Assembly: GCF_900169565.1 (NCBI RefSeq)
Contig: NZ_LT828648.1
Location: forward strand, 3,818,501-3,882,500
Source of the DNA: Nitrospira japonica
Lineage (GTDB): Bacteria; Nitrospirota; Nitrospiria; Nitrospirales; Nitrospiraceae
Reading direction: 5' to 3'
Length of the DNA stretch: 64,000 bases
The notes below the pieces were generated by a model, which was given only the letters and a program-made list of their open reading frames with translations, did no database searches and was not told the origin of the DNA. This document shows, piece by piece, positions 1 to 64,000 of the stretch. Every line of letters starts with the position of its first letter. Position 1 is the first letter of the stretch. The position numbers and the translations under genes are program-made.

Positions 1-355
1 GTAGAACTTCAGTCGACTGAAGAAAGCGATGAAATCTCTGCTTGGCCTGGAGTTGACGTTCCTGTGATGGGACGGGCGATGCGACGTTCAGCGTCGCCTC
101 CGCATCGCCGCTATCATGCAGCCGGTTCTTTTCCCTTCTTGCATGATCGATGGCGAGATTAGTGGCGATACGATGCAGCAATGCACGCGGCTGTTCGACC
201 ACTTGTCTATCGGCCAGCCCCAGAAGTCGTAAATAGGTCTCCTGGACGAGATCCGCCGCCGTTTCCCTCGACTGGACCATCGTCAAGAGCCGTCGCGTGA
301 GCTCGTCACGGTACTGATGGAACAGGTGTTCTATTTGCGCGTAAGACAGCGTCAT
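1..355 (-). CDS. FecI-type ECF sigma factor (partial, C-terminus cut by window edge)
   Basis: Translating the minus strand from the ATG at 355 gives about 118 residues with no stop before the window edge. The start MTLSYAQIEHLFHQYRDEL closely matches the sigma factor at 13586-14101. It contains the region 2 core (AADLVQETYLRLLGLA, then NLAIDHARR), which binds core RNA polymerase and the -10 element. Region 4 lies outside the window. The family directs transcription of the neighbouring TonB receptor when FecR passes on a signal that the receptor is loaded. A copy of the shared sigma-gene upstream element lies 68 bases before the start. This is probably the first gene of a further FecI/FecR/receptor unit that continues to the left. 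Confidence 0.85.
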   Translation of the reverse strand, partial: MTLSYAQIEHLFHQYRDELTRRLLTMVQSRETAADLVQETYLRLLGLADRQVVEQPRALLHRIATNLAIDHARREKNRLHDSGDAEATLNVASPVPSQERQLQAKQRFHRFLQSTEVL

Positions 356-774
356 GGCCTGCCCGATCCCTGCCTTAATTACACCGCATGGCGGGAACGC
401 TAACATAACGCGCGGGGAAGCGGGAATGTTTAGTTTCCGGAAAATGAGAAGGAATCGGTCCATGCGGGAGACGGAGAATCGCGAATATCTCTTGGGTAGC
501 AGGTCCGTTTGCAGCTGGAAGAAGTACTGAAGTTGTTATTCCCACGAAGGCAGGCTCCAGGCAAGGCCTGCTACTCAGCAGTGGGGCCTGATCGATGGAC
601 GGCTGCCCGCTTTTGCCAGCATGACAACGGAATGAGCGCTCGCTCCGTTTGATTCCGCTAATCTAGTCTCTCACCATGGGGGCTGATGCAAGCAATCCAG
701 CCCGATTCCTGTCCCGTTATCCGTAATGGGAGAGGCGCTGATCGGAAGCGTGCAGGTCCCCGAGGCGCCGGGCC
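356..774. other. Intergenic stretch without a gene
   Basis: This 419-base gap separates the partial sigma gene from the stop of the first receptor. Besides the upstream element at 423-443 it holds a short inverted repeat, GCAGGC at 550-555 against GCCTGC at 566-571. That repeat could form a hairpin but has no T-run. No credible reading frame was seen. Confidence 0.5.
423..443 (-). promoter_or_regulatory. Shared sigma-gene upstream element, copy 1
   Basis: In gene orientation it reads TTTCCGGAAA, CTAA, ACATTCC. It lies 68 bases before the partial sigma gene. The same arrangement occurs before five other FecI-type genes here. The function (promoter -35 region or operator) is inferred. Confidence 0.6.
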
Positions 775-3399
775 TCAAAAATCGAACGTGGCTGAGAGCA
801 GGAAAGTGCGGGGATCTCTCACAAAAATACTGTTCCCTGAGGAACTTCCGTACCATGCGTTAGTATTAAGTGCATTGTCTAGATTAGCGCGGACGGTGAT
901 CGGTTTGCCGTTAGAACGTTCGAAGCGATAGCGTGCCCCAATATCCAATTGAGTCCATTCCCTTATCTGTTGGGTGTTAGCAATATTAATGTATTGCGAT
1001 GAGGCATGCGTTACGCGGCTCGTAAGCGTGAGGGCCTTCATGAAGGGCAAATCCCATTCGCCATAAAGTGTGAACTGAAATGGGAAGATCGGTGCCTTAT
1101 TTCCTTCATTGACTCCACCTGCTGTCTTGGTCAACTCGGCGTCGATATAGCTCGTGCCGCCAAGAAGGCGTAACCCCTCCATCACTTCTCCGAAGGCTGT
1201 GAATTCTATTCCCCGGTTGCGTTGCTCTCCATCCACACCAAACACATTCGTCGCAGGATTGATGAAACCGCTTGGCTGGGTAATTTGAAAGGCTGCCAAC
1301 GTTGTGACAATACGACCGAAATCAACTTTAGTGCCCACTTCATACCCCTTTGAGACAAACGGAGCAAAGACTTCACCAAAATTTGCAGCGTTCGCAGGAG
1401 CTGTGGGGCCTTGTTGCAGTCCCTCGACATAGTTTCCATAAACTGAGACATTCTTCCACGGTTTAACTACCAGCCCCACCATAGGAGTTGCAGCGGACTT
1501 GTCATAATCGCTTGTTACGGCACCAGTCGTAGCGTCAAAATTAGTTGACTTGATTTGTTGAAATCTGACACCGGCAGTCAATTCCACGCGTTTATCAAGA
1601 ATTGAAAGGGTATCCCCAAGCACGGCTCCGGAGAGCTGAGTTTCTGAAAAGGGCTTGGCATCGCTTAGAGTTGGCATGTTAGATGCGGGTGGCTCCGGCG
1701 CGAATACTGGATTGTAGATATTTGAAGCAGGGACCCCGGAACGCAAGTTCGTGAGACGAAATTCTGATGAGTATAGAGTGTAGGCTGCAACTGTTTGATG
1801 ATGGACAGGACCAGTATGGAAAGAACCGCGCAGCCCGGCGTCGAAGGTCAAGATCTGAGTTTTCGAAACCAATTGTCGAACCGTGTTGCCAGAAGCCGAA
1901 AGTGTGCCTGCCGAACTGTCAATTTCTCGATTGGTAAATATACTCTCACGCTGCGTCCAATTTGTGCCAAACCCAGCAAGCGCTGTGAGGTATTTATTGA
2001 CATCGATCTCGCCGCGGAGAGTGCCATACAGAACACGCGTGTCATTGAATTCCCAAGGTTGGTTTGCATTGATATGGAGGTCAGGGGGCTCGGGCAAAGC
2101 CGTTACCCCAGCACCCACACCAAATTGTCGTCTAGCCCCCCTTGCTTCCTGCTGCTGATATCCGAAGTCGGCCGAGAGTCGAATGAAGTCGCCGCGATAA
2201 TCAAGGCCCGCCGTTACCAACGCTGACTCAAGAGACGAATGGTTAACTGGCAAATCACCATTGCGATAGACGCCATTAATACGAACACCAAACTGATTGT
2301 CCTTACCGAATCGGCGGCTGATATCCGCATGTCCGCCGAACTGGGTATCGGAGATGTATTGAGCGGTCAGCTGAGTTAGCGCTTCCTCTCCGGCCCGCTT
2401 TGGTACGACATTGATCATTCCTCCCGTGGTGTTCCCGGGAGCGGCCCCATTGAGTAGGGCGCTGGGACCCCTCAAGACTTCAAATCGCTCTGCGCCTTCT
2501 GTCATCATTGTGCTATCGGCTGTGGGAGCGATTCCCATGAAGCCATTGAAGAATGTGCTATCGGCACCAACGGGAAACCCACGGATTGAGAAGTTCGTAA
2601 ATCCCGTCGAAGCCGGTTGAACAATTTGTACGGATGGATCGTTTCTTAGCACATCGGTCAGAAAGCGCACTTGCTGATCCTGCACAAGCTTTGACGTATA
2701 ATTCATCTGCGTGAACGGTGTATCCATGATGTCCTTGTTACCAAGGATGCCCACTCGGCCGCCGCGAGCGACGTCTCCGCCAGCATACTCCGGCGGAAGA
2801 TTGTCCAGTTCCTGCGTCTCGCGCTTCTTCACATCTTTCACCAGAATCTCCGGAACTTTGACCGGCTTCCCTCCCGCAGCACCCTCCGAAGATGCGCCAC
2901 CGGAATCGGCGGCTGCCGCTGCGGCCGCAGCCCCCGCGCCCACTCCTACGGCGGCCCCTGCGGCGATCGCGCCGGGCACGAGGTCGGCCGAGTCGCTTTT
3001 CTGAATTGTCACCGTCCGTTCGCCGGTGACACGATATTCCATTCCTGTTCCTAACAACAGCTGGCGCAAGGCATCCTGCCAGGTGAATGGGCCCGCAACA
3101 CCTTGGGTGTGCAGGCCCGTCATCCGGTCTGCATCGTAAAATACTTGCACGCCGCTGCGGTCAGCAAACGTCAGCAACGCACTATTCAGTTCCTGAGCAG
3201 GAATATTGAATTCGACCGTCCCTTGCGCCGCTTGATTCGCCTGCGCCAGGAGGACGGCCGGTGACTGTACGACCGGCTCAGCTGCGTGAGAGATCTCCCC
3301 GTCAACGGATAGCAGTCTCAAAGCACCGACGAACGCCATCACGCCAGGCCTCAGCCATGCCCAATGACGACGCCGAACGTGACCTACCCATCGATCCAT
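775..3399 (-). CDS. TonB-dependent receptor with STN signalling domain (receptor 1)
   Basis: Outer-membrane siderophore-type transducer of 874 residues. The start at 3399 was chosen over a longer frame because AAGGAG sits 8 bases before this ATG. Visible order: N-terminal export region (about 1-40), STN domain (about 62-133, VEFNIPAQELNSALLTFADRS), an alanine/glycine-rich spacer (143-164), a TonB-box-like segment KPVKVPEILVKDV (178-190), plug, then a beta barrel ending in SATFDF with the usual terminal phenylalanine. The STN domain normally contacts FecR in the periplasm and starts sigma release. It is the last gene of a sigma-FecR-receptor unit. It resembles receptor 4 (15618-18185) along its length. 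The ligand cannot be read from sequence. Confidence 0.9.
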   Translation of the reverse strand: MDRWVGHVRRRHWAWLRPGVMAFVGALRLLSVDGEISHAAEPVVQSPAVLLAQANQAAQGTVEFNIPAQELNSALLTFADRSGVQVFYDADRMTGLHTQGVAGPFTWQDALRQLLLGTGMEYRVTGERTVTIQKSDSADLVPGAIAAGAAVGVGAGAAAAAAAADSGGASSEGAAGGKPVKVPEILVKDVKKRETQELDNLPPEYAGGDVARGGRVGILGNKDIMDTPFTQMNYTSKLVQDQQVRFLTDVLRNDPSVQIVQPASTGFTNFSIRGFPVGADSTFFNGFMGIAPTADSTMMTEGAERFEVLRGPSALLNGAAPGNTTGGMINVVPKRAGEEALTQLTAQYISDTQFGGHADISRRFGKDNQFGVRINGVYRNGDLPVNHSSLESALVTAGLDYRGDFIRLSADFGYQQQEARGARRQFGVGAGVTALPEPPDLHINANQPWEFNDTRVLYGTLRGEIDVNKYLTALAGFGTNWTQRESIFTNREIDSSAGTLSASGNTVRQLVSKTQILTFDAGLRGSFHTGPVHHQTVAAYTLYSSEFRLTNLRSGVPASNIYNPVFAPEPPASNMPTLSDAKPFSETQLSGAVLGDTLSILDKRVELTAGVRFQQIKSTNFDATTGAVTSDYDKSAATPMVGLVVKPWKNVSVYGNYVEGLQQGPTAPANAANFGEVFAPFVSKGYEVGTKVDFGRIVTTLAAFQITQPSGFINPATNVFGVDGEQRNRGIEFTAFGEVMEGLRLLGGTSYIDAELTKTAGGVNEGNKAPIFPFQFTLYGEWDLPFMKALTLTSRVTHASSQYINIANTQQIREWTQLDIGARYRFERSNGKPITVRANLDNALNTNAWYGSSSGNSIFVRDPRTFLLSATFDF

Positions 3400-3569
3400 A
3401 TGAGGCACTCCTTGGCTTTTTCGAGCGGTATGAAGAACACCCGGAATTCGCCCGTCATTGGAGAAGACGAACCACTCCAAAAAGTCGGTAACCGGCCGTA
3501 CGCCTACCACCGTGATAGGAAGCCATAGACAAGAAGATGGCGGCCGATGACTGGGTGAGGGAAAGGTGG

Positions 3570-4562
3570 CTAGTAGAGGAACGTGAGAAGAGGAGATAGG
3601 GAGGTTGTGGTCGCGCCCAATTCGGATGTGATCAGAGAGAGGGAATCGTCGATCTTATCGATCATGACCACACCGCTGACGCGCCTGCCCGCCAGTTCCT
3701 TGTTCAAGACGACGATGCGGCCGCGCCGGTAGCGATTGATCTCGGCAATGACCTCGTCCAGTGGCATGCGATCGAACATCAAGCGGCCCCGCTGCCATGA
3801 CGTGGCCTGGTCGATATTGGCGTCGGCCACCGCTCCCAACCCGGAGACGGAATCGTACCGAACCCGGTGTCCTGCATCGACCACGACTGGCATAAATGCC
3901 GATTCCCGCTGCAAGGACACGGCCACTCGATGCTCGATAACCGTCACCTCTTCAGTGCGGCCTGTCCGGCGAACCAGAAACTGTGTCCCCATCGCGCGAG
4001 CCCTGCTGGAGCCCGCCGACACGACAAACGGACGCGTCTCGGCACCTTGCATGGGAGCCGCGACGAAGAGCGCTTCCCCGTTCAGGAGTTCGACCCGCCG
4101 TTCATGATCGTCAAAATGCAGGGCAATGGCGCTGCCTGTGTTCAATGTGACCCGCGAGTTGTCCGGCAAGGCCACCTCACGCCGCTCTCCGGCAACCGTC
4201 CGATAATCGGCCGTCATCAAGACACGGACCTCTTCGAATAGGAAGATCGAGGCGAGCGCCAGGCCCGCGCAGCAAGCCGCGATCGGCAGCCACCGCGACC
4301 GGTTGACTGACGCCAGAGACGGCGCCGCTTTCGCCGAGATTCCAGATTCGTGAGACATCTGTCCGACCTGTGCGACATGACGCCACATTCCCTCGGCGTG
4401 ATCGAACGCAGCCTCATGAACCGGACTCTGCGCCTTCCATCGACGGCAGGCCGCGCGCTCCGCCTCGGTCACCGACTCAGCGCCGAGACGAACGACCCAT
4501 TGGGCGGCTTCTGCGAAAATCTCTTGATGTCTCAAGTCAGATGACATGGTCGTAGCGGTCAT
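3570..4562 (-). CDS. FecR-type anti-sigma factor (unit 1)
   Basis: Inner-membrane sigma regulator of 330 residues. Order: DUF4880-like N-terminus that holds the sigma factor (about 14-60, AAQWVVRLGAESVTEAERAA), one membrane helix (91-109), the periplasmic FecR domain (about 118-225) and a DUF4974-like C-terminal domain (LDEVIAEINRYRRGRIVV) that meets the receptor STN domain. The ATG at 4562 overlaps the sigma stop codon as ATGA, which fixes the start and implies translational coupling. A longer frame reaching 4760 is only read-through of the sigma gene. Receptor 1 follows after about 170 bases. Confidence 0.9.
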   Translation of the reverse strand: MTATTMSSDLRHQEIFAEAAQWVVRLGAESVTEAERAACRRWKAQSPVHEAAFDHAEGMWRHVAQVGQMSHESGISAKAAPSLASVNRSRWLPIAACCAGLALASIFLFEEVRVLMTADYRTVAGERREVALPDNSRVTLNTGSAIALHFDDHERRVELLNGEALFVAAPMQGAETRPFVVSAGSSRARAMGTQFLVRRTGRTEEVTVIEHRVAVSLQRESAFMPVVVDAGHRVRYDSVSGLGAVADANIDQATSWQRGRLMFDRMPLDEVIAEINRYRRGRIVVLNKELAGRRVSGVVMIDKIDDSLSLITSELGATTTSLSPLLTFLY

Positions 4563-5077
4563 GTTTCGCCATGCTCCCGGCTGTGACAATGCGTCATGAC
4601 TTCGAGCAGGGCCTTCGACAGATGCTTCTGGACGGAGCTTTCCGAAATTCCCAGACGGCTCGCCACCTGAGTGTACGTCAACCCGTCCACCCGATTCAGC
4701 ATGAAGATGTGTTGCGTGCGCTCCGGCAGGTTCCCGAGCACGGCCTGGAGCCGCACCCACTCCTGATGCGCCGACAAGGCCACGTCCGCTGGCGCCCGCT
4801 CTTCGGGAATATCCAGCAATTGCTCGTGAGCGGTTGGAAACGTCTGTTGCCGTTCCGCTTTGCGAAAATGATCGATGACCAGGTTGTGCGCCGAGCGGTA
4901 GAGATATGAGCGGACGTTGCCGATGACCTTGGACGCAGGAAGTTCCGCCAGGCGCAGAAAAATGTCCTGCGTGAAGTCCGCCGCCATGTGCGGGCAGCGG
5001 AGCTTTCTGGTCAGCCAGGCCTGGAGCTCCGGCCTGTGGGCAAGAAACAACGACCCGAGGTCTTTTTCAGTCGACAC
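4559..5077 (-). CDS. FecI-type ECF sigma factor (unit 1)
   Basis: A 172-residue ECF sigma factor with region 2 (AADFTQDIFLRLAEL, NLVIDHFRK) and region 4 helix-turn-helix (LTYTQVASRLGISESSVQKH). It is expected to recruit RNA polymerase to the receptor 1 promoter once FecR 1 is triggered. The start is GTG, supported by AAGGAG five bases upstream. The stop overlaps the FecR start. A copy of the shared upstream element is 98 bases before the start. Its sequence is more divergent than that of the sigma factors at 9090 and 13586. Confidence 0.9.
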   Translation of the reverse strand: MSTEKDLGSLFLAHRPELQAWLTRKLRCPHMAADFTQDIFLRLAELPASKVIGNVRSYLYRSAHNLVIDHFRKAERQQTFPTAHEQLLDIPEERAPADVALSAHQEWVRLQAVLGNLPERTQHIFMLNRVDGLTYTQVASRLGISESSVQKHLSKALLEVMTHCHSREHGET

Positions 5078-5174
5078 GTAGACTCCTTCGATTCAGGGCG
5101 AATGATTCGGCGCAGCGAGCCTGGCCTCGTCACGTCCTGAAGGAACGGTAGTCTACTAGAATGCGAGCCCAACG

Positions 5175-5195
5175 GGCATGTTTACTTTCCGGAAT
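5175..5195 (-). promoter_or_regulatory. Shared sigma-gene upstream element, copy 2
   Basis: In gene orientation ATTCCGGAAA, GTAA, ACATGCC. It sits 98 bases before the unit 1 sigma gene and just beyond a receptor stub. One base at each end differs from the other copies. Confidence 0.55.
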
Positions 5196-5216
5196 CGTCG
5201 AATAATCCGTTCATCA

Positions 5217-5300
5217 TTAGAAATCGAACGTGGCCGAGAGGTCGAACGTTCGCGGCTCCCTTGGAATGATCTGACCGGCCTGTGGACTGCCGTGCCGCGC
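5217..5300 (-). pseudogene. Receptor stub: C-terminal remnant of a TonB-dependent receptor
   Basis: The minus strand encodes about 27 codons, GSPQAGQIIPREPRTFDLS then ATFDF and a TAA stop, with no start or barrel before them. This matches the last strand of receptor 4 (GSPQAGQIFVRDPRTFYLS). It lies downstream of the stop of receptor 2, so it is not part of that gene. It looks like the tail of a lost receptor left by deletion or replacement. Confidence 0.75.
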
Positions 5301-5335
5301 AATGTCATGGAGGGATCGAAGTGGAAATGGTTCTC

Positions 5336-7918
5336 TCAAAAATCGATAGTGGCTGACAACCAGAACACACGGGGATCGCTCACCGTAAGCTGACCGAAGG
5401 AATTGGCATCCCAATAGCCGCTATCCAGTACATTGGTCACATTGGCCCTAATAGTCACAGGTTTGCCGTTCGGCTGTAAGAACATATAGCGCGCGCCCAG
5501 ATCCAAGCGTGCCCAACCTGGAACTTCCTGTGTGTTCGCCTGATCGAGGAACATGGAAGTATTGTGGGTGCCTCGCGCAAACAGGGTGAATCCAGAAAGA
5601 AAGGGGGTATCCCATTCCCCGCCCAGCACGAATCGCCACCTAGGAACAGCAATGCCGCGGTGCCCATCGTTTAAACCGTCTTCGGTCTTCGTAAGTTCGG
5701 AATCAATAAACGCTGCACCTCCCAGTAGCCGTACGCCTTCTGTCAATTCACCGAAGATATTAAAGTCCATGCCGCGGTGACGTTGTTCGCCGTTAATCCC
5801 AAACACATTCGTCGTGGGGTTGACGAATCCAGACGGCTGGGCAATCTGGTAGAAGGCCAAGCTTGTCCCAAGATGCCCGAAATCCACCTTGCCGCCGAAT
5901 TCATATTGCGTGGTGACGAAGGGTGCGAATATTTCTCCGGCATTGGCTGAGGTCAGTGGAGCGACAGGTCCCTGCTGAAGCCCCTGAATATAGTTGGCGT
6001 AAAGAGAGACACGCTGCCATGGCTTGACAACCAGTCCTACCATCGGAGTGACGGCGCTTTCATAGTAGGTGCTCCGAATCGATCCGGTGTTCGCCGTAAA
6101 TCTGGTATTGTCGATCGTCTGCAATCGTCCCGCGACGGTCAATTGTAGTCGTTCGTCGAACATGGACAGCGTGTCGGCCAGCGTCGTTCCTGTCAGAGTC
6201 ATGTCCTGTATCTTATGGAGGGCTGGATCGACAGAGGTATCCGGTGCTGGTCCAAATGTCGGGTTGTAGATATTGGATTGGGGAACGTCCGTAAATGGCC
6301 CCGATCCTTCCTTTCGAAATCTGTTGAAATATGTATAGGCAAGTGTCGCCTGGTGTCGCACAGGACCAGTCACAAACCGTCCTTGCAAGCCTCCTTCGAC
6401 CGTCCAGGCGGCCATTGTTTCAGCGATCAACTGCGTGCTGGTCGGTTCCAGATCACCGGCCGCATCGGTGATGTTGCGATTGGTCAAGACATAGCGAGAA
6501 TTGCGATAGCTACCGCCCACCGCAGCAAATACGGTCAACTGATCTAATATGTCGTATTCGCCTCGCAAGTCGCCGTAATACACCTGAGGTTTGTTGAAGT
6601 CGTGCGGACCATCGTAGTTTCCTCGATTGTTGGGCACCTTCGGTACTTGTACTCCGGAAGAAACAGTCGTGAAGTCACGGATGGCTTGCATGTTTTGATA
6701 TTGATAGCCCAGATCCGCGACGACGCGAAATCTCTTGACCTGATAATCAAGTGCCAGTGTACCCAGGGCAGACTCTCGTGACTGATAGTCTATCGGGGTG
6801 TCGCCGCTCCTGTATACGCCGTTGAACCGGACACCGAATTGCTTCTCTGATCCAAAGCGTCGGGAGATGTCAGCATGCCCCCCGAATTGTGTGGAGGAAA
6901 TATAAGAGCCGGTAAACTGAGTCAGCGGGTCGGCGCCGGCACGCTTCGGAACCAGATTGATGGTGCCGCCGATGCTGCCCTGTTGAGCGATGCCGTTCAA
7001 TAGGGCGCTGGGTCCTTTGAGCACTTCCACCCGTTCGAGAGACTCAGCCATCATCGAGTTAAAAAATGTTGGAGCCACACCGACCATGCCATTGAAATAG
7101 ATATCCGCATTGCTGACGTTAAAACCCCGAATGCTGAAATCGTCCGCACCTGTCGATGTGGATGCACTCGCGCGCGCTGTCGGATCGTTATTGAGGACAT
7201 CGGCCATGTACCGAATCTGTTGGTTCTGAATGACTTTGGAACTGTAATTCGTCTGATTGAACGGCGAGTCCATGATGTCCCGGTTGCCGAGCACTCCAAG
7301 TCTCCCGCCCGTCGCAACATCACCTCCTGCGTACTCTGGCAGCAATTCCTCCCGGTGCGGACGCTCCTTGACATCCTTCACGACGACTTCCGGAACTTTG
7401 ACCGGCTTCTGAACGGTTTGGGTGTACCCCTCCGATCCGTTAGCTGCAGCCATGGCGCCGGTGGCCGCGCCTGCCGCTCCTGCAGCCACTACGGCAGGCA
7501 CGACGCCGGATGAGGTCTCGCGCTCGATGGTGGCCGTTTGAGGTCCGATCAACCGATAGGTCAATCCGGTGCCTGCCAACATTGCTTTGAGGCCATCCTC
7601 AGGCACAAATGTTCCTTGCACGCCAGGAGATGTCCTCCCTTCCGACACGTCCGCCGGGCTGCTGACTTCCCAGCCGGTCTGTCCAGCGAAGGCATGCAAG
7701 GCTGATGAAACCGGTTGCTGCGGAATGTTGAAGTCGATCTTTCGATCATCGGATGCGCTCTCGGACCGGCCGTCCGCAGCCGCGCTGTGGCTCGCCACAC
7801 ATGTGACGGTGAAGAGAGCCAGCACCAATCGTACGAGCATCGCTCGCCAACGCCATGCCATGAGGCTGACGTTGGATCCGACTCTTGTCCCGCCAGCAAC
7901 TCCACCTAAGTCCCGCAT
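5336..7918 (-). CDS. TonB-dependent receptor with STN signalling domain (receptor 2)
   Basis: An 860-residue outer-membrane transducer. The start at 7918 has AAGGAGG eight bases upstream. Order: export signal (about 20-47), STN domain (61-132, IDFNIPQQPVSSALHAFAGQ), alanine-rich spacer (139-160), TonB-box-like KPVKVPEVVVKDV (171-183), plug with FSIRGFNV, and a barrel ending in LSATIDF. It is the third gene of unit 2 and closely resembles receptor 3, including the short sequence after the stop. A GTCTTTAC motif upstream (7985-7993) may be the ECF -10 region. The substrate is unknown; siderophore or another metal chelate is the family expectation. Confidence 0.9.
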   Translation of the reverse strand: MRDLGGVAGGTRVGSNVSLMAWRWRAMLVRLVLALFTVTCVASHSAAADGRSESASDDRKIDFNIPQQPVSSALHAFAGQTGWEVSSPADVSEGRTSPGVQGTFVPEDGLKAMLAGTGLTYRLIGPQTATIERETSSGVVPAVVAAGAAGAATGAMAAANGSEGYTQTVQKPVKVPEVVVKDVKERPHREELLPEYAGGDVATGGRLGVLGNRDIMDSPFNQTNYSSKVIQNQQIRYMADVLNNDPTARASASTSTGADDFSIRGFNVSNADIYFNGMVGVAPTFFNSMMAESLERVEVLKGPSALLNGIAQQGSIGGTINLVPKRAGADPLTQFTGSYISSTQFGGHADISRRFGSEKQFGVRFNGVYRSGDTPIDYQSRESALGTLALDYQVKRFRVVADLGYQYQNMQAIRDFTTVSSGVQVPKVPNNRGNYDGPHDFNKPQVYYGDLRGEYDILDQLTVFAAVGGSYRNSRYVLTNRNITDAAGDLEPTSTQLIAETMAAWTVEGGLQGRFVTGPVRHQATLAYTYFNRFRKEGSGPFTDVPQSNIYNPTFGPAPDTSVDPALHKIQDMTLTGTTLADTLSMFDERLQLTVAGRLQTIDNTRFTANTGSIRSTYYESAVTPMVGLVVKPWQRVSLYANYIQGLQQGPVAPLTSANAGEIFAPFVTTQYEFGGKVDFGHLGTSLAFYQIAQPSGFVNPTTNVFGINGEQRHRGMDFNIFGELTEGVRLLGGAAFIDSELTKTEDGLNDGHRGIAVPRWRFVLGGEWDTPFLSGFTLFARGTHNTSMFLDQANTQEVPGWARLDLGARYMFLQPNGKPVTIRANVTNVLDSGYWDANSFGQLTVSDPRVFWLSATIDF

Positions 7919-7984
7919 GTCCGACGCCTCCTTGGTACGACTGTGACCGACTGATAGGAGTAGACGAAGTCATGCCCTGCCTCC

Positions 7985-7993
7985 GTAAAGACG
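7985..7993 (-). promoter_or_regulatory. Candidate ECF promoter -10 motif before receptor 2
   Basis: In gene orientation it reads CGTCTTTAC, between fecR 2 and receptor 2. The same nine bases occur before the PepSY gene at 15465-15473. CGTC-type -10 elements are common for ECF sigma factors, but no matching -35 was identified. Confidence 0.3.
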
Positions 7994-8019
7994 CGGGGAA
8001 ATATTTTTTGACGAGAGGA

Positions 8020-8991
8020 TTAGTATAGGACGGTCACACGACCGGCCACGGTGATCGTTCGAAAGGACAGGGTCTTGGACAGCGTTCCAAGGAGTTTGGA
8101 CGGATCATTCAAGTTGTAGGTGCCTGTGATCCGCATGTTTTCAATGTCGCGGTTCCAGACCATCACGGTCCCGGAGTGATAGCGACGGACCTCGTCGAGG
8201 ACATCGCCTAATCGCGCGGACGTTACCACCAGTCGACCGTGTAACCATGCAGTGGCGATGGCCAGATCGACATCGTACGGTTCGCCGCCGGTTCCTCGAT
8301 CCACGCGGGCCTCACGACCCGCTTCCAGTGGAATCACCGGCCACGAGGCCGTTGGATTCGACACAGCCACCTTTCCTTCGGAAACCGTCACCAATGCGCC
8401 GCGCGACAATTGCCGAACGATAAATTCTGTTCCCACCGCCCGCGTGTGGATGCCCTGATGCTCGACCACAAACGGCCGAGAGGGATCGGGGGTGACCTTG
8501 AAAGACGCCTCCCCCCTGAGCAGATGGATTTTTCGCGCAGCCGGATCGTACTGCACTGCAATGGCGGTACTGGTGTTCAAGGTCATGACGGACTGATCAG
8601 GCAGTCGCACAGTGGTCTGCTCGCCGACGCCGGTGTAGTAGTCAGCCTGAGCCCGTGTCACCAGATCCCACTGGAGAATGACAAGAATGAGGATGACAAC
8701 CGATGCCGCGATCGCGGCTAACGGTCGCCATTGCGCTGTAGCCGTCTTGCGGCTGCCATCGAATGTTGCGGTTCGCGAGGCCGCGACGCTCAGTCCTGGG
8801 TTGTCCCACATGGCGGAGACGCGCTCATACACCTCCCTGTGTGCTGGATGCGCGTCACACCAACGCTCGAACGCCTCCAGGTCTTGAGCGGTGGCTGAGC
8901 TCATTCGAAGACGAGAGAACCAGGCAATCGCCTCATCGGCGATCCGATCTTGATTCTGGTCTGATGGCAGCGGAGTAGATGGCTGATCCAT
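8020..8991 (-). CDS. FecR-type anti-sigma factor (unit 2)
   Basis: 323 residues with the FecR layout: DUF4880-like sigma-binding N-terminus (about 17-62, ADEAIAWFSRLRMS), one membrane helix (89-107), periplasmic FecR domain (YTGVGEQTTVRLPDQSVMTLN, split as usual before a nucleotide-free beta fold) and a DUF4974-like end (LGDVLDEVRRYHSGTVMVWN). It should hold the unit 2 sigma factor at the membrane and relay a signal from receptor 2. The sigma gene ends 98 bases upstream. Receptor 2 follows after about 100 bases. Confidence 0.9.
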   Translation of the reverse strand: MDQPSTPLPSDQNQDRIADEAIAWFSRLRMSSATAQDLEAFERWCDAHPAHREVYERVSAMWDNPGLSVAASRTATFDGSRKTATAQWRPLAAIAASVVILILVILQWDLVTRAQADYYTGVGEQTTVRLPDQSVMTLNTSTAIAVQYDPAARKIHLLRGEASFKVTPDPSRPFVVEHQGIHTRAVGTEFIVRQLSRGALVTVSEGKVAVSNPTASWPVIPLEAGREARVDRGTGGEPYDVDLAIATAWLHGRLVVTSARLGDVLDEVRRYHSGTVMVWNRDIENMRITGTYNLNDPSKLLGTLSKTLSFRTITVAGRVTVLY

Positions 8992-9089
8992 ATGTGGCTT
9001 TACTCGACCGCCGTGAATGGCCTCGGATACAGGCGTGGTAACAGTACTATAAGCTGTAGACGAAGAAGCGCGCTACTTCCGTAGCGGCA

Positions 9090-9614
9090 TCAGGAATTAT
9101 TTTGCGATTGGAGAGCGGCCCAACAGTCCTTGAGCGCCCGATTCATCCGCTTATCGACCGTGCTCTCCGACACACCCTGAATGGCGGCGATTTCGTGGTA
9201 GGCATAACCGTGAAAACGATGGAGCAGGAAGGTCTCGCGCACCGAGGCGGGCAACGCATCGATCGCTGCCTGCACGCGTTCGAGTTGCTGCTTTCCCCAT
9301 AACTCCCGCTCTGGAGTCGGGGCCTGGGAGGCAACCTGCTCGGCGGCTTCCAGGGGAACGGATTCGCTGATATGCCGGCTTTCGACCTTTTGTTTTCTCA
9401 AATGGTCAATTGCCAGGTTGGACGCGGTTCGGAACAGCAAGGCCCGAGGGTTGGATACGGTTTGCGTTTCCGACATTCCCATCAGCCGCACGAAGGTTTC
9501 CTGTATGAGATCGGCGGCCAATTCCTTCGAGCGGACCAGCCGCATCAACCGGCGGCTCAACGCCTCGCGCTGACTGGCAAAGAGCTGCTCGAGTTGGAGG
9601 TAAGTCAGACTCAT
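9090..9614 (-). CDS. FecI-type ECF sigma factor (unit 2)
   Basis: 174 residues with region 2 (AADLIQETFVRLMGM, NLAIDHLRKQK) and region 4 (YAYHEIAAIQGVSESTVDKR). It is expected to drive receptor 2 transcription. It shares the YxQ(L/I)E(Q/S)LF opening with the sigma factors at 1 and 13586, suggesting a common ancestor inside this island. The shared upstream element is 35 bases before the ATG at 9614, so the start and promoter region fit well together. Confidence 0.9.
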   Translation of the reverse strand: MSLTYLQLEQLFASQREALSRRLMRLVRSKELAADLIQETFVRLMGMSETQTVSNPRALLFRTASNLAIDHLRKQKVESRHISESVPLEAAEQVASQAPTPERELWGKQQLERVQAAIDALPASVRETFLLHRFHGYAYHEIAAIQGVSESTVDKRMNRALKDCWAALQSQNNS

Positions 9615-9648
9615 CGGAGCCGGAGGATACCAGAAAGTCCATTCAGCG

Positions 9649-9669
9649 GGAATGTTTACTTTCCGGAAA
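9649..9669 (-). promoter_or_regulatory. Shared sigma-gene upstream element, copy 3
   Basis: In gene orientation TTTCCGGAAA, GTAA, ACATTCC, which is the consensus form. It lies 35 bases before the unit 2 sigma gene. Confidence 0.6.
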
Positions 9670-9746
9670 TCGAAAAACGTTCGAACTACGAGTGGAGAAG
9701 CTGCCAGATGAACTAGCGCGGGGGTTCGTGACAGACCAATATCAGT

Positions 9747-9828
9747 TCAAAAATCAAACGTGGCCGAGAGGTAAAAGGTACGAGGGTCTCTGACAATGAA
9801 ATGGCCAGCATAGGACTGCGGTGCACGC
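9747..9828 (-). pseudogene. Receptor stub: C-terminal remnant of a TonB-dependent receptor
   Basis: The minus strand encodes PQSYAGHFIVRDPRTFYLS then ATFDF and TGA, without any upstream barrel. It is located between the stop of receptor 3 and the unit 2 sigma gene. The DNA joining this stub to the receptor 3 stop resembles the DNA joining the 5217-5300 stub to receptor 2, so the two junctions are copies of each other. Confidence 0.75.
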
Positions 9829-9863
9829 AATGTTGAGGAGGGATCGAAGTGGACACGTTTCGC

Positions 9864-12422
9864 TCAAAAGTCGATAGTGGCTGATAACCAAAAAACGCGA
9901 GGATCGCTTAAGGTAAGCTGACCGAAAGCATTGGCATCCCAATACCCACTATCCAGCACGTTCGTCACATTGGCTCTGATCGTAACAGGTTTGCCGTTGG
10001 GTTGTAAGAACATGTAGCGTGCGCCAAGATCCAGTCGCGCCCAACTCGGAACTTCTTGGGTATTCGCCGCATTCAGAAACATGGAGCTATTGCGAGTACC
10101 TCGAGCGAACAGAGTGAACCCTTGAAGAAATGGCGTATCCCATTCACCGCCAAGTACTAAGCGCGACCGGGGAACTCCTATTCCTGTGTGACCGTCGTTG
10201 ATACCGCCCTGCGTCTTGGTCAGTTCGGCATCGATAAAGGCCGCGCCACCCAATAACCTGACCCCCTCTATCACTTCGCCGAAGACATTGAAATCGATAC
10301 CGCGATTTCGTTGCTCACCATCCACGCCAAAGATGTTGGTGGTTGGATTGACGAATCCTGTTGGCTGGGCGATCTGATAGAACGCCAGGGTCGTGCCGAA
10401 ACGGCCAAAATCAACCTTGGCTCCGACCTCATATTGTTTGGCCACAAAAGGCGCAAAGACTTCTCCGGCATTGGCTGCAGTCACCGGAGCCGTAGGACCT
10501 TGCTGTAAGCCTTCGATGTAGTTGGCATAGAACGCTACCTGCTGCCAGGGTTTCACAACCAAGCCGACCATAGGTGTCGCTTTATCTTCGTTATAATTGG
10601 TGGTCATGACACCTGTTGTGAAGTTGAATTGCTTTATGTCAATCGTCTGAAACCGTCCACCTACCGTCAATTGCACCCGTTCGTCGAGAATTGAGAGCGT
10701 GTCGGCCAGGGTAGCGCCAGAAAGTACTGACTCTTGCAACGGCTTCCCACTACCGGGATCTGGCTGCAACGACAAATCCGGCGCCGGTCCAAATGTCGGG
10801 GTATAGATGTTCGACGCGGGTCGCGGAATTGGCACAGTGGCTCGTTGCCAGTCTCTGCGGAGCGTGGTATAGGCCAACACCGTCTGGTGCTGAACCGGCC
10901 CCGTGGCAAAACGACCTTGCAGCCCGGTTTCTACTGTCCAAGCAGTGGTCTTGTCGGCACTCATGGTGGCAAAGTTATTGGCTGACAGATCACCTTGCGA
11001 ATTGACGATCGTCCGATTAACCAGGCTGTAGCGAGTGCTCCGATAGCTGCCACCTGTGGAAACAAATGCCGACAAATTATCGGTCAGGTCATATTCGCCC
11101 CGAAGTGTGCCGTAGTAGACGGTGGGCTTGCTGAAATCATAGGGGCCGTCATAGTTGCCACGATTGTTGGGTGGCGTGGGCACCTGCACTCCCGCGACGA
11201 CGGTTGTGAAATCGCGCATGCCCTGTATGTTCTGATATTGATAACCGAGGTCCGCCGCCAGCCTGAATTTCCTGCCCCGATAGTCCATCCCAAGCGAAGC
11301 CAGCGCAGATTCCCTCGATTGATAATCAATGGCCGTGTCGCCATTTCGATAGACGCCGTTCAACCGAATACCAAACTGCTTCTCCGAGCCATAGCGCCTG
11401 GAGATGTCGGCATGCCCTCCAAATTGTGTGCTTGAGATATACGAACCGGTGAATTGGGTCAGCGGATCCTGGCCGGCACGTTTCGGCACCAGGTTGATCA
11501 TACCCCCGATACTGCCTCCAGGAGCAACACCTGCGAGCAGAGCCGACGGACCTTTCAGTACTTCGACGCGTTCGAGTGATTCAGTCATCATGGAGTTGAA
11601 GAACGTAGGGGCAACGCCGTAAAGACCGTTGAAGAGAATATCTTGGTTAGACACACTGAATCCGCGAATGCTGAAGTCATCCGCGCCGGTCGATTGGGAT
11701 GCACTCGCCCGCGCTGTCGGATCGTTATTGAGGACATCGGCCATATAACGAATCTGCTGATTCTCGATGACCTTCGAGGTGTAATTAGTCTGATTGAACG
11801 GCGTGTCCATGATTTCACGATTGCCGAGCACTCCGAGCCTCCCACCAGTCGCGACATCACCTCCCGGATACTCTGGCAGCAATTCCTCCCGGTGTGGCCG
11901 CTCCTTCACATCCTTCACGACGACTTCCGGTACCTTGACCGGCTTCTGAGCGGTTACAACCGCTTCCTCCGATCCATCAGCCGCAATCATGGCACCGGCG
12001 ACCGCACCAGCCGCGCCTACAGCCACCACGGCAGGCACCACGCCGGATGATGTTTGGCGCTCAATAGTCGCCATCTTCGAGCCGTCCATCCGGTAGGTCA
12101 GCCCGGTTCCAGACAAGAGATTCTTCAATCCCTGTTCAGGGGTATAGTTGCCGACAACGCCTGGAGACTCGGCTCCGGTAGTCAATTCGCTCGAAGCACT
12201 GACCTGCCATCCACTGGTTACGGCAAAGGCATTCAGTGCGGTTCCCAACGGTTGAGCGGGAATGTGAAAATCCATCCTTGCTATTGTCTCTGAACTCTCC
12301 GCGTTATCTTGAGCCAAACCCGTTCCAAGTCCGCACACACCACCGATCATGCACAAGACAATTACGCTGAGCCCGATCAGATGCAGCTTCAGTCCTATCG
12401 TTTCGTTTCGTTCGCGCTTCAT
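9864..12422 (-). CDS. TonB-dependent receptor with STN signalling domain (receptor 3)
   Basis: An 852-residue outer-membrane transducer. GGGAGG six bases before the ATG supports the start. Order: hydrophobic export signal (about 12-37, ending GLAQ), STN domain (about 49-120, MDFHIPAQPLGTALNAFAV), alanine-rich spacer, TonB-box-like KPVKVPEVVVKDV, plug (FSIRGFSV) and barrel ending LSATIDF. It is a paralogue of receptor 2 with long identical stretches, including YPGGDVATGGRLGVLGNR compared with YAGGDVATGGRLGVLGNR. Third gene of unit 3. Confidence 0.9.
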   Translation of the reverse strand: MKRERNETIGLKLHLIGLSVIVLCMIGGVCGLGTGLAQDNAESSETIARMDFHIPAQPLGTALNAFAVTSGWQVSASSELTTGAESPGVVGNYTPEQGLKNLLSGTGLTYRMDGSKMATIERQTSSGVVPAVVAVGAAGAVAGAMIAADGSEEAVVTAQKPVKVPEVVVKDVKERPHREELLPEYPGGDVATGGRLGVLGNREIMDTPFNQTNYTSKVIENQQIRYMADVLNNDPTARASASQSTGADDFSIRGFSVSNQDILFNGLYGVAPTFFNSMMTESLERVEVLKGPSALLAGVAPGGSIGGMINLVPKRAGQDPLTQFTGSYISSTQFGGHADISRRYGSEKQFGIRLNGVYRNGDTAIDYQSRESALASLGMDYRGRKFRLAADLGYQYQNIQGMRDFTTVVAGVQVPTPPNNRGNYDGPYDFSKPTVYYGTLRGEYDLTDNLSAFVSTGGSYRSTRYSLVNRTIVNSQGDLSANNFATMSADKTTAWTVETGLQGRFATGPVQHQTVLAYTTLRRDWQRATVPIPRPASNIYTPTFGPAPDLSLQPDPGSGKPLQESVLSGATLADTLSILDERVQLTVGGRFQTIDIKQFNFTTGVMTTNYNEDKATPMVGLVVKPWQQVAFYANYIEGLQQGPTAPVTAANAGEVFAPFVAKQYEVGAKVDFGRFGTTLAFYQIAQPTGFVNPTTNIFGVDGEQRNRGIDFNVFGEVIEGVRLLGGAAFIDAELTKTQGGINDGHTGIGVPRSRLVLGGEWDTPFLQGFTLFARGTRNSSMFLNAANTQEVPSWARLDLGARYMFLQPNGKPVTIRANVTNVLDSGYWDANAFGQLTLSDPRVFWLSATIDF

Positions 12423-12519
12423 CCGCTACCTCCCTGCTCTGTCTCTGTGTCAGTAGACGGAACACGGCGCACGTTTTCGCACCTGGCTCGCGAGGCGGTG
12501 AAAGACTGTGGCGGAATGA

Positions 12520-13509
12520 TCAGAAGAGAAGCACGAGGCGATCGGCCAAACTGACCGTCCGAAGTGGAAAGGTCTTCGTGAGGTGATACAGAACCTTGGA
12601 AGGATCGTCCAATTTGTAGGTGCCCGTCACATGGCGCTGACCGATTTGCTGATTCCAGAGCACGATTGTCCCCGGATGATACCGTCTGATCTCTTCAAGT
12701 ACCTGAGCCAGGGGAACGTCATCGACGATCAAGAGGCCCTGCAGCCATGCCGAGGCCATAGAGGCGTCCACCGGCCTGGCCTGCCCCAATCGCCCGCTTT
12801 CGCTTTCGATCATGCTTCCCGCGGATACTCGCTCTTTCGTCCCTTCGCGACTGCGCGAAGCGACATCTACGACGCCCTCAATGACGGTTACACGATCGCC
12901 ATGGTCCTGTTGTCGAATGACAAATTCAGTCCCGACGGCGCGCGTAGTCGTCTCCCCGCCCTCGACGACGAACGGACGATTCGGATCATGTTGCACTTTG
13001 AAAAACGCCTCGCCTTTGAGTAGTCGAACTTTACGAACCGTCCCGTCGAACGCCGTCGCAATGGCAGACTGCGTGTTGAGTGTCACGAGCGATTGGTCCG
13101 GCAGGCGAACGGTGCGCCGCTCGCCGACAGACGTCTGATGATCCGCTTGAAGCCGCGTCAGCACCTCGAAGTAGACCGCACCCAACAGCAGCGCCGACAG
13201 GCACGCCGCAACCGTCAGTGCCGGTTTCCATCGTGATCGGACGGCCAGAGATTCCCGGTCGTGGACACTATCTGCTCGAGCGACAAGCCGCGCCGCTCGA
13301 TCCAGTCCCGGGTCATGCCACACTTCGGCGATGCTCTGGAAGGCGCGGGCATGAGCAGGACTTTGAGATTGCCACCGTTCGAATGCCAGACGGTCCTCAA
13401 TCGTGGCCTCCCGATCGCTCAGGCGCGCCAACCATCCGACGGCTTCTTGCCGAAGCCGTTGAGCCTCCGGAGGGGACGGGCGATCGTTCTGATTGTCTGG
13501 AGACGGCAT
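12520..13509 (-). CDS. FecR-type anti-sigma factor (unit 3)
   Basis: 329 residues from the ATG at 13509, chosen because GAGGGA precedes it and the longer frame to 13620 runs back into the sigma gene. Layout: DUF4880-like N-terminus (about 20-66, EAVGWLARLSDREATIEDR), membrane helix (95-113), FecR domain (SVGERRTVRLPDQSLVTLN) and DUF4974-like end (LAQVLEEIRRYHPGTIVLWN). It resembles FecR 2 over much of its length. It should couple receptor 3 to the sigma factor at 13586-14101. Confidence 0.9.
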   Translation of the reverse strand: MPSPDNQNDRPSPPEAQRLRQEAVGWLARLSDREATIEDRLAFERWQSQSPAHARAFQSIAEVWHDPGLDRAARLVARADSVHDRESLAVRSRWKPALTVAACLSALLLGAVYFEVLTRLQADHQTSVGERRTVRLPDQSLVTLNTQSAIATAFDGTVRKVRLLKGEAFFKVQHDPNRPFVVEGGETTTRAVGTEFVIRQQDHGDRVTVIEGVVDVASRSREGTKERVSAGSMIESESGRLGQARPVDASMASAWLQGLLIVDDVPLAQVLEEIRRYHPGTIVLWNQQIGQRHVTGTYKLDDPSKVLYHLTKTFPLRTVSLADRLVLLF

Positions 13510-13585
13510 GAGGTCCCTCTGTCGTATCAGAGGTCTGAGCAGGGAGGGCCAGTATATAGTGTGACGAGGAATCACGCCAAGATTC

Positions 13586-14101
13586 TCACTCGTCTTCGTC
13601 GAGCGACTCAATGGACGCACAGGTGTGCTCGATGGCGCGGCGGATGTGCTTGTCCACCCCGCTCACCGAAATCCCCATCTTGGTCGCAATTTCACGGTAC
13701 GAATACTCATATACGCGATACAGCAGGAACGCCTCCCTGGTACGGGGAGGAAGCGTGTCGACGACTTGGATAAACCGTTCCAGCCGCTCCTTTCCGATCA
13801 GTTCCCGCTCCTGTGAGGGGATCGGACAGGGACGTTCCAGAGCCGCCTCCAACGGTTCGGTGGCCACAATGCCACTCTTACTGGCGCGCAAATGATCGAT
13901 GGCCAGGTTGGTGGCGATTCGATGAAGGAGCGCCCGTGGATGATCGACCGTGGTGGTATTCGCCAAGCGAACGAGTTTCAAATAGGTTTCCTGAATCAGG
14001 TCCGCCGCAGTGTCGCGCGAATGGACCATGGCTGTCAGCCGCCTGGTCAATTCCTCGCGATACTGATGGAACAAACTCTCAATTTGCGCGTATGACAGCA
14101 T
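13586..14101 (-). CDS. FecI-type ECF sigma factor (unit 3)
   Basis: 171 residues starting MLSYAQIESLFHQYREEL. A frame to 14203 exists, but it would translate through the shared upstream element at 14174-14194. The homologous partial sigma gene at 1-355 starts at the equivalent methionine, so 14101 is preferred. Region 2 reads AADLIQETYLKLVRLA and NLAIDHLRASK. Region 4 reads YSYREIATKMGISVSGVDKH. It is predicted to control receptor 3. Confidence 0.9.
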   Translation of the reverse strand: MLSYAQIESLFHQYREELTRRLTAMVHSRDTAADLIQETYLKLVRLANTTTVDHPRALLHRIATNLAIDHLRASKSGIVATEPLEAALERPCPIPSQERELIGKERLERFIQVVDTLPPRTREAFLLYRVYEYSYREIATKMGISVSGVDKHIRRAIEHTCASIESLDEDE

Positions 14102-14173
14102 CTTCCATCCAGCCGATCCCTCCTTGAAGCGGAGGAGATCGTGGCAGAAGGTAGCACGGGGTGGTTCGATAGG

Positions 14174-14194
14174 AGAATGTTTCATTTCCGGAAA
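14174..14194 (-). promoter_or_regulatory. Shared sigma-gene upstream element, copy 4
   Basis: In gene orientation TTTCCGGAAA, TGAA, ACATTCT, 73 bases before the chosen start of the unit 3 sigma gene. Its position argues against the longer upstream start. Confidence 0.55.
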
Positions 14195-14221
14195 ATCAGC
14201 CATTGTCCGCTATCTTGGCCT

Positions 14222-15424
14222 CTACATGGCCGCCCGACGAAATGCCGCGCTCACCGCCGACAGCCTGCCGCGCCGCTTCATCCAGATCACGACACCCGTG
14301 ACCGAAAGGCCGGCGACGACGAGACCCATGATTGAAATGAAGATACGACCGGGAATGCCGGCAATCCGGCCACTGTGGAGCGGGAATTGAATTTGGAGAA
14401 ACAGATCCCCGGCAGTCCCACTACCTGGAATTAGTTCGCCTAAGTAGGCGCCGTCTAAGCCGTCGAAGTAGAGCCTCCGTACCCCAAATCCTCCGGATCC
14501 ATGGTCGTTGCCGGGTTGGAAAAATCTCACCTGGTAGATACCATACCTGGCATTGTAGCTTGCCGCTCCAACAGGCTCCTGCCAGCGCTTTCGTTGCGCT
14601 TCCTCTTGCGCATTCGCAATTGCCGCCGCATAGTCGATCCTCGGCTCGATCGGCTGATTGAGCGGACGTTGTGTCCGGACATCAAATGGGTTGGGGGTCA
14701 CCGTAGCCACCGCCGCCACAGCGGGCCGCACGATCTCTCGGTTGAGATTGAGATAGACTGCGCTCACGGCAAGGACGAGCAGCACACCCCAGGTCCACAA
14801 GCCGCCCGCCCGATGAAGGTCGAAATTTAATTGATAGCGGCTACCGTGACGGATCCAAAACGAGCGTCGCCAGCGGAACCGATCGGGAAAGGAAATAGCA
14901 AGGGCGACAAAGCAATCGAGCAGCCAGATGATCGCGATGCCTCCCATGAACCATTGTCCCCAGCGGTTCTGCCCGGCGAAATTCGGGATGTGCAGCGTAT
15001 AGTGCAGCCGATACAGGAACGCCATGAGATGTTCACGGTCCACGGCGACCGCTCCCCATTCACGCCGACCGAGTTCCTTCCCCGTGACCGGGTCGAGAAA
15101 GACTTGGTTGTATCCCGCTTTGTAGAGCTTCCCCGTTTGCGGATCCACACGAGGCTGGACACCGAACAACAACGAGCGGCCTGGTTCTGTTTGCAGAGGC
15201 ACCTGACTGACTCGCACGCGGGGATCAGCCGCCTCAATGCGAGCCGCCAACTCCAAATAGGGAATCGAGGGTCCGATGTTGGAGACATCGAACAGATGGT
15301 CGTTCAACCATTCGTCGATCTCATGATCCCAAGAAATGACGGCGCCGGTCAGGCCGGAGACGAATAAGAACAGAGCGGTGAAGAGACCCGCCCAGCGGTG
15401 GATGGTGACACCAATCGCGCGCAT
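14222..15424 (-). CDS. PepSY-associated TM protein, putative siderophore/heme-iron reductase
   Basis: 400 residues with the PepSY_TM layout: a first membrane helix right at the start (about 10-32, HRWAGLFTALFLFVSGLTGA), a periplasmic part, further helices (about 158-180, 210-230) and a last helix (about 357-380, IMGLVVAGLSVTGVVIWMK) followed by a basic tail. Family members sit in the inner membrane and are linked to reductive iron release from siderophores. It lies directly downstream of receptor 4, supporting that role. A CGTCTTTAC motif at 15465-15473 may be its promoter -10. Exact substrate unknown. Confidence 0.8.
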   Translation of the reverse strand: MRAIGVTIHRWAGLFTALFLFVSGLTGAVISWDHEIDEWLNDHLFDVSNIGPSIPYLELAARIEAADPRVRVSQVPLQTEPGRSLLFGVQPRVDPQTGKLYKAGYNQVFLDPVTGKELGRREWGAVAVDREHLMAFLYRLHYTLHIPNFAGQNRWGQWFMGGIAIIWLLDCFVALAISFPDRFRWRRSFWIRHGSRYQLNFDLHRAGGLWTWGVLLVLAVSAVYLNLNREIVRPAVAAVATVTPNPFDVRTQRPLNQPIEPRIDYAAAIANAQEEAQRKRWQEPVGAASYNARYGIYQVRFFQPGNDHGSGGFGVRRLYFDGLDGAYLGELIPGSGTAGDLFLQIQFPLHSGRIAGIPGRIFISIMGLVVAGLSVTGVVIWMKRRGRLSAVSAAFRRAAM

Positions 15425-15464
15425 GTCTTTCCGAGCGGGACGTGGACCGAACTTGCTCTCTTAT

Positions 15465-15473
15465 GTAAAGACG
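15465..15473 (-). promoter_or_regulatory. Candidate ECF promoter -10 motif before the PepSY gene
   Basis: CGTCTTTAC in gene orientation, about 40 bases before the PepSY start. It is identical to the motif before receptor 2. The match is short and unverified. Confidence 0.3.
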
Positions 15474-15617
15474 GTCGAGGAGAAGTATTACCCCACCTGT
15501 CAGGGAATGGCAGACATACGAATTTAAATATGTTCAAATAATTAACTATTTACAGGCGCAATCTTATTCAAATACTTTAATAAAAGAATGTGGCAGTGCG
15601 AGCAGGAATATGCCCTT

Positions 15618-18185
15618 TCAAAAATCAAACGTAGCCGACAAGTAGAAGGTCCGTGGATCTCTCACGAAAATCTGTCCGGCCTGGGGGCTGCCGTTCCATG
15701 CTTTATTGTCGAGCACGTTCTCGAGAAACGCCCGCATGGTGATCGGCTTGCCGCCTGAGCGTTCGAATCGGTAGCGGGCGCCGAGATCCCACTGGGTCCA
15801 CCCGGGGACTTCTTGAGTGTTCTCAAAATTGACGTACTGAGAGGATGCGTGCGTGACACGGCTGGTCATGGTCAGCGCCTTTAAGAACGGCAGGTCCCAT
15901 TCGCCATAGAACGTCAATTGGAACGGAGCGACGGTGGCCTTATTGCCCTGGTTGATTCCGCTCTCCGTCTTGGTCAATTCGGCATCAATGTAGCTCGTCC
16001 CACCGAGGAGGCGGAGCCCGTCCATGACCTCGCCAAAGACGCTGAACTCCACGCCACGATTGCGTTGCTGACCGTCGACGCTGAAGACGTTCGTCGCGGG
16101 ATTGATAAACGCGCTCGGCTGTGTGATTTGAAAGGCCGCCAAGGTCGTGATGATGCGGCCGAAATCCGCTTTGACGCCGGCTTCGTACCCATTGGATTTG
16201 AAGGGAGCGAAGACTTCGCCGGCGTTGGCCGAACCCACCGGGGCCGTGGGGCCCTGCTGCAAACCTTCGATGTAATTGCCGTACAGCGAAACGTGTTGCC
16301 ACGGCTTGATCACGAGACCGAGCATCGGCGTCGGCGCACTCTTGTCGTATTGGTCAGTGACGGCCCCCGTGGCCTGATTGAAGTTGGTCACCTTGATCTG
16401 TTGGAAGCGGACGCCGCCGGTCAACTGGACGCGCTCATCGAGAATCGAGAGCGTATCGCCGAACATCCCGCTGGAGAGATCCGTTTCATTGATTTTCGTC
16501 GTGGTCCCATAGCTCGGCAGTAATGACGACGGCGGTCCCGGCACCAAGACGGGATTGTAGATGTTCGACGCCGGCATCGCCGCGGTGGCAAACGGCGACC
16601 GTTGCGTTTCTCCCGAGTATTGGGTGAAGGAGAGGACGGCCCGATGGTGGACGGGGCCGGTATCGAACACGCTGCGCAGCCCGGCGTTGAGGGTCACGAC
16701 TCGATTGTCGAATGCAAACAAGAAATTGTTGCCCGCGGACAACGTCCCCTGGGAATCGACGAGCTGGCGATTCAAGAGGATGCTCTGCCGCCGATCGTTG
16801 GTCATGCCGAAATCGGCGAAGGCCGTGATCTGCTTCGTGACATCGACCTCGCCTCGCAGAGTGCCGTAGAGCGCCCGCGTGTCGTTCAACTCCCAGGGTT
16901 GGTTGGCATTGGTACGGGTACTGGGCGGCTCCGGAATGGCCGTCAGATCGGATGCCACATTGAATTGCCGCCTGGCGCCTTGCATGTCCTGTTGCTGATA
17001 GCCGAAATCCGCGGAGACCCGGAAGATATCCCCGCGATAATCGAGACCGACCGTGGCTAAAGCCGATTCGCGGGAGGAATGGTCGATCGGCAGATCGCCC
17101 GTCCGATAGACACCGTTGATCCGAATGCCGAACTCCTTGTGTTTGCCGAATCGCCTGCTGATATCCGCATGCCCGCCGAATTGTGTATCGGAAATATATT
17201 GGGCGGTCAGCTGAGTGAGCGCCTCGTCACCGGCGCGCTTCGGCACCAGGTTCACCATGCCGCCGATACTCCCGCCCGGCGCAGCACCGTTGAGCAGAGC
17301 GTTTGGTCCCCTCAGGACTTCGACCCGCTCGATGGATTCCGTCATCATCGTGCCGTTGATGGTGGGCGCGATCGCCAATCCGTTGAACAGCATGTCGCCC
17401 TGGTTGAGTTGAAACCCTCGGATCGAGAACGTCAGAAATCCCGTCGAGGTCTGCTGGGCCAGTTGGACGGATGGGTCGTTTCGGAGCACGTCTCCAAGAT
17501 ACCGCGCCTGCTGGTCCTGGATGATTTTCGACGTATAGTTCATCTGCGTGAACGGCGTGTCCATGATGTCGCGGTTGCCGAGCACGCCCACCCGGCCTCC
17601 GCGCGCAAGATCCCCGCCGGCGTATTCGGGCGGGAGTTCACCCAAGTCTGCCGCCCCGCGTTGCCTCACGTCTTTGACGGTGATCTCCGGTACCTTAACG
17701 GGCTTGGCCTCCGTCACGGCGTCCGACGGCGTGCCGCCGGAGTCGGCGGCTGCCGCTGCGGCCGCAGCCCCCATCCCTGCAGCGCCGGCCACCGCCAGAG
17801 GCGCAACGGGAACCGCCGACGAATTACGTTCTACAATCACGGTGTCGGGGCCGGTGAATCGATGCGTCAGGCCGCTCCCGCCCAAAAGACGCTCCAACCC
17901 CTGCTCGCTGGTGAATCGCCCCGTCAATTCGGTAGAGGTGAGTCCGGCCGCCAGATCGTCGTTGAAGCTCATCTGAAGTCCGGCCGTCCAGGCAAAGCTC
18001 TTCAACGCCAGGTTGAGTGGTTGCGCGGGGATGTCGAATGAATGTTCGGTGTGCCTGGCATCCGACACCGCACTCTCTTGCCCTTGGCCGTAGGCATGAT
18101 TCGTCCAGAAGAAGCCGGAGATCACGACCAGCGCGCAACACAATGTGTGACTGCCATATCGCTTCTGACTTGGTTGGAGCCCCAT
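15618..18185 (-). CDS. TonB-dependent receptor with STN signalling domain (receptor 4)
   Basis: 855 residues. The frame opens with ATG GAT ATG. The second ATG (18185) is preferred because AGGAGG directly touches the first one and lies six bases from the second. Order: export signal (about 12-36), STN domain (about 48-120, FDIPAQPLNLALKSFAW), alanine-rich spacer, TonB-box-like KPVKVPEITVKDV, plug (FSIRGFQL), barrel ending LSATFDF. It is a paralogue of receptor 1. No FecI/FecR pair directly precedes it. The nearest (20592-22189) is cut off from it by two oppositely oriented M48 genes. A PepSY protein follows. Confidence 0.9.
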   Translation of the reverse strand: MGLQPSQKRYGSHTLCCALVVISGFFWTNHAYGQGQESAVSDARHTEHSFDIPAQPLNLALKSFAWTAGLQMSFNDDLAAGLTSTELTGRFTSEQGLERLLGGSGLTHRFTGPDTVIVERNSSAVPVAPLAVAGAAGMGAAAAAAAADSGGTPSDAVTEAKPVKVPEITVKDVRQRGAADLGELPPEYAGGDLARGGRVGVLGNRDIMDTPFTQMNYTSKIIQDQQARYLGDVLRNDPSVQLAQQTSTGFLTFSIRGFQLNQGDMLFNGLAIAPTINGTMMTESIERVEVLRGPNALLNGAAPGGSIGGMVNLVPKRAGDEALTQLTAQYISDTQFGGHADISRRFGKHKEFGIRINGVYRTGDLPIDHSSRESALATVGLDYRGDIFRVSADFGYQQQDMQGARRQFNVASDLTAIPEPPSTRTNANQPWELNDTRALYGTLRGEVDVTKQITAFADFGMTNDRRQSILLNRQLVDSQGTLSAGNNFLFAFDNRVVTLNAGLRSVFDTGPVHHRAVLSFTQYSGETQRSPFATAAMPASNIYNPVLVPGPPSSLLPSYGTTTKINETDLSSGMFGDTLSILDERVQLTGGVRFQQIKVTNFNQATGAVTDQYDKSAPTPMLGLVIKPWQHVSLYGNYIEGLQQGPTAPVGSANAGEVFAPFKSNGYEAGVKADFGRIITTLAAFQITQPSAFINPATNVFSVDGQQRNRGVEFSVFGEVMDGLRLLGGTSYIDAELTKTESGINQGNKATVAPFQLTFYGEWDLPFLKALTMTSRVTHASSQYVNFENTQEVPGWTQWDLGARYRFERSGGKPITMRAFLENVLDNKAWNGSPQAGQIFVRDPRTFYLSATFDF

Positions 18186-18379
18186 ATCCATCCTCCTGAG
18201 CAGGCCGTCATGCAGCCCTCACTCTGTTAGGACGGCTCGCACAAGAGTCTTGTCCCCCCCTCTCGAAAAAAATGGCACGGTCCGAACGGACTGATCCTCA
18301 GATCTTGCAGGGCTTCCGGGAGCTTGATTCCCGCGGCACAGTGATTTAGAACTGTGAGGCATCCTCCCCCGCCACGATC

Positions 18380-19459
18380 ATGATGCTGCTGCCGTTGCTG
18401 CCTCTTTTCATGCTCTTGTCCTGTGCGCCGGGACCGCCCAATGCGCCGTCCAAGGAGTCTCTGCAAATCGAAGCCTCGTTGCGCTCCAGACAACACGCGT
18501 TGGTGAACGAACAGGTCCATCGACTCGCATTGATCAGCCTGGCGATCCAGGATCCGATCAGGGTGCCTCGTTACGTGCCCGTCTCCTTGGTGATCAGCAA
18601 CGAGATCAATGCCTACTGCGACGGCGAGCAGATCGGCGTCCTCCAAGGCATGATGCGGTTTCTCGCGGACGATAACGAACTGGCCGCAGTGATCGGACAT
18701 GAACTCGGCCACTGTACCAGAAGCCACGTAGACAGGCGCCGGGCACGTGAAGCAGAACGCTTTTCTTCCGTGTCACCCCTCTGGGGGACCAAACAGTTTG
18801 ATCGGGAAGAGGAACGGGAGGCGGACTTGGACGCGCTGCTGTTTCTTTACTACGCCGGGTTCGACATCCAAGCAGCGGTCACCATGTGGGAACGCAAAGC
18901 CGCGGCGCTGCCATATACGAATCAGAAGAGCTACTTCTCCACCCATCCCGGTTCATTGGAACGCATCGCGCAGACCGAGAAGACGGTGGAGACGTTGAAA
19001 GCCGGTATCGATCCACTGACGAACCGGCCGTTGCATCGAGCCCCCGACCCTTCAGTCTCGCTGCCGGCATGGTTCGACAGAACGCTGGTCTTCAGCCGCT
19101 CGAAACTCCTCCGGTGGATTGCGGAAGGTCAGGAGCCGTTTCTGGCTGCTCAACGGGCGGCCATGGACCGGGAGCGGGCTCGACTCAACAGCGCTGAGAA
19201 ACTAGCCGATCCATTCGCGTCCGCGACCATCGCGTCCGAGGCCAAGGAGGCCCTGAAGGCCGTTCAAGACCGGCTTGCCGACCGCGAACGGCTAATGGAA
19301 CGGGCCTCGATGAATGCGATCCGTCGTAACATCCTTCGTCTGACCGCTGAACAGATCCCGCACGATCCAAACGGCCGGCTGATTGCCCTGCTCGACGAGA
19401 TGCTGGCCACGATGGAAACGGTGAGCGGCGATGCCGTACCTTCGACCTTCCGTCCCTGA
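18380..19459 (+). CDS. M48-family metalloprotease lipoprotein (first of a pair)
   Basis: 359 residues. A short hydrophobic leader ends in a lipobox-like LLSC at residues 12-15, predicting a lipid-anchored envelope protein. The zinc-binding HELGH motif is present near residue 111. The third ligand region is EEEREADLDALL, as in M48/Oma1-like peptidases. The C-terminal third is helical and charged. It overlaps the next gene by 29 bases and both run opposite to the surrounding units. The likely job is envelope protein quality control. A direct link to iron uptake is not shown. Confidence 0.8.
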   Translation: MMLLPLLPLFMLLSCAPGPPNAPSKESLQIEASLRSRQHALVNEQVHRLALISLAIQDPIRVPRYVPVSLVISNEINAYCDGEQIGVLQGMMRFLADDNELAAVIGHELGHCTRSHVDRRRAREAERFSSVSPLWGTKQFDREEEREADLDALLFLYYAGFDIQAAVTMWERKAAALPYTNQKSYFSTHPGSLERIAQTEKTVETLKAGIDPLTNRPLHRAPDPSVSLPAWFDRTLVFSRSKLLRWIAEGQEPFLAAQRAAMDRERARLNSAEKLADPFASATIASEAKEALKAVQDRLADRERLMERASMNAIRRNILRLTAEQIPHDPNGRLIALLDEMLATMETVSGDAVPSTFRP

Positions 19460-20525
19460 ACCTCGTAGAATCCTTCCGAGCCGGACGGTGCGTCGTCCGG
19501 GCCTCATCACGATCGGATTGGTCCTGCTGTGTGCCGGCCTCCTGTCGGGGGGATGCGTCACGGAACTCACGCCGGAAGAACGCCAGGCCCGAGAAGAACT
19601 GCTCGAGAAGTTGCGGCCCTGGCGGCAGGAGCAACGAAACCGGCTGAACTTCCTGAGTTTGTCGTTACAAGACGGTCCGGGCAGGCCGGCGATCCTGCCG
19701 GTGATTCTGTACGCGGGACAGAGCGGCGACCGCATCGACGCCGGCTGCACCGGAGACGTCATCGCTCTCTTCGAAGGCCTGGTGCGCTTCCTGTCACAGG
19801 ACGACGAACTCGCGTTCGTGATTGCCCATGAAATGGCCCATTGCCTCCACGGCCGAGGCTCATGGGTCCGCAGCGGCGTGCGGCAGTCATACTCAAGCTA
19901 CTCCCTCTCGGAAGAGACGCAAGCCGATGCGCATGCCTTGACCTACATGTATCAGGCCGGATTTGACGTGGACATTGGCGTCGAGACGCTGGTCCGCCTC
20001 ACCACCGAGGTGCCGAAGAGTCTGACCGGTTCGTATTTCAGCTTGCACCCTCATGTACTGGAACGGATCGCCCGCGCCAAGGTGCATGCGGCGGCGCTGC
20101 ACGGCGGCCTGCATCCGCTCACGAACCAGCCGCTACCGCCACCGGTGCAAAAGGTGACGTTTGCGATGACGTCATGGGTGGATTTGAATCGTGTGACGAA
20201 AGAGTCTCGCTGGGTCCAGCGGTTCGACGATGAGATGCGGGCGTTTGTCGGAGTTCGGCTGAACGAAGTCCAGGCATCCAAACTCCACCTACGGTTCGTC
20301 GAAGAACAAGGAGACCGCTCCGCCGCCGAACGGGCGAGAAAGGAATCCGACGCTCTGGTGAACAAGCTCCGGCACGAGATCGAAGACAAGCAGATCGAGG
20401 TGCTGTCCCAGACTTCCCTCCCCTTTCATCGGACGATCCTGCAAGTGACCCGTGAAGGTATTCAGGGAGATCCGAATGCGCGGCTCGCCCAACTCCTGGA
20501 TCACAAGTATCTGCCTTCACATTAA
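19431..20525 (+). CDS. M48-family metalloprotease lipoprotein (second of a pair)
   Basis: 364 residues. A hydrophobic segment (about 25-40) ends in a lipobox-like LSGGC. The metal site is HEMAH near residue 130, followed by the acidic motif SEETQADAHAL. It is a paralogue of the gene before it: both carry a motif pattern of DDELA, then HExxH, then ...YF(S)xHP...LERIA. The start overlaps the previous gene, so the two are probably co-transcribed and may have arisen by duplication. A strong hairpin follows the stop. Confidence 0.8.
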   Translation: MPYLRPSVPEPRRILPSRTVRRPGLITIGLVLLCAGLLSGGCVTELTPEERQAREELLEKLRPWRQEQRNRLNFLSLSLQDGPGRPAILPVILYAGQSGDRIDAGCTGDVIALFEGLVRFLSQDDELAFVIAHEMAHCLHGRGSWVRSGVRQSYSSYSLSEETQADAHALTYMYQAGFDVDIGVETLVRLTTEVPKSLTGSYFSLHPHVLERIARAKVHAAALHGGLHPLTNQPLPPPVQKVTFAMTSWVDLNRVTKESRWVQRFDDEMRAFVGVRLNEVQASKLHLRFVEEQGDRSAAERARKESDALVNKLRHEIEDKQIEVLSQTSLPFHRTILQVTREGIQGDPNARLAQLLDHKYLPSH

Positions 20526-20534
20526 GCGCGGCGA

Positions 20535-20559
20535 GAAGGAACAGGTTTCCTGTTCCTTC
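20535..20559. terminator. Perfect 11-bp hairpin between convergent genes
   Basis: GAAGGAACAGG, loop TTT, CCTGTTCCTTC. It lies 10 bases after the M48 stop and 33 bases before the FecR stop on the other strand. There is no T-run, so it may be a bidirectional or factor-assisted terminator. Confidence 0.55.
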
Positions 20560-20591
20560 CAGCGCATTCGTTCGTGGGGCGCAATTGTGCT

Positions 20592-21644
20592 TCAGCGCAG
20601 GATGATCAGACGATCGGAGAAGCGGGTCATTTTCATTTGAAGAGACTCGGCAAGCGTGGCGAAGACGTGGGCGGGATCGGAGACCTTGTAGATGCCCGTG
20701 ACCGGCACGCGGCCGGCGTCCGACGAAAGCAGCAGCACGTAGCCGGGATAATACCGTCGCACCTCATCAAGGACGTCGGACAGCTGCGACCGCACGAACA
20801 CCAAGCGGCCCTGCACCCAGGCGGTGGCGACATCAAGGTCTACGGCTTCAACAGCACCGACTCCCCCGGCGTTCGTCGAGACTTGTTGTCCTCGTTCCAC
20901 CCACACCGGAGCAGACGAGGCACCACCCTTCGAAACTTCGACGATTCCTTTGGTGACGGTCACGACCGCATCACTTCCACGCGACCGGACGACGAACGCT
21001 GTCCCGACCGCGCGCGTCATCGACGAACCGCTCTTCACGATGAACGGCCGGTCCGGATCCGATCGGACCGTGAACAGCACCTCGCCCTTGAGCAACCGCA
21101 CCACCCTGGTCGCCCCGGTAAAGTCCAACGCGATCGCGCTGTCGCTGTTCAGGAACGCGGTCGAGTGGTCCGGCAATTCAACGGATCGCTGTTCCGCCAC
21201 CACCGTCGAAACATCGGCTTGCCAGCGAAGCCACAGATCGCTGAACAAGACCGCATATCCGCAGATGAGTACCAACGCCGCGGCGGTGGCCCACTGCCAC
21301 GACCATGGCCACGCCGACTCGCGAGCCGAATCAGGAATCGATCGACAAGCGTCGGCCGCGGCGGTCTCCAACTCGATTTCGTTCCACAGCGAGGTGACCT
21401 CGCGAAACGCTCGAGCGTGGGCGTCGCTTTGGCTCCGCCAATGTTCGAAGGCTTCCCGTTCCGTGGTCGACACCTTCGGTGCCCCCAACCGCACGAACCA
21501 CTCCGTGGCCTCGCGCGTCAGCACGTGCTCCGCAGTAGACTTCGTGGTCGAGAAAGCCCGTGGTTCTCGGTTCGGCATGGGGGAGCCCACTATACCCTTT
21601 CCTTGTATGACGGACCAGCGGTCCCAGCTGTCCCCCACCGTCAT
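20592..21644 (-). CDS. FecR-type anti-sigma factor (unit 4)
   Basis: 350 residues. DUF4880-like N-terminus (about 40-90, EATEWFVRLGAPKVSTTERE), membrane helix (about 120-137), FecR domain (VVAEQRSVELPDHSTAFLN) and DUF4974-like end (LSDVLDEVRRYYPGYVLLL). The ATG overlaps the sigma stop as ATGA, indicating coupling. No receptor follows directly. Downstream come two genes on the opposite strand, then receptor 4. The natural inference is that receptor 4 is its partner and the M48 pair was inserted between them. Confidence 0.88.
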   Translation of the reverse strand: MTVGDSWDRWSVIQGKGIVGSPMPNREPRAFSTTKSTAEHVLTREATEWFVRLGAPKVSTTEREAFEHWRSQSDAHARAFREVTSLWNEIELETAAADACRSIPDSARESAWPWSWQWATAAALVLICGYAVLFSDLWLRWQADVSTVVAEQRSVELPDHSTAFLNSDSAIALDFTGATRVVRLLKGEVLFTVRSDPDRPFIVKSGSSMTRAVGTAFVVRSRGSDAVVTVTKGIVEVSKGGASSAPVWVERGQQVSTNAGGVGAVEAVDLDVATAWVQGRLVFVRSQLSDVLDEVRRYYPGYVLLLSSDAGRVPVTGIYKVSDPAHVFATLAESLQMKMTRFSDRLIILR

Positions 21645-22189
21645 GGCTGCTCCTTCAACGCCGCCAACAGCGCTTGCTGACAGTGCGCCAGAGCGCGATT
21701 GATCTCTTTCGCGACGATCCGTTCCGAAACACCGAGGCGGTGGGCGATTTCATCGTATGAATGGCCCTGGACCCTCCGCAGCATGAATATCGTCCGGCAG
21801 CGGGGCGAGAGTTGCTCCAGCGCGCTTTGCAGCAGGGTCATCCGTTGCTTGTCGAATATCGCCTGCTCGCAGGAGGGCGTGGCGCTTGGAACGTGTTCCG
21901 CTTCTTCGAGCGGTTCCTGAAAGGGCCGCCGCACCTGATTTCTTCTCAATTCGTCGATCGCCAGGTTGGAGGCAATGCGGAACAGAAAGGCACGGGGATT
22001 ATCGGGCTGAGTCGATGCCGGCAGCTGAGCGACCCGCAGAAACGTCTCCTGCAGGAGATCGGCGGCCGCTTCGGGACATCCCAGCCGCCGTTGCAGGAAT
22101 CGCTGCAGTTCTTGCGCATACTGCTGGAACGCCATGCCGAGCGGAGAGGTCGGCATGGGGGTGAGGCACCACAGGTCCTGGTCGCTCAT
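21641..22189 (-). CDS. FecI-type ECF sigma factor (unit 4)
   Basis: 182 residues starting MSDQDLWCL. The frame extends 8 codons further to 22213, but the paralogue at 25967-26506 starts at the matching MNDQDLWCL. From this start the shared upstream element lies exactly 33 bases away in both genes. Region 2: AADLLQETFLRVAQLPAST, NLAIDELRRNQ. Region 4: HSYDEIAHRLGVSERIVAKE. It is nearly the twin of the unit 5 sigma factor in its first half and diverges in the second. Confidence 0.9.
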   Translation of the reverse strand: MSDQDLWCLTPMPTSPLGMAFQQYAQELQRFLQRRLGCPEAAADLLQETFLRVAQLPASTQPDNPRAFLFRIASNLAIDELRRNQVRRPFQEPLEEAEHVPSATPSCEQAIFDKQRMTLLQSALEQLSPRCRTIFMLRRVQGHSYDEIAHRLGVSERIVAKEINRALAHCQQALLAALKEQP

Positions 22190-22221
22190 GGCGGCAGGGT
22201 AGCATGGCATCACATTCGACA

Positions 22222-22242
22222 GGAATGTCTACTTTCCGGAAA
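22222..22242 (-). promoter_or_regulatory. Shared sigma-gene upstream element, copy 5
   Basis: In gene orientation TTTCCGGAAA, GTAG, ACATTCC, followed by TGTC. It is 33 bases before the unit 4 sigma start and only 18 bases after the stop of receptor 5. Confidence 0.6.
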
Positions 22243-22259
22243 ATCGAGCGAGCGTGGAG

Positions 22260-24764
22260 TCAGAACTTGATTCCCACTGTGGCCAGAACCGTTCGCGGCT
22301 CACCATAGAACAATCGCGTGGTGGAATTGAAGCCTGATTCGATGTACGCCTGATCAAAGAGGTTTCGAAAGTTTACCGCAACATTCACCTGTTTGGCTCG
22401 AAGCCAGTTACCCGTTTCCATATTATGATTGTAGTAGAGCGCGGCATCCACCCGAACATAGCCCGGCACGGTGAGTTGCGGCCCGAAGATCGACGCATTG
22501 CGGTTGGAATAACCGAATACGCCGCCACCGACACCAAATCCTTGCAGGATACCTTCCTGGAAATGGTAGGTCGACCAAAGAGTCCCCTTGTTGTACGGCA
22601 CAAATCCCAGTCGCCTGTTTACCAAAGCCGGATCGTTATCCTGCGTGACCTCGGCATCGGTATAGGCGTAGCTTGCAATGACGTTCCAGCCGCTGGTCAG
22701 ACTGGCCGTCACGTCCAACTCGACCCCCTGACTCCGTTGTTGACCGGTTTGAACCTGCACGCCCGGAGTGACTGGATCCGGCGTCAATAGATTCTCTCTC
22801 GTCAAGTGAAACCAGGCCAATGTGGTGGAAATACGATTGTCGAGGAAAAAGGTCTTGATACCGACTTCATACTGCGTCGATCGTTCCGGTTCAAAAAGTT
22901 GGCCGTTCGGGTTAAACGTGTCCGGTGTATTCGGCAGAAATCCCCGCGTCCACGACGTGTAAAGCGACACCGGTTCGATCGGCTGGTAGACCAATCCCAA
23001 TCGTGGGCTGACGGCCGTATCATCAGAGGTTTGATCGGGCCCACTGAACTGCTGGCTGAAATTGGCGCTTTGATGCACGTAATCAAACCGGACACCGCCG
23101 AGAAATTTCAAATTGGGCAACAACGCAATCATGTCCTGAAGGTACATCCCGGCCATTTTGGAATCCGATTTTTGAAAGAATGAGGATGTCACACTTCCTA
23201 AACCCTGAGAATAGTCAGGCGCATATAGATCCAGATTCGGAGCCGTTGCGGATACGCCCTGCGTCGGATCGGTCTTGTCCTGTCGCAGTTCGAACCCGAC
23301 GAGCAGGTTGTGATCCATCCGCAACAATTTGAAATGGCCCGTCAGGTTCGTAAACATATTTTGAAAGTGCCGGTGCCATACCGATCCACTCGAGCCGCCT
23401 TCGAGGCCCGCGCGTGTCAGGGTACGCTGATCGGGTAGCAGACTGGTGGCAAACGCCGTTACCAATTGGTCTTCTTGAAATACCGTGTATCGATACGCGT
23501 TACGAATCGCCCAGTCGCTATTGAATTGGTGAGTCAAGTCATACCCGACTCTGGTTTGCCAGCGTTCATACCGCTCAAACGGGCCTAAGGTGGTATTTCG
23601 ATTGCGGGGGAGCGGACCATTGATATTGGGCAAAACCGTGCCGAGCGCCGGCAGGCCGCCGTAGTCGGGATTGTTCCGCTTGATGTAGTCGGCTTCGAAC
23701 GTCACGGCCGTGCGCGCTCCAATCAGCCAAGTGATGGCGGGTGAGACGGCGATCAGGTCGCGCTTTACGTAATCGACGAAACTTTCGGCCTTTTGACCGG
23801 CAAAGTTGATCCGATATAGCAGAGTCTTACTGGCGTTGAGCGGCCCTGTCGCGTCGAGTTCCGTGCGATAAAAGTTGTAGCTGCCGACCATGAAATTCGC
23901 AGAGTAATACGGATCGGGCAGCGGCTTCTTGGTGACTAGATTGACGATACCGCCTGGATCTCCCATGCCGTAGAGGACAGCCGCCGGTCCTTTGAGGACT
24001 TCCAAGCGCTGAATGTTGTAGTTGTCTGTCGCATTGTTGATATTGCTGGGATCGATGAGCCCGTTGCGATAGACGTTGTTGACCTGAAATCCTCGGATGA
24101 GAAAGGAGTCGTTCAGTCCCTGCGTGTTTCGATTCGTCACGACACCGGCCAGATTCTCCAGCGAATTGGCCAGTCGAAACGTGCGTTGCTCCTCCATCAC
24201 CTTCCTGGTAATCACCTGAATGGATTGCGGCACGTCGCGGATCGGCGTATCGGTTCGCATGGCAGTACCGTCTTCCTGCGCCACATACGACTTCACGTCA
24301 TTGTCCCGCTCGCGGACTTCCTTCACCAAAATCTCCGGGACTTTGACGGGCTTCGAACTGGCCGTGCCGCTCACTGCCCCCTCATCATCGGCCGCGGCCA
24401 CTGCGACTCCGGCTCCCACTGCGGCAGTGCCGGCCGCCGGCGCAAGCATGGATGAGTCGGCTCGATCGAGCGTCACAGTATTTACATCGGTAAATCGATA
24501 GGTTAGACCACTGTCTTTCAATAACATTTTTAGGGCTTCTTCGGGTTCGTGACGACCGCTGACCCCGGCCGTATTAAGCCCCTTCGTCAACTCCCCGCTA
24601 TACAGCACCTGAAGATTCGTCGCCGCGGCAAATTCGGCCAGCGCACCGGCCAGCGGTTTCGCGGCGATGTCGAAATCGACCGGTTGGGCATAGGCTGTCC
24701 GGAGATCCCAAGTCGTGGTGATGAGAAATAGAATGACCGCAACGGTACACAGCAACTTCTTCAT
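22260..24764 (-). CDS. TonB-dependent receptor with STN domain, FpvA/FhuE-like (receptor 5)
   Basis: 834 residues from MKKLLCTVAVILFLI, a classic export signal with GAGGG just upstream. A longer frame to 24806 adds an unlikely extension. Order: signal (1-26, ending AYAQ), STN domain (about 28-100, VDFDIAAKPLAGALAEFAA), alanine-rich spacer, TonB-box-like KPVKVPEILVKEV, plug with DTPIRDVPQSIQVITR and LEVLKGPAAVLYG (typical of ferric-siderophore receptors), barrel ending TVGIKF. It forms unit 5 with FecR 24875-25945 and sigma 25967-26506. It is a paralogue of receptor 6. Confidence 0.9.
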   Translation of the reverse strand: MKKLLCTVAVILFLITTTWDLRTAYAQPVDFDIAAKPLAGALAEFAAATNLQVLYSGELTKGLNTAGVSGRHEPEEALKMLLKDSGLTYRFTDVNTVTLDRADSSMLAPAAGTAAVGAGVAVAAADDEGAVSGTASSKPVKVPEILVKEVRERDNDVKSYVAQEDGTAMRTDTPIRDVPQSIQVITRKVMEEQRTFRLANSLENLAGVVTNRNTQGLNDSFLIRGFQVNNVYRNGLIDPSNINNATDNYNIQRLEVLKGPAAVLYGMGDPGGIVNLVTKKPLPDPYYSANFMVGSYNFYRTELDATGPLNASKTLLYRINFAGQKAESFVDYVKRDLIAVSPAITWLIGARTAVTFEADYIKRNNPDYGGLPALGTVLPNINGPLPRNRNTTLGPFERYERWQTRVGYDLTHQFNSDWAIRNAYRYTVFQEDQLVTAFATSLLPDQRTLTRAGLEGGSSGSVWHRHFQNMFTNLTGHFKLLRMDHNLLVGFELRQDKTDPTQGVSATAPNLDLYAPDYSQGLGSVTSSFFQKSDSKMAGMYLQDMIALLPNLKFLGGVRFDYVHQSANFSQQFSGPDQTSDDTAVSPRLGLVYQPIEPVSLYTSWTRGFLPNTPDTFNPNGQLFEPERSTQYEVGIKTFFLDNRISTTLAWFHLTRENLLTPDPVTPGVQVQTGQQRSQGVELDVTASLTSGWNVIASYAYTDAEVTQDNDPALVNRRLGFVPYNKGTLWSTYHFQEGILQGFGVGGGVFGYSNRNASIFGPQLTVPGYVRVDAALYYNHNMETGNWLRAKQVNVAVNFRNLFDQAYIESGFNSTTRLFYGEPRTVLATVGIKF

Positions 24765-24874
24765 GCATCCCTCGTACGTGATTACGTCTCTGCCGGTAAG
24801 ACGCACGAGGCGCGCACCACCCCAAGTCGATTCAGGAAAAAGTGTAAGACGACGAGAATGAAGGAGAGAGATTG

Positions 24875-25945
24875 CTAGTAGAGCAACACGAGGTAGCCCG
24901 CGACGGTAACCGATTTGACGTGAAACGTCGTCTCCAAGGCATGGACGACTGCGGCAGGGTCGCCGGTCTTGAAGACACCGCTGATGAGGTGCTGGCGGAG
25001 GTCGGAGTTGAGCACGATGATCTTGCCCTTCCAGTATCGATCGACTTCTTCGACCACCTCGCCCAACGGCTTCAAATCGAACACGAGTTGCCCCCGGCGC
25101 CAGCCGGTGGCTTGGACCATATCGGCCTGAGATACAGCTCCGATTCCTCCACTTGTGCTGTAACGGACCTGCTCTCCCACCGTCACGACCGATGAGGCAA
25201 CTCCACGATCAGCGCCGGCAAGGCTATTCGGCTGGGAGACTTCGACCGTCCCTTCCATCACGGTGACCGTCACGCCCTGATCCTGCCGGCGGACGTTGAA
25301 TTCGGTTCCGACCGCCCGCGTGATGCCGCTGACGGATTCGACCTCGAATGGACGGGTCCGATCGTGAGCGACCATGAACGACGCCTCGCCCTTTTTTAGA
25401 TGGATATAGCGCCGCTGACCGGTCAATCGGACCGAGATCGCCGTATTGGTATTCAAGTGAACAATCGATCCGTCTTCCAGGGTCACGCTGGTGCGCTCAC
25501 CCCTGGCGGTCGTGATCGCGCCTGGATCCCAGGCATCCTGATAGCCGGCAAACCAGAGGCCGGCAAGAATCATTAATAGAATCGAGGCGGCCATGGCGGC
25601 TCGCCTCCATCCCGTCCCCGTCGGCCTCGGTACAATCGCGTCGACCGGCTCGATTCCTTGACGCACGTCCTCCCATACGAGACGGCTCGGCTCGTCCAAG
25701 TCACCCCAGAGTAGATCGATCTTGTCGAACGCGGCACGGTGTCTGGGGCTTTGCCGCTTCCAGGCCTCACAGGCTCGCCGTTCCTCCTCGGTGACGTCAT
25801 CCGCTTGCAGGCGTACCCGCCAGTGAATGGCCTCATCCGACAATGTGCGGTCGTCTGGCGTCACGTCATCCCCGCGTCGAAGAATACGCCTACTTCCTAT
25901 GACTATCGAATCGAGTGTTACCACAGTCCGTCCCGTCCCATCCAC
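24875..25945 (-). CDS. FecR-type anti-sigma factor (unit 5)
   Basis: Up to 356 residues. The GTG at 25945 has poor support. Another GTG at 25864, before TPDDRTLSDEAIHWRVRL, would better match the usual FecR length. DUF4880-like N-terminus, membrane helix (about 116-134, AAMAASILLMILAGLWFAG), FecR domain (ARGERTSVTLEDGSIVHLN) and DUF4974-like end (LGEVVEEVDRYWKGKIIVLN). The sigma gene ends 21 bases upstream of the frame. It should pair with receptor 5. Confidence 0.87.
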   Translation of the reverse strand: MDGTGRTVVTLDSIVIGSRRILRRGDDVTPDDRTLSDEAIHWRVRLQADDVTEEERRACEAWKRQSPRHRAAFDKIDLLWGDLDEPSRLVWEDVRQGIEPVDAIVPRPTGTGWRRAAMAASILLMILAGLWFAGYQDAWDPGAITTARGERTSVTLEDGSIVHLNTNTAISVRLTGQRRYIHLKKGEASFMVAHDRTRPFEVESVSGITRAVGTEFNVRRQDQGVTVTVMEGTVEVSQPNSLAGADRGVASSVVTVGEQVRYSTSGGIGAVSQADMVQATGWRRGQLVFDLKPLGEVVEEVDRYWKGKIIVLNSDLRQHLISGVFKTGDPAAVVHALETTFHVKSVTVAGYLVLLY

Positions 25946-25966
25946 AACAGGTCCATCATAGGGGGG

Positions 25967-26506
25967 TTACCTCCCCGCCCGATCCATATAGTCACGGCAA
26001 TGAGCCAACGCCTTACTCATGTGTTTCTCGACGGCGCTCTTCGAGATGCTGAGCCGCCCTGCAATCTCGCCATAGGAGAGATGCTCCGACTTGTGAAGCA
26101 GAAACACTATCCGGCATTTGGCCGGCAGAGTGGCCACGGCTTCTCGCAGCAGGCGGCATTGCTGCCTCGCCTCCAACGCGGTCTCTTGCGACGGGGCATG
26201 GCTCGCGATCTCGCCGGTCTCGACGTCGCCGAGCTCATATGCCGAGCGCACCTGCTGCCGGCGCATGGCGTCGGTCGCGAGATTGGAGGCGATGCGGAAC
26301 AGATAGGCCCTGGGATTATCCGGCTGAGTTGACGACGGCAGCTGAGCGACCCGGAGAAACGTCTCTTGCATGAGATCGGCGGCGGTGTCGGGACACCCGA
26401 GCCGGCGATGCAGGAACCGTTGAAGTTCCTGCGCATACTGCTGAAATGCCATCCCTAGCGGGGAAGTCCTAACGGGGTCCAGGCACCACAGATCCTGGTC
26501 GTTCAT
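25967..26506 (-). CDS. FecI-type ECF sigma factor (unit 5)
   Basis: 179 residues, MNDQDLWCL at the start. Region 2: AADLMQETFLRVAQLPSST, NLATDAMRRQQ. Region 4: LSYGEIAGRLSISKSAVEKH. The first 75 residues closely match the unit 4 sigma factor, including PLGMAFQQYAQELQRFL, while the rest differs. This suggests a duplication followed by divergence or a partial exchange. The shared upstream element lies 33 bases before the start. Confidence 0.9.
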   Translation of the reverse strand: MNDQDLWCLDPVRTSPLGMAFQQYAQELQRFLHRRLGCPDTAADLMQETFLRVAQLPSSTQPDNPRAYLFRIASNLATDAMRRQQVRSAYELGDVETGEIASHAPSQETALEARQQCRLLREAVATLPAKCRIVFLLHKSEHLSYGEIAGRLSISKSAVEKHMSKALAHCRDYMDRAGR

Positions 26507-26538
26507 GGCGGCAGGCTAACATGGCATCACGCCAGACA

Positions 26539-26559
26539 GGAATGTCTACTTTCCGGAAA
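26539..26559 (-). promoter_or_regulatory. Shared sigma-gene upstream element, copy 6
   Basis: In gene orientation TTTCCGGAAA, GTAG, ACATTCC, followed by TGTC. Spacing to the gene (33) is the same as at unit 4. The matching sequence continues for several bases on both sides. Confidence 0.6.
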
Positions 26560-26592
26560 ATCGAAGAGCACTGATTAGGGGCCATCCAACGT

Positions 26593-29196
26593 TCAGAATT
26601 TAACCCCGACCGTGGCGAGGACCGTTCGAGACTCCCCATAGAACAATTGTGTGGTCGAATTGAAGGCCGATTCGATGTAACCTTGGTTGAACAGATTCCG
26701 GAAATTCAACGCCACGTTGACCTGTTTGGCGCGCAGCCAGTTTTCGGGGTTCAAGGCGTGGTTATAGTAGAGAGCTCCATCGACTCGGACATAGCCGGGG
26801 ATATTCAGTTCTGGACCAAAGATTGACGCATTGCGATTCGTATAGCCGAAGACTCCGCCACCTACACCAAAGCCTTCTAAGGGGCCCTCCTGAAAAAAAT
26901 AGGTAGACCAGAGAGTTGCCTTGTTGTACGGCACCATTCCAAGGCGTTGGTTTACTAAGGCGGGGTTGTTATCCTGCGTGACCTCCGCATCGGTATAGGC
27001 ATAGGTCGCAATGACATTCCACCCACTGGTCAGACTGGCTGTGACATCTAACTCAATACCTTGGCTTCGCTGCTCTCCCGTCTGCACTTGGAATCCCACT
27101 CCACCGAGCGTCGGATCGGGAGTAAGCAAATTGCTTCTGGTCAAGTGGTACCAGGCCAGTGTCGCGGACACTCGATTATCAAGGAACGTGCTCTTGACTC
27201 CAATCTCATACTGGGTCGAACGCTCCGGCTTGAACAATTGGCCATTAGGATTAAAGGAGCTGGGTGGATTCGGAAGAAACCCTCTGGTCCAAGAGGTATA
27301 CAACGAAAGGGGTTCAATCGGCTGATACACCAGACCCAGCCGGGGGCTTACGCCAGTGTCATCGGAGGTTTGATCAGGACCGCTAAAATTTTGGCTGAAA
27401 TTGGCACTCTGATGCACATAGTCAAAACGGACACCGGCCAACAATTTCAGAGTCGGCAGCAGCGCGATCAAGTCTTGCAGATACATACCGGCCATTTTCG
27501 TGTCCGATTTTTGAAAGAACTCGCTGTTGGCTGCGCCTAGCCCTTGAGAATAATCGGGAGCAAAGATGTCCAGATTGGTGGCGTCTTTCCCCACGGTCTG
27601 CAAAGGTTCTTGCTTGTCTTGCCGCAGTTCGAAACCGGTGAGAAGGCGATGGTCCATACCAAAGACTTGGAAATGGCCCAGGACATTCGTAAACATGTTG
27701 TTAAAATGCTGATGCCACATAGACCCTGCCGAGCCCTGTTCGAGACCAAAGCGCGTCAGTGTCCTCTGGTCGGGCAGCAGTTCAAGAGGTATCACGGTGA
27801 CAAGTTGATTGGCTTCGAACACCGTGAAGCGATAGGCATTGCGGATCGACCAGTTATTGTTGAACTGGTGCGTCACATCGTAGCCGACCCGATAGGATGT
27901 TCGCTCCTGTTTTTCAAAGGATCCCAGCGACGTGTTCCGGTTGCGCGGGATTTCACCGTTGATATTCGGAAGTACCGTTCCAATGGACGGCACTCCTATA
28001 TAAGCTGGAACCCATCGCTTGAGGTAGTCAGCTTCGACGGTGAGCGCGGTCCTGGAGCCCATCAGCCAGGTGACGGCTGGGGAAATAGCGACCATATCCC
28101 GTTTGACATAATCGACGAAGCTCCCGGCATCTTGTCCGGCAAAATTGATCCGGTATAGGACTGTCTTGCTGGCATTGAGCGGACCGGTTGCATCAAGCTC
28201 CGTCCGGTAAAAATTGAAATTGCCCAGCGTCACATTTGCGGAATAATATGGATCGGCCAACGGCTTCTTAGTGACCATGTTGATGATTCCACCAGGATCG
28301 CCCACGCCGTATAGCACCGATGCGGGCCCCTTCAATACTTCCAGCCGCTGAATATTGTAGCTATCCATCCCGTTCAAGATATTGCTCGGATCAATGAGGC
28401 CGTTCCGATACACACTCTGGTTCACCTCAAACCCACGGATGAGAAACGAATCATTGAGACCTTGGGAAGGCCTGTTCGTAATCACCCCGGATACGTTCTT
28501 CAACGCCTCATCCAACCGAAACGCCCGCTGTTCTTCAATGACTTTGCGCGTGATGACCTGAATCGATTGCGGCACGTCACGAATCGGCGTGTCTGTTCTC
28601 GTGGCCGTGCTCGCATCTTCCGCCACATACGATTTCATGTCATTGTCCCGCTCCCGCACATCCTTCACAAGAATCTCCGGAACCTTGACCGGCTTCTGAG
28701 TGGTTTGTGTCGCTTCCCCTGGTCCATCGGCGACCACGGCTGCTCCAGCCGCACCCCCTGCCGCGCCGACTCCCACGGCCACTGGCGCGACAGGCGTCGC
28801 GGAGGAGGCTCGCTCTACCATCACGGTGCCGGGGCCGGTAAATCGGTACGTCAGTCCGGTCCCCTCGAGCATCCGCTGCAATCCGTCACCGGGCGTGTAG
28901 GTGCCCTGGAGCGGCCGCGAGGTCAGGCCTGCCGCCAACTGGGCATCGAGCGTGATCTGAAGCCCTGATTGCAGCCCGAACGTCGTCACCGCGTCTTCCA
29001 AGGGTTGCGCCGGAATGTCGAACGAGCGTGGCACGTCGGCTTGAGCGACGAGCACGCTCCGGCCCGTTCCCTGAGCCATCGCGCTCGTTGCTATCGTTCC
29101 CGAAGCGGCCAGACTCAGCACTGCTCCCCAGAATACAACGAACCCTCCTGTCATGTGTGCGGCCCGCAGCCCGTTCACTCTGATCGACATCTTCAT
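26593..29196 (-). CDS. TonB-dependent receptor with STN domain, FpvA/FhuE-like (receptor 6)
   Basis: 867 residues from the ATG at 29196, which has AAGGAG five bases upstream. A frame to 29238 exists. Order: export signal (about 15-42, ending SAMAQ), STN domain (about 56-128, FDIPAQPLEDAVTTFGLQS), alanine-rich spacer, TonB-box-like KPVKVPEILVKDV, plug with DTPIRDVPQSIQVITR and LEVLKGPASVLYG, barrel ending TVGVKF. It is very similar to receptor 5 from the TonB box to the end but differs in the signal and STN parts, so the signalling partner has diverged more than the barrel. Confidence 0.9.
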   Translation of the reverse strand: MKMSIRVNGLRAAHMTGGFVVFWGAVLSLAASGTIATSAMAQGTGRSVLVAQADVPRSFDIPAQPLEDAVTTFGLQSGLQITLDAQLAAGLTSRPLQGTYTPGDGLQRMLEGTGLTYRFTGPGTVMVERASSATPVAPVAVGVGAAGGAAGAAVVADGPGEATQTTQKPVKVPEILVKDVRERDNDMKSYVAEDASTATRTDTPIRDVPQSIQVITRKVIEEQRAFRLDEALKNVSGVITNRPSQGLNDSFLIRGFEVNQSVYRNGLIDPSNILNGMDSYNIQRLEVLKGPASVLYGVGDPGGIINMVTKKPLADPYYSANVTLGNFNFYRTELDATGPLNASKTVLYRINFAGQDAGSFVDYVKRDMVAISPAVTWLMGSRTALTVEADYLKRWVPAYIGVPSIGTVLPNINGEIPRNRNTSLGSFEKQERTSYRVGYDVTHQFNNNWSIRNAYRFTVFEANQLVTVIPLELLPDQRTLTRFGLEQGSAGSMWHQHFNNMFTNVLGHFQVFGMDHRLLTGFELRQDKQEPLQTVGKDATNLDIFAPDYSQGLGAANSEFFQKSDTKMAGMYLQDLIALLPTLKLLAGVRFDYVHQSANFSQNFSGPDQTSDDTGVSPRLGLVYQPIEPLSLYTSWTRGFLPNPPSSFNPNGQLFKPERSTQYEIGVKSTFLDNRVSATLAWYHLTRSNLLTPDPTLGGVGFQVQTGEQRSQGIELDVTASLTSGWNVIATYAYTDAEVTQDNNPALVNQRLGMVPYNKATLWSTYFFQEGPLEGFGVGGGVFGYTNRNASIFGPELNIPGYVRVDGALYYNHALNPENWLRAKQVNVALNFRNLFNQGYIESAFNSTTQLFYGESRTVLATVGVKF

Positions 29197-29316
29197 GGAC
29201 GCTCCTTGGTTGAATGCGGCGCAGGCCGTGCCGGCCACGTCGCTCTCAACTCAAGGGACGAATAAGCGCAGGACTTTTTCAGAGTGGGGCTGAGCAGAGA
29301 GACGGCTGTTCGAAAT

Positions 29317-30297
29317 TTACAACGAAGACACGATGACGAGATACGGTGTCAACTGACGCACAACCGCCTGATGCGGTTGTACCGCCGCCCGCAACGCCTC
29401 GAGGGGCTGAGTGAGATCGTACACGCCACTGACCAGACGGCTCTTCAACTGGGAATCGGTCACGACGATCACGCCACGATGATAACGTTCGAGTTCGGCG
29501 ATGACCTCACCGATCGGTCGACTTTTCACGATCAGCCGACCCTGCCGCCAGGCTGCGACTTGTGAAGGTTGCCCATGTCCTTGTGCCGTAACACCCATAG
29601 CCCGTTCAACCCGAACCCAATCTCCGGCCTCCAACCGCTGCTCGAGAGGGGGGTCGTCACCTGTGCGATCGACGAGCACGCTTCCGCGCTCGACCGCGAC
29701 TGACGCCGTTTGGGAACCGAGATGGACGTCGAAGGCAGTGCCGAGGACGGTCGTCGTCCATTCCTCTGCTTTGACCTGAAATGGCCGCGATGGATCGGGA
29801 TGGACGTCGAAGAATGCCTCGCCTGCGAGCAGGTCCACCCGTCGGACGCCGGTCTCGTCGTTCACACGGATGGCACTGCCCGCGCTCAAATGGACGGTGC
29901 TCCCGTCGCGGAGCGTGACCTGGACCGTTTCGCCAATCCATGTCCAGTGATCGGCTTCCCAATAGATCCTAATCGAGGGAAAAATGAGAACGAGACACGC
30001 GGCCAGTCCAACCATTGCCACGGCCGGTTTCCAATATCGAGTCCACCGGCCGGGACGTCTGACGGCGGGCCTGGATCGAACGGCCGGAGAGGCCTTGGGC
30101 CTCCAGAGATCCGCGTGAACCGGCGGCGTCTCTCCAATGAGGCCCCACAGGCGCTGGGCATCGTCCCACGCTTGCCCGTTTTCATCGCTGGTCGTCAGCC
30201 ACGCGTCGAACTGCTCGTGAAGCACAGGATCGTGCGGGCGATCGTGAAGCAACAGGAGCCACTCCAGCGCCTGCCGTGATGCTTGCTCTTCTGTCAT
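29317..30297 (-). CDS. FecR-type anti-sigma factor (unit 6)
   Basis: 326 residues. The DUF4880-like N-terminus (about 5-55, ASRQALEWLLLLHDRPHDP) is less typical than in the other units. Membrane helix about 91-108 (AVAMVGLAACLVLIFPSI), FecR domain (WIGETVQVTLRDGSTVHLS) and DUF4974-like end (IGEVIAELERYHRGVIVV). It sits between sigma 30392-30907 and receptor 6, which is its predicted partner. Confidence 0.88.
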   Translation of the reverse strand: MTEEQASRQALEWLLLLHDRPHDPVLHEQFDAWLTTSDENGQAWDDAQRLWGLIGETPPVHADLWRPKASPAVRSRPAVRRPGRWTRYWKPAVAMVGLAACLVLIFPSIRIYWEADHWTWIGETVQVTLRDGSTVHLSAGSAIRVNDETGVRRVDLLAGEAFFDVHPDPSRPFQVKAEEWTTTVLGTAFDVHLGSQTASVAVERGSVLVDRTGDDPPLEQRLEAGDWVRVERAMGVTAQGHGQPSQVAAWRQGRLIVKSRPIGEVIAELERYHRGVIVVTDSQLKSRLVSGVYDLTQPLEALRAAVQPHQAVVRQLTPYLVIVSSL

Positions 30298-30391
30298 GTC
30301 AGTGAGAATGACTTACCACCTTTTGCTATCGTACCCGCCCGGCATCATGGATTGTCCATATATTAATCGACGAATAGGCCACGCCATTTCT

Positions 30392-30907
30392 TCAATTCTT
30401 CAGATGTGAACTCCTCAGCTTCGCCTGGCAATGGATCAGCGCCTTATGGATCAATCCGTGCACCAAGGCAGGAGATACTCTCAGCCGCCGGCCGATCTCT
30501 TCCAATGTCAGCCCGCCGAAACGATGCATTTCAAGCGCCTGACGAGAGCGCTCCGGGAGTTCGGTCAGGGCTTCCATGACCAGTGCCAACTCCTGGCGAT
30601 GACTGACCTCCTCTTCCGGCGTCGCCCGGGATTCAGCAATAGCAGGCGGTTCCTCCACAAGATCAACGTGCCGCCGTTCGAGCGCGACGCGGCGCGACCA
30701 GTCTACTGCCAGATTTCGGACGATGCGGAACAGGTATCCAACGGGAGTGGCGATCTCGGAACGATCCCAAGGCCGGTCGAATCGCAAATAAGCTTCCTGC
30801 ACGACGTCTTCGGCCATTGCGCGGCAACCCAGAATCCCGGCCGCATAGTTGATCAGTTCGCCTCGATGCGTCAGATAGAGTTCAAGCTTCTGCTGTTCGT
30901 CGTTCAT
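30392..30907 (-). CDS. FecI-type ECF sigma factor (unit 6)
   Basis: 171 residues from MNDEQQKLELYLTHRGEL. A frame to 30970 adds 21 residues with no family likeness, and neither start has a clear ribosome site. Region 2: AEDVVQEAYLRFDRPWDRS, NLAVDWSRRVA. Region 4: LTLEEIGRRLRVSPALVHG. It is the most divergent of the sigma factors here. A weak form of the shared upstream element lies at 31026-31046. Confidence 0.88.
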   Translation of the reverse strand: MNDEQQKLELYLTHRGELINYAAGILGCRAMAEDVVQEAYLRFDRPWDRSEIATPVGYLFRIVRNLAVDWSRRVALERRHVDLVEEPPAIAESRATPEEEVSHRQELALVMEALTELPERSRQALEMHRFGGLTLEEIGRRLRVSPALVHGLIHKALIHCQAKLRSSHLKN

Positions 30908-31025
30908 GAAGCCGCTCACGTGATCGCTAGTCCGTCCTGAGACCTCACGACTGAGGCCGCTCAGTCCCATTGCGGGACAGTATTGGCGAGGATCGACGAG
31001 AGTCTATCGGGGCCTCTCACGGGAA

Positions 31026-31046
31026 GCCATGTTCAGATTCCGGATC
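31026..31046 (-). promoter_or_regulatory. Degenerate sigma-gene upstream element, copy 7
   Basis: In gene orientation GATCCGGAAT, CTGA, ACATGGC. It keeps CCGGAA and ACAT with the usual spacing but loses other positions. It is placed before the unit 6 sigma gene. Confidence 0.35.
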
Positions 31047-31174
31047 TTCGACGGCAAATACGCCCCGTGGATGCAGATCGGTCAGTCCTGACCACCTGCG
31101 GCGAAAAGCCTATTTAGGAATAGACGAACGGGTGGGAAGAATCTTCAGCCGGAGAGATGATTGAGCGTGCCTCC

Positions 31175-31357
31175 TCATCTAAAAATCAACCCTGTAGAGA
31201 GGCAGAATCTTCGCGGCCCTCTTGGAATGATCTGACAGGTCAATGCCGGGTCGATACAGCTGGTCTCGCCGGAGAGGCGGAGACCTTCCATCACTTCGCC
31301 GAGGACGGCAAACTCCAAATCGCAATTACGCTGTTCATCATCAGCCCAGAAAGACAT
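31175..31357 (-). pseudogene. Internally deleted, frameshifted remnant of a TonB-dependent receptor
   Basis: The frame reads EQRNCDLEFAVLGEVMEGLR, matching a late barrel block of receptor 1 (EQRNRGIEFTAFGEVMEGLR). It then jumps directly to CQIIPRGPRRFCLS, matching the last strand of the stub at 5217 (GQIIPREPRTFDLS). Roughly 100 or more residues between the two blocks are missing. Near the end the frame shifts, because the expected ...DF stop is readable only in another frame. It lies alone between the AraC gene and unit 6. Confidence 0.75.
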
Positions 31358-31512
31358 TCGTCACCGGATAATTCCAGATCGAGAGAAGGCGAGCTACTCA
31401 TGGCCTGACCGGACCATTAGACAGGACAGGAATATTTCCGACACGTCAAACGTCTGAATTCCAGACAAGCCCGCCGTTCGGAATTCATCTGCAATCCGGA
31501 TCCCTTCATCGG

Positions 31513-32049
31513 TTACTTATCATCCAACTGAGCCAGCTGTTGCTTTCGAAATGCAGTCGGCGAACATCCAACGGCTCGCTTAAAGAAATGGCTGAAGGCG
31601 AAGGGATCGCTGAACCCAAGCGCCTCAGCGATACGCGTCACCCGAGTCTCCTCACCCGTCAGCATTCGCTTTGCCTTTAGAAGACGGAGCCCTTTCACAT
31701 AATGGGAGAAACAGGTGCCCATTTGAAGTTGAAAAACTTCTGAACTGTATTTCTCCGAATATCCAAGAAAACTTGCAAGCCCCTTTAAGGTGAGCCCTCT
31801 CTCAAGATTCACCCTGACAAAAGCTTCAATACGGGTCGCAAGGGAGGTTTCCACCTGAGGCGAATAGCTCACCGATGGTAAAGCCTCAATAACCCCTTGC
31901 CGCCTCCCGCACTCACTAGAACGACGCCGTTGAGTCCGTCGTTCGACCTGGCCCTCCCACCATTGAGACTTGGAATAATCTGATGGCATCGGGTGGGATT
32001 GTCCCTCTTCGAAATGGGAGATCCTCACGTATATCGCCTTGCTCTGCAT
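31513..32049 (-). CDS. AraC-family transcription regulator, DNA-binding domain only
   Basis: 178 residues. Residues about 70-172 form the AraC double helix-turn-helix (LTLKGLASFLGYSEKYSSEV, then VTRIAEALGFSDPFAFSHFF and the C-terminal CSPTAFRK signature). The first 65 residues are polar and show no sensory domain, unlike PchR-type siderophore regulators, which are larger. AAGGGG seven bases upstream supports the start. The ribosome site directly follows a terminator-like hairpin, with a Fur-like palindrome further up. It probably regulates iron-uptake genes, but the target is unknown. Confidence 0.85.
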   Translation of the reverse strand: MQSKAIYVRISHFEEGQSHPMPSDYSKSQWWEGQVERRTQRRRSSECGRRQGVIEALPSVSYSPQVETSLATRIEAFVRVNLERGLTLKGLASFLGYSEKYSSEVFQLQMGTCFSHYVKGLRLLKAKRMLTGEETRVTRIAEALGFSDPFAFSHFFKRAVGCSPTAFRKQQLAQLDDK

Positions 32050-32065
32050 GTTGAGACCCCTTAAT

Positions 32066-32121
32066 AAAAACGCCCACTATCGAATCGACGTGGGCGCTGG
32101 GAATCGAATTCCTCGGGCCTC
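32066..32121 (-). ncRNA. Candidate leader RNA A (two hairpins ending in a terminator) before the AraC gene
   Basis: Read on the minus strand: GAGGCC, a small hairpin GGAAT-TCG-ATTCC, then AGCGCCCAC, a loop, GTGGGCG and TTTTT. The terminator stem is CGCCCAC (32071-32077 on the plus strand) against GTGGGCG (32090-32096). The T-run ends 17 bases before the AraC start. No minus-strand gene lies close upstream, so the terminator cannot be ending a neighbour. The layout matches candidates B and C. It could act as an attenuator or be a separate small RNA. Confidence 0.5.
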
Positions 32122-32547
32122 TGTGAATGTGGTAGTCGAATATTGATTTCGCTTCTCAATATCATGCCAAGGCTTACTCTGTCAACCTGTCTACCGGCCG
32201 CGACCCTGGGAAACGACGAGCGGCTGACGGCAACAATGCTCGCCCGCATGAGTTCTCCTCCCCACAGGCACAGACCACAATGCGAGGCCACTGACCACTT
32301 GGAATGATTCTGGATTCGCGATTGGTAAGAGTCTTGGCGGTGATCGTTTGCGAGCTTGGCCCACGGCGTTAGATCCTACTATCACGATGGTCGATAGGGC
32401 CACTTGCCTCTACCGCTTACAGAAGTGTGGTTTCGCTGATCTTATTCGTCTTAGCCTATAGGTAGTTACACTCGATCATCTTATCTCTGAATATCTAACC
32501 GAAAGCTGAAGATGGATATCTATATCCCCGATCAGGAGAAGATCACC
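32122..32547. other. Divergent promoter region between the AraC and fur-family genes
   Basis: Apart from the Fur-like palindrome no further regulatory site was recognised. The region is AT-richer than its surroundings near 32440-32510, consistent with the fur-family promoter. Confidence 0.4.
32139..32165 (-). promoter_or_regulatory. Fur-box-like palindrome before leader A
   Basis: ATATTGA at 32140-32146 and its complement TCAATAT at 32156-32162 on the plus strand. In the minus orientation it contains GATATTGAGAA, which also occurs at the site before leader B and before the gene at 41841. Binding by the Fur protein is inferred. Confidence 0.5.
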
Positions 32548-32976
32548 ATGAGGACGATGAATGTGGCGAAGATGTCGCCAAACCGGAGTCGCTTGAAACA
32601 CAGCAAGAAACGGGACATCATCCTGGCCGCATTTGCCACACAGAATCATGTTACGGCCCAGAAACTACACAATTCATTGGCCGAGGAGGGCCACCGAATT
32701 TCTCTGGGGACTATTTACCGGACGATGCGGCTGTTCTGTAAGATGGGGCTCGCTCAGGCAAGACATTGCGAAGCGAAAACGCAGTACGGTCATACGGCGG
32801 CGAAAGGCCGTCATGACCATCTGGTCTGCACGGCCTGTGGCAACATCGCGGAGTTCGAAAATCAGGAGATCGAACGTTTACGAAAGGAGATTGCAGCGGA
32901 AAATGGGTTCACCTTATCCGTTCATAAGCTGGAACTCTATGGGCTCTGCTCCCTCTGCGGTCACTCAGACAACTGA
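32548..32976 (+). CDS. fur: Fur-family metal-dependent repressor
   Basis: 142 residues from MRTMNVAKMS, chosen because CAGGAG lies nine bases before this ATG. A frame from 32512 adds 12 residues. The N-terminal winged helix spans about residues 15-75 (TAQKLHNSLAEEGHRISLGT). The metal and dimer part carries HDHLVC, CxxC (CTAC) and a second CxxC (CSLC), so a structural zinc site is intact. It is one of the few plus-strand genes in the island, divergent from the AraC gene and convergent with receptor 7. It is the natural candidate for binding the three Fur-like boxes seen here. Whether iron, zinc or peroxide is sensed cannot be decided. Confidence 0.87.
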   Translation: MRTMNVAKMSPNRSRLKHSKKRDIILAAFATQNHVTAQKLHNSLAEEGHRISLGTIYRTMRLFCKMGLAQARHCEAKTQYGHTAAKGRHDHLVCTACGNIAEFENQEIERLRKEIAAENGFTLSVHKLELYGLCSLCGHSDN

Positions 32977-33015
32977 GACCCCCCCGATCAACTTCAATAG
33001 CCTTCAGTTCCGATC

Positions 33016-33047
33016 CTGGGAGCGACCGGAGACCTCGTCGCTCCCAG
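33016..33047. terminator. Perfect 11-bp hairpin between the fur-family gene and receptor 7
   Basis: CTGGGAGCGAC, a 10-base loop, GTCGCTCCCAG. It sits between two convergent stops (32976 and 33074). No T-run, so it is a bidirectional candidate. Confidence 0.55.
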
Positions 33048-33073
33048 AGAACCCTGACCGGAACTCTTTACGA

Positions 33074-35632
33074 TCAGTTGAACTCCAGCTTGATCGATCC
33101 CAGAACGGTCAGCGGAGCACCTGTATAGATAATTTCTCGGAAGTTTTGAGCTCCGATGAAATATCGTTGATCCAACAGATTCGTAAAGTTAATGGCAGCC
33201 AGCAAATTGGTTCTATTAAATACCTCCGGCTTACGATAGTACAGGGCTGCGTCCATGCGTACGAACCCAGGCAACTGGAACTGCTGCTGACAATCCGTTG
33301 GATTCTGACATTGGAGAAGTCCGTTTCGCTGTCCTTGCGCGTACATGCCAATACCCGCCCCGAACCCTTTGATCACTCCTTCTTGGAAGAAATAGGTGGT
33401 CCAAAGGCTGCCCTGATTCAGTGGCACGTTCGGCAGTCTGCTGCCAGTTTGAAAAAAGTTGTCCTGAGTGACTCGTGCGTCGATATACGCATAGTTTGCA
33501 ATGATTTCCCAGCCTGGCATGATTCGGCCGGCGATATCGAACTCGACACCCTTGCTCCGCTGCTCTCCCGTCGCGATCGAGAACCCAGAGCCCGGACCTT
33601 GACTGACATCAGGCGTGAGGACGTTGGTTTTGGTAATATCGAATATCGCCACCGTGGATCGTAATCTACCCTCGAATGCTTGGAGCTTGACGCCTCCCTC
33701 ATACTGCGTGCCTCGCTCCGGTTTGAACAACTGTCCGTCAACGCCACGAGCGATGGTCGACTGCGGGAGGAACGACCGGGTGTAGTTGGCAAATAGCGCA
33801 ACAGCCTTGATGGGCTGGTAGGTCAAACCAACCGATGGACTGAAGGCATTGTCCGACTGCTTATCCGTTCCGCCGTCTGGGCTGAATACGCTTGGCCGAT
33901 TGATTTGCTTTTGCTCGAAAATATCGAATCGTCCACCTGCGTGCAGGTGCAGGTTCTCAAGTATATCGATCTGATCACCGGCATAAATACCCATGATGTT
34001 GTTGGTCGTGGACGTGTCGGACTGCAGATCCAGCGGATTCGAAAAAAACGAATAGAGGGGGTTATAAATGTTGATGGTGTTCAGCGGCGCGGCACCAGCA
34101 GTATCGGAATACTGTTGCTGACTTGCATTCTCTCTCCCCAGCTCCACACCCATCATGAGTTTGTGTTTCACGGAACCGGTCATCACATTTCCGTGCAACT
34201 CGTTCTGCCAATAATAGCTCTGAACCAACGTCGGAATCTGAAACTGCGCCAACTGTAAGATCCCGCTCGCATCGTCCATGAACCATGACTCAAGACTGTT
34301 GTATTTCTCAGACGACACAGCGGCACGAAATGCACTTCGAACCTTCCACTGATCGCTGAGCTGATGGAACATGATAATCGTTGCTTTTCCCTGATTGATG
34401 TACCCCTGTTTAGTAGGATCTCCGAGGAATCGGCTGACGGGAATGTTGGCCGGTCCGTCGCCTACTGCCACGAGTCCGCGGTCGATCGGTGACTTGTCAT
34501 ACAAGTATTCGCCCTCGAACCGGAACGTGGTTCGCGAACCGAGCTCCCATCCGAAGGTCGGCGTGAGAAAGAGCCGTTCGGTTTTGACGCCCTGACGATA
34601 GCTCTCGGCGTTTTCATAGACGCCGTTGAATCGATAGGTCAACGTCTTGTTGTCGTTCAAAGGACCGCCGATGTCGATGTTCGGACGGTATAGATTGTAA
34701 CTCCCGACAATCATCTCTCCGGAGTAATAGTTGTTTCGGAGTGGATTTTTCGTGGTCTGGTTGATGATACCACCTGGGTCCGCGCGACCGAACAAGTAGG
34801 AGGGCGGCCCCTTGACCACCTCGATGGTTTCAATATTGGCGACATCACGAGCCGCACGTGCGGCAAACGTGCTGTCTTCCCTAAAACCGTTCTTAAACAC
34901 GTTGGCGTCGCTTCTGAAGCCACGGATCATGAAGTCGCCGGCCCGACCGCCTTGCGTGCTAGGCATCGACGTTCCGCTGACGTTGCGAAGCGCATCGCTC
35001 ATGCGGATTAATTTCTGATCATCCATGACCTGCCTTGTTACCGTTTCTACTGACCGAGGCAGATCCTGAACGGGAACGGGAAGGCGGGTCGCCGTAGTGA
35101 CTTCGTCCGTCGTGTACGCTTCACTCCGTTCCTTCACGTCTTTCACTATGACTTCCGGTACCTTCACCGGCTTGGACGCAGATTGATCGGAAACGTCAGG
35201 CTGCGGTTCTGTCTGGAGGGGCTGTGCAGGCTGTTCCTGACTCTCCAACGGCACTACCTCAGGTGTGGCCTGGACCAGAGTAATGGTGGCAGAGTTGGTA
35301 TACTTATACGTCACGCCTGTGCCGACGAGAAGTTCCCGCAATGCCGCATCCGGCATATACGTTCCGCTTACCCCGGCAGACGTCGCCCCTTGAGCCAATT
35401 GCGACGGATAACTCACTTGGACCCCGGAAGTCTCGGCAAAGGTGTTCAATGCCGAGGGCAATGGCTGCGGAGGAATGTTGAACGAGACGGGCCCCTCATG
35501 CCTGGAGACAGATGAGCCCGCCTGCGCCAGTTGAGGCCAGATCCCCATGACCAGGATGAAGACCAGAAAGGACCGAGCGAATCCCCAGCTCTGCCCTCCT
35601 TTCCCTGCGACGCTGATAGATTGATCCCTCAT
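33074..35632 (-). CDS. TonB-dependent siderophore receptor with STN domain (receptor 7)
   Basis: 852 residues with GGAGAGG and AAGGA just before the ATG. Order: export signal (about 15-38, ending AQAG), STN domain (about 49-120, VSFNIPPQPLPSALNTFAE), a Pro/Gln/Glu-rich spacer in place of the alanine-rich one found in receptors 1-6, TonB-box-like KPVKVPEVIVKDV, plug with IETIEVVKGPPSYLFG, barrel ending LGSIKLEFN. The terminal residue is Asn rather than Phe. It is the single receptor without a close twin here. It forms unit 7 with FecR 35767-36765 and sigma 36854-37372. Confidence 0.9.
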   Translation of the reverse strand: MRDQSISVAGKGGQSWGFARSFLVFILVMGIWPQLAQAGSSVSRHEGPVSFNIPPQPLPSALNTFAETSGVQVSYPSQLAQGATSAGVSGTYMPDAALRELLVGTGVTYKYTNSATITLVQATPEVVPLESQEQPAQPLQTEPQPDVSDQSASKPVKVPEVIVKDVKERSEAYTTDEVTTATRLPVPVQDLPRSVETVTRQVMDDQKLIRMSDALRNVSGTSMPSTQGGRAGDFMIRGFRSDANVFKNGFREDSTFAARAARDVANIETIEVVKGPPSYLFGRADPGGIINQTTKNPLRNNYYSGEMIVGSYNLYRPNIDIGGPLNDNKTLTYRFNGVYENAESYRQGVKTERLFLTPTFGWELGSRTTFRFEGEYLYDKSPIDRGLVAVGDGPANIPVSRFLGDPTKQGYINQGKATIIMFHQLSDQWKVRSAFRAAVSSEKYNSLESWFMDDASGILQLAQFQIPTLVQSYYWQNELHGNVMTGSVKHKLMMGVELGRENASQQQYSDTAGAAPLNTINIYNPLYSFFSNPLDLQSDTSTTNNIMGIYAGDQIDILENLHLHAGGRFDIFEQKQINRPSVFSPDGGTDKQSDNAFSPSVGLTYQPIKAVALFANYTRSFLPQSTIARGVDGQLFKPERGTQYEGGVKLQAFEGRLRSTVAIFDITKTNVLTPDVSQGPGSGFSIATGEQRSKGVEFDIAGRIMPGWEIIANYAYIDARVTQDNFFQTGSRLPNVPLNQGSLWTTYFFQEGVIKGFGAGIGMYAQGQRNGLLQCQNPTDCQQQFQLPGFVRMDAALYYRKPEVFNRTNLLAAINFTNLLDQRYFIGAQNFREIIYTGAPLTVLGSIKLEFN

Positions 35633-35766
35633 ATTCCTTACCTCTCCTCAGAAGAAAAGTGCGTATTGTGTGGATAAAATGCTAAGACAAAGTGACCGAT
35701 CGCCCCCATATGACGGAATACAAAGGGGCTCCCTCACGTCTTCTGAATGTTTTATTTGGGGAATGG

Positions 35767-36765
35767 TCAAAAAAGAGCGATGACTCGACTACCGAGACGG
35801 GCCATGCGTATCGGAAGGGTCTGGGCTAGGGTCGTGAGAATGCCGTCCAGATCGTTCAGGGTATAGCTTCCACTTACCCTTATATCTCCAATAGTTGGAC
35901 TCCAGATGAGGATTACGCCTGGGTGGTATCGACGTATCTCATCGATAACATCCGAGAGCTTGGCGTTTTCAAATACCAGGCGCCCCCGCAACCATGCCAT
36001 TTCGGTTGATAAGTCGACCTCACGGACAGTCCCAACAGCGTGCGTGTCGGCGATAGCTTGTCGACCTGCAGTTAGTTGAATCGGTTCCCACCCACCGGCA
36101 GCTGGAGCCAATTCGACCGTCCCCTCCACGACCGTGACACGGATATCGCCGAGCTTTCTACGAACCAAAAACTTCGTTCCTACTGCACGGGACAGTATCT
36201 GCTGTCCTTCGACCATAAACGGGCGTTCCCGATCCGGCTCCACCTCAAAATACGCTTCCCCATCGAGCAGGCGGACTGTTCGGCTTGTCCCGTCAAAGTT
36301 AACCGCAATGGCACTCCTCGTGTTCAAGGTTGCCAGGGAATGATCGGGCAGTTGGATCTCCAGCTGCTCCCCCGTGGAAGTTCGATGATCAGCCGACAGT
36401 CTGACGACAATATCCAATTGATAGACTACAACCATCAGAACGGCACAGGTTGCTGCCACCATCCACCATTGCCAGATAGGTCTACCTTTTGCTGGTGTTC
36501 GAGGCTGCAAAACCGACGAGACGGAGGTCATACCGGCGGCAGAAGCTGCGGCAAGCTTTAATGCTTCATCATCCCAAAGTCGGCAAGCTTCTTCGAAGGC
36601 CAGTGCATGAGCATCGCTCTGCCGCCGCCAAGACTCAAAAGCTCGGCGATCTTCTTCAGATAGGGAGCCAGACCGCAGCCGAACAAACCAGGCTGTAGCC
36701 TGCTCATCAATGGTCGTGTCGCCGCCCAAAGGATCTATGTCGGAATCGGAATCCGATAGTGCCAT
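35767..36765 (-). CDS. FecR-type anti-sigma factor (unit 7)
   Basis: 332 residues from MALSDSDSDIDPLGG. A frame to 36807 adds 14 residues, and the start is uncertain because no good ribosome site was seen. DUF4880-like N-terminus (about 20-65, DEQATAWFVRLRSGSLSEED), membrane helix (about 108-126), FecR domain (STGEQLEIQLPDHSLATLN) and DUF4974-like end (LSDVIDEIRRYHPGVILIW). The predicted partner is receptor 7. Confidence 0.88.
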   Translation of the reverse strand: MALSDSDSDIDPLGGDTTIDEQATAWFVRLRSGSLSEEDRRAFESWRRQSDAHALAFEEACRLWDDEALKLAAASAAGMTSVSSVLQPRTPAKGRPIWQWWMVAATCAVLMVVVYQLDIVVRLSADHRTSTGEQLEIQLPDHSLATLNTRSAIAVNFDGTSRTVRLLDGEAYFEVEPDRERPFMVEGQQILSRAVGTKFLVRRKLGDIRVTVVEGTVELAPAAGGWEPIQLTAGRQAIADTHAVGTVREVDLSTEMAWLRGRLVFENAKLSDVIDEIRRYHPGVILIWSPTIGDIRVSGSYTLNDLDGILTTLAQTLPIRMARLGSRVIALF

Positions 36766-36853
36766 ACCTGCAGCGTCACGTTGTAGACAGACCGGGGACC
36801 TCAACAACCGTCCGAGTATATCTTCAGACGGATACCTGTGTCAGTCCCTCATG

Positions 36854-37372
36854 TCAGTCAGCATCATTTTGCCGCAGGAATGTTCGACAATGGAGGAGCG
36901 CCCGCATGATCAGCTTTTCCACCGCGCTTTCTGAGACGCCGAGATGAGAGGCAATGTCTCGGTATGGACGCTCATGAACGCGGTGAAGGAGAAAGGCCTC
37001 CCGGGAGCGGTGAGGAAGAGAATCGATCGCCCGAGAAAATACTCGAAGTCGTTGTTTGTCATACATAGCCCGCTCCGCTGACGGCGCGCTAGACGGCACA
37101 TCGGCCGCATGATCCAACGTTTCGCCATGCTGCCGCTCTGACTTTCCCTTTCGGAGATAGTCGATGGCAAGATTCGTCGCGGTTCGAAAGAGCAACGCCC
37201 GCGGATATGTAACGGATGTCGTCTGCCCCAGGTTGACCAATCGCAAATACGTCTCCTGGGCCAAATCCGCCGCGGTCTGTTCGCACCGCACCATCCGACA
37301 CAGGCGTCTGGTCAATTCGAACCGGTGTTCGTGGAACAAACGTTCAATCTCGTTACAGGTCAGGTTTATCAT
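36854..37372 (-). CDS. FecI-type ECF sigma factor (unit 7)
   Basis: 172 residues from MINLTCNEIERLFHEHRFEL, with GGGG five bases before the ATG. An ATG at 37393 lies inside the T-run of an upstream terminator and is less likely. Region 2: AADLAQETYLRLVNLGQTT, NLAIDYLRKGK. Region 4: RPYRDIASHLGVSESAVEKL. Unlike the other sigma genes here it lacks the shared upstream element and instead has a Fur-like site followed by leader B. Confidence 0.9.
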   Translation of the reverse strand: MINLTCNEIERLFHEHRFELTRRLCRMVRCEQTAADLAQETYLRLVNLGQTTSVTYPRALLFRTATNLAIDYLRKGKSERQHGETLDHAADVPSSAPSAERAMYDKQRLRVFSRAIDSLPHRSREAFLLHRVHERPYRDIASHLGVSESAVEKLIMRALLHCRTFLRQNDAD

Positions 37373-37393
37373 TTCAACCCCACGTCGCAGCAT

Positions 37394-37451
37394 AAAAAAC
37401 CCACGTGCATCCGCTGATGCCGTGGGCTCTGTCCCGAAAGACTTTGGCCTC
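37394..37451 (-). ncRNA. Candidate leader RNA B (two hairpins ending in a terminator) before the unit 7 sigma gene
   Basis: On the minus strand: GAGGCC, hairpin GTCT-TTCG-GGAC, then AGAGCCCAC, GGCATC, loop, GATGCACGTGGG and TTTTTT. The second stem pairs CCCACG with CGTGGG and GCAT with ATGC. The T-run ends 22 bases before the sigma start. The gene upstream on the same strand has its own hairpin right after its stop, so this second terminator seems to belong to the leader. Confidence 0.5.
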
Positions 37452-37466
37452 GTTTCGGCTAGTTAT

Positions 37467-37498
37467 GATATTGAGAACCGCTATCAGAAATCAATATA
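37467..37498 (-). promoter_or_regulatory. Fur-box-like site before leader B
   Basis: GATATTGAGAA at 37467-37477 and TCAATAT at 37491-37497 on the plus strand, with ATATTGA/TCAATAT arms 16 bases apart. A further CTATCAGAAA half-site lies between. It may hold overlapping Fur sites. Confidence 0.45.
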
Positions 37499-37570
37499 GC
37501 AAAGTCATTAGGCCCTGTCTAGCCCCTCACCCCTATCACAATCCAACTTTACGAAAATGTAAAAGAGGAC

Positions 37571-37591
37571 GCCGCCAGATACGCCGGCGGC
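37571..37591 (-). terminator. Hairpin after the DUF3325 gene
   Basis: GCCGCC at 37571-37576 against GGCGGC at 37586-37591, directly after the stop codon. On the minus strand it is followed by a pyrimidine-rich tail containing TCTTTT. A weak intrinsic terminator for the PepSY operon. Confidence 0.45.
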
Positions 37592-37915
37592 TCAATTTGC
37601 AGCATCGATTACTGCAAGAATCAGAAATAGTCCACCCAGTAGCGCCGCCGCTTGCGGTCTGAATGGCTGCAAGAAAATAAGTATGAGCCCCATCACACCG
37701 ATGGTACCTATCCACTCAACCGGACCAAGCGACCAACCATTCTGACCCACTGCGCAAACAAAAGCCCCCGTCACGGCTAACCAACCCAGAACTCTTAAGG
37801 ACCACCCGGTGGTATTCGCAGGTAACGCCCTAAAAAGTTGCCGATAGTGCTTGGGTTTGGCAAGGCACAGCGCCAGCATCCCGTTGTAGCATAGGGCAAT
37901 CTCCATGACCCTCAT
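37592..37915 (-). CDS. DUF3325-like small membrane protein
   Basis: 107 residues with three to four hydrophobic helices (about 6-18, 42-60, 65-80, 87-106). Length and position match DUF3325 proteins that accompany PepSY and DUF3649 proteins next to siderophore receptors. The ATG overlaps the PepSY stop as ATGA. Likely an accessory subunit of an inner-membrane iron-release system. No catalytic residue is evident. Confidence 0.75.
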   Translation of the reverse strand: MRVMEIALCYNGMLALCLAKPKHYRQLFRALPANTTGWSLRVLGWLAVTGAFVCAVGQNGWSLGPVEWIGTIGVMGLILIFLQPFRPQAAALLGGLFLILAVIDAAN

Positions 37916-39453
37916 CCGTGCCCCGCTTCTGTCATCGGAGTGGATATCGCCTGCGGTAGTGACCTAGACGCTTTTACGGTACGCCAAGCGATCCCAAACA
38001 ACAGCGTACCAGTGATGAAACAGACAAGATCCACGCTGGCTAACCGCCAATTCCCGGCTGGCAAGGTGACGAATATATGACTGCTTGTAGTCATCAGATT
38101 CAGCAGCGGCAGAAGGACAAAGAGCAGGGCCGCAACGGTCAACTGTTCCTTCCAAGCCCGCAAACTGTCTCGTCTCAACAACCCATGCACACCACAGAGG
38201 ATCCACAAGAGGAAGAACGTGCGCATTTCCCAAGTCGCTCGCTCCGGCAAATCCCAAGGCCACAATCTGTTACCCCAAAAGAATCCAGCGATAGCCACGG
38301 GCAACCCCGCGATTACGGCAACATTGAGGATTTCGACGATTCGATGGGTTTTATGATTTTCAGCATGCTGCTCCTTCCGCTTGATAAGCCACAAGAGTAA
38401 ACCCGTGGCTATTGTAGCGCTTCCGGTTAACCCCATAAGAAAATAGAGCCATCGAATCGTGAGATGGTCAAACCACAGGTAGTGAAGCCCGATGAGAACC
38501 GAATAGGTCAGGAAGGCCGGTTTCCCCCCTTTCCATACTTTGAGAACTTCGCCGGTTGTTCCGTCAAATGTCACGCGATCGGAGATCAAGGCCAGGCGAT
38601 CGTCTGCACGGCGCATCACATCTACCAGGGCGTGAACGTCTCCCGGATGTTTCACCTGGACCCATTCAGTCGTACCTCCATTCCAATGGGTTCTTGCTTG
38701 CCGTTCGAGTGCGGCGAGTGAGTTCAACGGAGCCGGCACGTCCGCACGCTGGCGATCGAGACGTTCCTCGACCTCTACCAACATTTCCTCAAATGCACCG
38801 CCATACAATGCGTCTACACCGCCAGGCACGTAGATCATCCAAAAGATAACGAGTCCCGTGAATGTAATTACGAAGTGGAATGGGAGCAACAGGACGCCTG
38901 TGGCATTGTGCGCATCAAGCCATGACCGATGATACGAGGCTTCGGGCCGAAAGGTAAAAAAATCCTTGAAGATTCGGCGATGAATCACGATGCCGGCAAT
39001 GAGGGTAACCAACATCACCAGGGCAGCGGCGCCCACGATCCACGTCCCCAGTCGTTCCAGATGTAGCTGATAGTGGAATCGATAGAAAAAGTCGCCGCCC
39101 CGCGTATCACGGACAGTCAAGATCTCGCCGGTTCCCGGATCGAGCTTCCGCTGCCCTTGATCCTTCTCTCCCGGATTCTGCCAGGAGATCGTCACTTCGG
39201 GCGTTCTGAAATGCGGCAGTTCAATCCACCATTCCTCCGCCCGCGGAGCAAGGCGGGCAAGCTGATCACCAGCGGCCTGTAGATTAACCGGCGAGGGCCT
39301 TACTCCATGCAATTCCGGCTGCATCCAGTAGGTAATTTCTTTGTCGAAAACGGTAAGCGTCCCAGTCAAGAAGATGGCGAACAAGAGCCAGCCGAACACG
39401 AGCCCCGCCCACGTGTGCAGCCAATCCATTGATTGCGTGAAACTGTCTTTCAT
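37912..39453 (-). CDS. PepSY-associated TM protein, putative ferric-siderophore reductase
   Basis: 513 residues. Helix 1 (about 10-33, HTWAGLVFGWLLFAIFLTGT), then a periplasmic PepSY-containing region, a helix pair around 135-160 and 185-215 (HNATGVLLLPFHFVITFTG), a second PepSY-like part, and a helical C-terminus with several membrane segments (about 345-495). It is larger than the PepSY protein at 14222 because of these extra helices. The flanking DUF3649 and DUF3325 genes form the known three-gene arrangement found beside siderophore receptors, where reductive iron release is proposed. Confidence 0.82.
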   Translation of the reverse strand: MKDSFTQSMDWLHTWAGLVFGWLLFAIFLTGTLTVFDKEITYWMQPELHGVRPSPVNLQAAGDQLARLAPRAEEWWIELPHFRTPEVTISWQNPGEKDQGQRKLDPGTGEILTVRDTRGGDFFYRFHYQLHLERLGTWIVGAAALVMLVTLIAGIVIHRRIFKDFFTFRPEASYHRSWLDAHNATGVLLLPFHFVITFTGLVIFWMIYVPGGVDALYGGAFEEMLVEVEERLDRQRADVPAPLNSLAALERQARTHWNGGTTEWVQVKHPGDVHALVDVMRRADDRLALISDRVTFDGTTGEVLKVWKGGKPAFLTYSVLIGLHYLWFDHLTIRWLYFLMGLTGSATIATGLLLWLIKRKEQHAENHKTHRIVEILNVAVIAGLPVAIAGFFWGNRLWPWDLPERATWEMRTFFLLWILCGVHGLLRRDSLRAWKEQLTVAALLFVLLPLLNLMTTSSHIFVTLPAGNWRLASVDLVCFITGTLLFGIAWRTVKASRSLPQAISTPMTEAGHG

Positions 39454-39493
39454 GGAATTGACGCTCTGTATCTATGAAGGAAGACGGACGAGA

Positions 39494-39901
39494 CTATCTG
39501 CTCATGGCCATGACCAGCGGGAAAGCGATCAAACCACTTACTCCTGCGGACAATAAGAGTCCCAGCCAGGCACGCATCGGCGTAGCCGCCGCAAAAGCCC
39601 AAATGATCGCTCCGACATAGAAAAGAAACGACATCATAGCCGCCGAGAGTACGGCCTCCGTTCTTGACAGAGGCAGTAGCACCGTTACACATATGGTGAC
39701 AGCATACGTCATGGCATAGCCGCCAACCGAAGCGGCAACCACGCGCGAAGCTACATCGTGCCATGAGATTTTCTTCAAGCTGTTTCGACCACCCACTTGC
39801 GCCTTTCTCGGATTATGGGTTGAAGGCTCAAGGTACGTGAGCGACTCACCGGGATGAAGGAGTAGTGGAACCGGTAGACCGCGGTGTCTCATCTTCGACA
39901 T
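39494..39901 (-). CDS. DUF3649-like membrane protein (iron-uptake associated)
   Basis: 135 residues from an ATG with AAAGGG eight bases upstream. A GTG at 39796, also with a purine-rich site, would give the more usual shorter form and avoid a 56-base overlap with the next gene. Core SRVVAASVGGYAMTYAVTIC and two to three further helices match DUF3649. It is first in the row followed by PepSY and DUF3325. It probably works with the PepSY protein in the inner membrane. Confidence 0.75.
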   Translation of the reverse strand: MSKMRHRGLPVPLLLHPGESLTYLEPSTHNPRKAQVGGRNSLKKISWHDVASRVVAASVGGYAMTYAVTICVTVLLPLSRTEAVLSAAMMSFLFYVGAIIWAFAAATPMRAWLGLLLSAGVSGLIAFPLVMAMSR

Positions 39902-40115
39902 AGCGGTATCCCTTTGACTGCATACATCCGCTTAGATTGATACTCCCTGCCATCGTGTCTTTCTGGTGCTCCGTCCCTGCCAACACTTCCGCCTTACAGA
40001 CTTCCCAATCCCGCTGAGCTTGAACCTCATCCTTGGTCGGATGGGCCCATCGACCTTCCGCACACGACACCAACAGCAATGAGACAGGCACCAGAATGCG
40101 CATCAGATTAGGCAT
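39846..40115 (-). CDS. Small lipoprotein, function unknown
   Basis: 89 residues: a short hydrophobic leader with lipobox-like LLVSC (residues 14-18), then a polar region with two more cysteines (WEVCKAEV, NLSGCMQSKGYRYVED). The pattern of a cysteine pair followed by CMQSKGYR is common in small envelope lipoproteins, but no function is assigned. GAGGTG precedes the ATG. The end overlaps the DUF3649 gene, suggesting the same transcript. Confidence 0.65.
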   Translation of the reverse strand: MPNLMRILVPVSLLLVSCAEGRWAHPTKDEVQAQRDWEVCKAEVLAGTEHQKDTMAGSINLSGCMQSKGYRYVEDETPRSTGSTTPSSR

Positions 40116-40403
40116 ATCACCTCAAGAATCACCGGTGTTTCCCTGTTTATACAAATCACAGTTTCACCCGAGGTAAACCCGACGCACTCTACTATATTCA
40201 TGCCGGTAAGGAAACGACACAGAATCAAGGTTCGTAGGTGGAGAAAGCCAACGACGTGTGGAGGGAATCAATCAGCAGGTACAGGCTTGTCGCCATTCGC
40301 GAACTCTCCGCCTGTCATAGTGAAGCTCTCAATCCTATTCTCTCCTCTGGATCTCCGGTCTATAGGCGGATCCTGCGAGTCAAGAAAGAGAACCGAGTCT
40401 TCA
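40116..40403. other. Intergenic stretch
   Basis: About 290 bases upstream of the lipoprotein gene. It should contain the promoter of the PepSY operon. No Fur box or hairpin was seen. Confidence 0.4.
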
Positions 40404-40547
40404 CTATGGCGAACTCGCGGATACAACCGATCCGTTCCTCTTGCCACCGACAACCGTCCACATGGACAGAACGGCGACGGCGCCGACGATAATTCCCAGC
40501 GCCACGGCAAGACTGATGAGCACAGGGAAGTTATCATTTTGGCACAT
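40404..40547 (-). CDS. Small single-helix membrane protein (47 residues)
   Basis: The minus strand encodes 47 residues starting MCQNDNFPVLISLAVALGII, with one strong hydrophobic helix (about 8-32) and a short polar tail ending SVVSASSP. GAGGAG sits seven bases before the ATG, a good ribosome site. No family is recognised. It is followed upstream by two other small genes on the same strand. Confidence 0.6.
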   Translation of the reverse strand: MCQNDNFPVLISLAVALGIIVGAVAVLSMWTVVGGKRNGSVVSASSP

Positions 40548-40577
40548 CGAGTCTCTCCTCACTCTTCACTCCATCGA

Positions 40578-40748
40578 TCAGAGGGTTGAAGATGACGCAA
40601 CTGAAATGGCGGAAGGTTTTGACGCCCGACCCTCATCAACCATCAGCGCACTTTGCGTAATCGCATAGCGACACGTGGCACATGCCCAGAACGCTCCGGT
40701 CTGGAAAAGACAGTGACGTCGACAGCGGGGACAGTGACGAATTTTCAT
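40578..40748 (-). CDS. Small zinc-ribbon protein
   Basis: 56 residues from MKIRHCPRCRRHCLFQTG, with GGAGG before the ATG. A longer frame to 40772 begins with GTG in front of that ribosome site and is rejected. Two CxxC pairs (CPRC and CATC), 20 residues apart, form a zinc-ribbon-like module. The tail is Ser/Ala-rich. Partner and role unknown. Confidence 0.55.
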   Translation of the reverse strand: MKIRHCPRCRRHCLFQTGAFWACATCRYAITQSALMVDEGRASKPSAISVASSSTL

Positions 40749-40762
40749 AGGTCGCTTCCTCC

Positions 40763-40969
40763 CTAGTGGCACATGTGCGCACTTGATGATCCTTTGTGCG
40801 CAGGCATTGAGCCAACTGACGATTGTTTGAGTATTGAGGCCAGACGTCCGATAGAGTCAGCGAATACTTGGAATTCATCCTTGTCAAAATGCATCGTGAT
40901 AGACCCATAGGTGACGTGAAGCTTACCGCAACCACAGACCGCTAGTTTTGACTGCCTGTTTCCGTGCAT
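40763..40969 (-). CDS. Small conserved-looking protein with CGCGKLH motif
   Basis: 68 residues, MHGNRQSKLAVCGCGKLHVTYG at the start, then an amphipathic region (HFDKDEFQVFADSIGRLASIL). AAGGAG lies seven bases before the ATG. The CxC and HxTxGxxxxHF pattern looks like a small metal-binding or ligand-binding module, but no family name is offered. It precedes the zinc-ribbon gene by 14 bases and is probably co-transcribed with it. Confidence 0.55.
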   Translation of the reverse strand: MHGNRQSKLAVCGCGKLHVTYGSITMHFDKDEFQVFADSIGRLASILKQSSVGSMPAHKGSSSAHMCH

Positions 40970-41042
40970 GTTTATTCTCCTTAGTTCTTCTCGTTTGATG
41001 TATAGCCACGCGCCGTCGTTACATATTCTTTTGCTATCGAGA

Positions 41043-41558
41043 CTACACGGAAAGGAATTCCCTACGAGAATCCGCCTGTGAAGCCCAAGCCTCCCCTGCC
41101 TTTCCGACAGAGAGCCGATTCAGCACGATGAGATTCCGGATAGCCTGCAGATCACCGGGAGAAAAATCATGGCGCCAGCGCAATCGCACAATTCCGTCTT
41201 CATCCACGAGGAATGTCGCGCATCGAGAGGCCGCTGAACTTGCGGTCACACCAAACATCCGATGGAGTCGACGGCGCGGATCGGCGAGCACGGTCGCCCG
41301 ATGCCGTTTTTCTCGCTCGTGCCATACCTGATAGTGAAGACAGGCGTCGGACCCCACAATCAATAAATCGACGTCGATTCGTCGGAATCGATCGGCCTGT
41401 TCATCCAGCGTCTCTGCCGCGGCAATGATTCCCTGGTCGGGCAGGAAGCATATTACGACCACACGGCCAACGAACTGCCTCCCGGATAAATACGTCAGTT
41501 GGCCGCCAATCAAGGCCGGCGCACGAAAATCCAACATGTTTGTCGCATTGAGCCTCAT
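41043..41558 (-). CDS. Redoxin/AhpC-like protein lacking the peroxidatic cysteine
   Basis: 171 residues from MRLNATNMLDFRAPAL, with AAGGAG before the ATG. The fold signature is peroxiredoxin-like (DFRAPALIGGQLTYLSG, FLPD, TFLVDEDGIVRLRW). In the segment where AhpC/TSA proteins carry the catalytic cysteine (after the FxP.D stretch) this protein reads QGIIAAAETLDEQ, without cysteine. It keeps the fold but is unlikely to reduce peroxide in the usual way. A zinc-ribbon gene lies just upstream. Confidence 0.7.
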   Translation of the reverse strand: MRLNATNMLDFRAPALIGGQLTYLSGRQFVGRVVVICFLPDQGIIAAAETLDEQADRFRRIDVDLLIVGSDACLHYQVWHEREKRHRATVLADPRRRLHRMFGVTASSAASRCATFLVDEDGIVRLRWRHDFSPGDLQAIRNLIVLNRLSVGKAGEAWASQADSRREFLSV

Positions 41559-41580
41559 CAACATTCTCCTTTTGGGCAAT

Positions 41581-41748
41581 TCACTTGAGTGTCCCTCTTC
41601 TCATCGCGCGCCTCTCCACGGAGGGCAGCCACTGAATATCCCGTCGACTCCAACCACAGTTCACACATCTCCATCCAGTCATTCGATAAAAATCCAATAT
41701 TTGCTCGAGTACGACCAGGCCTCCGCACTTTCCACAGTGTGCTATCAT
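41581..41748 (-). CDS. Small zinc-ribbon protein
   Basis: 55 residues from MIAHCGKCGGLVVLEQILDF. GGGGAGG precedes this ATG, so the longer frame to 41814 is not used. CGKC and CVNC pairs give a zinc-ribbon. It lies 22 bases upstream of the redoxin-like gene, so the two are likely co-expressed. Confidence 0.55.
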   Translation of the reverse strand: MIAHCGKCGGLVVLEQILDFYRMTGWRCVNCGWSRRDIQWLPSVERRAMRRGTLK

Positions 41749-41840
41749 CCTTTCTCCTCCCCATCCATGATTGCACCGGTGGGTGGAACGGCGGAGGAGG
41801 ATTAGTCCCGCCATTCCACCCGACGGGTGGTGCCCCGCAT

Positions 41841-43634
41841 CTACCTGACCGCCTCGTGTTTGACACTTAGCAGCGGAGATGCCAGGGCAGCAGCAGTTTT
41901 CTCAACTTCCTCTTCGAGCCAGCGACTGAGCAGTGGATGTGCCAGCCCCCTATCGTTGAGAGCGTAGTCCAAACCAGTCAGCAGCTTCTTATAAGGACCT
42001 GCGCCATAAAGACGATTTGCGATTACCAGCACACGGCTGTGCTTGGATTCTTCCTGGATAATATTCCTGATCTCGCCTACTGCTTTCTCGCGCAACTCAG
42101 GCCAATCCTCCTGCACCGTCGCCGCTCGAATTGATTTCAATTTGCTGCAATGAGACTCTTTCTTGAGACGCTCGATGTTTGCCTCCATCGCCTGCAACCA
42201 TCGGATATTGCCGGTATCAGTTTTTTCTCCGTGGGCAAGGAGTACAACCGTCTCGCTCGAAGGATCTTCACTGACTTCCAGCACGCGTTCATGCAGGATG
42301 TCTGCAACGCGTGCCGACTCTTCATAGCCTCCAAATCCTGCAAACAGCACGGCGCTGCGCACCTGGGTTGTGGCCACGTGGTTCGCCATATGACTCGGGA
42401 TGGTATCCGTCAGTCCCAGGATGTAGTCAGTGCTTTCCTTCATATGATGAGAAAGTGCGTACAGGCGCACAAAGACAATTCGCCTGATTCCCCGTTCTTC
42501 CAGGCGCGTCACCGCCCCTTGGATCACCCTTGGATCCGCCATTCCAAATGCCATTTCGAGATCGTAACGGGCGCGCAATGGTTCAACGAGCCGTTCGACG
42601 GCATCATTCCAGGGCTGCGTCGCGCCATGCGGCATGATGACGATGCCAATTTCATTTGGTAAGGCGGCGGTGTATTGATTGGCGATCCTTTTGAGCCAAA
42701 GCACGATATTGGGATGTGGCATGAGCTCTTCGCCGCCATAGACGACATCCAGCCCTTTGAATCTTTGACCAATCCAGTTGGTAAGCGTCATGCTGTAATC
42801 AAACTTTGGGCCGAGTGTCGCAGGGATGACCACCGTGCTTCCTTTGTGTGCCGCAGCCTGCATAATTAGTTCATCAGCCGTGCGGTTTCTCGCGTCAGAT
42901 TCTGGCGCATCCCTATCGTAGTAGATTACGGCCGTCGCTTCTTTGAATGATTTTCTTTCAGAGATATAGGAGACGAGCTTTTCTAAGTCTCGCTTCATAA
43001 TGCGTTCAGATGCCCCATCGACTGCACCAACACCTACGATGAACAGTCTTTCTTCCTCTGAGTCCTTACTGATCTTTTCCACACGATCCAGTACGATCTG
43101 TTTAATGAGATAGCTGTCGGCCATCGGTGCAGCCCAGCGAATGGTTCCCGGCACTTCATATGCCGACATGCCGACAATGACCTTCTGCAATACGGGATCC
43201 GCTTCAGAAACGAACAGGGGAATGCCGACTACTTGAGTCACGCCTGCCTCCTTGAGTTCCCGCAACGCCTTGATCAGGTAGGCCGAGTACTCGCTCCCAA
43301 TTCCGTTATAGTCACGCCCCACCAGTGCCAATACCGCGGGTGGGTATACTTTTCTAAACTCTGTAAAAGCTGCCTGAGTTTCCTGATTCCCTAGGAAACC
43401 TCGATCAGCCGATACCATGAGGAACCCCGTCCGATCACTCCCTGCAAATGCAAAAGCACCGTCCAACAGCAGCACGAAAACACAGACAACAATGCGCAAC
43501 ACCGGAAACAGCTGGCTGATAGCGCGTGACACGCGCTGTGCGCACAGGAGCCTCTTCTTCCCTGCTTCAGCCAAGACATGCGGGATAGAACGGACTGCGA
43601 TGTCCCATGACTGTAGGTGTTTTGAAGCTGGCAT
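41841..43634 (-). CDS. Exported tandem CbiX/sirohydrochlorin-chelatase-like protein under a Fur box
   Basis: 597 residues from the ATG at 43634. The start is uncertain: a TTG lies at 43643, and the hydrophobic export segment (about 46-66, LRIVVCVFVLLLDGAFAFAG) sits far in. Three chelatase-like repeats are visible. The first (about 70-150) has VSADRG instead of the HG signature. The second (about 330-420) has IVIMPHGATQPWN and VRLYALSHH, so both metal-site histidines may be present. The third (about 460-570) has VVLLAHGEK but no second histidine. CbiX/SirB enzymes insert Co, Fe or Ni into sirohydrochlorin in the cytoplasm; an exported triple-domain version is unusual. A ZIP transporter precedes it. 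Confidence 0.75.
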   Translation of the reverse strand: MPASKHLQSWDIAVRSIPHVLAEAGKKRLLCAQRVSRAISQLFPVLRIVVCVFVLLLDGAFAFAGSDRTGFLMVSADRGFLGNQETQAAFTEFRKVYPPAVLALVGRDYNGIGSEYSAYLIKALRELKEAGVTQVVGIPLFVSEADPVLQKVIVGMSAYEVPGTIRWAAPMADSYLIKQIVLDRVEKISKDSEEERLFIVGVGAVDGASERIMKRDLEKLVSYISERKSFKEATAVIYYDRDAPESDARNRTADELIMQAAAHKGSTVVIPATLGPKFDYSMTLTNWIGQRFKGLDVVYGGEELMPHPNIVLWLKRIANQYTAALPNEIGIVIMPHGATQPWNDAVERLVEPLRARYDLEMAFGMADPRVIQGAVTRLEERGIRRIVFVRLYALSHHMKESTDYILGLTDTIPSHMANHVATTQVRSAVLFAGFGGYEESARVADILHERVLEVSEDPSSETVVLLAHGEKTDTGNIRWLQAMEANIERLKKESHCSKLKSIRAATVQEDWPELREKAVGEIRNIIQEESKHSRVLVIANRLYGAGPYKKLLTGLDYALNDRGLAHPLLSRWLEEEVEKTAAALASPLLSVKHEAVR

Positions 43635-43658
43635 TTGTCCCAATCTCGCCCTTGTTAG

Positions 43659-43679
43659 TATTGAGATGCATTCTCAATA
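43659..43679 (-). promoter_or_regulatory. Strong Fur-box-like palindrome before the chelatase-like gene
   Basis: TATTGAGA, five bases TGCAT, TCTCAATA: perfect 8-bp arms over 21 bases. It lies 25 bases before the ATG, where a promoter should be. It is the cleanest Fur-like site in the window. Confidence 0.7.
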
Positions 43680-43756
43680 TCATTTACAACGACTGCTGTC
43701 AACTCTTTTTTGGGAGGGATTCCTATTCATCTTGATTTGGGTAGATTCAGCGCCGA

Positions 43757-44509
43757 TCAGGAACGGATGCCACTCACCAGTGTGAGCAACATAGAGGTCA
43801 CAAACATGAGGCTGATCCCAAGAAGGATGCCTACGGATGTCTGAAGCCGACGAGTAGCAGTATAGGAAATCGCTGTCAGCGAGAGAATCACATACAACAA
43901 GGACCCGGCCGCCAGCGTGTAAAACAATATGGACAAATAGGAGGAGACCCCCTGCCCGCTTAACAACGTCCCCAAACACGTCGGTGCCCCGGCCAGCAAC
44001 CCAAGAAGAAAGATGTCTTTTCCGTTAAGAGGGGTCTTTCCTGCAGCACCGACAATGCCAAATCCTTCCGTACCGTTGTGCAAAGCAAAGCCGGCTACTA
44101 GCAGCATACTTAATGTCCATTGTCCGCTGGCATAACTGGCTCCTATTGCCAATCCCTCACCCAGATTGTGAAAGCCCATCCCCAATGCGATCATGTATGG
44201 AAGGGAAAGAACTCTGCTTGCCTGATTGCTACCGAATATTTGACTCGACTCAAGCCAGACTAACCCGACAAGGCTCACACCTAAGCCACCTAGAAACACG
44301 GCCCATGACATGATATCTCGCGCCCCGGTAAGCTCGACAGACTCATGCATCAGGTCAAAAAACAAATACAGCAGAACTCCGGTGGCTACGCCGATCAGCC
44401 CCGCCTCCCAAGCACGAGGCAATACCCGTCCCAGCACCAACGCCGCAACAATGCCGAGATAGATGGGAATGAGTCCGGCAACCGCACCTAAAGAAATCAA
44501 TTCAAGCAT
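43757..44509 (-). CDS. ZIP-family metal transporter
   Basis: 250 residues, seven to eight membrane helices. Two characteristic metal-site motifs are present: HNLGEGLAIG in one helix (about residue 112) and HNGTEGFGIVG in the next (about 146). This is the bacterial ZupT-like pattern. Substrates may include Zn, Fe, Mn or Co. It ends 77 bases before the Fur-like palindrome of the chelatase-like gene, so metal import and the exported chelatase-like protein are neighbours with separate promoters. Confidence 0.87.
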   Translation of the reverse strand: MLELISLGAVAGLIPIYLGIVAALVLGRVLPRAWEAGLIGVATGVLLYLFFDLMHESVELTGARDIMSWAVFLGGLGVSLVGLVWLESSQIFGSNQASRVLSLPYMIALGMGFHNLGEGLAIGASYASGQWTLSMLLVAGFALHNGTEGFGIVGAAGKTPLNGKDIFLLGLLAGAPTCLGTLLSGQGVSSYLSILFYTLAAGSLLYVILSLTAISYTATRRLQTSVGILLGISLMFVTSMLLTLVSGIRS

Positions 44510-44984
44510 ATGGGACTCATAGCAGAAAGTGTTGTCAGATGGAAAGGGCTAGATTCTCACAAACAAGTCGCCTTGAGTTCTCTGGCAAGGCTGTCTACTG
44601 GGGCGTGCAGATCGACTCTCACATCCGAGGGAACTGTTCCGCCAATGGCAGAAGAGTGAATATGGACGACGCGGCCACTCCTCGCACTTGCGATGGCCAG
44701 ACTGCGTCCTTCCCAACAAGCGAGCGGTCAATCGACCACAGTGCCACCGGATATCCTCATATCCTCGGCGGCAACATTCGTTTTCGCTCATGGCGCCACA
44801 TGATTCTTGCGCATTGCTTCCGGCAGCAAGACACCTAGCGCTCAAACGGAACGCCGATCCGAGACAGCTGATGTCCGGATGCACGACTACAGTCAACTTC
44901 CCTTCTCATGCGCTCCCAATATATGGAAAGGCTGCACGATGGTCGAGTTGACACGCCTGGAGTCTCTATAAGCAGTAGCGCAGG
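44510..44984. other. Intergenic stretch without an accepted gene
   Basis: 475 bases. On the minus strand some blocks look protein-like in alternating frames (for example SLAIASARSGRVVHIHSS around 44640-44700) but stops and frame changes interrupt them and there is no start. It could be decayed coding sequence. Nothing firm is seen. Confidence 0.3.
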
Positions 44985-45431
44985 TTACTTGAACGTAAGC
45001 TTCTTGAGTTCTGCAGCGGGAAGCTCGACCTCGCCGAAATCAGATTGCCCTTTAAAGCTCCCGGCAATGGCAAGAATGAAATCACCAGTTTTTCCATCGG
45101 CCAAGGTAATAGTGACATGGGGGGGAGTACCGTTCCCTGACGGCTTCAGATCGATGTGCTTAATATTGTCGAATTTGATCTTGACAGTCGCCGTTCCACG
45201 CTTGACCGGTACTTCCCGCATTTCATGCGGGACAAAAGCGGTTTCACTGATTTTCTCTTCGTAATAGAAAATAACGTTTTTGACGTCCGTATCCACACCC
45301 TTTGTGTCAGTCGCGACGGCGTGAAACACTTTATCGGACTTAGTCTGCGCTATAGCAGGTCCGCCAACCATAACCCCACATAACACTCCTGAGAGCACCG
45401 TAGCAGCGCAGATGATCGTCGAGCGATTCAT
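44985..45431 (-). CDS. Small exported protein, function unknown
   Basis: 148 residues with a clear export signal (about 1-28, ending AIAQT) and AAAGGAG before the ATG. The rest is predicted mostly beta strand (DVKNVIFYYEEKISETAFVP, VTITLADGKTGDFILAIAG). No domain is recognised. It follows the first tonB gene after 80 bases on the same strand, so it may be a periplasmic accessory of metal uptake. Confidence 0.7.
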   Translation of the reverse strand: MNRSTIICAATVLSGVLCGVMVGGPAIAQTKSDKVFHAVATDTKGVDTDVKNVIFYYEEKISETAFVPHEMREVPVKRGTATVKIKFDNIKHIDLKPSGNGTPPHVTITLADGKTGDFILAIAGSFKGQSDFGEVELPAAELKKLTFK

Positions 45432-45511
45432 GTCTCGTCTCCTTTGTGGTTCACAATATGGCGCAATCTTGTTCGCCGCAATGCGCAGCGACCCCCCAGG
45501 AAAGCCTCATT

Positions 45512-46459
45512 CTATCCGTCCAATCGATAACTGATGGGAACGAGAATCGTCACCTGAGGCTTTCCCAAGGGATGTTTGAGCGCCAGGGGTGATGCTTGTC
45601 TCATGACCGAAAGCGCTTCTTGGTCGAGTATGGGCCGACCTGAACTTTCTGCAATGCGAAGCCCAACGACTGTTCCATCCTCACGAATCACCGCGGCAAT
45701 AACGACCTTTCCTTCCCAATGATTCGACCGAGCCAGGGCCGGATATCGCTTCAGTTCTTGAATGCGCTTCCACAAGGTGTCGCGCAGCCAGCCATAATCT
45801 GCTTGGGTTTGCTTATATTGCACAACACGATGTTGCACAGCCCTCTGCTCCACTGCAGGCGCATCAGACTGTACAGGGGCTTCACGCTGCACCACAGATG
45901 GCTGCTGCGCTACGGATACTTGTTCCATGACCGGCGCGGTCTCCGCGACCGGCGCATTCGTTTCAACAACCGCTGAAACTGTGGGAGTTGCGGTCTGCGT
46001 CACAGCAGCCGGACTCTCTACACTTTGAACCGCAGTATGGTGGACCGTGGTCTCAACCGGGGTAGCAGTGGTCTGTTCCACCGGAGTGGCGACATCTTGA
46101 ACAGTCTGTTGCACCGTCTCCACATTTTGAACCTGCTGAGTTTGCGTCTCAACTTGAGGGCGCTGATCTACGGTTCTTTGCACCTGTGGCGTTGTGCGAG
46201 GCTGCACGGGTGTGGGTGTCGGCTTAGGAGTCGGCGTAGGAGTTGGCGGCGTAACAGGGGTAGGTTCCACCTGAGGTGGTGCCTCCACCATCGCGACCTC
46301 CCACGTAAAGGGCGTAGGTCGATTGGGTTTCTCGATTTCTGCGAGCAATATGAGGGCGAACCAGATGCTCAGCACATGAAAAATGAGAGAAACTGACCAA
46401 CTATGCGCGTGGTGCGCCTCTCCAGTACGCGTTAACTTGCCGAATTCAATAGTCGTCAT
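45512..46459 (-). CDS. tonB: TonB energy transducer (first copy)
   Basis: 315 residues: membrane anchor (about 22-41, SVSLIFHVLSIWFALILLAE), a Pro/Thr-rich segment (about 58-95), a long Val/Gln/Thr-rich low-complexity linker (about 100-225), and the TonB C-terminal domain (about 235-315: YPALARSNHWEGKVVIAAVI, SSGRPILDQEAL). TonB spans the periplasm, contacts TonB boxes and powers import with ExbB/ExbD, which are not in this window. No Fur box was seen before it. Confidence 0.9.
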   Translation of the reverse strand: MTTIEFGKLTRTGEAHHAHSWSVSLIFHVLSIWFALILLAEIEKPNRPTPFTWEVAMVEAPPQVEPTPVTPPTPTPTPKPTPTPVQPRTTPQVQRTVDQRPQVETQTQQVQNVETVQQTVQDVATPVEQTTATPVETTVHHTAVQSVESPAAVTQTATPTVSAVVETNAPVAETAPVMEQVSVAQQPSVVQREAPVQSDAPAVEQRAVQHRVVQYKQTQADYGWLRDTLWKRIQELKRYPALARSNHWEGKVVIAAVIREDGTVVGLRIAESSGRPILDQEALSVMRQASPLALKHPLGKPQVTILVPISYRLDG

Positions 46460-47005
46460 AATCAGAAAATCCGATCTTCAGGGGTAGCTAATGTGCCATG
46501 ATCGCAGCAGACAATCAACCCTCCCGGTGAGTCTAACGGGATGCGCATACAACTCGTCAGTATACGCACATACTAAATTTGGTGCATTAGAGGATCTCTG
46601 AAACTCAACGTGGCACCACATTATCAAGAACTAAGCAGGTAATTGCTACTAGCTACAGGAGGGGCGCGATCCAGGTGAGCTCAGCCGAGTAGCCCAAGAA
46701 GAAGGAAACCTGCCTTCGAGGCATGTCGTAAAAATAACCCACCGCTCGCTGTGACCAATAATTCGTTCGTGTCCTAAGTTTGCGATGGCAGCCGCTTCCA
46801 GCCTGTAATCGCAATGGTGTTTAGGACCTCTCTTAGAGATGACGAATCAACCTAACAAAACCCCACCTAGCCAGTGTGGCTATCTTGAAAAATGGTGTGT
46901 TCGATAATGTACGCGTATAGCACGCCTTCCTACCACAAGGGCATCACACTCGTTCGTAGTCCTTCAGGTTGGGCCTGCATTGGCATGGCCACCGTTCCGT
47001 CGCAA
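46460..47005. other. Intergenic stretch between the two tonB genes
   Basis: 546 bases, AT-richer than average. A short TGCC-TTCGA-GGCA hairpin lies near 46711-46723. No reading frame, Fur box or strong terminator was recognised. Confidence 0.4.
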
Positions 47006-47971
47006 TTATTCCAACTGATAGTTGATCGGTACCAGCATGACCACAGACCGCCCATCAAGTCCGTGGGCAAGCTGCAAAGGGGACGTGGCCTGAAGCGCCT
47101 CTAATGCCGCAAAATCTAAGACTGGATAGCCTGAACTCTGCTGGATCTCTGCATTCGTGATTCGCCCATCGGGCTCGACACTGACCTGAATCACCACCCG
47201 CCCCTGCCAATGATTTGCCTTCGCTGGCGACGGATACGTTTTTACGTCTTCGAGTCTGGTGCGTAGCGTATTCATCAGCCATCCGTAATCAGGCCGAATC
47301 GATCGATTCACCAAGTTTTTCACTATAGCGGAAGGACGATGCAACACGGCGGCCTGCACCGGCTCAGCTTGCACCTGAACCGTACTTGACTCGCTTTCGC
47401 TTATCATATCTGGAGGCGGTGCTGAGGATTCACTGGTGCTTGCAGCTGCCATGGATTTTGCCACATCGTCATTTCGTTGCGAATGCGGCTCAAACTTGGC
47501 CCTAGCCTCGACAGCGCGCCCCAAGGACAAGTCCGCCTGAGAGTCCTGCTCCTCGTATTGCGGGACCACGGACTCCAGGGAGGACATCACTTGCTGTTGT
47601 ACGGCTCCTTCAGCATAAATTTCGTGCGAGGGCGGCGTCTCCTGCGGTTTGGAACCGTCAGCGATCGTCGCTTGTGGTGAAGGAGCCGCCATGATGGAGA
47701 CATCCCAGTGAAATGGTGCCTGCTGAGGAGCGGGCCGACTAAAGGTGATCTGAAGATTGAACAGAATGGCAGCGATCAAAACCACGCCATGGAAGGCACC
47801 GGAAATACTCCATCCAATTTTCGCAGTCCGCCCCACACGGGAGCGGGGCGTCTCCCGCACTCGAAAGCCTGGCACCGGGGCCAAGACGAGCGGCGACTTG
47901 GACAACAGGGGGGAATGAACCTCATCGAACTGTTGGGAGCTGGGAAAGCCCTGGCGAAGGAAGCGTGTCAT
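47006..47971 (-). CDS. tonB: TonB energy transducer (second copy)
   Basis: 321 residues from MTRFLRQGFPSSQQF, supported by GAGGAG ten bases upstream. A GTG at 48028 would add 19 residues. Anchor helix about 58-76 (IGWSISGAFHGVVLIAAILF), an acidic/Ser/Gln-rich linker, and the C-terminal domain (DYGWLMNTLRTRLEDVKTYP, NHWQGRVVIQVSVEPDG, SSGYPVLDFAAL). It shares the DYGWL entry motif with the first TonB but has a different linker. Leader C and a Fur-like box lie upstream. Confidence 0.88.
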   Translation of the reverse strand: MTRFLRQGFPSSQQFDEVHSPLLSKSPLVLAPVPGFRVRETPRSRVGRTAKIGWSISGAFHGVVLIAAILFNLQITFSRPAPQQAPFHWDVSIMAAPSPQATIADGSKPQETPPSHEIYAEGAVQQQVMSSLESVVPQYEEQDSQADLSLGRAVEARAKFEPHSQRNDDVAKSMAAASTSESSAPPPDMISESESSTVQVQAEPVQAAVLHRPSAIVKNLVNRSIRPDYGWLMNTLRTRLEDVKTYPSPAKANHWQGRVVIQVSVEPDGRITNAEIQQSSGYPVLDFAALEALQATSPLQLAHGLDGRSVVMLVPINYQLE

Positions 47972-48054
47972 TTTATGCCCACTCCTCGCGACAGCATGGC
48001 TGGCCGCAAATCGGTGAATCGTTCGCACTTTGCTTACTGACGGTACTCGAGATG

Positions 48055-48116
48055 AAAAAGCCCAACGCCACCCCCACCGGTGACCTTGGGCTCTGCACTC
48101 AGAGTGCGCTGGCCTC
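48055..48116 (-). ncRNA. Candidate leader RNA C (two hairpins ending in a terminator) before the second tonB
   Basis: On the minus strand: GAGGCC, hairpin GCACT-CTG-AGTGC, then AGAGCCCAAGGTCACC, loop, GGTGGCGTTGGGC and TTTTT. The terminator stem pairs GCCCAA with TTGGGC and GTCACC with GGTGGC (one wobble pair). AGAGGCC could instead pair with GGCTTTT, which would open the terminator. The T-run ends 84 bases before the chosen tonB start. Confidence 0.5.
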
Positions 48117-48160
48117 TGCTACGACCACTAGCCGCCACGTGGCTTATACTGCGATGAATT

Positions 48161-48175
48161 TGATAATTAGTATCA
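48161..48175 (-). promoter_or_regulatory. Fur-box-like site before leader C
   Basis: TGATAAT, T, AGTATCA: the 7-1-7 form of a Fur box with one mismatched pair of positions. It lies 45 bases before the GAGGCC start of leader C, as at the other two leaders. Confidence 0.55.
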
Positions 48176-48244
48176 GTACACGATTCAGCAAGGCCCCGTC
48201 AAGTCGTGGTCGGCAGACGTAGAAATGGAGGCCCTGGGGAGCTG

Positions 48245-49486
48245 CTAGAAGAAGCTCATACTAGCGAAGGTCGCGGTCGAATTGTATTGGTCGGTAATAC
48301 CCCGATCGTACCTAAGCACCTGCCCCTGCTCCGCTTGGATCAGTCGAAGGAGCGTATAGATGGGAGAGAACCCGGAAATACGACGTCGGTCATTCTCTTT
48401 CTGGATGTAACCGGCAAACTCATCCGGCTTCATTTCTTCCACAAACTTGAGCATCTCGAGGTCGGACTGCATGCATCGATGAAAAGAAAAATCGGTTGGT
48501 GGCGCGCTATCCCCGTACCGCATGCCAAGATGCGCCAACTCTCCTGCCGCAATGAGACTGTATGTTTTTCCTGATGCCGCAAGTATGTCGCGCAACGAGC
48601 TAATGAATCGTTCCACCCTATCTCGCACTGAGGCATCGCGCAGGCTGTCCGCCGAAAATGACGATAAGATCGGCACGATCGTGGCCCCCATCCCTCCAGT
48701 GACAGCGTATTGGAGAAACGGCAGCTGATATTCAATCGCATGCTCGGTTTGGTGAGCGATCTCCTCCTGGAAGTATTCCGGCGCACGCGACCTGAGCAGA
48801 TCGACGATCTGGCGATCCGCCGAAACGATACCAAGAGGAGTCTCAAAATCTTTGTCGGTGACTGCAAAAAGGCTCTCCAAGCCCGCATGAGCCGTTCCAA
48901 CAATCACATACACACTCGGCTGCTGGGCTTCCTGCAGTTCCTTATAGGCCCACGCATAGATCGGCCCCGCCTGTTTCAATTCGTAGGTCGGAGCCACCAA
49001 CCCGCGAATCGGCTTTCCTGAGTTCGCAGATGGCTTGAAGTCAGGTCCTTCTTTGGAAGTGAAAAACCCATCGATTTGTTTCTGCAATTTTTCGCCATCG
49101 GCTTCATAGCTTCTTCCTGCAAACTGAGCGCGGCGCATTGGAGCCTGTCGATACGACTCGTGAGCTTGCTGCTTGGCCTGCTCAGTGCGTCCGCCTTCGA
49201 GAAACAGCTTCGCATCCAGATCCGCAACCAACTGGTCTACTTTAGCCGGCAGAAGGAACTCGCCGAAGCGCTTCAAGTACAGCCCACCAATCTCCTGGAG
49301 GGAATGGTCACCGTCAAAATGCTGGACAATGAAGAAATAGTTCAATGGAAGAACCAGCTTCTCCTTGCTCAACCCGCTTGGATCCCAGAGCACGACAAAT
49401 TGATCGTCGCCCTCTTTAATCGGAGAGAACTGGAGGTTCCGAAGCACCGGGTACTGCGCGGGATCTTTGGACGTGCCGGGCATCAT
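48245..49486 (-). CDS. Memo-like (AmmeMemoRadiSam system B) family protein with extra N-terminal domain
   Basis: 413 residues from MMPGTSKD; a frame to 49579 overlaps the preceding gene and is not used. Residues about 1-95 look like a small winged-helix domain (FDGDHSLQEIGGLYLKRFGEFLL). The Memo part (about 115-400) shows VIVGTAHAG, TEHAIEYQLPFLQY and IAAGELAHLGMRYGD. Where Memo proteins usually carry HAG in the first metal-ligand loop, this one reads LVAPTYELKQAGPIY, so one ligand seems lost. It is the last gene of the eight-gene operon starting at 56630. Function unknown. Confidence 0.75.
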   Translation of the reverse strand: MMPGTSKDPAQYPVLRNLQFSPIKEGDDQFVVLWDPSGLSKEKLVLPLNYFFIVQHFDGDHSLQEIGGLYLKRFGEFLLPAKVDQLVADLDAKLFLEGGRTEQAKQQAHESYRQAPMRRAQFAGRSYEADGEKLQKQIDGFFTSKEGPDFKPSANSGKPIRGLVAPTYELKQAGPIYAWAYKELQEAQQPSVYVIVGTAHAGLESLFAVTDKDFETPLGIVSADRQIVDLLRSRAPEYFQEEIAHQTEHAIEYQLPFLQYAVTGGMGATIVPILSSFSADSLRDASVRDRVERFISSLRDILAASGKTYSLIAAGELAHLGMRYGDSAPPTDFSFHRCMQSDLEMLKFVEEMKPDEFAGYIQKENDRRRISGFSPIYTLLRLIQAEQGQVLRYDRGITDQYNSTATFASMSFF

Positions 49487-49535
49487 GACAGGGTTGATTG
49501 TAATGGAGAGGCGGAAGAAGCTGCAACCGCGAACG

Positions 49536-50288
49536 TCATCGGTCCGAAACCGGCGGCTCACCCTCTTGCCGACGTGCAAGCAAGATCAGAGCGGCAATGG
49601 TTAGGATCGTCAGCCAGAGAGTGGGACGGCCATAGGACGCGTCTGAGAACTCGATCATGTCCGTGAGGCGCCCAATCAACAGAGACATGCGGGCCATGAC
49701 CGTATAGCCGAACGCCGCGCCGAATGCGATCATCAGAAAGAAGACGCCGGTTCGGGCCACCACCTTCCCGGCCCCCTGATGTTCGATCGAGAAGAAGAAG
49801 TAAAAGAGCACGGAACTCACACCTATGAGAATGATGATGGCATTGAGGTTACTCGCGGGATTAAGCAGACTCATCGAGAACGTGATGCCATCTTGGCCGA
49901 CCAATGAGAGCAACGGACGTACGGTATCCTCGATCTGTTTGAGAATGAACGAGGAAATCGTGCGTGGAATTGCGAGGCCGGATCCGACTCCGACGATAAA
50001 CGCAAACGCATAGCGGGACATCCACGCTGCGCGGGGAACATATCGAGTCAGCATCAGCAATCCAATGGCTACCGGGATCAACAGTGAGAACTCGCCCTGT
50101 TCGAATATGGGCTTGACGATGAGATGTAAAATCACGGAATCGAACGTCTTCACAATCGAATACCCGACCGACACGCCGACGTACAGATGTTCGGCGAGCT
50201 TGAACAGAGGATTGTCTTTGTAAAGGAACGAGAAGATGAACAGGGTTAGACCCGTCGCCACCCATGCCCCGAAAATTTCGCTATCCAT
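49536..50288 (-). CDS. Multi-pass membrane protein, function unknown
   Basis: 250 residues with about seven hydrophobic helices (roughly 6-24, 36-54, 66-84, 92-108, 145-165, 178-200, 228-243). No family motif is recognised. It lies 16 bases after the previous gene in the same operon, between a secreted-domain protein and the Memo-like protein. Probably an inner-membrane subunit of the complex encoded here. Confidence 0.7.
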   Translation of the reverse strand: MDSEIFGAWVATGLTLFIFSFLYKDNPLFKLAEHLYVGVSVGYSIVKTFDSVILHLIVKPIFEQGEFSLLIPVAIGLLMLTRYVPRAAWMSRYAFAFIVGVGSGLAIPRTISSFILKQIEDTVRPLLSLVGQDGITFSMSLLNPASNLNAIIILIGVSSVLFYFFFSIEHQGAGKVVARTGVFFLMIAFGAAFGYTVMARMSLLIGRLTDMIEFSDASYGRPTLWLTILTIAALILLARRQEGEPPVSDR

Positions 50289-50304
50289 TGGGTCTTCCGA
50301 CTCC

Positions 50305-51150
50305 TTATGACAATCCTGGGCTCTGGAGTCCGCCCTGTCTTCTGAGCGTGAAATAGAACAGATTGCAGATTACTACCAGCACAATGATCGCCATATGGGT
50401 TGCGGATTGGGCATCCATTCCGGCCACTGCTCGCCCCTTCTGACCGATCAGGCTTTCGTATTCTGCCGCGCCTCGCAACCCTCCGATCAATCCGTTGATC
50501 TGGCCACTTCTGAGCAAGGGATACAAACCAGGCGCCATAACTCCCGTGCAGCCCCCGCCCAGTTCGAACTTATACTTGTCCTTACCGAAGACGTACCACG
50601 CTTCAACGCCCGGTACCCCTGCTCCAAGACTGATGGCATACGTGACGTCCTTTAAGCTATGCACCCCATCCAACACCGGCAGACCCTTTGTAGCGCGCCC
50701 CCCATAGTCGCTCGGAAAAGCAGTGTAGAGGTCCTGCCCCATATTGATGATAACGGCCGATCCGCCTGGACTCCATCCGAGAAACACGTAGTCTTTTCCG
50801 TTCTCTTTCCCCGCCTCCTGCGCGACCTGGCTGACAAGTTGCTCCGCCATCCCGGTGCCGCTCACCCACAAAGTCATGGCCACCACGCGAAGGTCCTTCC
50901 GAAAAGCGTGACGGAGAAGAGCGATGGCTTGGGGGTGCAATTCGGGCTTTGACGCCGGATCGAAATCGATCGAAAGCAGAAATACCGATCTCGGAGGCAA
51001 TGACTCCATGTGGTCATAGACGCCCCGCACTTCGGGTGAAATCTTGATGGGCAGGCCGACGGGATACAATAGCGGCAACAGTGTGCAGAGGCCGATCAGG
51101 AGAAAGATGATCCGCCGGTCGATCTTCAGCATCCGCTCGGAGAAGCTCAT
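50305..51150 (-). CDS. Membrane-anchored protein with large outer domain, function unknown
   Basis: 281 residues: one helix near the start (about 14-33, IIFLLIGLCTLLPLLYPVG), a globular part (about 45-245) with PPRSVFLLSIDFDPASKPEL and VFLGWSPGGSAVIINMGQ, and a last helix (about 254-272). The middle resembles an alpha/beta fold that binds a ligand, but no family is assigned. It sits in the middle of the operon with gaps of 24 and 16 bases. Confidence 0.7.
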   Translation of the reverse strand: MSFSERMLKIDRRIIFLLIGLCTLLPLLYPVGLPIKISPEVRGVYDHMESLPPRSVFLLSIDFDPASKPELHPQAIALLRHAFRKDLRVVAMTLWVSGTGMAEQLVSQVAQEAGKENGKDYVFLGWSPGGSAVIINMGQDLYTAFPSDYGGRATKGLPVLDGVHSLKDVTYAISLGAGVPGVEAWYVFGKDKYKFELGGGCTGVMAPGLYPLLRSGQINGLIGGLRGAAEYESLIGQKGRAVAGMDAQSATHMAIIVLVVICNLFYFTLRRQGGLQSPGLS

Positions 51151-51174
51151 CTCAGGCTTTTCCCGTCATCATTT

Positions 51175-51825
51175 TCACTCTTTTCCTCCGCCCAGGTACG
51201 ACCGTTCCACCCCGAAGATAATCTTGAAGGACAAGGCTACGGCTCCGAGGCTGACACCGATCAGGATGGCCCGTCGAACGGAGGCATTCAGCACGTTCAA
51301 AATCCACTGCGAAACGTCTCCGCTGATCGGAAGTATGTACTCACCCAGCGGCACACGCCCCATCATGACAATCACCGCTGCGACCAGCAGCACCGCTGCC
51401 TCACGGCTGCGCGCCCTGAACGACCGGTACGCAGCTGACGCGATAAAAAAGGCGAGAATCGCGAACATCGTGCCTTGCAATGGGACCATCATGAAGGAAT
51501 ACACCCATCCAAACGCGGTCATTGAGCCATCGACGCTCTCTTTTCCGTTGGCCAGCAACCCCGCGGCGATCGTCCCGACAATGCCCGCATACAAAACCAG
51601 ACTGTATCCCCAACCGGACTCCTTCCTGCGGATCTTGACGGCATGCTGCTGAAACAGGCTGGAGATCCCGAGTATGAGCGCAAATCCTCCGATAATCTGA
51701 AGCCACTTGGTGACCGACGTCAGCATGTACTCAGATTGCGGATGCGGGATGTAGTACTGCGCCGCAAATACCAATCCGGCAATCATGGTGATCAATAACG
51801 GCACCTGGCGTCGCATGAAGATCAT
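51175..51825 (-). CDS. Multi-pass membrane protein, function unknown
   Basis: 216 residues from MIFMRRQVPLLITMIAGLVF. Its ATG overlaps the stop of the upstream gene (ATGA), which settles the start against a longer frame to 52035. About six membrane helices. No motif is recognised. Operon position suggests an inner-membrane subunit alongside the proteins at 49536 and 50305. Confidence 0.72.
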   Translation of the reverse strand: MIFMRRQVPLLITMIAGLVFAAQYYIPHPQSEYMLTSVTKWLQIIGGFALILGISSLFQQHAVKIRRKESGWGYSLVLYAGIVGTIAAGLLANGKESVDGSMTAFGWVYSFMMVPLQGTMFAILAFFIASAAYRSFRARSREAAVLLVAAVIVMMGRVPLGEYILPISGDVSQWILNVLNASVRRAILIGVSLGAVALSFKIIFGVERSYLGGGKE

Positions 51826-53111
51826 TTGAGATCCCTGAGGAGGTCGAGGATCAGACGGGGCCAGTGAGCGCCTGTCGCGACCCCGATGGTCGCCACAACG
51901 GTTCCTATGGCGATGGCGGACAGAATCACCGCTTTCCCAATGTCCTGCCCTCGTAACGTGCCGATCTGGATCGGCTCTTTCGAGAGATAGGCGCTCGCGG
52001 CATACAGCTCCTCGCCGATCAGCGTGTAATCGCACGTGGTCACGAAGAAAGGCAATTGATGATCCGAATCGGTTCCGGCGATCTGAATTGCCCCCGTGCT
52101 CGCACCGGTCTCCGTAAGCAGGAGTGATTCCGCAAAAAATGACCCCATGAAGAAATTTGCGGCCGGCTTCTTACGCAGCATGATTCCATCAACTGCCGCG
52201 GTATAGCTGAATTGGTCAGACGTAATGAAAAAGTTGGAGTCGTCCTTGAACAGGTCCGGCTTTCCAGCTTCCAAATACGCTTGCTTGGTAATTTCTTGGC
52301 AGACCGCCATGGTGATGGGATCTCTATGCGGGACCATCAATTCCGTCTCATAAGCGGCGGTCTTCTTGGCGACGCGGCCGAGAATCACGGCCGCGGCAAT
52401 TGTGGAAGGATCGCTCATGTCATGGGCACCGGTCAGATAGAGAATAGGCTTCCCCAATTCAGTCGACCGTCCGATTGCTTCGTCCACGGCGTCGAGACCG
52501 GCAATCCGGCGAAGAAAGATGTCTTTTCGCTTCGCATGGCGGATGGTATAAAAAACGAGCACGCCAAATCCCAACGCGACAAGCAAATTATTCGTCTGAT
52601 TCCAATTGAACCAATCGGGGTGTGGGCTCGCCTGCAGGATCGTTCCTACTCCACGTTGATCGCCGCGAACCAGGGCCACCGTCACGGCATAGACATGCCC
52701 GTCCTTGAGTTCGATCTCCTTGCCGCTCTTGATTATAAATTGATGCCACGAAGGCTCCGCGCTCCTGGTCCACCAGGGAGCCTTCGCATCGCGGACAAAA
52801 TGGCTGTTAGCGGGAAACTCAGCAACGACCTTCAGCGTTGAAGGGTCGGAACTCCCTCCGTCACCGGCAAGCACCTGATAGCGGCTCTCGGGACCATCCG
52901 ATGATCCGGGAGCCCACAGGACGGTCAGGTTCTGGCCTGCATCGTTGGGCGTGTCAAAAACACGCAGATCGGCGGGAGCCGACAGGGTAGCTTGGGCCAA
53001 GGAGTGGGATGATGTTCCAAACACAGAGACGAGAATCGAGACACCACTGACAATGAGGACGTTCAAGAAGACCGCTGGTCTCACCCATTCAGCCATCGCC
53101 CGACAAAACAT
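51822..53111 (-). CDS. DUF6754-like membrane protein with beta-sandwich N-terminal domain
   Basis: 429 residues from MFCRAMAEWVRPAVFLNVLI; GAGGAGG lies just upstream. A GTG at 53225 that overlaps the previous stop is an alternative. Order: export signal (about 10-40), an Fn3-like beta domain (about 45-175, PADLRVFDTPNDAGQNLTVLW), a helix (about 183-200), an alpha/beta cytoplasmic domain (about 205-385, GKPILYLTGAHDMSDPSTIA) and a final helix. The overall layout matches DUF6754 proteins. Role unknown. Confidence 0.7.
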   Translation of the reverse strand: MFCRAMAEWVRPAVFLNVLIVSGVSILVSVFGTSSHSLAQATLSAPADLRVFDTPNDAGQNLTVLWAPGSSDGPESRYQVLAGDGGSSDPSTLKVVAEFPANSHFVRDAKAPWWTRSAEPSWHQFIIKSGKEIELKDGHVYAVTVALVRGDQRGVGTILQASPHPDWFNWNQTNNLLVALGFGVLVFYTIRHAKRKDIFLRRIAGLDAVDEAIGRSTELGKPILYLTGAHDMSDPSTIAAAVILGRVAKKTAAYETELMVPHRDPITMAVCQEITKQAYLEAGKPDLFKDDSNFFITSDQFSYTAAVDGIMLRKKPAANFFMGSFFAESLLLTETGASTGAIQIAGTDSDHQLPFFVTTCDYTLIGEELYAASAYLSKEPIQIGTLRGQDIGKAVILSAIAIGTVVATIGVATGAHWPRLILDLLRDLK

Positions 53112-53221
53112 GTTCCTCCTCAGGCGCAGTAGCGGTGGGAAACACGCCAGATCATGCGTTTCATCGCCCGTGACTGGCGTGAGCGGGACGAGAAGCGGGC
53201 TGGAAACTGTTCTCAGGATTT

Positions 53222-54349
53222 TCACGCCCCCTCAATCACTTCAATGTTTGAGCGGGGAACCACCGCTCGCGTTCCATCGGAAAACTTGACCTCGAGCACC
53301 CGGACTTCGCTCTCCGTCGGAATCTTCCGCAAATCATGCGGCAACGCCGACACCTCGCTGATCCGACCGAAGAACGGGTCACGGATGATGCGAACCGAAT
53401 CGCCCAACCGAACGCCTTCCCGCTGGTGGCCACGACCGGCAGCCGTCACAGCAGGCCCTCTGTACGGCACGACGATTTCCGGTCTGATGACGCCGGCTCG
53501 AATCTGTGTCGCTCCCGAAATCGCCGCTCGCTGTCCCACGTGAGCGGACAGGAGGTTGAAGGTTTTTGCGGCCATGGGAATGGCGCCGAATCCTTCGGTC
53601 AGGATCAAGGTGAACCCGACTTGCTCCGTACCTGTGATCGCGACACCGAGGTCGTAGCCGAGGAGTTCACGCAAGTCCTTATCATGAATGCCGCCGACTA
53701 CCAAGCCGGCCACGCCGATTTCCTTCGCCTTGGCCATCGTGCCGGAGGAAAGAAAAGACCCGCCGACGACGATCTTCCCCTTCACGGCAGCAGTCAGGTG
53801 CGCCGGGAGCAGCGGCTCGTCCGGCGATCCGACCGCCACAATAATTTCGCCCCACGTCTCACCGCCGATCCCGAAGATGCCTTGCACCAGCGCGCAATCG
53901 GCTTCGACCACGACGCCCTGATGAGGAATGACTTCCGCGATGGCGCCATCCACATACGCAAGCAGATCCAGGATACGCGGGGGCTCGCGCAGGAGCACTT
54001 GCCCCGTGATACTGGACACGGATTCGATGGTTCCCGCCACGGGCGACCGGATCTCCGTCTTGAACCACTTGATGAGCGGTTTGTTCTCTGCCAGGATTTC
54101 GTCCTTTTGAACGGCTTCCCCTTCCCGTTTGACCAAATACTCTTTGATTTCACCCGGAGCCACGCTGAGTTGATTCGCGAGATTGACCGGATACACTTTC
54201 CCCGGCAGCTGAGCGCGGGCTACGGCCTGATCGCATCGGACATTGCCGCCGGCATGAACCAAGACCTCACCGGCCAAAGGCAACAGTCGACGGCGACGAA
54301 TGACCGTGCGGTCGGTAACGGTAAGGCCTGGTGTATAGCTATGCGCCAT
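53222..54349 (-). CDS. Barrel/swivel-domain protein with KOW-like C-terminus, function unknown
   Basis: 375 residues without membrane helices. The first third contains a lipoyl/biotinyl-like hammerhead (KEYLVKREGEAVQKDEILAE ... SPVAGTIESVSS). The middle is rich in Gly/Val repeats (VAGLVVGGIHDKDLRELLG). The C-terminal part has a KOW-like beta motif (LGDSVRIIRDPFFGRISEVS). No catalytic residues are evident; the lipoyl-attachment lysine is not recognisable. It may bridge cytoplasmic GlmL-like protein and membrane parts of the same operon. Confidence 0.65.
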   Translation of the reverse strand: MAHSYTPGLTVTDRTVIRRRRLLPLAGEVLVHAGGNVRCDQAVARAQLPGKVYPVNLANQLSVAPGEIKEYLVKREGEAVQKDEILAENKPLIKWFKTEIRSPVAGTIESVSSITGQVLLREPPRILDLLAYVDGAIAEVIPHQGVVVEADCALVQGIFGIGGETWGEIIVAVGSPDEPLLPAHLTAAVKGKIVVGGSFLSSGTMAKAKEIGVAGLVVGGIHDKDLRELLGYDLGVAITGTEQVGFTLILTEGFGAIPMAAKTFNLLSAHVGQRAAISGATQIRAGVIRPEIVVPYRGPAVTAAGRGHQREGVRLGDSVRIIRDPFFGRISEVSALPHDLRKIPTESEVRVLEVKFSDGTRAVVPRSNIEVIEGA

Positions 54350-54417
54350 GAGAGGGAATTGTAAGTTACGATTTCCCGGACAACAAAAAACTCAACATTC
54401 CTGCCTCGACATTATTC

Positions 54418-56262
54418 CTAACTCGCCGCCGGGTATAGCCCGACCGCATCGAACCATTTCTTGAGTGAGGCGATCCGTGCCCCCTGCTCTTCGGCGAGTT
54501 GCAGAGGGCGGCCACGGCCGTCCAACAACAGCCCGACGACACCGCCTTGCACCTTCCGTGTGAGGGTCACCCCAATTCCTGCACCCGCATTCACGTGCTT
54601 GGCCGGCTCGACGGTGATCGTCGCCGATTTGCCTGGTTCCAACGGGTAGAGCGTCAGATCGCCGAATCTCAGACGATCTCTGACGGTCTTGCCGTCCGGA
54701 AATACAATCTCATAGCTGGCGCTAACCTCGCCGTCCTTTCCCTGTCCGATCGGCGCGATACACGTTCCCAGATAGATCATGCAGTCACGGACGAATACAT
54801 CCGTCGCCGCTTTCTCGTTGATCGTCGAAAGCACACCCAAGTGAGGCATCATGAATATGCTGTCCACGGATAGAGCGGTAACGCCGAGGGGTTCGTAGGC
54901 ATCCACCATCATCAACATCGATTGGATGCGACGAGGGGCATGGGACAAGATGCCGCCACTGCCGACGATCAGATCAAGCTGCAGCATGTCGATCAGGGTT
55001 TTCCCGGAGGCCTGCTGTTCGAACATATCGGAGATCATCCGTTCCTGCTGCACGCCTTTCAGACCGCTCGCCAGAGACTTGTGATGGATCAGCGCCAACC
55101 TGAGCGCCTCCCGCGCAATCGCCTGTTCGATCTGCAACTCATCGAGCGTCTGCGGGATGGTCGTCGGCCGGATCATCTTGTTCTTGATGCGGTTGCGGAT
55201 GGTCTGCTCGTCGATCGTGAAGGGAACCCAGCGCATGATATTAGGCAGGCCAGCCTCAGCCAATACGTTCGAGATGCTATACGACATTCCAAGATTTGCA
55301 CTGACAGTTCGATTGAATACTCCCTTGAATATCGAGAACACGTCCGTCGTGGCGCCCCCGATGTCCACGCCGATGAGATTGAGCCCTTCCCGTTTCGCAA
55401 TTGTCTCCATGATGACGCCGACCGCCGCGGGTGTCGGCATGATCGGAGCGCCCGTCATCTCCATGAGCTTCCTGTACCCCGGTGCCTGCTGCATGACGTG
55501 CTCCAAGAACAAGTCATGAATCTTGTCGCGCGCCGGCGCGAGATTTTCTTTTTCCAAGACCGGCCTGATGTTGTCCGTGATTTCCAACGCGGCCTTCTCT
55601 CCCAAGATACGTTGTACCTGGGGGCGAGCATCCTTGTTTCCCGCAAAAATCAAGGGCAGTTTGTAGGTCGCGCCGAATCGAGGACGCGGTTCGGCGGCGG
55701 ACACATATTCGGCCATCTCGACGACATGAGTGACGGCGCCGCCGTCCGTTCCTCCGGACATCAGGATCATGTCCGGCCTCATGGATCGGATCCGCTCGAT
55801 TTTTTCGTGCGGCAGACGCCCGTCGTTGGAGGCCAGGACATCGATGACGATCGCGCCGGCGCCGAGCGCGGCCCGTTGCGCGCTTTCCCCAGTCATGCTC
55901 TGTACGACTCCCGTGACCATCATCTGCAAGCCGCCGCCGGCGCTGCTGGTGGAAATGTAGATGTCGACGCCTGTCATGGGATCGCCTTGGCCGGCGCGAT
56001 TGGGTGTCACGATCTTTTCACCGTCGAGAATCTTTCGTCCGGACAGTTCTTCGATCTCGGCGATTGCGTTCAGGACTCCTCGCGTAACGTCCTCAAACGG
56101 CGCTTCGACGGTCGTCGGCGCTTCGCCGCGATACGTCTGCCGATATTCTTCGCCCACCTTTTCGATGAGAATGGCCTTGGTCGTCGTGCTCCCGCAGTCG
56201 GTCGCGACGATCACGTTCAGCGGATGGTCGAATTGGACTGGACTCGAGGGAGAAGACGTCAT
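54418..56262 (-). CDS. GlmL/MutL-type protein (glutamate mutase L family, actin/hydantoinase-like ATPase fold)
   Basis: 614 residues. N-terminal phosphate-binding loop DCGSTTTKAILIEK (about 21-34) and a second DIGGATTDVFSI (about 290-301) mark the actin/Hsp70-like ATPase fold. Family members are named for genes beside B12-dependent glutamate mutase, but no mutase subunit gene occurs here. The ATG overlaps the stop of the small gene upstream. The best reading is an ATP-driven or nucleotide-sensing partner of the membrane proteins downstream. Confidence 0.82.
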   Translation of the reverse strand: MTSSPSSPVQFDHPLNVIVATDCGSTTTKAILIEKVGEEYRQTYRGEAPTTVEAPFEDVTRGVLNAIAEIEELSGRKILDGEKIVTPNRAGQGDPMTGVDIYISTSSAGGGLQMMVTGVVQSMTGESAQRAALGAGAIVIDVLASNDGRLPHEKIERIRSMRPDMILMSGGTDGGAVTHVVEMAEYVSAAEPRPRFGATYKLPLIFAGNKDARPQVQRILGEKAALEITDNIRPVLEKENLAPARDKIHDLFLEHVMQQAPGYRKLMEMTGAPIMPTPAAVGVIMETIAKREGLNLIGVDIGGATTDVFSIFKGVFNRTVSANLGMSYSISNVLAEAGLPNIMRWVPFTIDEQTIRNRIKNKMIRPTTIPQTLDELQIEQAIAREALRLALIHHKSLASGLKGVQQERMISDMFEQQASGKTLIDMLQLDLIVGSGGILSHAPRRIQSMLMMVDAYEPLGVTALSVDSIFMMPHLGVLSTINEKAATDVFVRDCMIYLGTCIAPIGQGKDGEVSASYEIVFPDGKTVRDRLRFGDLTLYPLEPGKSATITVEPAKHVNAGAGIGVTLTRKVQGGVVGLLLDGRGRPLQLAEEQGARIASLKKWFDAVGLYPAAS

Positions 56263-56630
56263 TGAGCCGGCACCCTCTTGGCAGCGGATTTCGCGTCAAT
56301 GAGGGTGATGAGGCGAGAGAGCGAGTCGCGGCGCTCGAGCAACCGCGCTATCTGTTCGACTTCCTTGGGGTCAAAGGCACATTCGACGATCGGCGTGAGA
56401 AAGTGAAGCGCTTGGCTGCCCAGAAAATTCATCGGCCCCATGGATTCCAGGAAAACCGTGGTGGGGGCCGCCATGCCGCGTCGCACAACCGCGTCGGCCA
56501 TGCGCTCCATCAATTGGAGGTCGTCGAGGGAGAGGAGTGGCTCCTCCGGCTGCACCGCAAACGCATGCTGCAGTCCCGTGCGCAATTCCCGAAGTCTCTT
56601 GGCGAGATGTTCCTTGGATAAGGAGCGCAT
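56259..56630 (-). CDS. Small helical protein, first gene of the GlmL operon
   Basis: 123 residues, predicted mainly helical (LAKRLRELRTGLQHAFAVQP, LQLMERMADAVVRRGMAAPT, FDPKEVEQIARLLERRDSLS). No family is recognised. The stop overlaps the GlmL-like start as ATGA, so translation is coupled and a stoichiometric partner role is plausible. Confidence 0.65.
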   Translation of the reverse strand: MRSLSKEHLAKRLRELRTGLQHAFAVQPEEPLLSLDDLQLMERMADAVVRRGMAAPTTVFLESMGPMNFLGSQALHFLTPIVECAFDPKEVEQIARLLERRDSLSRLITLIDAKSAAKRVPAQ

Positions 56631-56799
56631 AACCGCAGGGTAAACCAGGCTAAAATCGAAGTTGCCTGCATTATATTGGCGAGAGAAATGGGAGTCAATT
56701 CACACGGCAATGCTGAGACGTTTCTCCCCGTTCTGTTTAGGCATTGCGTGCTGCGCGGCGGAATTATTGATACGACTGGCCTCGCCGAGAGTTGCTAAA

Positions 56800-57411
56800 T
56801 TAGGCAAGCGCTTTCTTTTCCCCGATCTTACTTTCCGTTCCCTTCCACAGCCGCATGATATTGTCTTTGTGCCTGATCCAGATCAGAACGCTGACGATAA
56901 TGGCAAAGATAAGGAATTCCTGCCGCTGCTCATTGACGATTGCCACGACCGGAAATACCCCGAACGCGGCCAGCGCGCCTCCGGACGAGTACCGCCAAAT
57001 CGCCACCGCCCCCAGCCAGATGAGAAGCAGGAGCAACCCCATCGAGGGTGACAGGCCCAATACAGATCCCAACGCCGTCGCCACCCCCTTGCCGCCCCTA
57101 AAATTGAGAAAGGGGGAGATCATGTGGCCGATGATCGGAGACAGGGCCACGAGCATGATGTAGGACTCCACGGTCAGCCACTGCATCGCCCCCCATCCCA
57201 TCACCCACCCTTTTCCCAAGTCGCCCAGGAGCGTGAGGATGCCGGCCTTCGCGCCGGAGACGCGCAGGACATTGGTGAACCCCACGTTCTTGCTTCCCAC
57301 CGTGCGGGGATCCGGCAATGAAAGGGCCTGGGACACCACCACCCCAAAAGGGATGGCCCCCAACACATAACCGAACGCTGCCATCAGCGCACAGAGGAGT
57401 TCTTCTGCCAT
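56800..57411 (-). CDS. plsY: Glycerol-3-phosphate acyltransferase PlsY
   Basis: 203 residues with five to six membrane helices. It carries the PlsY motifs GSKNVGFTNVLRVSG (about 38-52) and GGKGVATALG (about 105-114). It uses acyl-phosphate to acylate glycerol-3-phosphate, the first step of phospholipid synthesis, at the inner membrane. The next gene upstream on the strand, pgsA, ends 43 bases away, so two phospholipid genes sit together. Confidence 0.92.
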   Translation of the reverse strand: MAEELLCALMAAFGYVLGAIPFGVVVSQALSLPDPRTVGSKNVGFTNVLRVSGAKAGILTLLGDLGKGWVMGWGAMQWLTVESYIMLVALSPIIGHMISPFLNFRGGKGVATALGSVLGLSPSMGLLLLLIWLGAVAIWRYSSGGALAAFGVFPVVAIVNEQRQEFLIFAIIVSVLIWIRHKDNIMRLWKGTESKIGEKKALA

Positions 57412-57454
57412 GAGTCGGGGATGATGAAGGAGGTGCGCATGAATCGAACTACCG

Positions 57455-58051
57455 CTAAAGCCCTTTGGCGACGATTTGCTTCCAAAAACTCAGGACATAC
57501 TGTCCGCCTGACACATAGCCCAACACCAGCGAAAGATACAGCGTGACGATCCCGGCCAGATGGAGATTGCCCCATTCTGAAACCTCGGTACCCTCTAAAA
57601 TCAGCATTGTGATCGCCACGACCTGAAGAGCCATCTTGTATTTTCCGGTGGTCTCCGCACTGATGATCATCCCTTCGCCTGCCGCGATGGCGCGAATGCC
57701 CGTCACGGCCACTTCTCGGGCGATGACCAAAATGGCCACGAGTGCGCTGACGCGGTCCACGTTGACGAGCAGGATCAGTGCGGACAGCACGAGCAATTTG
57801 TCGGCAATGGGATCCAGCAATTTCCCCAGCCTGGTGATCTGTCCGGTCCTGCGCGCCACATAGCCGTCCAGCAAGTCAGTCATCGCAGCCACGACAAAGA
57901 TCACCGCTGCGCTGAGAGACCGGTCCTCAGTCGGTGTGATGAACAGGATGACGAAGACGGGAATCAACAGGATACGGAACAATGTGATGACATTCGGCAG
58001 GTTGAGGGACTCCTGTCCGACAGATCTCCACATTTCCAGAACACGATTCAT
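57455..58051 (-). CDS. pgsA: CDP-diacylglycerol--glycerol-3-phosphate 3-phosphatidyltransferase
   Basis: 198 residues from MNRVLEMWRSVGQESLNLPN. A frame to 58177 adds 42 unlikely residues. The CDP-alcohol phosphotransferase motif is complete: TDLLDGYVARRTGQITRLGK then LLDPIADK (D..DG..AR...G...D...D). It makes phosphatidylglycerol-phosphate in the inner membrane. About six helices are visible, the usual number. Confidence 0.92.
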   Translation of the reverse strand: MNRVLEMWRSVGQESLNLPNVITLFRILLIPVFVILFITPTEDRSLSAAVIFVVAAMTDLLDGYVARRTGQITRLGKLLDPIADKLLVLSALILLVNVDRVSALVAILVIAREVAVTGIRAIAAGEGMIISAETTGKYKMALQVVAITMLILEGTEVSEWGNLHLAGIVTLYLSLVLGYVSGGQYVLSFWKQIVAKGL

Positions 58052-58192
58052 CGTTCGGTATTCCGTGAAAACGGCTTTCCTATTGAAACCTGTTGAACCC
58101 TGCGGCCGCGCGACCGCAACTGACCGCTTCGACTTCTGACGGTATGCCGGCACGGACGATGCCGGCACACTCATCAAGCCCGCTGGAACCGG

Positions 58193-59221
58193 TTATACAA
58201 TGCCGTTCTTCAGCAAATCATGCAAATGAATCACGCCGACGATCTTCCGGGGCCCCTCGGTCACGATCAGGGTCGTGATCGAATGTCGCTCCATGATTTC
58301 CACCGCTTTGGCGGCCAGATCGTCCGGCCTAATCGATTTAGGATTCCGGGAAGCCAGTTCACCCGCCGTGGCCTTTAAAAAGTCTCCCCCTCGCTGAATG
58401 AATCTCCGCAAGTCACCGTCCGTAATGACGCCGCTGAGCGCACCGGTGCGATCGACCACGGTGGTCATCCCGAGCTTCTTGGCCGTCATTTCCAGCATGG
58501 CCGTCGTGCCGGTGACCGATTCCTCCACCGTGGGCACGTCGGAGCCCGCATGCATGAGATCCTTGACGCGAACGAGCAAGCGGCGGCCGAGCGCGCCGCC
58601 CGGATGAAACTGCGCATAATCTTCTTCCTTGAATCCTCTCTTTTGCAGCAGGGCGAGAGCCAGGGCATCACCCAGCGCCAGCGTGGCCGTCGTACTGGCG
58701 GTCGGCGCAAGCCCCAGCGGACAGGCTTCTTCGGATACAGAAACGTCTAACACCACATCGCTGTGCTTGGCCAACGTCGAGTCAGGACGTCCCGTCATGG
58801 CCACGACGGGAATACCCATACGCTCCAGATACGGCAGCAATTGGATGAGTTCCTGGGCTTCTCCGCTGTTCGAGATGGCCACAACCACATCCTGCCTGCC
58901 GACCATACCGAGATCGCCGTGAAGGCCTTCCGCCGGATGGACAAAGAAGGCGGGAGTACCGGTGCTGGCCATGGTCGCGGCGATTTTCTGGCCTACAAGC
59001 CCCGACTTTCCCATGCCGGACACGACGACCTTCCCTTTGCAGCCATACAACAAGTCGACGGCCTGTACGAATCGATCATCCAGACGATCGATCAACGCTT
59101 GAACCGCACGTGCTTCGATCCCGAGCACCCGCTTGCCTTCGAGCAAACTTCCGCCTGTTCCCTTGGCGGACACGCCCGGCCTGGAAGGACGGCTTACTTT
59201 GCTGGATTTGCTGCGTCGCAT
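58193..59221 (-). CDS. kdsD: Arabinose-5-phosphate isomerase (Kdo pathway)
   Basis: 342 residues: SIS isomerase domain (about 40-180, [40 protein letters not shown]) and two CBS domains (about 218-340). It converts ribulose-5-phosphate to arabinose-5-phosphate, the precursor of Kdo. Its start overlaps the kdsA end by 28 bases. With kdsA and kdsB nearby, all three early Kdo steps except the phosphatase are here. Confidence 0.93.
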
Positions 59222-60021
59222 ATCCGCATCACGCGCTCGAGGAGCGCTTTCAGTTGATGGAGCGGGACCATATTCGGCCCATCGGACAGGGCATGATCAG
59301 GATCCGGGTGCACTTCCATGAAGAACCCGTCCACGCCGGCGCCCGCGGCGGCGCAGGCCAGTGGTTCCACGAATTCCCGCTGACCGCTGGATTTGGTTCC
59401 TCCTCCACCCGGAAGCTGCACGCTGTGCGTGGCATCGAAGACAACCGGGTAGCCGAAGCTGCGCAGAATGGGAAAGGACCGCATGTCGACGACCAGATTA
59501 TTGTACCCGAACGATGAACCCCGCTCCGTAAGCACAATTCTGGCATTGCCGCACTCTTCCAGCTTCTTCACCGCGTTACCCATTTCCGGAGGAGACAGGA
59601 ACTGCCCTTTTTTGACGTTGACCACCTTTCCGGTTTTGGCGGCAGCGATGAGCAGATCTGTTTGCCGGCAGAGAAACGCCGGAATCTGGAGTACGTCGAC
59701 GACGGTACCCGCCTCTGTCGCATCGGATTCAGTATGGACGTCGGTCAAAACCGCGACCCCCACTTCCCGTTTGACCTTGGCGAGCACCTCGAGTCCCTTC
59801 TTGATCCCCGGCCCGCGAAACGAATGGATGGACGTTCGATTCGCTTTGTCGTAGGAGGATTTGAAGACATAGGGCATGCCGAGGGCTCGGGCAATTTCGG
59901 CGATGCGTCCGGCCGTGTCCAGCACCAACTGCTCGTTTTCGATGACGCAAGGCCCCGCGATCAGGAAGGGCGGCTGTCCCCGCCCGACTTTGAAGGCGCC
60001 GATGTCGACGACGTGAGCCAT
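59194..60021 (-). CDS. kdsA: 3-deoxy-8-phosphooctulonate synthase
   Basis: 275 residues, the usual length. It shows [30 protein letters not shown] and the [11 protein letters not shown] end motif. The enzyme joins phosphoenolpyruvate and arabinose-5-phosphate to Kdo-8-phosphate. The metal-ligand cysteine position near the N-terminus of metal-dependent types (CGPC context) is not clear: here the text is [10 protein letters not shown], so metal dependence needs alignment. It follows pyrG with a one-base gap. Confidence 0.95.
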
Positions 60022-60022
60022 G

Positions 60023-61624
60023 TCAATGTCCGAGTTTGCCGCGCAAGGCGGCCCCGACGAACCCGCTGAACAAGGGATGAGGCCGGTGCGGACGCGAATT
60101 GTATTCCGGATGGAACTGCGTGGCGAGAAACCAGGGGTGATTCTTCAACTCGACGATCTCCACCAAACGTCCGTCCGGCGACAGTCCGCTCAAGACCAAC
60201 CCCTTGGCCGTCAACTGCTCCCGATAGGCGTTGTTGAACTCGTATCGATGGCGATGACGCTCGGGCACCTCGCTGATCCCATACATCTTCTGCGCGAGCG
60301 TCCCTTCACCCAGCCTGCACAGGTACGCACCCAACCGCATCGTGCCTCCCTTTTCGCTGACCGACTGCTGATCCAGCATCAGATGGATCACCGGATGCGG
60401 CGAGCGCTCGTCGAATTCAGCACTGTTGGCACCGGCCAACCCGGCCACATGACGCGCGAACTCAATGGTGGCGCACTGCATGCCCAAACAAAGCCCCAGG
60501 AACGGAACCTGCCGTTCCCTCGCATAACGGATCGTGATGATCTTTCCTTCAATTCCACGCGAGCCGAATCCACCAGGAATGAGGATCCCGTCTGCTTCGC
60601 GCAAGATACGTTCCGTCCCTTGCCGCTCTACGTCCTCTGACTCGATCCAGTCGATGTTGACCTTGGTTTCGTGATCGATTCCTCCGTGCACCAGGGCTTC
60701 GGCCAGACTCTTATAGCATTCCTTCAGTCCGGCGTACTTCCCGACGAGCGCAATGGACACTTCATGCTTGGGATGCTTGATCTTTTGCACCATGGCATCC
60801 CATTCGCGAAGATTCGGCGGGCCCGTTTCCAGCTTGAGCTGCTTGACGATCAACTCGTCCAGTCCTTCCTTTCGGAAGACGATCGGCACTTCATAGATCG
60901 TCTCGACGTCCTTGGCCGTAATGACCGCATCTTTTTCGACGTTGCAGAACATCGCGATCTTGCCCTTCAGTTCGGGCGGCAGGTAGCGATCCGTCCGGCA
61001 GAGCAGGATGTTGGGCTGGATGCCGATTTCCCGCAGTTTGTTGACGGAATGTTGAGTCGGTTTCGTCTTGAGTTCTCCGGCGGCCCCGATGTACGGCACC
61101 AGCGTGAGATGTACGTACAGGACGTTCTCACGGCCGACGTCGTACGGCATCTGACGAATGGCCTCGAGAAACGGGAGGCTTTCGATGTCTCCGACCGTGC
61201 CGCCGATCTCGACGATCGTCACGTCCATACCCGTCGAAATGCGCATGATGCATTGCTTGATCTCGTCCGTGACGTGCGGCACGACTTGCACCGTCCCGCC
61301 AAGATAGTCGCCCCGTCGTTCCTTGGTGATGACGGAATTGTAGATGCGCCCGGTCGTATAGTTGTTCTCCTTGTTCAAGGTCAACGACGTGTACCGTTCG
61401 TAATGGCCGAGATCCAGATCGGTTTCGGCTCCGTCGTCGGTCACGAACACTTCGCCGTGCTGATACGGGTTCATCGTCCCCGGATCGACATTGATGTAGG
61501 GATCCAACTTCAAAAAGGTGATCTTGAGGCCGCGGCTTTCGAGCAGGTTGCCGATCGACGCCGAAGCCAATCCCTTCCCGAGGGAAGAGACCACACCGCC
61601 GGTGACGAAAATGAACTTGCTCAT
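60023..61624 (-). CDS. pyrG: CTP synthase
   Basis: 533 residues from [20 protein letters not shown]; a frame to 61879 runs back into kdsB and is discarded. The N-terminal synthase domain shows the P-loop-like start and [15 protein letters not shown]. The C-terminal glutamine amidotransferase domain has the GLCLGMQ cysteine site and a final HPEYNSRP with the catalytic His-Glu. It makes CTP, used by KdsB next door and by phospholipid synthesis. Confidence 0.96.
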
Positions 61625-61664
61625 GGGCACCCCCGTTGGTCCGATCTTGATGCGCGCGACGCTC

Positions 61665-62465
61665 TCATCGAGCCGACACCGTCCCGCCAATCGGTGAATC
61701 TTGCTTCCGTGACTCGTGCCGCCGCAACTTGTCCGCCACCTCCGCGGCATCCTCCGGCGTATCGACCCGCAGCGAACGATGCGACGTGTCCCAGACGCGA
61801 ATCCGCATCCCTTGTTGAAGCGCGCGAAGCTGTTCGAGCTTCTCGGCATCCTCGAGCTGACCCGTGGGCCACGAGGCAAATCTCAACAGCGCCTCGCGAC
61901 GATAGATGTATAGACCAAGATGCAGGTAATGCAATCCGCCCACGACTTGTCCTCGAATGCCGTCGCGCACGAGCGGGATGGGAGCCCTGGAGAAATACAA
62001 TGCATGGCCGTCCGAATCCGTCACCACCTTGACCGCCGCGGGATTGTCGAGCGCCTCGTCGGTGCCCATCGCGCGTTTCAAGGTACCCATCTCCGCATCG
62101 CAGCCGAGAAAGGAATCGATCAGATCTTTGAGAAGCGCCGGAGTCTCGGGAATCTCGTCTCCCTGCAGATTGAGAAAATACTCGCCGGATACCGTCCGCG
62201 CCACGGCGGCTACCCGGTCTGTACCGGTCCGATAATCGCCCGTAACCATGGCCACGCGGCCACCGAACCGCTCGACCGTTTCCCGGATCCGTTCATCATC
62301 CGTCGCAACAAGCACCTCCGTGACCGAGCGGCAAGAAGCCGCCTGCTCGTAGACATGCTGGATCAGCGGCTTTTGTCCCAACTTGACCAGCGGTTTCCCG
62401 GGAAACCGCGACGAGCCGTACCGTGCGGGGATGACGACCATGACTTGAGGCTTCATGCCGGTCAT
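61665..62465 (-). CDS. kdsB: 3-deoxy-manno-octulosonate cytidylyltransferase
   Basis: 266 residues with the nucleotidyltransferase signature [17 protein letters not shown] near the start and [11 protein letters not shown] for the metal site. It activates Kdo with CTP for lipopolysaccharide. The ATG overlaps the stop of the kinase gene before it; an ATG three codons later is also possible. The 40-base gap to pyrG suggests co-transcription. Confidence 0.94.
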
Positions 62466-63499
62466 CCTTCCAATGCCTCAGTCAGTTGCTTTGCGGTGAC
62501 CGTCGCCGTGCCGACCATGCCGACGACGACGCCGGCAGCCTGATTAGCCAACGATGCGGCTTCGCGCATGGACGCGCCGGTCGACAGGGCGAGGGCCATG
62601 GTGCCGACCACGGTATCGCCGGCTCCGGTGACGTCATAGACCTGGCGAGCGCGGGTTGGAATGTGCCATGACACGCCGTCGGCTTCGAACAGGCTCATAC
62701 CTCGCTCGCCCCTCGTGACCAGAACCGACTGGCATCCGAGCCGCTGACGGATGATCGATCCGGCCTCCTGGATGACCTGATCATCGTCACCATGCAGGCC
62801 GGCGGCCTGCGTCGCTTCGAGATGGTTCGGCGTGATCACCGTGACACCTTTGTAATAGCTGAAGTGTTCCACCTTCGGATCCACGATAATGGGAACCTGT
62901 CTGAGAGCCGCGAGCCTGGTCAGTTCCGACATCAACGTGGCGGTGACGACACCTTTGCAATAATCGGACACCACGAGACACGACAGTTCGCGCAGACGGG
63001 ATTCCACATACCGAAGAATGCGCTTCTGCAACACCGGTTTCAACTCGCCCCGCCGCTCCAAGTCATAACGAACGACCTGCTGATTGTGCGCGATGACACG
63101 GGATTTTCTGGTGGTCGGCCGATCGTGATCAATCACCACTCCGCCTCGGCCGGAACGCTTCGTACCTAATTCCTTCAGCAGCATCCGTCCGGTTTCATCC
63201 TGACCGATTGCACCGCACAGGTCGGCCTTGCCTCCGAGCGCCAGGATGTTGTTGAAGACGTTGGCGGCTCCGCCGAGCCTCATGGACTCGGATTCCACGT
63301 GCACCACCGGCACCGGCGCCTCCGGAGAAATTCGGCTGACTCGTCCCCAGATGTAATGATCGAGAATCAGATCGCCGATGACGAGGACAGATGCCTGAGG
63401 AAACCTCTGAATGTAACGGCGAAGGCCGCCGTTGGATATTCCTTCCACCCGTCCAGAAGCCTCGGATTTCGCCGTGGAGGATCGAGGAGACCTGCTCAT
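62462..63499 (-). CDS. Heptose-7-phosphate kinase (HldE kinase domain / RfaE1)
   Basis: 345 residues from MSRSPRSSTAKSEASG, whose ATG overlaps the lepB stop; longer frames to 63619 are lepB read-through. The PfkB-family sugar kinase fold shows LVIGDLILDHYIWGRVSRIS, the RLGGAANVFNNILALGG signature and the catalytic DVTGAGDTVVG. It phosphorylates D-glycero-D-manno-heptose-7-phosphate for ADP-heptose. The adenylyltransferase domain of full HldE is absent, so a separate protein must do that step. Confidence 0.92.
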   Translation of the reverse strand: MSRSPRSSTAKSEASGRVEGISNGGLRRYIQRFPQASVLVIGDLILDHYIWGRVSRISPEAPVPVVHVESESMRLGGAANVFNNILALGGKADLCGAIGQDETGRMLLKELGTKRSGRGGVVIDHDRPTTRKSRVIAHNQQVVRYDLERRGELKPVLQKRILRYVESRLRELSCLVVSDYCKGVVTATLMSELTRLAALRQVPIIVDPKVEHFSYYKGVTVITPNHLEATQAAGLHGDDDQVIQEAGSIIRQRLGCQSVLVTRGERGMSLFEADGVSWHIPTRARQVYDVTGAGDTVVGTMALALSTGASMREAASLANQAAGVVVGMVGTATVTAKQLTEALEG

Positions 63500-64000
63500 T
63501 GGATAGCCTTGGCGAACCGCTCCCATCGAACCCATTCCGTCCACTGCCCGTGACCGCTCCATGACCAATAGATTCGGAATGCCTTGCCGCGGATCTTTTC
63601 TTCCCGCACGTAACCCCAAAACCGGCTATCCAGGCTTTGATCGCGATTGTCGCCCATGACGAAATACGACCCTTCGGGCACCGTCACCGGGCCGAAGTTG
63701 TCCCGCGGGTTGATCGTCCCGTCGATGATGCCGGGGTCGATGCGCTGTGTAAACGTCTTGTCGTCCAGCGGCACCCCGTTGACCAACACGACCTTGTTCT
63801 TCACCTGTATCTGATCGCCCGGAGTGCCGACGATCCGCTTGATGAAATCCTTCTCTTCGTCCTCGGGGAAGCGAAATACGACGATGTCGCCGCGCTGCGG
63901 CTTTCCGAATTCGACGATGGCATGGGACGCATAGCAGTTGACCGGCGGAAATCCCCATTGGAACTTGCACTGACTCGGCCATTGAATTCCGTAGGACAGC
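63496..64000 (-). CDS. lepB: Signal peptidase I (partial, N-terminus outside window)
   Basis: 168 residues are visible, ending at 63496. They include GDIVVFRFPEDEEKDFIKRI with the catalytic lysine (in KDFIKRIVG), VPEGSYFVMGDNRDQSLDSR and the family-typical SRFWGYV. The membrane anchor and the catalytic serine are cut off at the right edge. It removes signal peptides at the inner membrane. Its stop overlaps the kinase start. Confidence 0.93.
   Translation of the reverse strand, partial: LSYGIQWPSQCKFQWGFPPVNCYASHAIVEFGKPQRGDIVVFRFPEDEEKDFIKRIVGTPGDQIQVKNKVVLVNGVPLDDKTFTQRIDPGIIDGTINPRDNFGPVTVPEGSYFVMGDNRDQSLDSRFWGYVREEKIRGKAFRIYWSWSGHGQWTEWVRWERFAKAIQ

Follow-up and report, generated by a model that had tools for sequence, protein, structure and literature searches.

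On the minus strand of the window analyzed here (the whole 64,000-nt stretch of Nitrospira japonica DNA), the genes for an AraC-family regulator, an ECF sigma factor, and TonB are each preceded by a leader with the same succession of landmarks. A Fur-like box comes first, then GAGGCC and a short hairpin, next AGCGCCCA or AGAGCCCA, and last a terminator hairpin followed by a T run (Table 1). The original prediction had described this order, and we recovered it at all three loci, with a spread beyond them that is larger than had been noted. The common layout can be written GAGGCC-N3-hairpin-RGMGCCCA-terminator-T run, and the T runs end 0 to 27 nt before the listed start codons. The upstream neighbor of the AraC leader, said earlier to be divergent, is so and is fur itself. 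The Fur-like box of this leader overlaps the -10 region of a predicted promoter. All three leaders were more stable than dinucleotide shuffles (fold z scores of -2.7 for AraC, -4.4 for sigma, and -3.3 for tonB). At the sigma locus the landmarks are as described, but a gene start at 37372 is more probable than the listed one at 37393, because relatives have a common ATGATAAA.CTGAC start.

Table 1. Features of the leader loci in the window (R2, core-only model of the element)
Feature	Position	Strand	Basis or remark
AraC leader, Fur-like box TGAGAAGCGAAATCA	32144-32158	-	Sequence, promoter scan, Fur-box enrichment in relatives
AraC leader, predicted sigma-70-like promoter TTGACA-16-GATATT	32185-32158	-	Promoter scan; upstream of element
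AraC leader, predicted core antiterminator hairpin, GAGGCC-CGA-P2-CAGCGCCCACG	32089-32121	-	R2, 35.1 bits, E 1.6e-8; nascent fold, -9 kcal/mol
AraC leader, predicted intrinsic terminator	32066-32098	-	Fold, sequence; 5' arm overlaps core
AraC-family regulator gene (178 aa), downstream target	31513-32049	-	Pfam HTH_18, 5e-21
fur gene, divergent from AraC leader	32512-32976	+	PF01475 FUR, 5.3e-28
Sigma leader, Fur-like box TGATAGCGGTTCTCA	37472-37486	-	Sequence; enrichment in relatives
Sigma leader, predicted promoter	TAGACA 37521-37516, N17, TATATT 37498-37493	-	Upstream of element
Sigma leader, predicted core antiterminator hairpin	37421-37451	-	R2, 39.3 bits, E 7.7e-10
Sigma leader, predicted intrinsic terminator	37394-37430	-	Fold z -4.42 for 37394-37451
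ECF sigma gene, heads sigma-FecR-TonB receptor unit	36854-37393	-	Pfam
tonB leader, Fur-like box TGATACTAATTATCA	48161-48175	-	Sequence, enrichment in relatives
tonB leader, predicted core antiterminator hairpin	48085-48116	-	R2, 43.4 bits, E 4.1e-11
tonB leader, predicted intrinsic terminator	48055-48094	-	Fold z -3.26 for 48055-48116
tonB gene, downstream target	47006-48028	-	Pfam TonB_C, 1.8e-16
com-like gene relic	44623-44727	-	Frame broken; matched part without its cysteines

Elsewhere in the window, AGAGGCC occurs about as often as chance predicts (9 versus 7.9 expected). We also noted a strong Fur-like box (TATTGAGAATGCATCTCAATA), without the RNA element, upstream of a CbiX-like 600-aa gene (41841-43643, minus strand). 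Four ECF sigma genes on the minus strand (5' ends at 5077, 9614, 22213, and 26506) have TTCCGGAAAGTARACATKCC in common just 5' of the start, which is perhaps an autoregulated ECF promoter; these four units are likewise without the RNA element.

Distribution and gene context of the element

A strict pattern derived from the three leaders (GAGGCCN{13,17}AGMGCCCAN{8,30}TGGG) matched only the three window sites in the 4.08-Mb genome of N. japonica and six new sites in other genomes of the genus, and its reversed control gave no matches. A loose pattern (GAGGCC...GCCCA) was set aside, as its 118 matches in the same genome, versus 93 for the reversed control, are mostly chance. Covariance model R1, built from the nine same-genus copies, matched 143 of 175 genomes of the family, in 18 of 22 genera, with one to seven copies per genome and a best E value of 1.6e-13; many of the matched genomes were outside the training set. 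In eight genomes for which matches were listed to an E value of 10, a clear score gap separated true copies from noise. Across the phylum, R1 also found the element in a second family of the order and in a few scattered genomes. Core-only R2 recovered the R1 loci, so core and terminator go together, and found a few more, several of which are decayed (for example, at 1934726 in the N. japonica genome and at G002:3811925). The former is a fourth, decayed copy in the same genome (G000:C1:1934698-1934756, minus strand, L261), where the HD-GYP gene that follows in relatives was not seen.

An exact-pattern scan across species returned mostly Nitrospira or its relatives, including N. defluvii and N. 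moscoviensis. A dozen exact-pattern matches outside the Nitrospirota (in Polyangia, Rhodobacter relatives, Holophagaceae, Larkinella, and others) have low model scores and look like chance; several are near-identical between related genomes. We excluded the elements of family f6 from the family claim, as they mostly lack the GAG core, though a Fur box is nearby in several. Four leaders of that family (L278, L291, L293, and L284) carry a longer variant, GCTAGCGGT...GAACCC...AGCCCAAGG terminator, before CbiX-like or lipoprotein genes, several with a Fur box; this is possibly a cousin element.

No match in the window was obtained with Rfam 15 at the gathering score, and a permissive Rfam scan of nine element loci gave three weak matches only, far under gathering scores. 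In the open-access literature, this RNA was not found reported in Nitrospira. The element is therefore supported as a previously uncatalogued RNA family, as had been proposed, and the search of relatives with a covariance model turned up what was anticipated, namely, many copies upstream of iron genes, with compensatory changes.

About 134 of 152 copies lie directly 5' of genes for TonB receptors, TonB/ExbB, FecI-type sigma factors, AraC or HD-GYP proteins, or small iron-island genes. The first gene on the same strand encodes an HD-GYP protein in 29 cases, AraC in 22, sigma in 21, a TonB receptor in 16, a small zinc ribbon in 12, a Com-like protein, ExbB, or a Bfd-like protein in 8 each, TonB in 7, and others in 21. 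The Bfd-like assignment is a reading of the cysteine pattern, and these proteins had no Pfam or NCBIfam match. Inspection of the remaining targets suggests a multicopper oxidase, a group of repeat lipoproteins, a cytochrome, and a porin. Median distances from element to gene are 16 to 84 nt in the well-represented classes, and most copies are 0 to 60 nt from the start codon. An N. moscoviensis operon has the order TonB receptor, element, HD-GYP, AraC, TonB, sigma, FecR.

The link to Fur and iron made in the original prediction holds across the family: a Fur box (score of at least 11) lies upstream of 76 of 147 copies, compared with 2.4 expected. Promoter-like sites were found at 58 of 77 promoter-proximal copies (9.6 expected), a class made up of the TonB, ExbB, sigma, AraC, Bfd-like, and small zinc ribbon copies, and there the promoter is overlapped by the Fur box. 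The HD-GYP and receptor copies, with promoter-like sites at 3 of 44 (3.1 expected), are operon internal; they have no promoter, most have no Fur box of their own, and many are close behind another gene. About one-third of the classified copies lie inside operons without a promoter. In TonB/ExbB leaders (e.g., L060 and L056), an extra hairpin of free sequence seemingly sits between Fur box and element.

Competing folds of core and terminator

The 152 distinct copies share a nearly invariant frame of GGCC, N3, a G...C-closed stem (P2) of free sequence, RGAGCCCA.G, and the terminator. N3 occurs as AGA, AAA, AGC, AAC, or CGA, and conservation ends at the GA immediately 5' of GGCC. That stems vary yet keep pairing had been seen in the three leaders and was borne out for P2. 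In 52 cores aligned with MAFFT, its covariation score is 0.252 versus 0.075, a value that none of 500 shuffles reached, and controls slid out of register scored lower. When counts were anchored on flanking sequence only, with no structure fitting, pair 3 of P2 was AT in 45 copies, TA in 34, and CG in 12, and 94 were canonical, compared with a null mean of 45 and a maximum of 62. In the outer helix P1 (GGC/GCC), the three inner pairs never vary; because these letters are invariant, P1 rests on thermodynamics and conservation, without support from covariation.

P1 forms around P2 at a probability of >0.5 in 142 of 145 nascent RNAs, whereas GAG is paired into the terminator in 147 of 148 full-length folds; the mean energy is about -29 kcal/mol for the full fold versus -8 kcal/mol for the nascent core. 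Nearly every copy has a strong terminator. The core is a single imperfect hairpin that takes in both GAGGCC and GCCC and hence is an antiterminator competing with the terminator, not one of two independent hairpins. Thus, of the two-hairpin leader proposed originally the terminator hairpin stands, whereas the first hairpin is part of this larger core. Mutually exclusive antiterminator and terminator folds lying 5' of a gene, as found here in silico, are the mark of an attenuator, and on these models it is very probable that the element acts as a cis-acting transcription attenuator, whatever controls it.

The few GGGCTTTT terminators in the same loci that do not belong to an element have GAA or AAA before GCCC, not RGA; terminators in these loci thus do not generally carry RGA at that place. 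We considered a kink-turn for the internal loop and rejected it by inspection, because its 5' side varies (all five N3 forms occur) and tandem G-A pairs are therefore not constant. Leaders with an additional C behind P2 form a subtype, which is found in 20 of 22 AraC leaders and 28 of 29 HD-GYP leaders and is almost confined to these.

A Com-like zinc ribbon linked to the element

A gene for a zinc ribbon resembling the phage Mu protein Com lies directly 5' of several elements, which is how the candidate partner arose. Using one copy as the query, we found Com-like genes in 12 of 12 element-bearing genomes searched. The distance to an element is at most 6.5 kb for all 20 good matches and at most 700 nt for 8 of them, where chance would give roughly 1% per match within 3.5 kb; 38 control loci had no com-like match. 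Eleven of the 20 linked matches, at about 3.4 kb, are mostly orthologues of one arrangement, and because this arrangement dominates, there are fewer than 20 independent linkage events; several other arrangements exist. In the distant families f17 and f8, the com-like gene is less than about 100 nt before the sole element found in the genome, so that com, element, and gene form one unit. At HD-GYP loci, most com-like genes carry a TTGACA promoter and a Fur box of their own. A tandem pair of elements, 100 nt apart, was seen 5' of one com-like gene (L109:2825-2986).

The motif RCxC...KCxRC is kept in these proteins, with R15, C16, C18, K33, C34, R36, and C37 invariant in 14 of them, which is the pattern of a four-cysteine zinc ribbon, and zinc binding is predicted. 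Homology to phage Com appears weak: the cutoff of Zn_ribbon_Com (PF10122) was exceeded in 5 of 172 genomes (the G003 protein scored 25.1 bits versus a cutoff of 22.9), most members score below it, and 7 of 14 members match at an E value of 0.1 or less. The intact copy in the N. japonica genome gave no Com match by itself in Pfam. Searches with the Com-like protein gave no match in annotated phage genomes and no close solved structure. That intact gene (G000:C1:1938180-1938314) is 1.9 Mb from the window, so its action there would be in trans. The window itself has a com relic, in a region (44549-44896, minus strand) flanked by a ZIP-like gene and the gene of a small secreted protein, where the com-element-receptor segment of relatives has been lost. 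Between TonB and the relic, a secreted-looking 148-aa protein is encoded (44985-45431, minus strand), with counterparts at the same position in G002 and G003.

The site recognized by phage Com is a hairpin loop that carries CC(N)2-3GAG and has a C-G closing pair; the GA is essential for recognition and is protected, the SELEX consensus is bipartite (GAGNNCC...GAGNNCC), and designed hairpin binders contain CCAGAGAG (PMC6483171). The element, laid out as GA-GGC-C-AGA-P2-R-GA-GCC-CA, has the letters of the Com motif and the C-G pair, with P2 inserted in the loop. GGCC...NGAGCC is kept in 144 of 148 copies, the N2-3 loop being replaced by N3-P2-R, and GAGGCC and GAGCCCA are both present in 105 of 148. 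Shared with com-mom of phage Mu are CC...GAG, the C-G closing pair, a GA predicted to be unpaired, two GA-containing half-motifs, a small four-cysteine zinc ribbon, and, in several genomes, the order of com gene, RNA hairpin, and target gene. The systems differ in that phage Com opens a translation-inhibiting structure of mom, whereas the Nitrospira element overlaps a predicted transcription terminator; the apical N2-3 loop of the phage site is here a loop carrying a whole stem, P2. Further, the Nitrospira proteins are chromosomal and only weakly alike to Com, and they would act in trans on many iron operons.

Proposed antitermination and alternatives

We propose that Com-like-dependent transcription antitermination forms a second layer of control in the Fur regulon, to which we assign a probability of roughly 0.6. 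The observations behind this proposal are the RNA family, the covariation of P2, the exclusive folds, the Fur boxes and promoters, the gene context, the com linkage, and the motif match; what we infer is terminator activity in the cell, binding of the Com-like protein, the direction of its effect, and the response to iron. Polymerase coming from a Fur-controlled promoter, or already within an operon, would transcribe GAGGCC-N3-P2-RGAGCCCA, and the nascent RNA would fold first, with GGC/GCC pairing around P2 and C, N3, and RGA forming an internal loop. If this hairpin were left unheld, RGAGCCCA would be captured by the far more stable terminator and transcription would stop before the gene. A chromosomal Com-like protein, often itself Fur controlled, would grip CC...GAG, block the terminator, and permit read-through. 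Both the C-G pair and the free GA required at a Com site are taken up by the terminator fold, so a bound protein should produce antitermination. Under this scheme iron scarcity would have two effects: promoters would be freed by Fur, and terminators by the Com-like protein as it builds up. Both the exclusive antiterminator and the linked Com-like protein go beyond what had been seen originally.

The main rival to this proposal is a small-molecule or metal riboswitch, in which the C-N3/RGA internal loop would bind a ligand reporting iron status and steer the choice between antiterminator and terminator. Such a switch would suit the iron-gene context and a small core of two helices whose internal loop is invariant, whose P2 is variable, and whose fold excludes the terminator; some known riboswitches are as small as this element. 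However, the letters that stay invariant match a target already described for a protein, and a gene for a protein of the Com kind is linked in every genome tested. Moreover, with the terminator as the default, such a ligand would need to reach high levels under iron scarcity; we consider a riboswitch unlikely. The energy gap between full fold and nascent core, together with the strong terminator in nearly every copy, could also be explained by constitutive partial terminators with a stabilizing 5' hairpin, which would damp leaky transcription from Fur promoters without any signal. Such terminators would need neither the GGCC block nor RGA before GCCC, yet both are almost invariant, and the few non-element terminators in the same loci do without RGA, which makes this explanation distinctly improbable.

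Besides an attenuator, the original prediction had offered a Fur-repressed small RNA akin to RyhB/PrrF, that is, a terminated product of 60 to 100 nt acting in trans. A Fur box and a terminator near iron genes are indeed shared with RyhB/PrrF, and a short RNA would be made at promoter-proximal copies. The Nitrospira element, however, is a multicopy cis leader: the copies are placed 5' of start codons, many genomes have several divergent ones before different genes, nothing is conserved upstream of GAGGCC, and the operon-internal third has no promoters. The existence of both promoter-bearing and operon-internal classes means that an attenuator fits and a trans-acting small RNA does not; we give the latter very little credence. 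The attenuator is favored further by the predicted promoters upstream of the terminators, the copies in relatives, and the compensatory changes. Control of that attenuator by another known RNA-binding protein seems the least probable reading of all. ANTAR proteins (NasR/AmiR/EutV) also set a protein-stabilized hairpin against a terminator at several operons, a protein role that for the element is our proposal, and at least one ANTAR protein is encoded in each of 10 genomes tested. Their targets have two stem-loops whose loops carry a critical A1 and G4 (PMC3369936), whereas the element is one hairpin with a variable loop, and six-base P2 loops with A1 and G4 occur in only 6 of 148 copies. The RNA antiterminator (RAT) sites of BglG/LicT are likewise imperfect hairpins of about 30 nt with an internal loop that overlap the 5' arm of a terminator, but their sequence is different and they serve sugar rather than iron genes; the CAT_RBD domain was absent from all 10 element genomes searched, whereas control genomes such as those of B. 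subtilis and E. coli were positive.

It is conceivable, though doubtful, that the Com-like zinc ribbon is itself an iron or zinc sensor whose metal occupancy sets its grip on the leader hairpins; if so, a second, RNA-level metal regulator would be reading through terminators across the Fur regulon. Com-dependent antitermination, if true, would assign a function in the cell to Com-like proteins, which the literature that we consulted describes from DNA modification in phage Mu, and would add a further system to the few protein-dependent antitermination systems known. For Nitrospira, a globally important nitrifying genus in which N. moscoviensis and N. defluvii carry the element, it would mean that iron uptake is under two-layer control, with Fur at the promoter and an RNA-protein switch at the terminator.
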